From an uncultured Synechococcus sp. (GTDB lineage Bacteria > Cyanobacteriota > Cyanobacteriia > PCC-6307 > Cyanobiaceae), in contig CAJXPL010000025.1 of assembly GCA_913057985.1 (NCBI GenBank), positions 1 through 37,410 of the forward strand: 37,410 nucleotides of DNA, given 5' to 3'. Position numbers and translations under genes: made by a program. The notes below the pieces were generated by a model. It had not been told where the DNA came from. It saw nothing but the letters and a program-made list of their open reading frames with translations, and did no database searches. Each line of letters opens with the position of its first letter. Position 1 is the stretch's first letter. Positions 1 through 37,410 of the stretch are shown here, in pieces.

Positions 1-10
1 CGGCCGTCAT
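1..10 (-). CDS. 5' end of an unidentified gene leaving the left edge
   Basis: Only the start is in the window. On the minus strand an ATG lies at 10-8, preceded by a strong GGAGG Shine-Dalgarno sequence (plus-strand positions 16-20) with a 5 nt spacer, among the best ribosome sites in the window. Only three codons (Met-Thr-Ala) are visible, so no product can be named. It would be the next gene after the Nif11-cupin gene on the same strand, 123 nt downstream of it. Inference from the ribosome site only. Confidence 0.45.
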
Positions 11-133
11 GGGCTCCTCCGATCTCGATGCACTCACTCTCGTCAGCGATGCCACCGACGGCAATCAGCTGTCGTGCTCATTGCCTTTTGGGGGCTGCAC
101 GACCCATCGTGGAGGTGGCGTGCCTCGCCGGGC

Positions 134-655
134 TTAAGCCGCATCCCAGTGCAAGGCGAGCCACAGGGTTCCTGGATCGGGATCCGTGCGCTCCACCCGG
201 TGGCGTTGATGGGGCGAAAGCAGTAAATGATCCCCTGGACTGAGATCCACAATCCGATCGGGGTTCTGCAGCGCAACACAGGCACTCCCGCGCAACACAA
301 GCACCCACTCGTGATCGGACTGATCCATCCATTCGTCACGGGGGGAGCTGAAGCCGTTGGAGGCGATCAACAGCAGTCTCCATGTTTCGGCAGATGCCAC
401 CACCTGGGTTGATTCCTCACCCGGTGGAGGGCACGGGGTCGCCAACAGGTTGGCCTCTCCCCCCGGCCGATGGTCACGCTCACCCCAGCGCCGACCGATG
501 TCGTACCCCCAGGATCGGGCCAACTGAACAACCTGGTTGTGGTCCGCACAAGCCGCCAGCTGTTCGCGGCTGCTGGAGTCGTTCCGCACACGCTCCGCAA
601 GGGCCTGAAGTTGGGAGATCTTGCTGAGGAAACGGATCAGATCCTGTTCCGCCAC
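134..655 (-). CDS. Nif11-domain / cupin fusion protein
   Basis: A protein of about 173 residues with two parts. Residues 1-60 (beginning with an AEQDLIRFLSKI segment) match the Nif11 pattern: an amphipathic helix, a middle section rich in Ala, Asn and Val (CADHNQVVQLARSWGYDI), then a break. The C-terminal part from about residue 95 is a single small cupin barrel, with DHEWVLVLRGSACV as first motif and SPGDHLLLSPHQRHRVE as second. The second motif keeps two possible metal-binding His residues; the first is weaker. Nif11 domains are best known as leader-peptide regions of ribosomal peptides, but many cyanobacterial copies have no known precursor role. No core peptide follows here. The start is a GTG at 655, chosen because the Nif11 homology begins there; an in-frame GTG at 664 is also possible. 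It is divergent from the DUF3136 gene. Function unknown; sugar or metabolite sensing is conceivable. Confidence 0.75.
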   Translation of the reverse strand: MAEQDLIRFLSKISQLQALAERVRNDSSSREQLAACADHNQVVQLARSWGYDIGRRWGERDHRPGGEANLLATPCPPPGEESTQVVASAETWRLLLIASNGFSSPRDEWMDQSDHEWVLVLRGSACVALQNPDRIVDLSPGDHLLLSPHQRHRVERTDPDPGTLWLALHWDAA

Positions 656-745
656 GGAGACCACCGCACAGCTTCAACAGTGATCCTGACAACAGACCAA
701 TCAGGGGATCGACGCAAAAGTCAGAAGATCCTGACCTTCTGTTTC

Positions 746-979
746 ATGCCGTCCGCAACCAAGGCACTCACCATCGGAGATCTGGAGGCTGGATTCTCGA
801 GCTACTGCCAGGCCCTGCGTCGCCTTGTGGCCGATGGACGCGACCTCAACGCCATTCGCCGGACGGTTTGCTGGGACTACCTCAACCGATTGCACACCTC
901 GCTTCCGAAGGATTACCGCTCTCCCGATGAACTGATCCAGCGGTTCCAGAAGGAGGCATCGCCTGCTCAAGCAGACTGA
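746..979 (+). CDS. DUF3136 family protein, copy 1
   Basis: A 77-residue soluble protein of a family I know from marine picocyanobacteria, with no assigned function. Its core LTIGDLEAGFSSYCQALRRL is followed by a conserved RTVCW and a YRSP near the end. A second gene at 35258-35485 encodes a clear paralogue, identical at about 30 of 64 aligned positions including LTIG, LEAG, YC, ALRRL and RTVCW. The two invariant Cys residues (in YC and VCW) suggest a structural, metal or redox role, but this is inference. The frame is open upstream to 470, but the family homology begins at the ATG at 746. It is divergent from the Nif11-cupin gene, with about 90 nt between the starts, and precedes the cytochrome gene by 19 nt. 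Confidence 0.85.
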   Translation: MPSATKALTIGDLEAGFSSYCQALRRLVADGRDLNAIRRTVCWDYLNRLHTSLPKDYRSPDELIQRFQKEASPAQAD

Positions 980-998
980 TCCAAGCCACATCATCCCT

Positions 999-1355
999 GT
1001 GCTGAGCCACCTCCTGCGCTGCTGCATTGGTGCGTTTCTTGTTCTGCTGCTGAGCCTTGGTTCAGCCGGCGCTTCGCTGGCTGCCGGGTCTGACGCCAGC
1101 CCCGGCGGCCTGTTGTTCGAACAGCACTGCGCGGGATGCCACATCAACGGTGGCAACATCATTCGCCGGGGTAAAAACCTGAAGCTGAAGACCCTTGAGC
1201 GTGAGCAGATCGCAACGGTGGACGCCATCGCAGCCATCGCCCGGGAAGGGCGAGGCCAGATGAGTGGTTACGCCGATGTTCTCGGGAGCGATGGAGATCA
1301 GCTCGTGGCTGAATGGGTGCTCATGCAGGCTCAGAACGCCTGGACCCAGGGATAA
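999..1355 (+). CDS. small monoheme cytochrome c, c6-like, secreted
   Basis: A 118-residue class I cytochrome c. Residues 1-29 form a signal peptide (hydrophobic core about 10-22, ending ASLAAG), so the mature protein of about 88 residues should lie in the thylakoid lumen or periplasm. Heme attachment is CAGCH (Cys44, Cys47, His48), and Met88 in GRGQMSGY is the likely second axial ligand. NGGNIIR just after the heme motif resembles the GGNN-type loop of cytochrome c6. A c6 protein carries electrons from cytochrome b6f to photosystem I or to a terminal oxidase; this one could equally be a c6B/c6C-type paralogue of unknown role. It starts with GTG at 999. Its last 25 nt overlap the convergent YciI-like gene. 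A CuA-type cytochrome oxidase partner is not encoded in this window. Confidence 0.85.
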   Translation: MLSHLLRCCIGAFLVLLLSLGSAGASLAAGSDASPGGLLFEQHCAGCHINGGNIIRRGKNLKLKTLEREQIATVDAIAAIAREGRGQMSGYADVLGSDGDQLVAEWVLMQAQNAWTQG

Positions 1356-1600
1356 ACCTCGAGCGCCGTCCAGATCCCCTGCTTCCAATAGATGTCGTCC
1401 TCAACCAGCCTTCGGACGACGTCGATGCTGTCGGCCTCGAAGATCCCGAAAACATGGGTGCTTCCCTCGGTGGGTCCGAGCGTGACCAGCGTTCCCTGCT
1501 CTTTCAGACTTTGGAGACGAGCAAGGTGCTCATCCCGATAGGGAGCACGCTTCTCAAGAGCATCCGCGCAGTAAGTGCCCCACAAAACGAAACGTGCCAT
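1331..1600 (-). CDS. YciI-family (dimeric ferredoxin-like fold) protein
   Basis: An 89-residue cytosolic protein starting MARFVLWGTYC. It has the YCII pattern: a first beta strand, YRDEHLARLQSLKEQGTLVTLGP with the conserved His, a GPTEG turn, and a C-terminal strand TALEVYPW. Family members share the dimeric ferredoxin-like fold; some act as small hydrolases or dehydrochlorinases, and most are uncharacterised. I chose the ATG at 1600 over the in-frame one at 1663 because homology begins at MARF. It is convergent with, and overlaps by 25 nt, the cytochrome c gene, and is divergent from the AbrB regulator across about 98 nt that must hold both promoters. Substrate unknown. Confidence 0.75.
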   Translation of the reverse strand: MARFVLWGTYCADALEKRAPYRDEHLARLQSLKEQGTLVTLGPTEGSTHVFGIFEADSIDVVRRLVEDDIYWKQGIWTALEVYPWVQAF

Positions 1601-1698
1601 AGCGAAGGATGAAATAACAGCGAACTTTTCAGTAGAAAATGATGGCATAGCCGCTTGAACCATAGCTATGTTGTGAAGGTTGATATCTCTCGAAAGCG

Positions 1699-2070
1699 AT
1701 GCTCACTGGGAGCGACCTTCTCAATAAAGTCAAAGACCTGGGTGACATCAGCAAGTCTGACCTTGTTCGTGCCTGTGGCTATGTCTCCACGAAAAAAGAT
1801 GGTGGTGAACGTCTGAATTTCACCGCTTTTTATGAAGCACTGCTGGACGCCAAAGGCGTCAGTCTTGGCGTGGGTGGAGTTGGCGGCGTGGGCAAAGGCG
1901 GCCGCAAACTCAGCTATGTGGCCACTGTGCAAGGCAACGGCAATCTTCTCATCGGCAAGGCCTATACAGCGCTGCTCGACCTGAAACCTGGAGATGAATT
2001 TGAAATCAAACTTGGTCGCAAACAGATTCGTCTGACACCGGTGGGTGCCACCGACGAAGACGACGAGTGA
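1699..2070 (+). CDS. cyAbrB-type transcriptional regulator
   Basis: A 123-residue protein of the cyanobacterial AbrB (cyAbrB) family. The N-terminal half (LTGSDLLNKVKDLGDISKSD) is a helical family-specific region, followed by a flexible Gly-rich linker at about 55-68 (GVGGVGGVGKGG). The C-terminal AbrB-like beta-barrel, about 70-115, includes the NGNLLIGKAY and LKPGDEFEIKLGRKQI segments. Unlike bacillar AbrB, the DNA-binding domain is at the C-terminus, which is the known cyAbrB arrangement. These proteins are abundant chromosome-binding regulators of carbon and nitrogen metabolism in other cyanobacteria. A single-gene transcript is likely: a strong terminator follows 24 nt after the stop codon. 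The tail ends in acidic residues (DEDDE). Confidence 0.9.
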   Translation: MLTGSDLLNKVKDLGDISKSDLVRACGYVSTKKDGGERLNFTAFYEALLDAKGVSLGVGGVGGVGKGGRKLSYVATVQGNGNLLIGKAYTALLDLKPGDEFEIKLGRKQIRLTPVGATDEDDE

Positions 2071-2091
2071 TTCAACATTAAAAAGCAGTGC

Positions 2092-2116
2092 AACCCCGGC
2101 CAATGCCGGGGTTTTT
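2092..2116 (+). terminator. rho-independent terminator of cyAbrB
   Basis: A perfect 7-bp GC-rich stem (CCCCGGC at 2094-2100, GCCGGGG at 2105-2111) with a CAAT loop is followed by five T residues (2112-2116). Two flanking A-T pairs can extend the stem. It lies between the convergent cyAbrB and trpA genes. The T-run orientation favours plus-strand termination. Confidence 0.9.
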
Positions 2117-2141
2117 CATGGCTTGAGCGGGATGGCAGCCC

Positions 2142-2957
2142 CTAGGGCTGATCGGCAGCGGCACGCAACTCAGCGCAAAAACGACCAGCTTCCTGAGCTA
2201 TGTCCCCGGGCGACGCTGCCGCCATGCGTTTCACAAGTGCACTGCCCACAATCGCTCCATCGGCACCCCAACCCCGAACCTGACGCACCTGCTCGGCACC
2301 GGAGATCCCAAAACCAACCGCAACAGGAACCGGTGAGGTTTGTTTGAGTTGCTGCACCAAACCTTCAACCCTGCTTTCCATCTGAGCTCGCTCACCGGTG
2401 ACACCCGTGACACTCACCAGGTAGGTGAAACCTCGGCTGCATGTAGCAATCCGACCCATCCGATCTTGGGGAGTGGTGGGTGCAACCAAGAGCACCAAAT
2501 CCAAGCCATGACGCTCTGCGATTGTCGACAGCCGCTCCGCTTCCTCAAGGGGTAGATCAGGGACCACCAAACCCGCCGCACCAGCCTCCGCTGCGGACTG
2601 GCAAAACGCCTCCATCCCCACATTGAGCAGTGGATTGGAATATGTGAACAGGATCACGGGAATCTGCAGCTGGCCTTTCAACGAGCGCAACATGTCCAGA
2701 ACACCCTTTGGCGTGGTTCCGGCGGCAAGGGCCCGGGACGCAGCAGCCTGAATGACCGGCCCATCAGCGAGGGGGTCGCTGTAGGGCATTCCCAGTTCGA
2801 CCATGTCAGCCCCTGCACGTTGCAGGCTGAGCAGCACATCAGCGGTGACAGAGAGATCCGGATCGCCGGCCATCAGGAATGGCATCAAGGCGAGGCGACC
2901 GTCCTGCTTCAGCTGCTCAAAGCGCTGGGCGATGGAAGAGGACTGCTGATTGGGCAT
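2142..2957 (-). CDS. trpA: tryptophan synthase alpha chain
   Basis: A 271-residue cytosolic enzyme that splits indole-3-glycerol phosphate into indole and glyceraldehyde 3-phosphate, handing indole to TrpB for tryptophan synthesis. The TIM-barrel signature [15 protein letters not shown] holds the catalytic Glu54 and Asp65; FTYSNPLL and the phosphate-binding GFGISG are also intact. The length is normal for the family. I chose the ATG at 2957 ([16 protein letters not shown]) because TrpA homology begins there, although the frame is open to 3089. It is third in the minus-strand run ndhL - DUF3007 - trpA, with 34 nt to the DUF3007 stop codon, a gene order I associate with cyanobacteria. The rest of the trp pathway is not in the window. 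Confidence 0.97.
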
Positions 2958-2991
2958 CTCGGTCAACCGACCAGGAACAAACTTCGGAAGC

Positions 2992-3348
2992 CTATGAGTC
3001 GACGGGGGCATCGCCGTCCGCGGGAACCGAGGCATCCGCTCCAATCTTGCGCAACAGCGCCTGTTGCTCCTCCTCGGGAAGAGCATCAAAACGGGCTTGA
3101 AGCGTCTCAGCTTCCTGTTTGTCGTAGACCTCGCGGTAGCGACGCCGCTGATCCATGTAGGTCATCTGGCCGGTGACCACACGGAACAGGTAAGAGCTTG
3201 TCCACACCACCACAATCACAACCAGCAGGGCCTCCGCAGCAATCCCTGCCGAAAACCCCTCAAAGCCTGCAGCCTGAAAGCCGACTTGCCCAAGCCCGCC
3301 CAGCAGGAGGACTGCAAGTCCGATCAGAAGAACCTTGCCACGCGTCAA
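2992..3348 (-). CDS. DUF3007 cyanobacterial membrane protein
   Basis: A 118-residue protein with two predicted membrane helices, about residues 5-26 and 36-58, followed by a cytosolic tail rich in charged residues ([20 protein letters not shown]). The tail carries a predicted helix and ends with an Ala/Asp-rich stretch. It matches the DUF3007 family, common in cyanobacteria and usually placed between ndhL and trpA as here. The molecular role is not established to my knowledge. The neighbourhood suggests a link to thylakoid NDH-1, but that is inference. The start is TTG at 3348, one nucleotide after the ndhL stop, implying coupled translation. Confidence 0.85.
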
Positions 3349-3349
3349 T

Positions 3350-3601
3350 TCAGACGTCTCCCTGCCCGCTCAGCCGGAAATTGAGGAAGGGGGCGAACAG
3401 AATCATCCCCGGGAAAAAGAGGAAGACCAGGCCATAGATCCCCAGACGCTCCAGCTTGCCCATGCGATGCCAACGCTGGTTCATCCACGCGTACAGGGCG
3501 AGGGGAACCACCACCAGGTACAACCCGCCCAGAGCGACATAGGCCAACAGAACCAGCAACGTGTCCTGGGGAAGTTGATGGAGCAGGGACGAAAGGTCCA
3601 A
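3350..3601 (-). CDS. ndhL: NAD(P)H-quinone oxidoreductase subunit L
   Basis: An 83-residue integral membrane subunit of the cyanobacterial NDH-1 complex, which takes part in respiration, cyclic electron flow and CO2 uptake. Two hydrophobic segments are visible (about 14-37 and 52-74), joined by a charged loop with the family motif [18 protein letters not shown], then [15 protein letters not shown] near the C-terminus. Length and motifs are typical. It is the first gene of the ndhL - DUF3007 - trpA transcript and is divergent from the GH63 gene; 3602-3784 must hold promoters for both directions, but I could not identify convincing -10 or -35 boxes. Confidence 0.93.
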
Positions 3602-3784
3602 GGCCTGGGGACAACTCTTTCAAATTTAAGCTGACCGCGCTGTGGAATTGCGGACTCGCCAGACGCATTCGGCGTCATTCCGCTTGGTCCGTCAAGCCAC
3701 CACCAGCGATTGCGTTGGAGACAGAAACTGCGTGGGCAACTCACGGAGCCCTCACTAGTTTCTGATCAAGAGGGTGTTCAGTCG

Positions 3785-6478
3785 ATGTCGACGTCTGTGA
3801 GTTCCACCGCACAGATCGGTGGAGAACCCGCGGAACTTCTGCGTTGCCGCGAAAGGGATGAAGGACACCAGCCCTGGGATCGCTGGGGGACCTATCTGAG
3901 TGATCGGCAGTGGGGCACAGTCCGCGAGGATTATTCCGGCGATGGCAACGCCTGGAACTCCTTTCCCTTCGACCACAGCCACCTGCGCAGCTACCGCTGG
4001 GGGGAGGACGGCTTGCTGGGCCTGAGCGACGAACGCTGTCTGCTCTGTTTCTCTCCCGTGCTCTGGAACGGCAAGGATTCCATTCTCAAAGAACGCTTGT
4101 TCGGTCTCGGCAATCCCGAAGGCAACCACGGAGAAGACATCAAAGACACGATGTATCACCTCGCCGGTACACCAACCGGTAGTTATGCGAAAGCTCTGTA
4201 TCGCTACCCCCATCAGAGCTTTCCTTACCAGCAACTGCGCGACGAAAACCGCAACCGCAGCCGAGAAGAGAACGAATACGAACTGGTCGATACAGGCATC
4301 TTTACGGGCAATCGCTTTTTTGATCTCGACGTTGAGTACGCGAAAGCTTCTCCCGAAGATGTGCTGATCCGGCTCACCATCACCAACCGAGGTCCGGAGG
4401 ACGCCGACCTTCATCTCCTTCCCAGCCTGTGGTTCCGGAACACCTGGAGCTGGGGGGATCCTGACCGGAACCGACCCAGCCTTCGCCTCCAGGACAATCG
4501 GCTCGTGAGTGATGCCGTCGAAGGCCTGGCCGCCTACAACCTGACCTGCAGTGAACAAGGCCCGTGGTTGTTCACGGAAAACGAAACCAACACCGAACGG
4601 CTCTACGGACAAGCCCCAGAGCAGCCCTATGTGAAAGATGCCTTTCACCGCTTTCTGATTGACGGAGAGCAGGGCGCAGTGAATCCGGCACAGACTGGAA
4701 GCAAAGCAGCTCTGCATCTCCAACGCACGCTCCATCCAGGAGAAATCTGGTCGGTGAGCCTGCGACTGAGCCGACACGACCACCAAGGAAGCAAGGCCCC
4801 GGAGCCGGAGGAGACAGCCGCGTTCAACACCTTGATGGATCAACGCCGCCGGGAGTGGCAGGACCACCTGGAATGGGTAGCACCTGGACTCAACGCGGAG
4901 GACCGTGCCATCCATGCCTCGGCTGCTGCCGGGTTGTTCTGGTGCCGCAAGTACTACGCCTGGTATGTGGCCCGGTGGCTGCGCGGAGACAACAACGCTC
5001 CCAGGCCACCCCAGGAACGGTGGCACACCGAAAACGCCTACTGGCGAACCCTTCGGGCCCAAAACATCATCTCGATGCCCGACTGCTGGGAGTACCCCTA
5101 TTTCTGCCAGTGGGATCTGATGTTCCATGCAGTGGCCTTCGCGGAAATCGATCCGGGCGAGGCGAAGCGGCAGTCGCGCATGCTCCGCCAAGCCTCATAC
5201 ACCGCGAACAATGGGCAATCCCCTGCCTATGAATGGGCCCTGTCAGACGCCAACCCACCGATTGGCGCCTGGGCAGCACTGCGGATCTTCCAGATCTCCA
5301 AGCGTCGTTACGGAGAGCAGGACTATCCCTTCCTCCGCGCCAGCCTGCGGGAGCTGTTGCTGGAATACGGATGGTGGGCCAACCGAACGGACCGCAACGG
5401 TGACAGCCTCTTCGAAGGAGGCTTCCTTGGACTGGACAACATTGCCATCTTCGATCGGCGTTACCCACTCAAAGACGGCAGCCGGATCGAGCAATCAGAT
5501 GGAACAGCCTGGATGGGAATGCTCAGCCTCAACATGTTGGAGGCATGCGTTCTTCTCTCTGAAGACAGAGCGGAATACAAAAGCCTGAGCGATCGCTTTG
5601 TCCGCGACTTCAGTCGCCTGACCTACGCGCTGAACAGCCCTGGTGGCAAAGGGTACGTGAACTGGGACGAGGAAGACGGTTTCTACTACGACGTGCTCAA
5701 GCGCCCGGACGGAAGCACCGACTATTTGAGAACACGTTCACTGAGTGGTCTGATTCCGTTGCTCGCCATCGCAACGTTCGACGCCGAAACGGTCGAATCG
5801 ATTCCGTCTCTCGACGTGAGCACCTATCTGCGTGATCTGGGTCGCGAACGCGGAGAGGAGTTTGATTCGATCGCTCATCTTGGATCCTGGCACCGTGGTC
5901 GAATTCTGTTTTCGATCGTGCCTCCGCAACGCTTACGGCGCATCCTCGAAAGGGTGTTCGATGAAGAGGAATTTCTCTCCCCTTACGGCATCCGAAGCCT
6001 CTCCAAGAGCTATGAAAAAACTCCATACAGCTATCAACAGGGTGACGACTACGCCACGATCAACTACAGCCCTGCCGACAGTCCTGTAGCCATGTTTGGA
6101 GGCAATTCCAACTGGCGAGGACCAGTGTGGATGCCGATCAACTACCTGCTGATCGAAGCACTTCAGAAGTTTGCCCACTACTTCGGCGATGATTTCAAGA
6201 TGGAGTTCCCGACGGGCTCTGGTCGCGAATTGAATCTCTGGGACATTTCTCTGGAACTTGAGGAGCGACTGGTTGGCATCTTTAGGCGTGATCGCAATGG
6301 ACAGAGGCCATTCAACGGGACGATCGAGCTGTTCCAAAACGATCCCGAATGGCGTGATCTCTTCCTCTTCAATGAGTATTTCAATGGCTGCAGCGGTGCC
6401 GGCGTCGGTGCGAGTCACCAGACCGGATGGACAGCGATTGTCGCGAAAATGATCACACAACTCCAACGATGGCGCTGA
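3785..6478 (+). CDS. large GH63-type glucosidase
   Basis: An 897-residue protein with an N-terminal beta-sandwich-like half (about 1-370) and a C-terminal (alpha/alpha)6 barrel of the GH63 / mannosyl-oligosaccharide glucosidase type. Barrel landmarks include CQWDLMFHA with Asp444 as a likely catalytic acid, the family block WRGPVWMPINYL starting at Trp777, and the closing HQTGWTAIVAK. There is no signal peptide, so it should act in the cytosol. Known prokaryotic GH63 members hydrolyse alpha-glucosides such as glucosylglycerate, mannosylglycerate or oligosaccharides; marine Synechococcus makes such compatible solutes, so that is an attractive but unproven substrate. This long form differs from the short ~450-residue glucosylglycerate hydrolases. 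I chose the ATG at 3785, although the frame is open to 3710. It lies 50 nt upstream of GMC1 on the same strand. Confidence 0.88.
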   Translation: MSTSVSSTAQIGGEPAELLRCRERDEGHQPWDRWGTYLSDRQWGTVREDYSGDGNAWNSFPFDHSHLRSYRWGEDGLLGLSDERCLLCFSPVLWNGKDSILKERLFGLGNPEGNHGEDIKDTMYHLAGTPTGSYAKALYRYPHQSFPYQQLRDENRNRSREENEYELVDTGIFTGNRFFDLDVEYAKASPEDVLIRLTITNRGPEDADLHLLPSLWFRNTWSWGDPDRNRPSLRLQDNRLVSDAVEGLAAYNLTCSEQGPWLFTENETNTERLYGQAPEQPYVKDAFHRFLIDGEQGAVNPAQTGSKAALHLQRTLHPGEIWSVSLRLSRHDHQGSKAPEPEETAAFNTLMDQRRREWQDHLEWVAPGLNAEDRAIHASAAAGLFWCRKYYAWYVARWLRGDNNAPRPPQERWHTENAYWRTLRAQNIISMPDCWEYPYFCQWDLMFHAVAFAEIDPGEAKRQSRMLRQASYTANNGQSPAYEWALSDANPPIGAWAALRIFQISKRRYGEQDYPFLRASLRELLLEYGWWANRTDRNGDSLFEGGFLGLDNIAIFDRRYPLKDGSRIEQSDGTAWMGMLSLNMLEACVLLSEDRAEYKSLSDRFVRDFSRLTYALNSPGGKGYVNWDEEDGFYYDVLKRPDGSTDYLRTRSLSGLIPLLAIATFDAETVESIPSLDVSTYLRDLGRERGEEFDSIAHLGSWHRGRILFSIVPPQRLRRILERVFDEEEFLSPYGIRSLSKSYEKTPYSYQQGDDYATINYSPADSPVAMFGGNSNWRGPVWMPINYLLIEALQKFAHYFGDDFKMEFPTGSGRELNLWDISLELEERLVGIFRRDRNGQRPFNGTIELFQNDPEWRDLFLFNEYFNGCSGAGVGASHQTGWTAIVAKMITQLQRWR

Positions 6479-6528
6479 CGCCATGAGGTGATCTCTCTAA
6501 CGTTTGGGTCATAGTCCGGCACGTCGTT

Positions 6529-8127
6529 ATGGATCACTCCACCCATGACGCTCGTCGTCATAACGCTATCGAACCCCAAGCGGATCACTACAACGTGGTG
6601 ATTATCGGCAGTGGCGCGGGTGGTGGTTCTCTGGCCCGAGCTTTAGCCGACTCCGGCCACTCCATTTTGATTCTGGAACGGGGCGGCTGGCTGCCACGGG
6701 AACCGCAAAACTGGGATCCGGTTGAGGTCTTCCAGAAAGACCGCTACGTCTCAACGGACCCCTGGCAGGACAAGCACGGAAAGACGTTTCAGCCGGGAAG
6801 TCACTACTTCGTTGGCGGTGCTTCGAAGCTATATGGAGCAGCTCACTTCCGCTTGCGGGAGAGGGATTTCGAATCGGTGATGCATGTCGACGGCGAATCA
6901 CCGGAATGGCCACTGAAATACGACGTCTTCGAGCCGTATTACCGCAAAGCGGAGGAGTGGTATCACGTGCATGGGCTGCGGGGTGAGGACCCCACCGAGC
7001 CACCGGCCTCCTCCGCGTATCCCCATGCGCCCATCAGCCACGAGCCACGCATGCAAAAGCTGGTGGATGACCTCCGCTCAGCGGGGCTCCATCCATTTCA
7101 CGCACCCACGGGAGTCGCACTCGATGAAGCGAACCCCGCCTTCAGCGCTTGCGTGCGCTGCAACCGCTGCGATGGATTTCCATGCCTGGTTCATGCCAAG
7201 GGTGATGCGGAAGTGATGGGTGTCCGTCCGGCTCTTGATCACGACAATGTGTTCATGCTCATAGAAGCGGAGGTGCTTCGACTCAACACCGATGGGAGCG
7301 GTCGTCAGATCACTGATGTGGTGGTGAGGCACCAGGGAGAAGAACGCCGTTTCAAAGGCGACATCGTGGTCGTTTCCGCTGGTGCAGCCAATTCGGCACG
7401 TCTGTTGCTGATGTCAGCCAACGATGCCCATCCCCGGGGCCTAGCCAACAGCTCCGATCAAGTGGGCAGAAATTACATGTATCACAACTGCAAAGCATTG
7501 GTGGCTCTCGCCCATGAGCCAAATACCACGGTGTTTCAAAAGACTGTCGCGCTCAATGACTGGTATTTCGGCGACAACGACTTCGACTTCCCGATGGGCA
7601 ACGTGCAAATGACCGGTAAAACCAACGGAGCGATGATGAAAGGCTATAAACCGCGGCTCACCGCTCTTGCTCCCACATGGAGCATGGACAAACTCGCGGA
7701 ACACTCACTCGATTTCTGGCTGCAAACGGAAGATCTTCCGCTGCCGAACAATCGGGTCACGATCAATACGAAAGGTCAGATCAAGCTGGACTACACCCCG
7801 ACCAACACCAGGGCATCCGACGAGCTGGCCAACAGACTGGAGGCATTGCTGGACAAGCTGTACCTCAAAAACCATCTCGCCGAACGTCAGATCTATTTCG
7901 CCTCGTCGATGGACATTGCTGCCGTGGGCCATCAATCAGGGACATGTCGCTTCGGCACCGACCCCAGCACCTCGGTGTTGGACACCAACTGCCGCACCCA
8001 CGATGTGGACAATCTGTATGTGGTTGACACGAGCTTTTTCCCAAGCAGCTCAGCGGTGAATCCATCCCTGACAGCCATCGCCAATGCCATCCGTGTGGCG
8101 GACCATCTCAAGGAACGGCTGGGTTGA
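6529..8127 (+). CDS. GMC-family FAD oxidoreductase (GMC1)
   Basis: A 532-residue glucose-methanol-choline oxidoreductase. The dinucleotide motif IGSGAGGGSLA (Gly27 onward) binds FAD. The C-terminal active-site pair is intact: His468 in GHQSGTCRFG and Asn511 in SSAVNPSLT, as expected for alcohol or sugar dehydrogenation. The C-terminal half resembles flavoprotein subunits of membrane-linked sugar/gluconate dehydrogenases more than choline dehydrogenase. A Cys cluster near residue 205 (CVRCNRCDGFPC) recalls the Cys-rich loop of some long-chain alcohol oxidases and could bind a metal or Fe-S centre. No signal peptide is visible. It follows GH63 by 50 nt and converges with the DoxX gene (4 nt between stop codons). 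Its paralogue GMC2 at 21959-23464 has lost the His/Asn pair and the Cys cluster. Substrate and electron acceptor unknown. Confidence 0.9.
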   Translation: MDHSTHDARRHNAIEPQADHYNVVIIGSGAGGGSLARALADSGHSILILERGGWLPREPQNWDPVEVFQKDRYVSTDPWQDKHGKTFQPGSHYFVGGASKLYGAAHFRLRERDFESVMHVDGESPEWPLKYDVFEPYYRKAEEWYHVHGLRGEDPTEPPASSAYPHAPISHEPRMQKLVDDLRSAGLHPFHAPTGVALDEANPAFSACVRCNRCDGFPCLVHAKGDAEVMGVRPALDHDNVFMLIEAEVLRLNTDGSGRQITDVVVRHQGEERRFKGDIVVVSAGAANSARLLLMSANDAHPRGLANSSDQVGRNYMYHNCKALVALAHEPNTTVFQKTVALNDWYFGDNDFDFPMGNVQMTGKTNGAMMKGYKPRLTALAPTWSMDKLAEHSLDFWLQTEDLPLPNNRVTINTKGQIKLDYTPTNTRASDELANRLEALLDKLYLKNHLAERQIYFASSMDIAAVGHQSGTCRFGTDPSTSVLDTNCRTHDVDNLYVVDTSFFPSSSAVNPSLTAIANAIRVADHLKERLG

Positions 8128-8131
8128 TTGA

Positions 8132-8623
8132 TTAGCCCAACCAGGATTGAAGCCGCGGCGCAACGAGCATCAGGTCAACGCTGAGGGGGCCACCGCCAGC
8201 GGTGATCAACACAAGGCACATCACGACATACATCGCAGCTTTCTCCCAACTTGGTGGTTCTCCAACTCCCATCGGACCGCCGTAATCGCCTTCGGGGATC
8301 AGATAAGGATCAGGGGCAATGAACGGGAAACCACGGGTGATCTCCAGCACAACGGCGTAAAACATCGACACAGCAATGGCGACAGCCGCCAGGGGCGTAA
8401 GGAAACCAAACAACAGAGCGATCCCTCCAGCCCACATGGAAAAAGCCGAAAGGAAACAAAGCCAGGCCGGCGTGTTCATCGCCGTGGACCATGTTTTCAA
8501 GTTCACAAGTTTGGGCCAACCATGGCGGATGAACACCAGCCCCGTGAACAGACGCAACACCAGCAGACCAGAACCAGCAAGGCCCTCAGGTGACGAGGGG
8601 GCAATCAGAGAGACAAGGTCCAC
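8132..8623 (-). CDS. DoxX-family membrane protein
   Basis: A 163-residue protein with four predicted transmembrane helices (about 17-37, 52-74, 78-96, 128-150). It has the DoxX signature RLFTGLVFIRHGWPKL near the first helix and a long loop FIAPDPYLIPEGDYGGP between helices 3 and 4. DoxX relatives are found with thiosulfate:quinone oxidoreductase, with GMC or thiol-redox proteins, and in stress operons; the founding archaeal DoxA/DoxD pair forms a quinone reductase. Here it may be a membrane partner for quinone-linked redox enzymes, but that is inference. It starts with GTG, lies 60 nt downstream of the VOC gene on the same strand, and converges with GMC1. Confidence 0.85.
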   Translation of the reverse strand: MDLVSLIAPSSPEGLAGSGLLVLRLFTGLVFIRHGWPKLVNLKTWSTAMNTPAWLCFLSAFSMWAGGIALLFGFLTPLAAVAIAVSMFYAVVLEITRGFPFIAPDPYLIPEGDYGGPMGVGEPPSWEKAAMYVVMCLVLITAGGGPLSVDLMLVAPRLQSWLG

Positions 8624-8683
8624 AAGACACCAGTCTTTTCTCCAAAACTAGTGACGACCAGCCCGAACAATTGAAGGATTCGC

Positions 8684-9523
8684 TTAAGAAGAAATCCAGA
8701 GGCGATGACCATCCGGATCACACAACAATCGACCGGATCCAGCCGCAGGATCCTGGACCAGGATCTGGGCATAGAGGGCATTTTGCGGCTGCAACGCAGC
8801 CGCTGTGGGTCGCGAGGGGGAGGGGCTGAGATATCTCAAAAATTCAACACCACATGGAGAACAACCGCTTAAGCCATGGATGGCCACCTTTGGGTTGATC
8901 ACGCCATCGAGCCGTTCTTGTTCAACACCCTGGTTCAGGGTGGCGTAGCGAAGTTGCAGGCCAAGATCAACGCCATAAAACAACAAGCTGCGATCGCTAT
9001 CACTGATCGCAATGGCCGTATGGTCCAGCCCCTGAAAGAGAGGAGCGTCGACCTGATGCCAACGGGGATGCCCTTGACCGGGAGGGAACCAGAGCAGCTC
9101 CATGGCATGACCTGCGGCGTTACGGAACTTCCACGCCGCCACGCCATTGGGCAACCACTGCGGCGCCTCCGAGATCGGAGCCACAAGGGGCATCAACTGG
9201 TCAGCAGCACGTTCCATATCGCTCACCACAATCGCGACGTGCTGAAACCAGAGGCTGTTTGCGGGGCCTGGATCGGGGTATGGAACCGGATCGACTCCCT
9301 CGAAGGAGACATAGTCGAGGCATTCCCTGCCCAGTCGGTGGTGACGAACAATCGCCCGCCCCTTGGTCAAGCCAAAACGTCGCTGAAGGGCCTCCCCTTC
9401 CAGCAACGATTGGCCCTGATCGATCGCCCCTAAAACATCAAGTAGGGGGTCAAGACATCCCAGCTCCGGCAAGGAAAACGCTACCCCTTGAATCGAAAGG
9501 GATTGCCCCTGAGCAGATACCAC
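8684..9523 (-). CDS. VOC (glyoxalase/dioxygenase superfamily) protein
   Basis: A 279-residue cytosolic protein of the vicinal-oxygen-chelate superfamily. Two VOC modules are visible: one from about residue 90 (WFQHVAIVVSDMERAADQL, closing with HAMELLWFPP) and one from about 164 (GLDHTAIAISDSDRSLLFY, closing with DPDGHRLWI). His and Glu residues in these strands fit the usual 2-His-1-Glu metal site. The first ~85 residues are an extra, less clear region. Family members include glyoxalase I, ring-cleaving dioxygenases and isomerases; I cannot name the substrate. It starts with GTG at 9523, the first possible start after an in-frame stop. It is divergent from the SDR gene and likely co-transcribed with DoxX. 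Confidence 0.8.
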   Translation of the reverse strand: MVSAQGQSLSIQGVAFSLPELGCLDPLLDVLGAIDQGQSLLEGEALQRRFGLTKGRAIVRHHRLGRECLDYVSFEGVDPVPYPDPGPANSLWFQHVAIVVSDMERAADQLMPLVAPISEAPQWLPNGVAAWKFRNAAGHAMELLWFPPGQGHPRWHQVDAPLFQGLDHTAIAISDSDRSLLFYGVDLGLQLRYATLNQGVEQERLDGVINPKVAIHGLSGCSPCGVEFLRYLSPSPSRPTAAALQPQNALYAQILVQDPAAGSGRLLCDPDGHRLWISS

Positions 9524-9598
9524 GAATGCGTCATCTCCACTGCGGTTGTCTTAGCGCCGTTTACGCATCAATCACTGCCGAGATCAGTGAAAACAGCT

Positions 9599-9604
9599 AA
9601 GGAG
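9599..9604 (+). promoter_or_regulatory. ribosome binding site of the SDR gene
   Basis: AAGGAG is the only strong Shine-Dalgarno match ahead of the SDR gene. It sits 10 nt before the TTG at 9615 but 22 nt before the ATG at 9627, so it favours the TTG start (MITAMTTQ) over the ATG. Confidence 0.55.
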
Positions 9605-9614
9605 TGTTTATTCG

Positions 9615-10427
9615 TTGATCACCGCCATGACCACCCAAGTCCCAAAGGCAATGACCTCTCTGTGTCTGCGTGACAAGGTAATCATCGTGACCGGTGGCAA
9701 TTCCGGTATCGGCAAGGCCATTGTCGAAGCCGTCGGGGCTTTAGGCGCCAAGGTGGTCATCGACTACCGCTCGCATCCTGAGCGCACCGAAGCCTTGATC
9801 GATGAAGTTGGCGAGCTCGGTGGGCAAGCGATTGGCGTGCAAGCCGATGTGGCGAAGCTTGAGGAGATTCAACACCTCATCGACGTTGCCGTGAAGACCT
9901 TCGGCAAAGTGGATGTGATGGTGAATAACGCTGGCATCGAGACAAGAACCTCGATCCTTGACACCACCCCAGAGGATTTCGACAAGGTGATGAACGTCAA
10001 CCTGCGTGGGGTGTTCTTTGCCACGCAGTACAGCGCCAAACAAATGATTGCCCAAGGAAGTGGTGGTCGAATCATCAATATTTCGTCCGTCCATGAAGAC
10101 TGGCCGATGCCAGACAACACGCCCTATTGCGTCGCCAAGGGCGGGGTGCGCATGATGACCCGGACGGCTGGTGTTGAACTGGCGAGCAAGGGGGTCTCGA
10201 TCGTCAACGTCGGTCCGGGTGCTGTGGCCACACCCATCAACGACTCCACCATGAACAATCCCGAGCTGATGGCCAAGCTCAATGCGGCGATTCCGATGGG
10301 CCGGATGGCCCAACCGGAAGAGATCGCTTCGCTGGTGGCATTCCTCGCCAGCGATGGTGCCAGCTACATGACGGCAACCAGCGTCTTTGCTGACGGTGGA
10401 ATCATGATGAGCAGTCCTGGGCTTTGA
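9615..10427 (+). CDS. SDR oxidoreductase, glucose 1-dehydrogenase-like
   Basis: A classical short-chain dehydrogenase of about 266-270 residues. The cofactor motif TGGNSGIG, the structural NNAG, the catalytic Ser in ISSVHEDWP and the YCVAK Tyr-x3-Lys pair are all present. The HEDWPMP segment after the Ser strand resembles bacterial glucose 1-dehydrogenases, which oxidise beta-D-glucose to glucono-1,5-lactone with NAD(P). Substrate assignment across SDR families is weak, so this is a best guess. The neighbourhood supports it: an SMP-30/gluconolactonase gene lies about 1.1 kb away in the opposing operon. The start is TTG at 9615 (supported by AAGGAG) or ATG at 9627. Its 3' end overlaps the convergent HbpS/GlcG gene by 26 nt. 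Confidence 0.85.
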   Translation: MITAMTTQVPKAMTSLCLRDKVIIVTGGNSGIGKAIVEAVGALGAKVVIDYRSHPERTEALIDEVGELGGQAIGVQADVAKLEEIQHLIDVAVKTFGKVDVMVNNAGIETRTSILDTTPEDFDKVMNVNLRGVFFATQYSAKQMIAQGSGGRIINISSVHEDWPMPDNTPYCVAKGGVRMMTRTAGVELASKGVSIVNVGPGAVATPINDSTMNNPELMAKLNAAIPMGRMAQPEEIASLVAFLASDGASYMTATSVFADGGIMMSSPGL

Positions 10428-10842
10428 GTTCAAAGGCCTCAACCCCGGCACGGGCGACGGCAGCATCCTGGTCAGGCGTCATGCCTGATACCCCGATCGC
10501 CCCCACCACCGCACCCTGGTAACGCAAGGTCAAACCGCCAGCCATCAGGGCACAGGGCTGATGCAGCACGGCCTGCAACGACAAGAGTGCCGTGCGACCG
10601 GAAGCGATGGCCTGTTCCGCAGCCGCGCTGTCAGCGCCCGTCAGCGCAGCTGTGCGCGCTTTTGCAGCGGATGTCTCAACGCTGGCGATGGACGCGCCGT
10701 CAAGCCGGCGAAAGGTGATGAGCACTCCAGAGGCATCCACCACCGCAATCGAAACCCTTGCCGACAACTGATGAGCCATGGCCATGGCCGACACAACGAT
10801 CCTGTCGGCGTCGGCCGAATCGAGACAAGGAATCATCTGCAT
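10402..10842 (-). CDS. HbpS/GlcG-family (DUF336) protein
   Basis: A 146-residue soluble protein of the heme-degrading/HbpS-GlcG family. Typical elements are SIAVVDASGVLITFRRLDGA, the helix SVETSAAKARTAALTG, the segment LTLRYQGAVVGAIGVSG and the terminal QDAAVARAGVEAFE. Relatives occur near glycolate oxidase (GlcG), act as extracellular heme sensors (HbpS), or accompany sugar oxidation genes as proteins of unknown function. No signal peptide is seen, so it should be cytosolic. It is the last gene of the minus-strand operon cupin - SMP-30 - Rid - Nif11 - HbpS, 4 nt after the Nif11 stop codon. Its end overlaps the convergent SDR gene by 26 nt. Confidence 0.85.
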   Translation of the reverse strand: MQMIPCLDSADADRIVVSAMAMAHQLSARVSIAVVDASGVLITFRRLDGASIASVETSAAKARTAALTGADSAAAEQAIASGRTALLSLQAVLHQPCALMAGGLTLRYQGAVVGAIGVSGMTPDQDAAVARAGVEAFELKAQDCSS

Positions 10843-10846
10843 GGGT

Positions 10847-11113
10847 TCAGGCCCACTGAATGGCCATCTTCCAAAGGTGCCCTTCCAGCTCCACCCCTGC
10901 AGCCAAAGCCTGCAAGGCCTCCTCGGGCAGTTTCAACGTGGCTGAGGCCTGATGCACCAGGATGTCAACCCCGGTGAATTGGAACCCCATCGTCTGCCCC
11001 ATCGCAGCAATGTCGTCGAGGCAAGCTGCGTCGTGAAATTGATCAAGCAGACCTTGATCACCCTTCACCTTGTGGAGGAATTGTTCCAACTGTGGATTGC
11101 CGTTGTGGGTCAT
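10847..11113 (-). CDS. Nif11-domain small protein with leader-like C-terminus
   Basis: An 88-residue protein with a Nif11 domain: QLEQFLHKVKGDQGLLDQF, then a DDIAAMGQTMGFQFTGVDIL segment. The end of the domain reads LPEEALQALAAG (residues 62-73), close to the EELEAVAGG end of Nif11-type leader peptides where transport proteases cut. A 15-residue tail follows (VELEGHLWKMAIQWA), without Cys, Ser or Thr, so it is not a lanthipeptide core. It may be a degenerate precursor or a Nif11 protein with an unrelated regulatory role. No modification enzyme or peptidase-containing transporter is in the window. I chose the ATG at 11113, where homology begins. It is packed between Rid and HbpS genes with 4-nt gaps on both sides, so it is surely part of that operon. 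Confidence 0.8.
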   Translation of the reverse strand: MTHNGNPQLEQFLHKVKGDQGLLDQFHDAACLDDIAAMGQTMGFQFTGVDILVHQASATLKLPEEALQALAAGVELEGHLWKMAIQWA

Positions 11114-11117
11114 GGCG

Positions 11118-11510
11118 TCAGTCTTTGATTGCAATGCAGGAAATTTCAATGCGGGCTCCCACCACCAATTTGCTGATGCCGATCACCGCACGGGAACAGT
11201 AATTCTCTGGATCAGGGAAAAACTCCTGCCAAACAGCATCCATCTCCTCAATTTCATCAATGTTGGTCATGTAAACAACGGCCTGGCCAACGTCTTTGTA
11301 CGTGCATCCAGCCGCTTCAAGAACGCCGAACACATTCTTGAGACATTGACGGGTGTGTTCCGCACTCCCTCCCTCCACCGTTTGATTGGTGACGGGATCC
11401 ACAGGCATCTGGCCGGACACAAAGACAAACTGACCGACGCGATAGCCCTGGCTGTAGCTGGCCACAGGCTGGTTGGCCTTTTTAGTGCGAATAGGATGTC
11501 GGTCTAACAC
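11118..11510 (-). CDS. Rid-family (RidA-like) protein
   Basis: A 130-residue Rid/YjgF protein. It shows the SYSQGYRVGQFVFVSGQMPVDP front strand, the QCLKNVFGVLEAAGCTYKDV helix and the closing SRAVIGISKLVVGARIEISCIA with the conserved Arg that binds carboxylates in deaminating RidA. It probably hydrolyses reactive enamine/imine intermediates or a related small molecule, in the cytosol. It is a diverged paralogue of the more canonical RidA at 34820-35212. The start is GTG at 11510. It sits 37 nt after the SMP-30 gene and 4 nt before Nif11 in the same operon. Placement with a lactonase and a cupin suggests a specialised catabolic role rather than the housekeeping one, by inference. Confidence 0.87.
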   Translation of the reverse strand: MLDRHPIRTKKANQPVASYSQGYRVGQFVFVSGQMPVDPVTNQTVEGGSAEHTRQCLKNVFGVLEAAGCTYKDVGQAVVYMTNIDEIEEMDAVWQEFFPDPENYCSRAVIGISKLVVGARIEISCIAIKD

Positions 11511-11547
11511 CGTCGATCAACGCAACTGTCTTTGTTGTAGCGGCATT

Positions 11548-12522
11548 TCAGGGGAGTGCAGGGTGCTGGATGCCACGGGTATTCACATGGATGGAATACA
11601 CCGAATCCCAACAGCAGAGGAACAAACGGTTGCCATGAACGCCTCCAAAGCAAAGGTTGCCAACCAAGTGGGGCGTGGCAATTCGTCCCAGAAAGGTGCC
11701 ATCCGATGCGATGCAGTGAACCCCATTCCCAGCACTGCTCCAGATGTTTCCGTCGACATCCACACGGATGCCATCGGCATTGCCGTTGGTAACCCGGTAG
11801 AAATCACGTCGACCTGAAATCTGACGGCCACCATCCTCCACATCGAACACGTGAATGAGTCGATCCGGCATGGGCGCGTCGTGATTCGGCGGATCACCAA
11901 ACACGCCTGAGGGGGCTGCCGTATCGACGATGTAGAGAAGCGACTCATCGGGAGAGAACGCCAACCCATTGGGGCCCACAACCTCGTCGGGAGTTGTCAT
12001 TGCCTTGAGAGATCCATCGGCCGGGTCAAAGCGATAAACCACCGCCGGTTGCACGGAATGGCGCCGGCCTCCCTCAAAATCGTTGACGAGGCCGTAATGA
12101 GGATCGCTAAACCAGATCGTGCCATCACGTTTCACCACCACATCATTGGGGGTGTTCAAAGGCTTGCCCTGGTGGGAGTCCACCAAATGCACAACACGAC
12201 CGTTGTGCTCCGTGCGCAATACAGCCCGATGACCATGGCTGCAAGTCAACAGCCGTCCCTGGCGATCACGGGTTTGGCCATTTGGAAACCCGGCGTTATA
12301 GCGGAACACACTCAGACCATGGGTCTCATCCCAAGACAGAATTCGATCATTGGGGATGTCGGAAACCAGCAGACGCTGTTGATCGCCGAACCAGACCGGC
12401 CCCTCTAGCCAACGACAACCGTCAAAGAGGCGTTCAAGCTGAGCATTGAACAACACCAAAGAGTTGAAGCGCGGATCCACCACTTCAATCTCAGTCTCAA
12501 CAAATTGACTACGGAACACCAT
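11548..12522 (-). CDS. SMP-30 / gluconolactonase-family enzyme
   Basis: A 324-residue six-bladed beta-propeller of the SMP-30/gluconolaconase/LRE family. Likely metal ligands are present: Glu40 (RWLEGPVW), Asn126 (TPNDVVV), Asn185 (GPNGLAFSPDES) and Asp250 (NADGIRVDVDG). Such enzymes open sugar lactones such as glucono-1,5-lactone to the aldonic acid, using Ca2+ or Zn2+. No signal peptide is seen, so it should be cytosolic. I chose the ATG at 12522 (MVFRSQF), 13 nt after the cupin stop codon; the frame is open to 12579, but that would overlap the cupin. The neighbouring SDR, GMC1 and GH63 genes fit a glucose or related sugar oxidation route. Exact substrate unproven. Confidence 0.9.
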   Translation of the reverse strand: MVFRSQFVETEIEVVDPRFNSLVLFNAQLERLFDGCRWLEGPVWFGDQQRLLVSDIPNDRILSWDETHGLSVFRYNAGFPNGQTRDRQGRLLTCSHGHRAVLRTEHNGRVVHLVDSHQGKPLNTPNDVVVKRDGTIWFSDPHYGLVNDFEGGRRHSVQPAVVYRFDPADGSLKAMTTPDEVVGPNGLAFSPDESLLYIVDTAAPSGVFGDPPNHDAPMPDRLIHVFDVEDGGRQISGRRDFYRVTNGNADGIRVDVDGNIWSSAGNGVHCIASDGTFLGRIATPHLVGNLCFGGVHGNRLFLCCWDSVYSIHVNTRGIQHPALP

Positions 12523-12535
12523 GACGAATGCACCC

Positions 12536-13006
12536 TTACTTAAATGATCCAGGGGGCAGATTTCGCCACTCCTGATCATTTCTCTGAATAATCAGTTGAA
12601 CACAGGGTTCGTCTCCAACCTGAGCGGAGAGGTGACCGCGACGACCATCAGCCATCGCCCGACAATCCTGATCACCCCCATAGGAATATTCACCAGCCTT
12701 CATGACCGCCTTTGTTCCATCCATGCTCTCGACAGACCAGGCACCTTTCAAGACATAAATCCATTTCGGAACGTGATTTTCATGCCAGTCAGCAGTCCAA
12801 CCAACGGGCAAGTAGGTCACAAAAGCATTTCCTTCCTTCATCAAATCACGCGAAAATTGGGGCGAATCCCCTGGCCCAAGTTGACCAAGCGTGAACGCAC
12901 TGATGGTGCATCGTTCCTGACGACTGATCCCTTCAGCATCTGTATAGAGGTGCCAGTAGCTTTCAGGCTCTGGGGCCAGACTGAAAGGGTCGGTCATCGG
13001 AGGCAT
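12536..13006 (-). CDS. single-domain cupin protein
   Basis: A 156-residue protein with one cupin barrel in its C-terminal half. Motif 1 is GWTADWHENHVPKWIYVLKG, with candidate metal ligands His and Glu; a later strand includes KAGEYSYGGDQDCRA. The N-terminal half is less conserved. Cupins of this size act as isomerases, dioxygenases or sugar-binding regulators; nothing decides between them here. It is the first gene of the cupin - SMP-30 - Rid - Nif11 - HbpS operon. An in-frame ATG three codons downstream (MTDP) is an alternative start. The 261 nt upstream, to the tRNA gene, should carry the operon promoter, but I see no convincing sigma-70 boxes there. Confidence 0.8.
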   Translation of the reverse strand: MPPMTDPFSLAPEPESYWHLYTDAEGISRQERCTISAFTLGQLGPGDSPQFSRDLMKEGNAFVTYLPVGWTADWHENHVPKWIYVLKGAWSVESMDGTKAVMKAGEYSYGGDQDCRAMADGRRGHLSAQVGDEPCVQLIIQRNDQEWRNLPPGSFK

Positions 13007-13267
13007 GCGCTGGTCTTTGCACCCTATTCATTTCGAACAAGGCTGACTATCAACTCGCACAGCACAGACAGGCCTGGAGCATTCCGGAACAACGGAGATG
13101 GCCTGCAGAGGCAAACATCAGCACGCCCGAATGTTCACCACCATCTTCTGATCCAAGAGATCACCGTGCAAGGCATCGGCCCATGGGGATGACGCGTCAC
13201 CGCTGATTGAACAGAAGCAACAGATCGGAGGGCTCGAGCACTCAGGGGAAACTAAACTTGCCGAGTC

Positions 13268-13356
13268 GGGGGCATGGCGGAATCGGTAGACGCACGCGAC
13301 TTAAAATCGCTTGGGCTGAAAGGCCTGTGGGGGTTCAAGTCCCCCTGCCCCCACCA
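13268..13356 (+). tRNA. tRNA-Leu (anticodon UAA), uninterrupted, CCA encoded
   Basis: The acceptor stem GGGGGCA (13268-13274) pairs with TGCCCCC (13346-13352), then discriminator A and an encoded CCA (13354-13356). The T arm is GGGGG-TTCAAGT-CCCCC. The class II long variable arm GGGC...GCCT is present, and the anticodon loop CTTAAAA gives UAA. No group I intron interrupts the anticodon, unlike many other cyanobacteria. The outer pair of the anticodon stem appears to be a C-U mismatch. It lies 7 nt from the stop codon of the convergent thioredoxin-like gene. Confidence 0.95.
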
Positions 13357-13362
13357 TCCGCA

Positions 13363-13665
13363 TCAGGACGGCAGCAGCGCGGCGAGCTTCGTGCGGAAGT
13401 CTCCCTTGGGCATACCGCCTTTTAACTCTCCTTCGATGGTGAACTCGCCATCGGGATCGGTCACCAGAAGGTAGGTGGGCCAGCCCATCCCCTCCTTGTT
13501 GGGGTACTGCTTAAGCAGAATTTTCCGATATTTGCGATACATCTCCGTGTCCTGAAGCATCACGGAAATGAAGCTGCAGCCAAGCTCCTCCGCCACTTTG
13601 GCGTCGTAGTGGCTCATGCGGTGACAGGTGCCGCAGTCTTCAGAGCTGAACTTGATCAGGTGCAT
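13363..13665 (-). CDS. thioredoxin-fold protein with CGTC motif
   Basis: A 100-residue cytosolic protein starting [20 protein letters not shown], with the redox pair Cys11/Cys14 in a CGTC context just after the first beta strand, as in thioredoxins. The cis-Pro equivalent is in GWPTYLLV, and a strand [12 protein letters not shown] follows. CGTC differs from the standard CGPC, so the redox potential and partners probably differ. Without a signal peptide it is likely a cytosolic thiol oxidoreductase of unknown target. I chose the ATG at 13665, which overlaps the 3' end of pyrC by 26 nt, indicating co-expression with bicA-pyrC. The gene converges on tRNA-Leu. Confidence 0.8.
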
Positions 13666-14686
13666 CGTCGACGACCCAGGAGAGGATGTCTCCAGCATGG
13701 AAAGGAACCAGGCCATTCACAAGTTCCGGCACGAGCTGATCACGCCGTTGCAAGGTGATGCGACTGCTGTTCACCGGCAGGTTGTAGAAGGCTGGACCGT
13801 TGAGGCTGGCGAAGGCTTCCAGGTGAGCGAGAGCACCCTCTTCATCGAAGACTTGGGCGTAGCTTTCCAGGGCGTAGGGCGCATTGAAGATGCCGGCGCA
13901 TCCGCAGGCACTTTCCTTGGATGCCCGTTCGTGCGGTGCCGTGTCGGTGCCGAGAAAGAAGCGTGGGTCACCGCTGGTGGCCGCCCGGCGCAGGGCCTGA
14001 CGGTGGCATTCCCGCTTGGCCACGGGGAGGCAATAAAAGTCACTCCGCAAGCCGCCGGCGAACATCGCGTTGCGGTTGATGTGCAGATGGTGGGGGGTGA
14101 TGGTGGCGGCGAGATGACGATCCGCTGAGCTGACGTATTGCACCGCTTGCTCGGTGGTGATGTGCTCGAACACAACCCTCAGCTCGGGATGGCGGTCCCG
14201 CAGTGGTGCCAGATGGCGTTCGATGAACACCGCCTCTCGGTCGAAGATATCGATCTCGCTGTCCGTGACTTCACCATGGATCAGCAAGGGCATACCGATC
14301 CGGGCCATCGTTTCCAGCACAGGATCGATCTGCAGCAGATCCGTCACCCCTGCGGCGGAATTGGTGGTGGCGTTGGCGGGATAAAGCTTGGCGGCAGCAA
14401 AAACCCCCTCTCGAAATCCTGTCTCCAACTCGGTAGGAGCGATCGAATCCGTGAGGTACGCCGTCATCAGGGGCGTGAACTCCAGATCAGCGGGACACGC
14501 CGCCTGAATACGGTCGCGGTATGCCCGTGCAGCAGCCACCGTGGTCACCGGGGGACGCAGGTTGGGCATCACGATGGCCCTCTGAAAACGGCGGGCGGTA
14601 TGGGCCACAACCTGGTTCAGCATCTCCCCATCGCGGAGATGCACGTGCCAATCATCTGGGGCGATGATCGAGATCTGATCAGACAT
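13640..14686 (-). CDS. pyrC: dihydroorotase (class II, PyrC type)
   Basis: A 348-residue enzyme that interconverts carbamoyl-aspartate and dihydroorotate in pyrimidine synthesis. The binuclear zinc site is complete: His14 and His16 (DWHVHLRDG), Lys100 for carbamylation (AAAKLYP), His137 (LLIHGE), His175 (FEHITTEQ) and Asp248 (GTDTAPH). Length and motifs fit the class II E. coli-type enzyme. Its start codon is inside the end of bicA (8-nt overlap at 14679-14686) and its end overlaps the thioredoxin-like gene, so the three form one compact operon. Because pyrimidine synthesis begins with bicarbonate (carbamoyl phosphate), coupling to a bicarbonate importer may be functional, but this is inference. 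Confidence 0.97.
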
Positions 14687-16328
14687 TCAGCTGAAGACCG
14701 TTCACGGCAAGGCGCAAGGCATCGAGGCGATCACCAGTGATGTGGCTTTGGGGGAGCCGATCCAACAGCTTCAGCTTCTGCAGGCGCTTCTCCGTGCTGC
14801 CCGTTGCACCGACCAGGAACACCTGACGACTCTCTTCAATCGCTTCCTTGACGGCATTCTCAAGGGCGATCGCAGCGGTGACCCCCAGGTGGGACACCTC
14901 GGAGAGGTCGAAGACCACCGCCTGACAATTGCCGATGGCGTTGTGCTCACGCGAGATGGCCTTGGCCACGCCGAAGATCATCGGCCCGGCGAGCTGGAAC
15001 AACAGAACCTTGCCGGAGGCCTGATCCAGCAACACCTGCTCTTCATCGGTCAGCTCCACATCGTCATCAGCGGTGCTGATCGTTTTCACTTTTCTGGACT
15101 GCAACGCGCTCATCCGATCAATGGTGAGCACGTTGGCCACGAAAACTCCGATGCCCACTGCAGTGATGAGATCCACCAGCACCGTGAGCGCAATCACGCC
15201 GTAGGTGATCACCGCAGCTTTCACCGAGAGGTGGTGGGCCCGTTGAAGGAAATCCCAATCGATGATGTCGATGCCCACCTTCAGGGCGATGCCCGCCAGC
15301 ACGGCAAGGGGAATCGTTGAGGCGAGAGGGGCGGCGGCCAGAACGACCACCATCAAAATCAGCGCACGAACAATCCCTGAAAGGGCTGAACGTCCGCCGG
15401 CCTGAATGTTCACAACGGTGCCCATCGTGGCTCCCGCCCCAGGCAGTCCGCCAAAGACGCCCGACGCGATGTTGGCCAATCCCTGACCCACCAATTCCTT
15501 GTTGGAGTTGTGCTCCGTGCGGGTGAGGCTGTCAGCCACAACGGAGGTGAGCAGTGCATCGATGCAGCCGAGCATGCCCAGCACTGCGGCATCCACGAAC
15601 ATCAAACGCAGCTGTCCGCCCGACAAGGTGGGAACATGCAGGCTGGGGAGCTCAGCATTGAACGGCGGAATGGTCTTGAGACCGGCGTCGTGGAACAGGG
15701 TCATCGACAGCACCGTTCCCAGAACAAGAGCGAGCAGCTGCGGCGGGCAGAAACGTTTCACGCTGGCTGGGGTGAACCAGAGGATTGCAACGGTGATCAA
15801 CGCCAGCGCCAGCTCCATCGGCTGAATTCCGGCAATCAAACCCGGCAGGTTGGACAGGGTTCCCATCACCCCGCCCGATGCAGTCTGCCCCAGGAAAGCG
15901 GGCAGCTGGAGAATCACCAGGATGGCTCCAATCCCCGACATGAAGCCAGAGATCACGGTGTAAGGCATCTGGGTGACGTATCGACCCAGACGGAAGACGC
16001 CAAAAAGAATCTGAAACAGGCCCGCCAGGATTACCACGGTGAAGGCCATGGCCATGGCCGTCTCCTTGTCCGGAGCTGTGGCGGTGAAGCTCAGGATCAC
16101 CGACGTGAACACCACGGTCATGGGACCGGTGGGTTCGGAGATCAAGGTGGGCGTTCCGCCGAAGAGAGACGCCACCAAGCCGATGATCACGGCGCCCCAA
16201 AGCCCAGGGGCAGGGTCACCCGTTGCGGCGACCCCGAAGGCCAGGGCCATCGGCAGAGCAATCACCGCGGCGGTCACGCCACCAAAGGCGTCACCCCGGA
16301 GGTTGCTGGTGCTGATCCGGTTCAACAA
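14679..16328 (-). CDS. bicA: SulP-type Na+-dependent bicarbonate transporter
   Basis: A 549-residue transporter strongly resembling BicA of Synechococcus PCC 7002, a low-affinity, high-flux Na+-coupled HCO3- importer of the CO2-concentrating mechanism in the plasma membrane. About 12-14 membrane helices occupy residues 10-410, with hallmark segments [37 protein letters not shown] and [20 protein letters not shown]. The C-terminal cytosolic STAS domain starts near residue 440 ([19 protein letters not shown]). The start ATG is at 16328. It is divergent from the Na+/Ca2+ exchanger across 81 nt, and its stop codon overlaps pyrC. An exporter of cations beside a Na+-driven importer is biologically sensible. 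Confidence 0.95.
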
Positions 16329-16409
16329 GGTTTCTTATCTATTACCCAGGTGAGTGACCTTAGGTTGATTCGCTTCAAAGCAGAATCCCCGTACAGCTGA
16401 GCTCGCCCC

Positions 16410-17495
16410 ATGCCTGAATTTCTGCAGGCCTCGATCCAAGTGCTCCTGGGCATCGGACTGCTGTTCGGAGGCGGGGAACTGTTCGTTCAGGGGTCCGTCG
16501 CCATGGCGGTGATCTTCGGGATTCCCCAGCTCGTGATCGGCCTCACGGTGGTGTCGCTGGGCACCAGCGCCCCGGAACTGTTCGTGAGCCTGAGTTCGGT
16601 GCTCCAGGGATCTGACGCCCTCGCCGTAAGCAATGTGGTGGGCAGCAACATCTTCAACGTGATGGTGGTGCTGGGCAGCAGCGCCCTTGTGCTGCCCTTG
16701 CGGGTTGAAAGCCGCCTGGTGAGGCGGGATGTGCCTCTGATGATTGCCATCTCGGCGGCGGTCTGGGGCATGGCCTCCGCAGGACGGGTGACCTGGCAAG
16801 CGGGCCTGGCCTTGCTGTTGGGGCTTGTGATCAACACCGTCTGGGAGATCCGCACCGCCCGTGAAGAACCGGACGACAGCGGTAGCGCTGAACCTGACAT
16901 CGAAGAGGACGCAGCGAGCGGCGGTTGGACTCTTGCCGTCCTGCGACTGATCGCAGGCATCGGCATCCTCACCGTTGGATCACAGGTGTTGGTGAGCGGC
17001 GCCACATCTGCCGCGACCTATTTAGGGGTGAGTGAAGCGGTGATCGGTCTCACGATCGTTTCCGCTGGAACGTCGATGCCGGAATTGATCACCTCCCTGG
17101 TGGCCGCCCTGCGCGGGCGCACCGATCTGGCGATCGGCAACGTGGTGGGCAGCTGCCTGTTGAACCTGCTGCTGGTGCTGGGCGGTGGCGCCTTGGCTGC
17201 CGCTGGCCGCGGCCTGGACGTGAGCCCCGAGTTGATTCAGGACGATCTGCCCGTGATGTTGCTCACCAGCCTGGCTTGCCTGCCGATCTTCTGGACGCGC
17301 GGACGGATCAGCCGACTGGAGGGTGGATTGCTGCTTGGTTTGTACATCCTTTACATCGTTGACAACGTTCTTCCAAGAACAAGCCTCGCCAGTTGGTCAG
17401 ATGAGTTCCGGCTGTTGATGCTCTGTTTTGTGCTGCCGGTGGTGATGATCGTGATCATGACCCAGGCGCTTGTGTTTTGGCGGACCAAGACCTAA
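16410..17495 (+). CDS. Na+/Ca2+ exchanger family (CaCA) antiporter
   Basis: A 361-residue membrane protein of the calcium/cation antiporter superfamily, YrbG-like. It has the two inverted alpha-repeats: GTSAPELFVS (51-60) with SNVVGSNIFN (74-83), and GTSMPELITS (220-229) with GNVVGSCL (243-250). The conserved Glu in each repeat binds the cation. The halves, of about five helices each, are joined by an acidic cytosolic loop (about 152-167). It likely exports Ca2+ (or another divalent cation) in exchange for Na+ or H+ at the plasma membrane; ion choice cannot be read from sequence. It shares its upstream region with bicA on the opposite strand. Confidence 0.9.
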   Translation: MPEFLQASIQVLLGIGLLFGGGELFVQGSVAMAVIFGIPQLVIGLTVVSLGTSAPELFVSLSSVLQGSDALAVSNVVGSNIFNVMVVLGSSALVLPLRVESRLVRRDVPLMIAISAAVWGMASAGRVTWQAGLALLLGLVINTVWEIRTAREEPDDSGSAEPDIEEDAASGGWTLAVLRLIAGIGILTVGSQVLVSGATSAATYLGVSEAVIGLTIVSAGTSMPELITSLVAALRGRTDLAIGNVVGSCLLNLLLVLGGGALAAAGRGLDVSPELIQDDLPVMLLTSLACLPIFWTRGRISRLEGGLLLGLYILYIVDNVLPRTSLASWSDEFRLLMLCFVLPVVMIVIMTQALVFWRTKT

Positions 17496-17607
17496 GGGCA
17501 TCTCCGTCAGGCCGGCAATGAGACAGATGGAGTTGTATTTCCTCACCCAGGGATGACCGTCTGACGCGACGTGTTCATCCTTGGAGCAGACGTTGCTCGG
17601 CTTGCCG

Positions 17608-18108
17608 ATGCTTGAGCTGCTTCCTCCGCTCAACGACAAGAACCTGCCCTGGATCGACGTCATCCACCCCATCGTTGTTCACTTCGTAATCGCGATGGCC
17701 TTGATCAGCGTCGTGTTCGACTTCATTGGCGTGATCAGCCGAAAGAAGAACCTGCTTGAGGTGAGCTTCTGGAACCTGATCGTGGCCACTGTTGCGATCT
17801 TTGTGGCGATCATCTTCGGCCAGGTGGAGGCGGGTCTCGCCAATCCCTACGGCGCATCAAGGGACATCCTCAATGTGCACAGCACCATCGGCTGGTCCCT
17901 CGCCGGTGTGCTGGCCCTGCTCACGGGCTGGCGCTACGTCGCCCGGCAGAAGGACCCGGCGATTTTGCCCAAGGGCTTTCTCCTCCTTGACGTCGTCCTG
18001 GCGGGTCTGGTGGTCACACAGGTGTACCTCGGCGACAAACTGGTCTGGGTTTACGGGCTGCACACGGTTCCCGTCGTTGAGGCCATCCGTCAGGGGGTGG
18101 TGTCGTGA
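17608..18108 (+). CDS. DUF2231 membrane protein A of the oxidase operon
   Basis: A 166-residue protein with four predicted membrane helices (about 20-41, 51-70, 86-107, 124-145) and the DUF2231 signature WIDVIHPIVVHFVIAMALIS. The His residues in HPIVVHF and VHSTIGWSL could be heme or quinone ligands, but that is inference. DUF2231 proteins accompany some terminal oxidases and heme-linked membrane systems, with no settled function. I chose the ATG at 17608; a TTG at 17581 would add nine residues. Its final GTGA overlaps the start of the next DUF2231 gene by 4 nt. It is the first gene of the six-gene ARTO operon. Confidence 0.8.
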   Translation: MLELLPPLNDKNLPWIDVIHPIVVHFVIAMALISVVFDFIGVISRKKNLLEVSFWNLIVATVAIFVAIIFGQVEAGLANPYGASRDILNVHSTIGWSLAGVLALLTGWRYVARQKDPAILPKGFLLLDVVLAGLVVTQVYLGDKLVWVYGLHTVPVVEAIRQGVVS

Positions 18109-18725
18109 TTCTCTTCGCCGCGATCGCATCACCGATCAACGACATCGCCGACTCCCTCGGTGCCAACACCCTTCCCTACGCGATTCCGCTGCACCCCAAT
18201 CTGGTGCACCTGAGCATCGGCCTGTTTGCGATCGCCATCGCCTTTGACTTCGCCGGTGCCTTCTACCCGTTGGAGAAACGGGTGTTCCGCTTTCTAGCGT
18301 TGCCGGTCACCCGCAGCGGCTTCCACGACGTGGGCTGGTACAACCTCGTGGCCTGCAGCGGCATCAGCTTCTTCACCGTGGCTGCTGGGTTCTACGAAAT
18401 GCTGCTGGCGGTTCCGTTGCCGGGAGTTCGCAGCCTGCTCGGCCAAACCGCCATCGACACGATGCTCTGGCATGCCATCGGCGGCGTGGCGATTCTGTTG
18501 GTGATGGTGGCCATGACGATCTGGCGTGGTTACCAACGGTTTGTCTGGCGCAAGGACATGGGCCGTCAGGTCACCTGGCTGTATCTGCTCTGTGGCGCCG
18601 CCATGCTGCTGGTGATGGGTTTGCACGGCAGCCTCGGCGCCTGGCTGGCCAGTGACTTCGGCGTGCACATCACCGCAGACCAGATGCTTGCCGCCGGTGC
18701 CGATCTGCAGGAGGCATTGCCATGA
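18105..18725 (+). CDS. DUF2231 membrane protein B of the oxidase operon
   Basis: A 206-residue paralogue of the preceding protein, with about four membrane helices. It has a similar PLHPNLVHLSIGLFAIAIAF signature with two His, plus an FHDVGWYNLVACSGI segment. The third helix has WHAIGGVAILLV, again His-containing. It starts with GTG inside GTGA (18105-18108), overlapping the upstream stop, and its own stop overlaps the ctaC start (ATGA at 18722-18725), so the whole series is translationally coupled. It may form a heterodimer with DUF2231 A and serve the oxidase as an assembly factor, heme carrier or quinol-interacting subunit; this is inference. Confidence 0.8.
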   Translation: MILFAAIASPINDIADSLGANTLPYAIPLHPNLVHLSIGLFAIAIAFDFAGAFYPLEKRVFRFLALPVTRSGFHDVGWYNLVACSGISFFTVAAGFYEMLLAVPLPGVRSLLGQTAIDTMLWHAIGGVAILLVMVAMTIWRGYQRFVWRKDMGRQVTWLYLLCGAAMLLVMGLHGSLGAWLASDFGVHITADQMLAAGADLQEALP

Positions 18726-19657
18726 CCACAACCGCTCCCAAGAACGGCCCGAACATCGGCGCCATCTTGATCATCAGCATTGCGGTAGCGATCAATCTGG
18801 TGATCGCCAAATTGATGGCGACGTGGTCCTACAGCTGGTTCCCACCCCAGGCCTCGAGCGCAGCGGCGTACGTCGACGATCTGTTCGCCCTGGAGACCGG
18901 CATCGGCTCCTTCATCTTCTTCGGCTGCACCGGCGTGATGGGCTGGGTTCTGTTGTTCAACAGAGCCGGCAAATACGACGAGAGCGACGGGGCACCCATC
19001 GAGGGAAACACCAAGCTGGAGATCATCTGGACGATCATTCCTTTGGTGACGGTCTTCGCAATCGCCGCCTACACGATGAACGTCAACATGAAGCTTCAGA
19101 CCCTCGGTCCGAAGCACAAGTACGCCATCGGCAGTGATCCCACCACGCTGGTGAGCGTCGACCCCAGCGCCGACATCGGACCGATTGATGTGATTGCCCG
19201 CCAGTGGAGCTGGGAGTTCGTCTACCCCAGCGGCGTGCGCAGTTCAGAACTGCACCTTCCTATTGATCAACGGGTGAATCTGCGATTGATCTCGGAAGAC
19301 GTGCTTCACAGCTTCTATGTACCGGCTTTCCGGCTGAAGCAGGACATCATCCCCGGCAGCATCATTTCCTACAGCCTCACCCCCACCAAGGAGGGCAGGT
19401 TCCGGTTGCGGGACGCCATGTTCAGCGGCGCTTACTTCTCCCAGAACCAGACCGACGTCATCGTCGAATCCGAACAGACCTACGACGGCTGGCTGAAGGC
19501 AACGGCCAAACAACCCTTGCGGCCCGGCCTCGATCCAGGACGGCCGCTGTACGACCGACGCCTCAGTCGGGGAGACAAGGGCTGGGCCACGGTGCCGCCA
19601 GCTCCTGCCCCGATGGTGAACGACCCCGGCGATCCCTCCCTCCCCCACGACGCCTGA
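18722..19657 (+). CDS. ctaC: alternative terminal oxidase subunit II lacking CuA (CtaC-II)
   Basis: A 311-residue subunit II of a heme-copper oxidase with two N-terminal helices (about 10-33 and 60-80) and a further hydrophobic stretch at about 99-117. A periplasmic or lumenal cupredoxin domain includes QWSWEFVYPSG and SEDVLHSFYVPAFRLKQDIIPG. Where a CuA centre would have the Cys-x3-Cys-x3-His-x2-Met ligands, residues 231-245 read DAMFSGAYFSQNQTD, so all ligands are replaced. Loss of CuA is the known mark of cyanobacterial ARTO-type oxidases, thought to take electrons from quinol rather than cytochrome c. The C-terminal tail (about 262-311) is Pro-rich. It overlaps DUF2231 B by 4 nt and precedes ctaD by 8 nt. 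Confidence 0.88.
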   Translation: MTTTAPKNGPNIGAILIISIAVAINLVIAKLMATWSYSWFPPQASSAAAYVDDLFALETGIGSFIFFGCTGVMGWVLLFNRAGKYDESDGAPIEGNTKLEIIWTIIPLVTVFAIAAYTMNVNMKLQTLGPKHKYAIGSDPTTLVSVDPSADIGPIDVIARQWSWEFVYPSGVRSSELHLPIDQRVNLRLISEDVLHSFYVPAFRLKQDIIPGSIISYSLTPTKEGRFRLRDAMFSGAYFSQNQTDVIVESEQTYDGWLKATAKQPLRPGLDPGRPLYDRRLSRGDKGWATVPPAPAPMVNDPGDPSLPHDA

Positions 19658-19665
19658 GACGCGCC

Positions 19666-21354
<1,689 letters not shown>

Positions 21355-21357
21355 CCG

Positions 21358-21954
21358 ATGACCAGTGTCAATCCCGATCTAAAGCTCAATCACACGCCGG
21401 GGCATGTGAAGCACGACGGCCACAACATGACCGGGTTCGTGATCTTCCTCTGCTCTGAAAGTGTCATTTTCCTTGCCTTTTTCGCCGGCTACGCGGTGCT
21501 GAAGCTGACAGCTCCTCAATGGCTACCGGACGGCGTGGAAGGGCTGGAGGTGCGCATGCCTCTGATCAACAGCGTGGTGTTAGTGAGCTCCAGTTTCGTG
21601 GCCTATCTCGCCGAGCGTTATCTCCACAAGGGCAACCTCTGGGGCTTCCGAGCGGTATGGCTGCTCACCATGGCCATGGGGTCTTACTTCGTTTTTGGCC
21701 AATACATCGAGTGGTCAGAACTCAGCTTCAGCCTCAGCAGCGGCGTGTTCGGGGGCCTGTTCTATCTACTCACAGGTTTTCACGGCCTGCATGTGATCAC
21801 CGGAATTGGGTTGATGGGCCTGATGTTGGCGCGATCCTTTGTCCCAGGGAACTACGACAAAGGCGAGATGGGCGTCGCTGCAGTGAGCCTGTTCTGGCAC
21901 TTCGTCGACGTGATCTGGATTCTTCTCTTCCTTCTGATCTACGTCTGGCAGTAA
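21358..21954 (+). CDS. ctaE: alternative terminal oxidase subunit III (CtaE-II)
   Basis: A 198-residue subunit III of about five membrane helices. It carries the family landmarks IFLCSESVIFLAFFAGY with the helix I Glu, LLTGFHGLHVITG and LFWHFVDVIWILLFLLIY. It has no catalytic metals; subunit III stabilises subunit I and its proton uptake. The five-helix form without the first two helices of mitochondrial subunit III is usual in bacteria. It starts 3 nt after the ctaD stop codon and ends 4 nt before GMC2, so GMC2 is translated as part of the oxidase operon. Confidence 0.93.
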   Translation: MTSVNPDLKLNHTPGHVKHDGHNMTGFVIFLCSESVIFLAFFAGYAVLKLTAPQWLPDGVEGLEVRMPLINSVVLVSSSFVAYLAERYLHKGNLWGFRAVWLLTMAMGSYFVFGQYIEWSELSFSLSSGVFGGLFYLLTGFHGLHVITGIGLMGLMLARSFVPGNYDKGEMGVAAVSLFWHFVDVIWILLFLLIYVWQ

Positions 21955-21958
21955 TCCC

Positions 21959-23464
21959 ATGATCATCGACGACAACCACTACGACGTCATCGTCATCGGC
22001 AGCGGCGCCGGTGGCGGCACGTTGGCCGGAGCTCTGAGCCGCAAAGGCAAAACCGTGCTGGTGCTCGAACGCGGTGGGGCGATGGCCCTGGAAGACCAGA
22101 ACGTGGCCGATGTGGATCTCTTCCGCAAGGATCGCTATCACCCCAAGAGTGAGCGGTGGTTCGGCCCCGACGGCGATCCCTTCGCCCCGCAAACCACGTA
22201 CGCCCGCGGCGGCAACACCAAGATCTGGGGTGCGGTGCTGGAACGCATGCGTGAACAGGATTTCGGCGAAATCGCTCTCCAGGATGGAGTCTCGCCGGCG
22301 TGGCCCCTGGATTACGCCGACCTGGAGCCCTACTACCAAAAGGCCGAGCAGCTCTATCGCGTGCATGGCAAAGCGGGGGTTGATCCCACCGAGCCCAAGC
22401 GAAAGGGGGATTTCCTGGCCCCACCAAAACCGGTGGAGCCCTTCCTGGAACCCCTGCGGGCCGCACTCCAGCGTCAGGGCTGTCAGCCCTACGACATCCC
22501 GATCAGTTGGTCGGAGGACGCTGACGATCCCAGTGGTGATGCGCAGTTGTTTGGACTGCAGGTGGGTGATCCAAAACGGCTCACTGTGCGTGACAACGCG
22601 CGGGTGTTGCGCCTGCACGTGAATCCCAGTGGCCGAGCCATTCGAGGCGTCGAAGCTGAGGTGAACGGCGATGCCTGGCTGTTTCGCGCCGATGTCGTGG
22701 TACTTGCTGCCGGTGCCATCAACACACCGGCCATCCTGATGCGCTCGGAAACGGCCAACCATCCCAAGGGCATCAGCAACGGATCAGACCAGGTGGGGCG
22801 AAATCTGATGAACCTGCAGCTCACCTCGATCCTGCAGCTGGCTACCGAACGCAACAACGGCCGCTACGGCCGCTCGCTTGGAGTCAACGACTACTACTGG
22901 GGTGACAAGAACGTCAGTTTTCCCCTGGGGCACATTCAGGCCGCCGGTGGCGTGTTGCAGGACGCACTGTTCGCTGAGTCACCACCGGTGCTGTCGTTGG
23001 TCACCAAGCTGATTCCCGATTTCGGTCTTGAGCGTCTGGCCTCGCGCTCGGTGGCCTGGTGGGCCATGACGGAAGTGCGGCCGGATCCCCACAACAAGGT
23101 GTGGCTCAACAACGAACAGATCCGAATCAATTACATCCCCAACAACCGCGAAGCCCACGACCGGCTGGTGTATCGCTGGATCGACACCCTTAAGGAGGTG
23201 GAAAAGGACCCGATCACGAAGGTGGTGCTGAAGGCTCCCACCCATGCCCGTGGTGAAGCACCTCTGAGTGTTGTTGGCTTCAGCTGCGGCACGTGCCGCA
23301 TGGGGGAAGACGCCGCCAGTTCAGTGGTGGATTCCAGGGGCAAATGCCATGAACTGGAGAACCTCTACATCGCCGACAGCAGTGTTTTCCCCAGTTGCCC
23401 GAGTGTTGGCCCTGGCCTCACGGTGATCGCCTTGGCTCTGCGGCTGGCCGATCACCTGAGCTAA
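21959..23464 (+). CDS. GMC-family flavoprotein with lost catalytic pair (GMC2)
   Basis: A 501-residue GMC-fold protein and paralogue of GMC1. The FAD motif VIGSGAGGGTLAG is intact, as is ARGGNTKIWGAVL. The two canonical C-terminal active-site residues are replaced: Phe441 stands where GMC1 has His468 (GFSCGTCRMG versus GHQSGTCRFG), and Gly484 where GMC1 has Asn511 (SVGPGLT versus AVNPSLT). The Cys-rich loop of GMC1 is also missing, while new Cys residues appear near the active site (Cys443, Cys446, Cys480). It is therefore unlikely to oxidise alcohols by the usual mechanism; it may be an electron-transfer flavoprotein, use another base, or be structural. Found as the last gene of the ARTO operon, 4 nt after ctaE. 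No signal peptide is visible. Confidence 0.88.
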   Translation: MIIDDNHYDVIVIGSGAGGGTLAGALSRKGKTVLVLERGGAMALEDQNVADVDLFRKDRYHPKSERWFGPDGDPFAPQTTYARGGNTKIWGAVLERMREQDFGEIALQDGVSPAWPLDYADLEPYYQKAEQLYRVHGKAGVDPTEPKRKGDFLAPPKPVEPFLEPLRAALQRQGCQPYDIPISWSEDADDPSGDAQLFGLQVGDPKRLTVRDNARVLRLHVNPSGRAIRGVEAEVNGDAWLFRADVVVLAAGAINTPAILMRSETANHPKGISNGSDQVGRNLMNLQLTSILQLATERNNGRYGRSLGVNDYYWGDKNVSFPLGHIQAAGGVLQDALFAESPPVLSLVTKLIPDFGLERLASRSVAWWAMTEVRPDPHNKVWLNNEQIRINYIPNNREAHDRLVYRWIDTLKEVEKDPITKVVLKAPTHARGEAPLSVVGFSCGTCRMGEDAASSVVDSRGKCHELENLYIADSSVFPSCPSVGPGLTVIALALRLADHLS

Positions 23465-23479
23465 CGGGAGCGCTATCGA

Positions 23480-24838
23480 CTACATCGTCACAAACTCCTC
23501 TGAAACAGAGGGGTGCAATGCCATGGTTCGATCGAAATCAGCCTTGGTGGCGCCCATCCCCACGGCAATCGCCGCCATCTGAATGATCTCCGCGGCATGC
23601 TCGCCCACCATGTGGCAGCCCAGCACCCGATCGGTGTGCTTCTCCACCACCAGTTTGAGCAGACAGCGGGGACCGGAAGCGGGCAAGGCCCGCGCCATAG
23701 AACGGAAGCGGGCGCGATGCACAACAACACCGTCCACGCCATGGCGTTCGATGGCCTGTTCTTCTGATAGGCCAACGGTCGCGAGCTCCGGATCGCTGAA
23801 CACAGCACTGGCCACCAGATTGTGGTTCACCTGCCGCTGCCGCAAGCCGAAGACGCTGTCGGCGAAAGCACGACCTTCATCAATGGCCACAGGCGTGAGG
23901 TTGACCCGATCGGTGACATCACCGACGGCATGGATGTGGGGAACCGAGGTGCAGGAGTTGGCATCAACCCCGATCCGCCCGTTCTCCACCGCAACACCGG
24001 CGGCCTCCAGCCCAAGATCCGCCAGCCAGGGGCGACGGCCTGTGGCCATCAGCACACCCCCGCAAGCCAAGGACTCACCATTCCCCAGCCGCGCCGTCAG
24101 CGCACCGGGGTCTCCTTCCACGGCCACCACCGTCTGCTCCAACAGCACCTCGATGCCCTGCTCACGCATGCCATCCAGCACGGCATCCGCCAACTCGGCA
24201 TCAAAACCGCGCAGCAAGCGCGGACCGCGCACCACCTGGGTGACCGCTACGCCGAGGCCCCGCAGGATGCAGGCGAACTCGCAGGCAATGAAGCCTGCGC
24301 CCACCACCACCACGGCTGAGGGGACATCCTCCAGCAGGAACATGTCGTCACTCACCCAGGTGTGTTCAACCCCAGGAATCTCCGGCAGGGCTGGCCGGCC
24401 ACCAACCGCCACCAGAAAGCGCGGGGCCGAGAGTTCCTCTCGCACGGGCCCACCGCGTTGATCGGAAATGCCGATGCGATCTGCTGCCGTGAAGCGTCCC
24501 CAACCGGAGATCAACTGCACCCCGGCCTTCTCCAGAAATCCGAGATGGAGGGCATTGAGCCGATCCACCTCGGCGCGTACCCGACGCAGGAGATCAGGCA
24601 CATCTGAACGCACCGAACCGATCTCAAGGCCGTAGGCCGAGGCATCCGCGAGTTGATGGCGGGCCTGGGCGCCGTACACCAAAAGCTTTTTGGGAACACA
24701 GCCGCGGATCACGCAGGTACCGCCGACGCGATCGCCCTCCAAGATGGCGACGCGGGCTCCATGACGGGCCGCGCGTTTCGCAGCAGCCAGACCACCGGAG
24801 CCTGCTCCGAGCACAACCAGATCTAGATCAGCGCCCAT
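23480..24838 (-). CDS. gor: glutathione-disulfide reductase
   Basis: A 452-residue flavoprotein disulfide reductase of the cytosol. It has the FAD motif GAGSGG (11-16), the redox disulfide Cys42/Cys47 in GGTCVIRGCVPKKLL, a pyridine nucleotide site GAGFIACEFA, and the C-terminal catalytic His in ALHPSVSEE. The GCVPKK sequence, with an Ile-Arg in the redox loop, matches cyanobacterial glutathione reductases. It regenerates GSH from GSSG with NAD(P)H; the nucleotide preference cannot be set here. It converges on the ARTO operon (15 nt from the GMC2 stop codon) and is divergent from the 81-residue hypothetical gene. Confidence 0.93.
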   Translation of the reverse strand: MGADLDLVVLGAGSGGLAAAKRAARHGARVAILEGDRVGGTCVIRGCVPKKLLVYGAQARHQLADASAYGLEIGSVRSDVPDLLRRVRAEVDRLNALHLGFLEKAGVQLISGWGRFTAADRIGISDQRGGPVREELSAPRFLVAVGGRPALPEIPGVEHTWVSDDMFLLEDVPSAVVVVGAGFIACEFACILRGLGVAVTQVVRGPRLLRGFDAELADAVLDGMREQGIEVLLEQTVVAVEGDPGALTARLGNGESLACGGVLMATGRRPWLADLGLEAAGVAVENGRIGVDANSCTSVPHIHAVGDVTDRVNLTPVAIDEGRAFADSVFGLRQRQVNHNLVASAVFSDPELATVGLSEEQAIERHGVDGVVVHRARFRSMARALPASGPRCLLKLVVEKHTDRVLGCHMVGEHAAEIIQMAAIAVGMGATKADFDRTMALHPSVSEEFVTM

Positions 24839-24953
24839 AACAGAAGGGTGCTCGAGACGACGGGCGTCATCGTAAAGATGGCGTTATGGTCCAGGGAAGG
24901 GGGCCATAAAGGCCCAAGACGAGTCGGTCGTATCTCAACCGCGTTCTTAAACC

Positions 24954-25199
24954 ATGAACCGTTCTTCCAAGAGCCGCAGGCAGCCGCCTGAACCTGAGCT
25001 GCGCCTCAAACGATCGCAACGCCGCGAGATCGTGATGATGATCACCAGCGACGACATGAAACTGCGGCTGAAGCAGTTGGCTGATCAGGGCCGCCAGCAG
25101 GACTGTCTGGCGCTGATGCATGAACTGGGCGACTGGCAGTCCTATGGACGGGCAACGCTTGCGCCGATCCTGCATGCCCCTTTCATCGGAATCAGCTGA
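24954..25199 (+). CDS. small basic conserved-looking hypothetical protein
   Basis: An 81-residue protein with a strongly basic N-terminal region (NRSSKSRRQPPEPELRLKR) and a helical middle with an MKLRLKQLADQGRQQD stretch, ending HAPFIGIS. I do not recognise a named family. The last 26 nt overlap the start chosen for the GST-like gene, so the two are probably co-translated. A basic tail plus helix could mean nucleic-acid or ribosome binding, but nothing proves it. The ATG at 24954 gives a sensible start, and codon use looks like its neighbours. Confidence 0.6.
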   Translation: MNRSSKSRRQPPEPELRLKRSQRREIVMMITSDDMKLRLKQLADQGRQQDCLALMHELGDWQSYGRATLAPILHAPFIGIS

Positions 25200-26406
25200 A
25201 CCCCTGAGCTGGTCGGACCTGGCCAGCCTGGCGATGCCGGAACCGAATCGGATTGAAGGGCCGACCAGTGCCCAGGCCACGTTGCGCCTGTTCGGACAGC
25301 CTGAATCCAACGTGATGGTCACGCTGTACCGCGACCACCACGCTTGGTGCCCCTACTGCCAAAAAATCTGGCTCTGGCTGGAGTTCCAGCGCATCCCCTA
25401 CCGAATCCGCAAAGTCACCATGCGCTGCTACGGCCCGAAGGAGCCGTGGTTCCTGGAGAAAGTGCCCTCAGGGATGTTGCCGGCCCTGGAGCTCAACGGG
25501 CGGCTGATCACCGAAAGCGACGACATCCTGCTGGCCCTCGAACAGCAGTTCGGGCCCCTGGGCATGGCGATGAGAGCGCCGGAAGCTCTGGAGCTGCGCC
25601 GTCTTGAACGGCTGCTGTTTCAGGCCTGGTGCATCTGGCTGTGTTCACCACGGCTGAGTCCGAGGCAACAGGTTCTGGCCCGAGAGCAGTTTCAAGACAT
25701 CGCCCGGCGCTTCGAACGGGAGCTGAACCGGGACGAAGGCCCATGGCTTCGGGGCCCGGAGCCGCAGACCGTGGATCTGATCTTCGTTCCCTACGTGGAA
25801 CGGATGAATGCCTCGCTGGCTTACTACAAGGGATACCGGCTGAGGGCTGAGCATCCAGCCATTGACCGCTGGTTCCGTGCCCTGGAGCAACTGGAGACCT
25901 ACCGCGGCACCCAAAGCGACTTTCACACCCATGCCCATGACCTGCCGCCCCAGATGGGCGGCTGCTGGCCCGACGATGGAGCGGAAGCAAAGCGCCTGGC
26001 CGAACGGATCGACCGAGGTGATGGCCTCGGCGAGGACGAAGCCTGCTGGGATGCGGACCATCAAGCCGATCAGGCCGTCATCGCCCTGAGCCGGGTGCTG
26101 CGTCACCAGCAACAGCTGCGCGAGGTGAACCCCATGGGTGCTGCAGCCTTTGACCAGCCCCTGCGCTGTGCCCTCACCCGGTTGGTTCGCAACACCCCCT
26201 GCCCGCCTCCAGCGGGGAGTGCCGCCGGGCTGCGATATCTGCGCGATCGCATTTCGGTGCCAAGGGATATGCCGCTCCCGGCCGCTCGACTGCTGCGTCA
26301 AGCCCTTGAAGCCACCGCCCAGCTGGATGGCCCTGAGCAGGCCAAGCCCTTGCCGGTGAGGGATCGCTTTGATCAGGATCCCCGACCATTCTTAATTGGG
26401 TCATAG
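25174..26406 (+). CDS. glutathione S-transferase-like protein
   Basis: A 410-residue cytosolic protein with an N-terminal thioredoxin-like GST domain. The motif HAWCPYCQKIWLWLEF (Cys59/Cys62) gives a glutaredoxin-like CPYC active site, and the cis-Pro region is VPSGMLPALELNG. A helical C-terminal GST domain follows to about residue 250 (LRGPEPQTVDLIFVPYVERM). The last ~150 residues extend beyond a standard GST, with no recognised domain. A CPYC Cys pair suggests thiol transfer or glutathionyl-hydroquinone-like chemistry rather than classic conjugation. The start is ATG at 25174, overlapping the previous gene. A hairpin spans the junction to the ParB-like gene downstream. Confidence 0.8.
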   Translation: MPLSSESAEPLSWSDLASLAMPEPNRIEGPTSAQATLRLFGQPESNVMVTLYRDHHAWCPYCQKIWLWLEFQRIPYRIRKVTMRCYGPKEPWFLEKVPSGMLPALELNGRLITESDDILLALEQQFGPLGMAMRAPEALELRRLERLLFQAWCIWLCSPRLSPRQQVLAREQFQDIARRFERELNRDEGPWLRGPEPQTVDLIFVPYVERMNASLAYYKGYRLRAEHPAIDRWFRALEQLETYRGTQSDFHTHAHDLPPQMGGCWPDDGAEAKRLAERIDRGDGLGEDEACWDADHQADQAVIALSRVLRHQQQLREVNPMGAAAFDQPLRCALTRLVRNTPCPPPAGSAAGLRYLRDRISVPRDMPLPAARLLRQALEATAQLDGPEQAKPLPVRDRFDQDPRPFLIGS

Positions 26407-26407
26407 T

Positions 26408-26439
26408 GCAGGGGCGTCAACGCTGAGTCGTGCCCCTGC
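26408..26439 (+). promoter_or_regulatory. hairpin over the ParB-like gene start
   Basis: A perfect 8-bp inverted repeat (GCAGGGGC at 26408-26415, GCCCCTGC at 26432-26439) encloses a 16-nt loop. The GTG start codon (26430-26432) lies at the edge of the 3' arm, so the folded mRNA would hide it and limit translation. There is no T-run, so it is not a standard terminator. A regulatory role is inference. Confidence 0.4.
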
Positions 26440-27098
26440 GGCTGCCCGCTTACCAACCGATCCCCGCCCCCGATCGGGGGACCGATCTGATTGAGGTGTC
26501 AGCAGCGCAGCTGCAGCCGACCCAGTGGTGTGTGGGACTGGCGGAGATTTGGTCGCGCGAGAAGGATTTCGCCCAGGACACCCGTCAGCAACGTCTTGAC
26601 TACCTGCGCGGCAAACCGGTCCCATTGATCCGATCTGCCGATGGCGCGATGTGGATGCTGGACCGGCATCACCGGCTGCGAGGCCTAATTGGCATTGATC
26701 CAGGGGCCACAACCTGGGCTTACGTGGTGCAGGACCTCCCAACAGCCGACCGAAGTGGTGTGCTGGCCCATCTGCACAACCAAGGCTGGCTCTACCTCTA
26801 CGACGGACGAGGCAACGGTCCGCGCCCTGCCGATCAGCTGCCCACGAGCCTGCTGGGGCTGGACGACGATCCCTACCGGAGCCTCGTGTGGAAGCTGAAG
26901 CAGGAGGGTTGGATCAAACCTCAGCCCCTGATCCCGTATCACGAGTTTCGTTGGGGTGCCTGGCTGCGCAGCCGCCCCCTGCCCCCCTTCAGCTCCAGGC
27001 GACTGGAGCCAGCTCTAGCAGCAGCACGCCAGCTGGTGTGCTCTGCCGCTGCACAAGACATGCCGGGCTGGAAAGGCGACAAGAAAGCCTGCCGCTAA
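26430..27098 (+). CDS. ParB-like nuclease-fold protein
   Basis: A 222-residue protein resembling the ParBc_2 (ParB-like nuclease) family, with MWMLDRHHRLRGLIGID as the most diagnostic stretch; the Arg-His-His pattern matches the nucleotide-binding loop of ParB/Srx folds. These single-domain proteins lack the ParB helix-turn-helix, so I would not call it a partition protein; some relatives are nucleases or of unknown activity. It starts with GTG at 26430. It ends with TAA directly abutting the dnaA stop codon (27099) of the opposite strand, no gap at all. Beside dnaA it may serve chromosome maintenance, but this is inference. Confidence 0.7.
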   Translation: MPLRLPAYQPIPAPDRGTDLIEVSAAQLQPTQWCVGLAEIWSREKDFAQDTRQQRLDYLRGKPVPLIRSADGAMWMLDRHHRLRGLIGIDPGATTWAYVVQDLPTADRSGVLAHLHNQGWLYLYDGRGNGPRPADQLPTSLLGLDDDPYRSLVWKLKQEGWIKPQPLIPYHEFRWGAWLRSRPLPPFSSRRLEPALAAARQLVCSAAAQDMPGWKGDKKACR

Positions 27099-28496
27099 TC
27101 AGCGCTTCTTGCGGGAATCGATCTGCAGCAGATCCTTCACCTTCTGCACCTGACCGGCGAGCTGGGGGTCGGAAGCCAGTTTTTTCTCCACCTGCTCGAT
27201 CGCATACATCACCGTGGTGTGGTCCTTTCCGCCGAAGTTGTCGCCGATCCTCGGCAGGCTGAGGTCGGTGCCCTGGCGCATGAGGTACATCCCCACCTGA
27301 CGGGCCTGGCTCACGGCGCGGCGACGGGTGCTGCTGCACATCTCCTCTGCCGTGACATCAAACACCTCAGAGACCTTGTCGATCACCTGTTGCGGCGTGA
27401 CCTCGACCCCCTGACCCGTGGGGTCGAGCATCGGCGCCACCGATTCCACGGTCATCGGCAAGCCCGTGATGGAGGCGAAGGCCACGGCCCGGGTCAGGGC
27501 CCCTTCCAACTCGCGAATGTTCGAAGTGAAGCGGCCGGCGATGTACTGGATCAGATCACGGGGCAGCGACATGCGCTCCTGCTCCGCTTTCTTCTGAAGA
27601 ATCGCCATGCGTGTCTCCAGGTCAGGCGACTGAATGTCTGCGATCAGGCCCATCTGGAACCGGGAGATCAGGCGCTGCTGCAACCGCGGAATCTGGCTGG
27701 GGGGGCGATCACTGGCGATCACCACCTGACGTCCTGCCTCGTGCAGGGCATTGAAGGTGTGGAAGAACTCCTCCTGGGTGTACTCCTTGCCCTCGATGAA
27801 TTGAATGTCGTCCACCAAGATCAGATCGGCGGCGCGGTAGCGATCGCGGAAGGCCTGCATCCCGTCCTTGCGGATGGCCTGAATCAGGTCATTGGTGAAG
27901 GTTTCGGTGGAGACATAGGCCACCCGGGCCCCGGGGTCGATTTCCAGCCGGTAATGACCAATGGCTTGCATCAGGTGGGTTTTGCCCAGGCCCACACCGC
28001 CGCAGATGAACAGGGGGTTGAACTCCCGGCCCGGTGCTTCGGCCACAGCCAGAGCCGCCGCATGGGCCATCCGGCTGTTGGGGCCGACCACAAAACGGCC
28101 GAACACGTAGCGGGGATTGAGCCCAGGCAGATAGCGGCGTGGGGAGCCGTTCCGAGCCGGAGCCGATGCCGACTCCTGGGCCGCTGGCGGCGGCCCCGCA
28201 TCTGCAGCGGCTGAGGCCTCATCGGTGGCGTCCGGCAGCGGCAGGGCGGTTTCCGCCAGAACCGTCACCTGGACGGGCTGACCGCTGATGCTGCTGGCCA
28301 TCTCGGCGATCGTGGGCAGCAGCTGCTCCCGCAGACGAACGCTGGCAAAGGGATTCGGGGCCAGAAGCTTCAGCTCTCCATTGGCAAAGCCGCTGCAACC
28401 CGTGGGGCGAATGAAGGTCTCGAAGGTGGGCTTGCTCAGCTTGGCCTGCAACCCATCCCGCACCTTGATCCAGAGCTCTTCGCCCGTCTGCGCCAA
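27099..28496 (-). CDS. dnaA: chromosomal replication initiator DnaA
   Basis: A 465-residue DnaA. Domain I is at about 1-85 and a low-complexity Ala/Pro linker at about 86-118 ([14 protein letters not shown]). The AAA+ domain begins with the Walker A region GGVGLGKTH (166-174), followed by LILVDD (Walker B, 225-230) and [12 protein letters not shown] as sensor/arginine-finger region. The C-terminal DNA-binding domain has [15 protein letters not shown]. It opens oriC and is autoregulated in other bacteria. dnaN is not adjacent. I found no TTATCCACA-type DnaA boxes near the gene by eye, so the window shows no evidence of oriC. The gene is divergent from the HtrA lipoprotein gene. Confidence 0.97.
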
Positions 28497-28579
28497 AACC
28501 GCCCATCGCCCGAGCGCTGAATCTACGCATGCCGATCCGCTCCGGCCGTCTTAAATGCATCAGCACACATCTCGTCGTG

Positions 28580-29707
28580 ATGCCCAACGCCCAGCATTGG
28601 CTTGCCATCGCCCTGGCCGGAAGCGCACTCTCCGGTTGCAGCCTGGTGAGAGACCAGCTGGGCCTGACGCCCAAGCCACCGATGACAGCGCCACCGGTGG
28701 TGCACGATCAGCCCCGCAGTGCTCCGCTGCAGCCGGGGGACAACGTGATCGTGAAGGCGGTGGATCGCGTCGGCCCTGCCGTGGTGCGCATCGATGTGGT
28801 GAAGGAGATCTCAAACCCCTTCGGAGGGATTTTCGGCATGGGTCCCTCCAGCCAGCGGCAGCAGGGCCAAGGCTCCGGCTTCATCACCCGGACCAGCGGC
28901 CTGATCTTCACCAATGAGCACGTGGTGCGTGGTGCTGATCAGGTGGCCGTGACCCTTCCGGACGGTCGCAACTTCAAAGGCAAGGTGCTCGGCACCGACC
29001 CCCTCACCGACGTGGCGGTGGTGAAAGTGGTGGCCGACAAGCTGCCGGTGGCGGCCCTGGGCAACTCCGACCAGCTCAAGCCAGGGGAATGGGCCATTGC
29101 CATCGGAAATCCGTTTGGGCTCAACAACACCGTGACCGCCGGCATCATCAGCGCCGTCGATCGCACCGATGCCCTCGGCTCCGGACGACGGGTGCCCTAC
29201 ATCCAGACCGATGCAGCGGTGAACCCCGGCAACAGCGGCGGCCCCCTGATCAATGCCAGCGGTCAGGTGATCGGCATCAACACCGCGATCCGTACTGCCC
29301 CCGGCGGCGGCTTGAGTTTTGCGGTTCCGATCAACCTGGCCAAGCGGATCGCGCAACAGATCGTCAGCACCGGTCAGGCCTCCCATCCCTTCATCGGCGT
29401 GCAGCTGATGCCCCTCACCCCGCAGCTGGCCCGGGAGATTAATGCCACCAACAGCGCCTGCAGAGTTCCCGAGGTGAATGGTGTTCTGGTCAAGGAGGTG
29501 GTGAAAGGCACACCGGCCGCTGCGGCCGGCATCCGCCAGTGCGATCTGATTCTCAAGGTGGAAAACAACCCCGTTCAAACGCCCACCGACGTTCAACTCG
29601 CCGTGGACCGCGGCCAGGTGGGAGAACCGATGCAGCTCACCCTCCAACGCAACGGAGAGGAGCTGACCGTGGAGGTGCGCCCGCGAGAACTGCCTCGCAA
29701 CAACTGA
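28580..29707 (+). CDS. HtrA/Deg-family serine protease, predicted lipoprotein
   Basis: A 375-residue trypsin-fold protease with one PDZ domain. The N-terminus MPNAQHWLAIALAGSALSGC is a lipoprotein signal, with lipobox Cys20 preceded by LSG; the mature protein would be anchored facing the periplasm or lumen. The catalytic triad is intact: His114 (TNEHVV), Asp144 (LTDVAVVK), Ser219 (GNSGGP). The PDZ region from about 270 includes GIRQCDLILKV. It is a degradative or chaperone-type protease of quality control, one of several Deg proteins expected in cyanobacteria. The frame is open to 28529, but the ATG at 28580 gives the proper lipoprotein signal. It is followed by two glycosyltransferase-like genes in the same direction. 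Confidence 0.9.
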   Translation: MPNAQHWLAIALAGSALSGCSLVRDQLGLTPKPPMTAPPVVHDQPRSAPLQPGDNVIVKAVDRVGPAVVRIDVVKEISNPFGGIFGMGPSSQRQQGQGSGFITRTSGLIFTNEHVVRGADQVAVTLPDGRNFKGKVLGTDPLTDVAVVKVVADKLPVAALGNSDQLKPGEWAIAIGNPFGLNNTVTAGIISAVDRTDALGSGRRVPYIQTDAAVNPGNSGGPLINASGQVIGINTAIRTAPGGGLSFAVPINLAKRIAQQIVSTGQASHPFIGVQLMPLTPQLAREINATNSACRVPEVNGVLVKEVVKGTPAAAAGIRQCDLILKVENNPVQTPTDVQLAVDRGQVGEPMQLTLQRNGEELTVEVRPRELPRNN

Positions 29708-29708
29708 A

Positions 29709-30350
29709 ATGGTGGAGATCGTCGTGATGGCCCGCTGGCCATCACCGGGCCGATGCAAACGCCGCTTGAGCTGCGATCTCAACCACGCGCTGGGCTTGTC
29801 CAACAGCAGCGAGCGCGCCACAAGGATTCAGCGGCGGCTCACGCAGCACACCGCTGCGGTGGTGCGCGGCCTGGCCGGCGCCATGGAGATGAAGCCGGTG
29901 CTGGCGGTGAGCGGGCTCGGGCCCCGGGCTGCCACGCGCTGGGGGCAGCAGCTGGGGCTGGGGCAGGTGCGGTTGCAGGGGAGGGGGCAACTCGGCACCC
30001 GATTGCGACGGCAGTTGATGCACGGCCATCACCAGCACAGGTCCTGCCTTGTGATCGGCACGGATCTGCCCGAACTCAATGCTGATGATTTGAGGCAGGC
30101 CGTTGAGCGGTTGAAGCAGCATGACCTGGTGCTGGGGCCAGCCTCCGATGGGGGGTACTGGCTGCTGGGGATCGGCGCATCCCTGATCCGCAGCCCGCAG
30201 CACTGGCCGCTGATCGGCATTCCCTGGGGCGGCCCCAAGGTGCTGGAGGCAACGCTGGAGGCGGCGCGCAGGCGGCAGCTCTCATCGGCCCTCGTGGCCC
30301 AACGAAATGATCTGGATCACTGGAGCGATCTGATGCCATGGCAGGGCTGA
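29709..30350 (+). CDS. TIGR04282-family glycosyltransferase (arsenosugar-type)
   Basis: A 213-residue cytosolic protein of the DUF2064/TIGR04282 family with a nucleotide-sugar transferase-like fold: VVMARWPSPGRCKRRLS at the start, CLVIGTDLPELNADDL with the acidic pair in the middle, then DLVLGPASDGGYWLLGI. Family members are named for arsenosugar biosynthesis in cyanobacteria, where they are thought to build a sugar precursor for methylated arsenic; direct proof is limited. It starts 1 nt after the HtrA stop codon (TGA-A-ATG) and overlaps the next glycosyltransferase gene by 13 nt, so it is in a tight operon. The substrates are unproven. Confidence 0.85.
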   Translation: MVEIVVMARWPSPGRCKRRLSCDLNHALGLSNSSERATRIQRRLTQHTAAVVRGLAGAMEMKPVLAVSGLGPRAATRWGQQLGLGQVRLQGRGQLGTRLRRQLMHGHHQHRSCLVIGTDLPELNADDLRQAVERLKQHDLVLGPASDGGYWLLGIGASLIRSPQHWPLIGIPWGGPKVLEATLEAARRRQLSSALVAQRNDLDHWSDLMPWQG

Positions 30351-31027
30351 GCGTTGTGATTCCAACCCTGGAGGAAGACAGCAGGCTGCCACTGCTGCTG
30401 GCGGATCTGCAGCGATGGCCGGGGGAGTTGGAGGTGATCGTCTCGGATGGCGGCAGCAAGGATCACACCCGGGCGGTGGCTCAGCTGGCCGGCGCCACCG
30501 TGCTCGACAGCTCCACCGCCGGGCGGGGTCCACAGCTGCGCTGGGGCGTTGGCCACAGCTCCCATGCCTGGGTGCTGGTGCTGCACGCCGACAGCCGCCT
30601 GCCGGACACCTGGCACCACAAGGTGGAGCAGATTCTGAGCAGCCCGGAGGGCCAACCCAGCGCCTGGTGCTTCGACTTCAAAGTGGAGGCGCATGGGCGG
30701 CCGATGCTGTGGCTGCTGGAGCGGATGGTGAACCTGCGCAGCCGTTGGCTGCAACGCCCTTACGGCGATCAGGGCCTGTTGATTCAGCGCCAGCTGTATG
30801 AGCGCGTGGGCGGCTACCGGCCTCTGGCGCTGATGGAAGACCTGGACCTGGTGGAACGCCTGAGCCAGGTCGCTCCCCTCCGTTCACTGAACTGTGCCCT
30901 GCTCACCAGCGCAGAGCGCTGGCAGAAGCGAAGCGTGCTGGTGCAGGCCTGGCGCAATGCCCGACTGCGCTGGCTGTGGCGGCAGGGGCGATCAACGGAG
31001 CAGCTGTTGCGGCTCTACCGGCGCTGA
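30338..31027 (+). CDS. TIGR04283-family glycosyltransferase (arsenosugar-type)
   Basis: A 229-residue GT-A fold family 2-type glycosyltransferase. The front nucleotide-binding strand is LSVVIPTLEEDSRLP, with VIVSDGGSKDHT and the DXD-like VLHADSRLP. PYGDQGLLI and MEDLDLVERL fit the acceptor-side motifs. It belongs to the TIGR04283 family, usually paired with TIGR04282 as here, linked to arsenosugar or related glycan synthesis. The C-terminal part is Arg-rich (NARLRWLWRQGR), perhaps membrane-associating. It overlaps the preceding gene by 13 nt and converges with the GNAT gene 9 nt away. Neither ArsM- nor ArsS-like proteins are visible in the window. Confidence 0.87.
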   Translation: MAGLSVVIPTLEEDSRLPLLLADLQRWPGELEVIVSDGGSKDHTRAVAQLAGATVLDSSTAGRGPQLRWGVGHSSHAWVLVLHADSRLPDTWHHKVEQILSSPEGQPSAWCFDFKVEAHGRPMLWLLERMVNLRSRWLQRPYGDQGLLIQRQLYERVGGYRPLALMEDLDLVERLSQVAPLRSLNCALLTSAERWQKRSVLVQAWRNARLRWLWRQGRSTEQLLRLYRR

Positions 31028-31036
31028 AGGATCCGA

Positions 31037-31540
31037 TCAGTTGGCGTACCAGAAGGCACAGCGATGGCCCTGGGGCTCGAGATCCCAGCCCTGGCCCTGA
31101 TAGAAGCTGACGACGCCCGGATCGGCGAACAGGCTGACCCGCTCGGTTCCCATCTGATCAAGGGCCTCGAGGATGTAAGCCATCATCTGCTTGCCCAGAC
31201 CATTGCCCTGGTACAGGGGATGCACGGCCACGTCCCAGACGGTGGCTTCGAAAACACCATCCCCGGTGCAGCGGGCAAATCCCACCAGACGGGGCACCCG
31301 TGGGTCGTGCCGCCAGAGGCCAACTTTGAGCAGGCTGTGGCTGAGGGCTTTGCGCACCCGGCGAATCGGCCGGCGGCTCCAGCCCACCGCTTCCAGCAAC
31401 TGCTCGAGTTCCACCAGATCGTAGGGGTACTCCTGGCTGAACACCAAGGTGATCTGGTCATTGGCGCAGGGGCAGAGACGCGCCCCCTGGCCGTACTGCT
31501 CCAACAGAGGATCAGCAGGCATGGGCAGAGGAGCGATCAC
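31037..31540 (-). CDS. GNAT-family N-acetyltransferase
   Basis: A 167-residue acetyltransferase. The acetyl-CoA motif is VWDVAVHPLYQGNGLGKQMMAYILEAL, with the canonical Gln-Gly-Asn-Gly-Leu-Gly turn, and SLFADPGVVSFYQGQGW closes the fold. It resembles the Ycf52-like / plant chloroplast GNAT group, which acetylates protein N-termini, lysines or aromatic amines; the target here is unknown. It starts with GTG inside GTGA (overlapping the ABC-exporter stop codon by 4 nt); a later ATG at 31522 is an alternative. It is the last gene of the hisG - ABC - GNAT operon. Confidence 0.85.
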   Translation of the reverse strand: MIAPLPMPADPLLEQYGQGARLCPCANDQITLVFSQEYPYDLVELEQLLEAVGWSRRPIRRVRKALSHSLLKVGLWRHDPRVPRLVGFARCTGDGVFEATVWDVAVHPLYQGNGLGKQMMAYILEALDQMGTERVSLFADPGVVSFYQGQGWDLEPQGHRCAFWYAN

Positions 31541-33315
31541 AGACGCGCCAACCCCCGCTCCTGCAGATCAGCCAGCTGGGCGTAGAGCCCGCCACGGGCC
31601 CTTAGCTCGCGATGGGTTCCCTGCTCGATCAGTTCACCGCGGCGCAGCACAAGAATGCGGTCCGAGGCTTCCACCGTGGCCAGGCGATGGGCAATGACGA
31701 TGGCGGTGCGCTTTTGCAGCAGGCGATCAAGATCAGCCTGCAGCGTCGCTTCCGTTGAAGGGTCCATGAAGGCGGTGGCTTCATCCATCACCAACACCGT
31801 TGGCTTGCGGATCGCCACCCGGGCCACCGCAAGCAGTTGGCGCTCGCCTGAAGAGAGGTTGCCGCCCCGCTCGCGCAGCTCCGTCTCCAGCCCGTTGGGA
31901 AGCTTGGCCAACAGCTCGTTGAGACCAAGCTCAGCACAGACCTGAGCCAGCTCTCGATCACTCACCGACGCATTGAGCCGAAGGTTGTCGGCCACATTGC
32001 CGCTGAACAGGAACGTGTCTTGAAGCACGACGCCCAACTCACGCCGGAGATCGGCCATCGGGATCGTGCGGATGTCCCGTCCATCCAGAAGGATGCGCCC
32101 CTGCTGGGGTTCATACAGGCGGCAGAGCAGGCGGATGATCGTGCTTTTGCCCGACCCCGTGGGGCCCACCAGGGCGACATGTTCTCCGGGGGCGATGCGG
32201 AAGGAGAGGTTGCGGAGGATCGGATCGTCCGGCCGATAGGCGAAGCTCACGTTCTCGAAGATCACCTCGCCGCCACCGCCACTCACGTGGGGGAGAACCC
32301 CTTTGGCCTCAGCGATCTCGAGGGGCTCCTCCATCAACTCGCCGATGCGTTCGACCGCCGTGAGCCCACCCTGGATCTGGGTGAAACGCTCCGCCAGCTG
32401 ACGCAGCGGATCAAACAGGCGTTGGGAGGCCAGGATGAAGGTGGTGAGGGTGCCAAGACCCATGGCGCCATTGGTCACCATCAAGCCGCCAAGGGCCAGA
32501 ACCAGGGCAATGGCGGCCAGAGCCACCCATTCCAGGAAGGCTGAAATGCTGCTGTCGAAAAAGATCGTTCCGTTCACAGCGCTGCGGTAGTGCATGCCGG
32601 TGCGCAGGAAGCGGGCGCTGTTGACCGTTTCACGGCCATACATCTGAACCACCTCGAGGCCCTGGAGGTTCTCCTGGAAATCGGCATTGAGCTGGGAAAG
32701 CTCTTCACGCACGCGGTAATTGGCCTTGCGGTAACGGCGCTGCAGCCAAAGCACGGCCAGGGTGACGGGCACCTGCGTGAACAACAGCAGCAGCCCCAGC
32801 CTCCACTCGATGAACAACATCGTTGAGGCCAGCACCAGCAGGCTCACCAGATCATTGAGCACCCCCACGGCACCACTGCCAAACACCTCGGCCAGGGCAT
32901 CCACATCGCTGGTGAGCCGTGTGAGCAACTTGCCCACCGGCATGCGGTCGTGAAACCGCAGGGACAGCGACAACGCATGTTCGAAGAGGTCGTCGCGGAT
33001 TCGAGCTGTGAGCCGTTGTCCGACGGCCAGGATGCTGAATTGCTGCACCCCCTGCAGGCCGAGCCGCAGCAGCACGGAAACGAAGTAGAGCCCAATGATC
33101 ACGCGGATCGAGGCAGAGAGGCTCATCCCCGAAAGAAAGGGAAGACTGGGCTCTCCGCGCAGGACGCTGACGGCCTGACCGAGCAGAACGGGCTGCAGTG
33201 CTCCGGCAAAGGCCAAGGGCAGCAGCAGCAGCAGGGCCACCAGCAGCCGCCGGCGATCCCGCACGAGATAACGGCCCAGACGACGGACCCGGCGCCAGTC
33301 GGCGACGGCCCCCAT
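31537..33315 (-). CDS. ABC exporter, fused permease and ATPase (MsbA/MDR-like)
   Basis: A 592-residue half-transporter. Six membrane helices lie in residues 25-300 (for example about 25-45, 65-90, 150-190, 260-285) and the nucleotide-binding domain from about 350. Motifs are complete: Walker A GPTGSGKST (384-392), signature LSSGERQ, Walker B TVLVMDEATA and the switch His in IVIAHRLAT. A dimer would export lipids, drugs or peptides to the periplasm; substrate unknown. Its start ATG shares one nucleotide with the hisG stop (TGATG), and its stop overlaps the GNAT start. Co-transcription with a histidine biosynthesis gene is probably packing rather than function. Confidence 0.9.
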   Translation of the reverse strand: MGAVADWRRVRRLGRYLVRDRRRLLVALLLLLPLAFAGALQPVLLGQAVSVLRGEPSLPFLSGMSLSASIRVIIGLYFVSVLLRLGLQGVQQFSILAVGQRLTARIRDDLFEHALSLSLRFHDRMPVGKLLTRLTSDVDALAEVFGSGAVGVLNDLVSLLVLASTMLFIEWRLGLLLLFTQVPVTLAVLWLQRRYRKANYRVREELSQLNADFQENLQGLEVVQMYGRETVNSARFLRTGMHYRSAVNGTIFFDSSISAFLEWVALAAIALVLALGGLMVTNGAMGLGTLTTFILASQRLFDPLRQLAERFTQIQGGLTAVERIGELMEEPLEIAEAKGVLPHVSGGGGEVIFENVSFAYRPDDPILRNLSFRIAPGEHVALVGPTGSGKSTIIRLLCRLYEPQQGRILLDGRDIRTIPMADLRRELGVVLQDTFLFSGNVADNLRLNASVSDRELAQVCAELGLNELLAKLPNGLETELRERGGNLSSGERQLLAVARVAIRKPTVLVMDEATAFMDPSTEATLQADLDRLLQKRTAIVIAHRLATVEASDRILVLRRGELIEQGTHRELRARGGLYAQLADLQERGLARL

Positions 33316-33965
33316 CAGCTGGAGCTCCCGACGGGTGTTGCTGAGCGGATCGCATCAACGATGGAGGCCAAGGGGCCGTGGTCGAGGCGAACCGACAGGG
33401 GGTGCCCCACCAGTCGAGCTGTGGAGTGGAACAGGTCTTCGATGGCGATCAGGCCGTTCTCCCGCAGGGTGCGACCGGTGGCCACCAGGTCGACAATCGC
33501 TTCTGACATTCCGGTGATTGGCCCCAGCTCCACCGAGCCATTGAGATGAACCAACTCAACGGGAAGGTCGAGCGCATCGAAATATTCCCGGGCGCAGTGG
33601 GTGAATTTGCTGGCGACGCGACAGTGGGCGGGCAGATCAGCAGCCCGGGTGTAACCACTGCTCTCCTGAACTGCTACAGCCATGCGGCAGCCGCCAAAGC
33701 CCAGGTCCACCAATTGAGCAACGGGGAGTTGATGCTCCTTGAGCACGTCGTAACCCACCACCCCCAGCTGAGCCTGGCCGTAGGCCACGTAGGTGGGCAC
33801 ATCGCCGTTGCGAACCAGCAGGGCCCGGGCGCGCCCGCAAGGGGTGGGCACCATCAACTGACGGTTGTTCTTGTCCAGAACAGCGGAGAAATCAAGACCA
33901 GCCGCCGCAAAGCGGGCCACCGAGTCTTTGAGCAGCGCTCCTTTGGCCAACGCGACGGTGATCAT
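33315..33965 (-). CDS. hisG: ATP phosphoribosyltransferase, short form
   Basis: A 216-residue HisG, catalysing the first step of histidine synthesis (ATP + PRPP to phosphoribosyl-ATP). It starts [16 protein letters not shown], with the conserved [10 protein letters not shown] strand and the PRPP loop [22 protein letters not shown]. It lacks the ~80-residue C-terminal regulatory domain of long HisG, so it should need HisZ, which is not in the window. It leads a three-gene operon with the ABC exporter and the GNAT gene; the junction TGATG gives a one-nucleotide overlap. It is divergent from glyoxalase II, with 40 nt between. Confidence 0.95.
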
Positions 33966-34005
33966 GGGTCCAGCGCTGACCGGTTAACCAGGCAGGACTT
34001 TAACG

Positions 34006-34755
34006 ATGCATTCCTCACTTCATGCCCTGCCGGTGCTCCAGGACAACGTGATCTGGATCTGGGTGAGGGGCGCGGAGGCCGTGGTGATCGACCCTGCCGT
34101 AGCGCTGCCGGTGCGCGAGTGGCTGGATGAACGGCAGTTGCGCCTGGCCGCCGTGCTGCAGACCCATCACCACGCCGACCACATCGGCGGCACACCGGAA
34201 TTGCTGGAACGCTGGCCCCAGGCTGCGGTGATTGCCTCCGCTGAGGACCGGGAGCGGATCCCGTTCCAGACGATGCCGGTGCGGGATGGGGACCGGATCA
34301 CTGTTCTTGGCCATGAGGTGGAGGTGCTGGACGTGGCGGCCCACACCCGGGCCCACATCGCCTTTTTCATCCCGAAGCCGGAGGGCGGCGAAATCGAGCC
34401 CCTGTTGTTCTGCGGGGACACCCTGTTCAGCGGGGGCTGTGGCCGACTGTTTGAAGGCAGCGCTGAACAGATGCATCAGGCCCTGCAGAAGCTGGCGGAA
34501 CTGCCCGAGGCCACAAGGGTTTGTTGTGCCCACGAGTACACCGAGGCCAACCTGCAATGGGCCGTTGAGCAACGCCCCAGCGACGCCGCTCTGGCTGAGC
34601 GCTACCGGGAGGTGCGGAGGCTCCGTGCCCAAGGAGAGCTCAGCCTGCCCAGCAGCATCGGCATGGAACGCCGCACCAACCTGTTCATGCAGGCCGGTTC
34701 AGCCGCGGAGTTCGCCGTGCTGCGCCAGCACAAGGACCAGTGGCGGCCGGCATGA
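34006..34755 (+). CDS. gloB: hydroxyacylglutathione hydrolase (glyoxalase II)
   Basis: A 249-residue metallo-beta-lactamase-fold thioesterase that hydrolyses S-D-lactoylglutathione to lactate and glutathione, completing methylglyoxal detoxification. The binuclear metal motif [10 protein letters not shown] (His54, His56, Asp58, His59) is intact, with [27 protein letters not shown] and [14 protein letters not shown] for the remaining ligands and substrate pocket. The C-terminal helices are normal for GloB. It is divergent from hisG and precedes ridA by 64 nt on the same strand. With gor in the window, it fits general glutathione-linked defence. Confidence 0.95.
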
Positions 34756-34819
34756 GCGATGGCGAAGCAGGGGATCACCAACGGCGATGATCGTGGCGAC
34801 TGCTGTTGAGAACCAACCC

Positions 34820-35212
34820 ATGAGCGCCAAGGCCATCACCACTCAAGACGCCCCTGCACCGGTTGGGCCTTACAACCAGGCAGTGCTGGCCGGCGAGTGG
34901 CTCTATTGCTCCGGGCAGATTCCACTGGATCCAGCCACCGGCGAGATGGTGGGAAACGGTGATGTGGCGGCGGAAACGCATCAGGTGCTGAAAAACCTCT
35001 GTGCTGTGCTGAAAGAAGCTGGCGCCACCCCGGCTCAGGTGGTGCGCACCACGGTGTTCCTGGCAGACCTGGGCGATTTCGCAACCGTGAATGGCATCTA
35101 CGCCGAGGTGTTCGGCGAGGGGGTCAGCCCAGCGCGCGCCTGCGTTCAGGTGGCAGCCCTCCCCAAGGGAGCACGGGTGGAAATCGACTGCGTCGCCTGG
35201 CTCGGCAGCTGA
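34820..35212 (+). CDS. ridA: RidA enamine/imine deaminase
   Basis: A 130-residue canonical RidA: APAPVGPYNQAVLAGEWLYC at the start, SGQIPLDPATG, the helix HQVLKNLCAVLKEAGATPAQ, and the diagnostic C-terminal ARACVQVAALPKGARVEIDC with the carboxylate-binding Arg. It hydrolyses reactive 2-aminoacrylate-type intermediates from Ser/Thr dehydratases. I chose the ATG at 34820; an ATG at 34787 would add 11 residues. It is clearly closer to the archetype than the Rid protein at 11118-11510. It follows gloB and precedes DUF3136 copy 2 by 45 nt. Confidence 0.95.
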   Translation: MSAKAITTQDAPAPVGPYNQAVLAGEWLYCSGQIPLDPATGEMVGNGDVAAETHQVLKNLCAVLKEAGATPAQVVRTTVFLADLGDFATVNGIYAEVFGEGVSPARACVQVAALPKGARVEIDCVAWLGS

Positions 35213-35257
35213 GCCTGGCCCGCGGGGGCATAGGTTGGAACTGGCTTCAGTGGTCCT

Positions 35258-35485
35258 ATGCCTCAGGCGAAACTCACCATCGGTGAATTAGAGGCGGGCT
35301 ATCCGATGTATTGCAAGGCGCTGCGGCGTCTCCTCCAGCAGGGAAAAACCGTTCAAGACATTGAGAGAACCGTCTGCTGGGGGCATCTGGAAACGCTGAA
35401 CCGCTGCCTGCCCACCCGCTACAAATCCCCCTCCTACCTGCTGGCCCTGATCCGCCGCGACCTGGAGAACCCAAAAGAGGATTGA
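35258..35485 (+). CDS. DUF3136 family protein, copy 2
   Basis: A 75-residue paralogue of the gene at 746-979, starting MPQAKLTIGELEAGYPMYCK. It keeps the ALRRL, RTVCW and LP-x2-Y-x-SP landmarks with both Cys residues. Sequence outside the core differs, especially the tail (RRDLENPKED). The two genes are about 34 kb apart, so this is a dispersed pair, not a tandem duplication. Function unknown. It lies 45 nt downstream of ridA. Confidence 0.88.
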   Translation: MPQAKLTIGELEAGYPMYCKALRRLLQQGKTVQDIERTVCWGHLETLNRCLPTRYKSPSYLLALIRRDLENPKED

Positions 35486-35524
35486 GACGGGTTGTCTCAG
35501 CGTTTTCCCAGCGTTCTCGTGGCC

Positions 35525-35555
35525 AACGCTTCAATTTGAACTGAAAAGAAGCGTT
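35525..35555. repeat. perfect 8-bp inverted repeat with 15-nt spacer
   Basis: AACGCTTC (35525-35532) and GAAGCGTT (35548-35555) are exact reverse complements. They lie in the short space between DUF3136 copy 2 and the small hypothetical genes. No T-run follows on either strand, so a terminator is unlikely; a regulator operator or hairpin is possible. Confidence 0.5.
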
Positions 35556-35583
35556 AAACCAGGCTGAGAAGCAAGGGCCTTGT

Positions 35584-35796
35584 ATGACCCGCTGCATTTT
35601 CCGCAAGCCCAGAAGGCGACTCAAGCTGAGCCAGGGACTGGGCGTAGTCACGGTGATGCTGGGAGCGGCCCTTTGCCTGGAACTGCAGAGCGAGCTGAAT
35701 CCCAAGCCGTCGACGATGCAGGGGACACCCCTGCTGGGAGAACGCGGGACAATGCAGGGATGGAGATCGAACAGCTCGAGCAGATTGCCGCAGTGA
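35584..35796 (+). CDS. possible small secreted or anchored protein
   Basis: A candidate protein of 70 residues: a basic N-terminus (TRCIFRKPRRRLKLSQ), a hydrophobic stretch at about 19-32 (LGVVTVMLGAALCLEL), then a polar tail. This is the shape of a signal anchor. The gene overlaps the better-looking small membrane ORF at 35760 in another frame by 37 nt. I do not recognise a family. It could be a short coincidental frame; the basic plus hydrophobic N-terminus is the only support. Confidence 0.35.
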   Translation: MTRCIFRKPRRRLKLSQGLGVVTVMLGAALCLELQSELNPKPSTMQGTPLLGERGTMQGWRSNSSSRLPQ

Positions 35797-35966
35797 TCGT
35801 GACCGCAGGGCTGGTGGCTGGAAATTTCCTGATGTTCACCCCCTGGCGCAATGGGGAGGATCCGAGGCAGCGAAGGCCGCAGAGCCTGATGCCCCAGAAC
35901 GAGTCTGTTGTTTCTGATCGCGCGAAGCCGTACGCCATGCAGACATCCCAACGCTTGGATTCGTGA
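35760..35966 (+). CDS. small single-helix membrane protein
   Basis: A protein of 68 residues beginning MEIEQLEQIAAVIVTAGLVA. A predicted membrane helix covers about 8-27, then MFTPWRNGEDPRQRRPQSL leads to a basic-polar tail. The compact pattern of acidic N-terminus, helix and basic tail is typical of small cyanobacterial membrane proteins. The frame is open upstream to 35580, but the part before 35760 shows no protein-like pattern. No family recognised. It lies 18 nt upstream of the following small gene. Confidence 0.5.
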   Translation: MEIEQLEQIAAVIVTAGLVAGNFLMFTPWRNGEDPRQRRPQSLMPQNESVVSDRAKPYAMQTSQRLDS

Positions 35967-35984
35967 TCTCCTTAGGGTGACTTG

Positions 35985-36227
35985 ATGCACCCACTCGAGC
36001 TGTTCGACCGTTTTCGTCGCTGGTTTGGCTGGGTCGCACCAGGACGTCAGCTGTGGGAACGCAAGCCTGAGCAAGTGGCCCCGGATCGCTCTGATGACTG
36101 GCTCTTGGATCCACCGAGCCTGGACGAGGCCCGTTTGCTGTTTCCTCAGCTGGATGAAGAGCGGGCCTTGCTTCGGTATCAACAACTCCGCCTGGAAATG
36201 CGGGAGCGTGACGGCCGCGGTTTTTGA
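35985..36227 (+). CDS. small conserved-looking hypothetical protein
   Basis: An 80-residue soluble protein with an aromatic- and charge-rich N-terminus (HPLELFDRFRRWFGWVAPGR) and a C-terminal helix built from ARLLFPQLDEERALLRYQQL. The ATG at 35985 has an AGGGTGA ribosome site 7 nt upstream, better than the TTG three bases earlier. The family is not recognised, but residue composition and codon use look like real coding sequence. It ends before a hairpin. Confidence 0.6.
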   Translation: MHPLELFDRFRRWFGWVAPGRQLWERKPEQVAPDRSDDWLLDPPSLDEARLLFPQLDEERALLRYQQLRLEMRERDGRGF

Positions 36228-36280
36228 TCAGCCAGCCAAATTGCTGCTGACATAGGGGGGCTCAGGCCGTGGCCAACAAG

Positions 36281-36313
36281 AAAAAACCCAGGCGGCTCTC
36301 AATCCACCTGGGT
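36281..36313 (-). terminator. rho-independent terminator of the small membrane/secreted gene
   Basis: On the minus strand CCCAGGTGG (from 36312-36304) and CCGCCTGGG (from 36295-36287) form a 9-bp stem with one U-G pair and an 8-nt loop, followed by six T residues (plus-strand A-run 36281-36286). It lies 74 nt after the stop codon of the 36387-36653 gene. On the plus strand the same hairpin lacks a T-run. Confidence 0.8.
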
Positions 36314-36386
36314 CGTATCCCTCGCTGCTCAGCCAGTTAAAGAGCTTGTGACCGGTTATGAGGCTCAGCTGAGAGTTGTGTTCTCC

Positions 36387-36653
36387 TCAGTCTGAGAGAG
36401 CCGACAGCGTCAGGAAGTTGGTGATGTCACCGCCATTGCAGTAGTGGACAGCCACAGGACGCTCCAAGAATCCAGGTTTGCCGTCCTTATCGAGAAACTC
36501 AACCCCAGTCAGCTTGACGATGGCGTCTTCTGAGTTTTTGACGCAGTTCACGAACTCCTTGGATTGCTTGGCGATCGGCGCGAGCAAGACAAGCGCTCCA
36601 AGAACAGCGGCCCCAATCAGGCCCTTTTCCACGTTGATCTGCATGCTTGTCAT
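36387..36653 (-). CDS. small membrane-anchored or secreted hypothetical protein
   Basis: An 88-residue protein with a hydrophobic segment at about 12-28 (LIGAAVLGALVLLAPIA). A polar domain follows with two Cys residues (Cys37 in FVNCVKN, Cys72 in HYCNGG) that could form a disulfide outside the cytosol. The ATG at 36653 has a G-rich ribosome site about 8 nt upstream; an ATG three codons later is an alternative. Its single-gene transcript is closed by the hairpin terminator at 36281-36313. Family not recognised; picocyanobacteria have many such orphan small envelope proteins. Confidence 0.65.
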   Translation of the reverse strand: MTSMQINVEKGLIGAAVLGALVLLAPIAKQSKEFVNCVKNSEDAIVKLTGVEFLDKDGKPGFLERPVAVHYCNGGDITNFLTLSALSD

Positions 36654-36982
36654 TGATGAACCCCCGGGTTGTACAGGGATGCCATGCCACTAGCCAGTGA
36701 TCTGAGCGACAACCGTCATTGACTGCAGCGGGCCCCTTAGCCCGCCTCAGAGGCCAAGCCCACGGTGCCGCCGGGGCCCCAAGTCAATGCGCCAGTTAGC
36801 TCATGTATTGGACTGAACAGTTGAGCCATAACTGAAGTTCTACGGCACGGGCCAAGTCCAGCTACATCAAGGTGAATGCGTCAGCCTGGTTGCGATTGGA
36901 GACAGCACCCGGCTTTCTTATGCCGCAACGGTGCAGCCCGATCTAGCTCGCTTCTGGAGCCCAAAGCTTGCAGAGGGTCTGG
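36654..36982. other. 329-nt intergenic stretch, no firm gene
   Basis: I find no well supported gene here. A GC-rich palindrome (GCGGGC, 6-nt loop, GCCCGC at 36728-36745) and a 30-codon minus-strand frame (36737-36829, starting MAQLFSPIHELTG) are present. The frame has no ribosome site, and its stop codon sits in the loop of the palindrome, so I do not call it a gene. Confidence 0.4.
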
Positions 36983-37111
36983 CTACTGCTTGTCTTTGCT
37001 CAGCTTCTCGAAAGCTGCCATCACGTTGGCAGTGGCTACCGCCTGTGACTCTCCAGTGACCCGCATCCGCCTCTCAACCAGTTTCTCCACGAGCGTCTGG
37101 GTGGAGTCCAT
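36983..37111 (-). CDS. 42-residue small protein, coupled to upstream gene
   Basis: A 42-residue protein (MDSTQTLVEKLVERRMRVTG, then ESQAVATANVMAAFEKLSKD...). The sequence predicts a soluble helix-turn-helix-like pair of amphipathic helices with evenly mixed charge. Its ATG (37111-37109) comes directly after the TGA (37114-37112) of the small membrane protein gene, so translation reinitiation is likely. No family recognised. The amphipathic regularity and exact junction make it look real; conservation of the pair would settle it. Confidence 0.55.
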   Translation of the reverse strand: MDSTQTLVEKLVERRMRVTGESQAVATANVMAAFEKLSKDKQ

Positions 37112-37294
37112 TCAGCGATGAACCAGGAATGCCAGGACGTAGCCGATCAGCAGACCTTTGCCGAAGGTGATCCACAGCATTTGGTATTTGCTCAGACCAA
37201 AGCGTTGTCTGATCCGCTTGATAAACGTCTTATGCCACAGCAGGACTGAGCAGGTCTGTTTCGCCTTCTTTGACGTCTTGGATGTCTTGCCCAT
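37112..37294 (-). CDS. small basic membrane protein
   Basis: A 60-residue protein with a very basic N-terminal half (GKTSKTSKKAKQ, then HKTFIKRIRQRFGLSKY) and one C-terminal hydrophobic segment (about 39-57, LWITFGKGLLIGYVLAFLV). This predicts one membrane helix with a cytosolic basic face. An AGGATGG sequence precedes the ATG at 37294. It is followed without a gap by the 42-residue gene. Function and family unknown. Confidence 0.6.
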   Translation of the reverse strand: MGKTSKTSKKAKQTCSVLLWHKTFIKRIRQRFGLSKYQMLWITFGKGLLIGYVLAFLVHR

Positions 37295-37319
37295 CCATCC
37301 ATCCTGCCCTCAACCAACC

Positions 37320-37409
37320 TCAGATGCCCAGCCAAGCTCCTTTGGCCAGGTGGGCGCCCAGAGATTGCACCACTTCATCTTTTTGCACCAACACGGGGCA
37401 TCGAGCGTG
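37320..37409 (-). CDS. C-terminal end of a gene cut by the right edge
   Basis: On the minus strand an open frame enters from the edge and ends at a TGA (37322-37320), encoding 29 residues: HARCPVLVQKDEVVQSLGAH then LAKGAWLGI. This looks like a normal protein C-terminus. It sits 25 nt upstream of the small basic membrane protein gene on the same strand. Too short to identify. Confidence 0.45.
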   Translation of the reverse strand, partial: HARCPVLVQKDEVVQSLGAHLAKGAWLGI

Positions 37410-37410
37410 A

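Follow-up and report, generated by a model that had tools for sequence, protein, structure and literature searches.

What a flavoprotein of the GMC superfamily might do in a respiratory operon once the catalytic residues of its enzyme relatives are gone is the question raised by the window, meaning the whole stretch of 37,410 nucleotides analysed here, a contig of an uncultured Synechococcus sp. The gene in question, GMC2, is the last of an operon for the terminal oxidase ARTO, and its product lacks the C-terminal His plus His/Asn pair that is the hallmark of active GMC alcohol and sugar dehydrogenases. A second GMC gene of the window, GMC1, retains that pair. To our knowledge, the electron supply of ARTO in these bacteria is not settled. 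The features that the argument draws on are as follows.

3710..6478, + strand: GH63/MGH1-like glycoside hydrolase; in many relatives it lies between GMC2 and GMC1
6529..8127, + strand: GMC1, a relative of GMC2 with His468/Asn511 intact and a four-Cys motif (CVRCNRCDGFPC); Pfam, alignment to GMC2
17581..18108, + strand: DUF2231 membrane protein a; H29, H34, H100 and H161 invariant (n = 43 rows); Pfam and alignment
18105..18725, + strand: DUF2231 membrane protein b; H30, H35, H123, H174 and H188 kept in at least 95% of 65 rows; Pfam and alignment
18722..19657, + strand: ctaC (ARTO subunit II), CuA cysteines absent; profile match and aligned rows
19666..21354, + strand: ctaD (ARTO subunit I); Pfam COX1
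21358..21954, + strand: ctaE (ARTO subunit III); Pfam COX3
21959..23464, + strand: GMC2, a GMC-fold flavoprotein of 501 aa without the His/Asn pair, final gene of the ARTO operon; Pfam GMC_oxred_C/N, model, fold match
22976..23014, + strand: codons 340-352 of GMC2, the ESPP...LIP hydrophobic insertion of ARTO-linked GMC proteins; E[AS]PP in 150/150 orthologues vs 0/26 GMC1-type
23279..23281, + strand: codon 441 (Phe) of GMC2, the catalytic-His position
23285..23296, + strand: codons 443-446 of GMC2, C-G-T-C (CxxC), next to what was the active site; in 132/150 orthologues, 0/26 GMC1-type
23408..23410, + strand: codon 484 (Gly) of GMC2, the catalytic-Asn position; Gly, Ser or Pro in 150/150 orthologues

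A GMC gene within the ARTO operon

The gene order in the window is DUF2231a-DUF2231b-ctaC-ctaD-ctaE-GMC2, all on the forward strand. GMC2 starts 4 nt past the ctaE stop at 21954, a spacing already given by the sequence-only reading and borne out by the open reading frame at 21959-23464; beyond it lies a pyridine-nucleotide disulfide oxidoreductase gene in the opposite direction. A ctaC without CuA cysteines accompanied by ctaD and ctaE identifies the operon as that of an ARTO (type-1), the two CuA Cys positions being Ser (101/101) and Phe or Tyr (98 and 3) in 101 aligned rows. ARTO here is a CuA-less quinol-type oxidase. The model of the DUF2231 protein has a pLDDT of 80 and gave nothing in Foldseek at E 0.001 or better, while VIA returned matches at Z 11-14 (designed bundles, COX subunit III, cytochrome b561 and others) that perhaps reflect a mere common arrangement. 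A haem b role for the conserved DUF2231 His residues would be a guess.

Linkage between GMC2 and ARTO extends far beyond the window. Among the matches listed for the 201 genomes of the family set, ARTO-type ctaD was found in 93 and GMC2 in 94, with both in 93/93; the only GMC2 genome outside those 93 (G105) holds a GMC2 fragment in a fragmented assembly. Scoring of the family went by listed matches and may let fragmentary copies escape, and two genomes with weak, partial-looking ctaD matches (G111, G153) were scored as having neither gene. In the class set of 388 genomes, both genes were found in 164, GMC2 only in 5, ARTO-type ctaD only in 41 and neither in 178, which places GMC2 in 164/205 genomes with ARTO-type ctaD (Fisher p 6e-62, with relatedness ignored; the genomes are related and the counts are not independent events). 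The class cut-offs were a best E of about 1e-130 or better for GMC2, a chosen value that set aside 47 weaker class matches, and 1e-205 for ARTO-type ctaD. Of the 41 genomes scored with ctaD only, two carry a GMC2 cut by a contig end (L205, L206), two have CuA and are ordinary COX (L236, L237), three have loci that end at the contig (L203, L204, L207) and one (G516) was left out of the loci read; among the 5 scored with GMC2 only, G206 and G280 do have an adjoining ctaD.

The assignment of GMC2 to the ARTO operon, first made from the window, is upheld by its neighbours elsewhere: a same-strand ctaE lies at most 2.5 kb upstream of GMC2 in 84/85 loci of the family, the window's copy (L001) included, and in 72/80 loci of other families. 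Counted as distinct proteins, these figures are 70/71 and 72/79. In the family the one locus without it (L004) holds an unrelated GMC. The eight loci without ctaE in other families comprise one gene seen twice (L101/L103), two second copies of GMC2 (L114, L133) whose genomes also hold an ARTO-linked copy, and the further genes L125, L140, L146 and L174, leaving five GMC2 genes, besides the two second copies, that lack an upstream ctaE within that distance. GMC2 is under purifying selection like other operon members, with dN/dS of 0.066-0.086 in five pairs vs 0.020-0.037 for ctaD; the single pair that could be read for ctaC and the two DUF2231 genes gave 0.071-0.075. These values, together with full-length frames, rule out pseudogene decay.

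A further 45 ARTO or ARTO-like loci were read from genomes scored as lacking GMC2. No GMC or NDH-2 match was found beside the oxidase genes in 34/45 (3 of them at a contig end and 2 of CuA-type COX), so that no partner of this kind is indispensable to ARTO; within these 34, ctaE itself gave no match in a few, e.g. L198, L229 and L235. An NDH-2-like flavoprotein gene follows ctaE in five loci (L199, L201, L230, L231, L232) and lies between DUF2231b and ctaC in one (L200), and the ctaC adjoining all six is also without the CuA motif. The name was given on Pfam Pyr_redox_2 matches in L199, L200 and L201 and on 78-86% similarity to the L201 protein in L230, L231 and L232; no NCBIfam model scored above cut-off for the two NDH-2-like proteins tried. 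Three loci hold intermediate GMC genes, described below, and two are those with GMC2 cut by a contig end.

ARTO-type ctaD is present and GMC2 absent in 4/4 genomes listed for genus g99. In one g99 locus (L227) prephenate dehydrogenase is followed by ctaD and then ctaE, which we take to be the order in Synechocystis, and on the gene order of this one locus g99 may be that genus; at another (L198) an EamA gene precedes ctaD. Loci of family f32 (L194-L197, L202) have the order DUF2231-DUF2231-ctaCDE with no GMC gene. This order matches the ARTO operon of Anabaena sp. PCC 7120, alr2729-alr2730-coxB3-coxA3-coxC3, for which the accessible passages of the source name no GMC gene (PMC6616624). Presumably alr2729 and alr2730 are the DUF2231 pair, and f32 may be Anabaena-like; the window shares DUF2231-DUF2231-ctaCDE and then adds GMC2. 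Because the Anabaena operon as published in those passages names no such gene, and the loci taken for Synechocystis do not have one, GMC2 may easily have been overlooked.

The altered active site and its surroundings

GMC2 belongs to the GMC superfamily (PF00732/PF05199; 69 bits vs a cut-off of 24.6 and 29.6 vs 23). Its Pfam matches above cut-off are GMC_oxred_C, GMC_oxred_N and FAD_binding_2, and the same profile search returned no NAD(P)H- or ferredoxin-binding domain above cut-off. A GSGAGGG dinucleotide-binding FAD motif stands near the N-terminus, and E37 and D473, invariant in a 91-row alignment, are taken as FAD contacts; GMC2 would thus be expected to bind FAD. The structural model is confident (pLDDT 91.6, pTM 0.93). 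In it the N-terminal residues are followed at once by the opening strand of the FAD domain, and a cytosolic place for GMC2 is for that reason likely.

The closest solved folds found with VIA are those of fructose dehydrogenase (Z 37.4) and Burkholderia FAD-glucose dehydrogenase (Z 37.2), with 460-468 aligned residues at 22-27% identity. The former is represented by the large subunit of the membrane-bound enzyme (8k6j, 9jqa and others) and the latter by 6a2u and 8grj. Both complexes deliver electrons to the respiratory chain, and their flavoprotein carries a Cys cluster (3Fe-4S). GMC2 differs from them in lacking the His/Asn pair; it also lacks the four-Cys motif CxxCxxCxxxxC of GMC1-type proteins, and no gene for a small subunit or a cytochrome c subunit was seen among the operon genes of the window. 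The top NCBIfam match of GMC2 is the MftG mycofactocin dehydrogenase family (TIGR03970), but at 85 bits vs a cut-off of 387 GMC2 is not a member; MftG is a GMC protein that feeds a respiratory chain.

GMC1-type proteins (window 6529-8127; L050, L054, L058 and others) are 37-42% identical to GMC2 in the seven rows compared. The GMC1 of the window, at 37% identity, has the two Pfam domains of GMC2. Their alignment sets F441 and G484 of GMC2 opposite H468 and N511 of GMC1, confirming in the open reading frames what had been read from the letters. A phmmer alignment to fructose dehydrogenase brings both columns, by our mapping with a numbering offset of 669, onto the sites mutated in its solved variants H1147A and N1190A, as these are named in the structure titles. 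The orthologues compared were 150 distinct proteins of more than 440 residues, 70 from the family and 80 from other families, with identical proteins counted once. Left out were the unrelated GMC of another contig (L004), three proteins shorter than 440 residues (L044, L045, L158) and L009, in which GMC2 is joined, on a Hyphomonadaceae-binned contig, to the apparent C-terminus of another GMC protein in what appears to be a chimeric assembly; matches below 850 nt, e.g. L048, never entered.

Across these 150 proteins, position 441 is Tyr in 53, Asn in 42, His in 20, Phe in 16, Gly in 10, Ser in 7, and Ile and Leu in 1 each, while position 484 is Gly in 84, Ser in 62 and Pro in 4. Not one has both His and Asn: the His is kept in 20/150 and the Asn in none, as against both in 26/26 GMC1-type relatives. 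With eight residue types at 441, no fixed new base took the place of the His, and Phe/Gly as a fixed new pair is ruled out. The sequence-only reading had asked whether Phe/Gly is conserved beside ctaCDE; what proves conserved is the absence of the pair (0/150 with both), not the residues that replaced it. No fixed His or Asn occupies either column in the orthologues. The proposal of a rebuilt active site is sustained, since the substitutions recur in orthologues from many families under a dN/dS of 0.066-0.086 and are neither peculiar to one strain nor a sign of decay.

Three cysteines near the site in GMC2, C443, C446 and C480, had been described as new, a view that needs correction. Cys443 is new relative to GMC1-type proteins and widespread (135/150); with Cys446 it forms a CxxC (C443-G-T-C446) beside the site that occurs in 132/150 orthologues, is absent in 18/150 and is found in 0/26 GMC1-type proteins. 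Cys446 itself is not new, as 24/29 GMC1-type rows have Cys there, and Cys480, present in only 88/150, is ruled out as a family-wide feature. Conversely, the four-Cys motif, possibly an electron exit, is present in 25/26 GMC1-type proteins and 0/150 GMC2.

Other residues set the two groups apart. An E[AS]PP segment followed by a hydrophobic stretch is found in 150/150 GMC2 and 0/26 GMC1-type proteins, and Trp407 and Gln78 are each found in 150/150 vs 1/26. D335, E340, H400, W367 and W407 are fixed in GMC2 and not in GMC1-type rows, and 55 polar or aromatic positions of GMC2 are at least 95% conserved. The ESPP...LIP insertion, whose block 341-350 has a pLDDT of 57 in the model, could be a docking loop. 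An amphipathic membrane helix at 342-363 was considered and rejected, the stretch having a low hydrophobic moment and being hydrophobic, not amphipathic. Prochlorococcus-like GMC2 proteins (L085, L027, L097) have about ten additional residues near position 190, including a Cys.

Between the two groups stand three ARTO-linked GMC genes located after ctaE (L233, L209, L219), found in loci scored as lacking GMC2. In L233 the His/Asn pair is intact, alongside the E-A-P-P segment, the CxxC and a four-Cys motif with one Cys replaced; L209 and L219 have Asn/Ser at the two positions, an E-A-P-P-type segment, the CxxC and a retained four-Cys motif. L120 and L153 both carry His and Ser at the two active-site positions. 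A maximum-likelihood tree of 30 rows places GMC1-type proteins, L233, L219, L209, L120/L153 and other GMC2 in a series with starred branches; the tree is unrooted, and its reading as a series treats the GMC1-type proteins, among which other phyla are represented, as the outer side. On that reading, the pair would have been lost only after ARTO had captured the protein and the insertion and CxxC had arisen. GMC2 may thus offer a case of stepwise enzyme conversion inside a respiratory operon with intermediates still living.

Proposed electron entry and its alternatives

The reading preferred here makes GMC2 an FAD protein dedicated to ARTO, probably peripheral and cytosolic, that would pass electrons toward quinone or ARTO; its probability is put at roughly 0.45, somewhat short of even odds. 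An active GMC dehydrogenase would have been captured into the ARTO operon, where it would have gained the hydrophobic loop (ESPP...LIP), Trp407 and the CxxC, and would afterwards have lost the four-Cys motif along with the Asn and, in most cases, the His. A GMC protein lacking its base should be poor at hydride abstraction from alcohol, and GMC2 would accordingly take hydride from an alcohol poorly. The retained flavin would most likely pass electrons from a base-free donor of ferredoxin/flavodoxin type or a thiol, the latter being made possible by the CxxC. The acceptor would be plastoquinone or the ARTO/DUF2231 membrane part directly, and then O2. An electron-entry flavoprotein with a base-free donor is proposed because the FAD site is kept, a quinol-type oxidase adjoins and NDH-2-like flavoproteins occur in similar operons. 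The data themselves show gene linkage, loss of the pair, purifying selection, a predicted fold and, on one tree, an order of changes; FAD binding, a cytosolic place, membrane contact, donor and acceptor are inferred. The "electron entry subunit" of the sequence-only reading would fit these surroundings, given the NDH-2-like or GMC flavoproteins in the same operons elsewhere. Counting against the preferred reading are the 34/45 loci with no such partner, the GMC2 genes that lack a nearby ctaE, the lack of an NAD(P)H- or ferredoxin-binding Pfam match above cut-off, the 18/150 orthologues with no CxxC and the loss of the four-Cys motif. The wider claim that in many cyanobacteria ARTO is more than a three-subunit quinol oxidase, forming a larger complex whose flavin entry subunit would be a converted, base-free and CxxC-bearing alcohol dehydrogenase with a thiol or ferredoxin-type donor, is a good deal more doubtful.

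The main rival is a non-catalytic subunit for assembly, stability or redox sensing, in which the FAD would be structural or would report redox state to ARTO through the CxxC disulfide and the flavin. Eight residue types at 441 would be expected if no reaction needs that position, docking could be the job of the hydrophobic ESPP insertion, which is conserved, and the oxidase can exist without GMC2. The 55 highly conserved polar and aromatic positions seem, however, to exceed the needs of a scaffold, and the flavoproteins in the same operons elsewhere are dehydrogenases; such a role is judged rather unlikely. Next comes a substrate dehydrogenase still at work, either with another base or on a substrate that needs no strong base. 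The residues fixed in GMC2 and not in GMC1-type rows (D335, E340, H400, W367, W407) and the His441 kept in 20/150 would suit it, but no single residue substitutes for His/Asn at 441/484 across the family, and this reading too is unlikely, if worth keeping in mind.

A flavin ferric-reductase partner is a much weaker candidate. It would lie behind the Fe(III) reduction and low-iron niches to which ARTO is linked in passages of one source, with a phenotype reported in Synechocystis (PMC10119275). The idea is weak because the phenotype is that of Synechocystis, whose likely relatives here, genus g99, are without GMC2 in 4/4 genomes listed, and the iron-reduction role is itself disputed in the part of a second source that was available (PMC12983203). 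A degenerate passenger, that is, a GMC copy decaying after duplication, would account for the lost catalytic residues but can hardly be reconciled with the dN/dS values, the 150 distinct orthologues of more than 440 residues in many families and the rarity of stop-containing frames among the matches listed.

GMC proteins that serve respiratory chains are already known; a version that lacks the base pair and is linked to ARTO across cyanobacteria did not turn up in the literature searched. GMC is mentioned nowhere in the available passages of PMC10119275 and PMC5862535, the term "glucose-methanol-choline" is absent from the literature examined, among the matches listed, and no literature tying a GMC oxidoreductase to a cyanobacterial terminal oxidase was found, subscription papers and supplements aside. 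Whether such oxidases contain further subunits is stated as not clear in the accessible part of PMC6616624. GMC2, carried by most genomes with ARTO-type ctaD in the two sets searched, is a candidate overlooked partner that bears on this question.

GMC1 and the glycoside hydrolase

GMC2, a GH63/MGH1-like glycoside hydrolase and GMC1 follow one another in 22/45 GMC2 loci, many of them incomplete (loci including L017-L049). In the window the GH63-GMC1 pair is set apart, its end lying some 9.5 kb ahead of the first DUF2231 gene and some 14 kb ahead of GMC2. Among the matches listed for the family set, GMC2 is present in 57/57 genomes with GMC1; an obligatory GMC1-GMC2 pair is ruled out, as 37/94 family genomes with GMC2 are without a GMC1-type match among those listed. 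The dyad-less GMC2 is thus often accompanied by a sugar-type dehydrogenase whose pair is intact and by what may be a source of sugar, and a division of labour is possible.

GMC1-type genes were also seen in metagenome-assembled genomes labelled Vicinamibacterales, Bacteroidetes, Chlamydia trachomatis (a doubtful label) and Nitrospira (L050, L052, L053, L054, L055). Two of these genes, L052 and L055, have a GH63-like neighbour.
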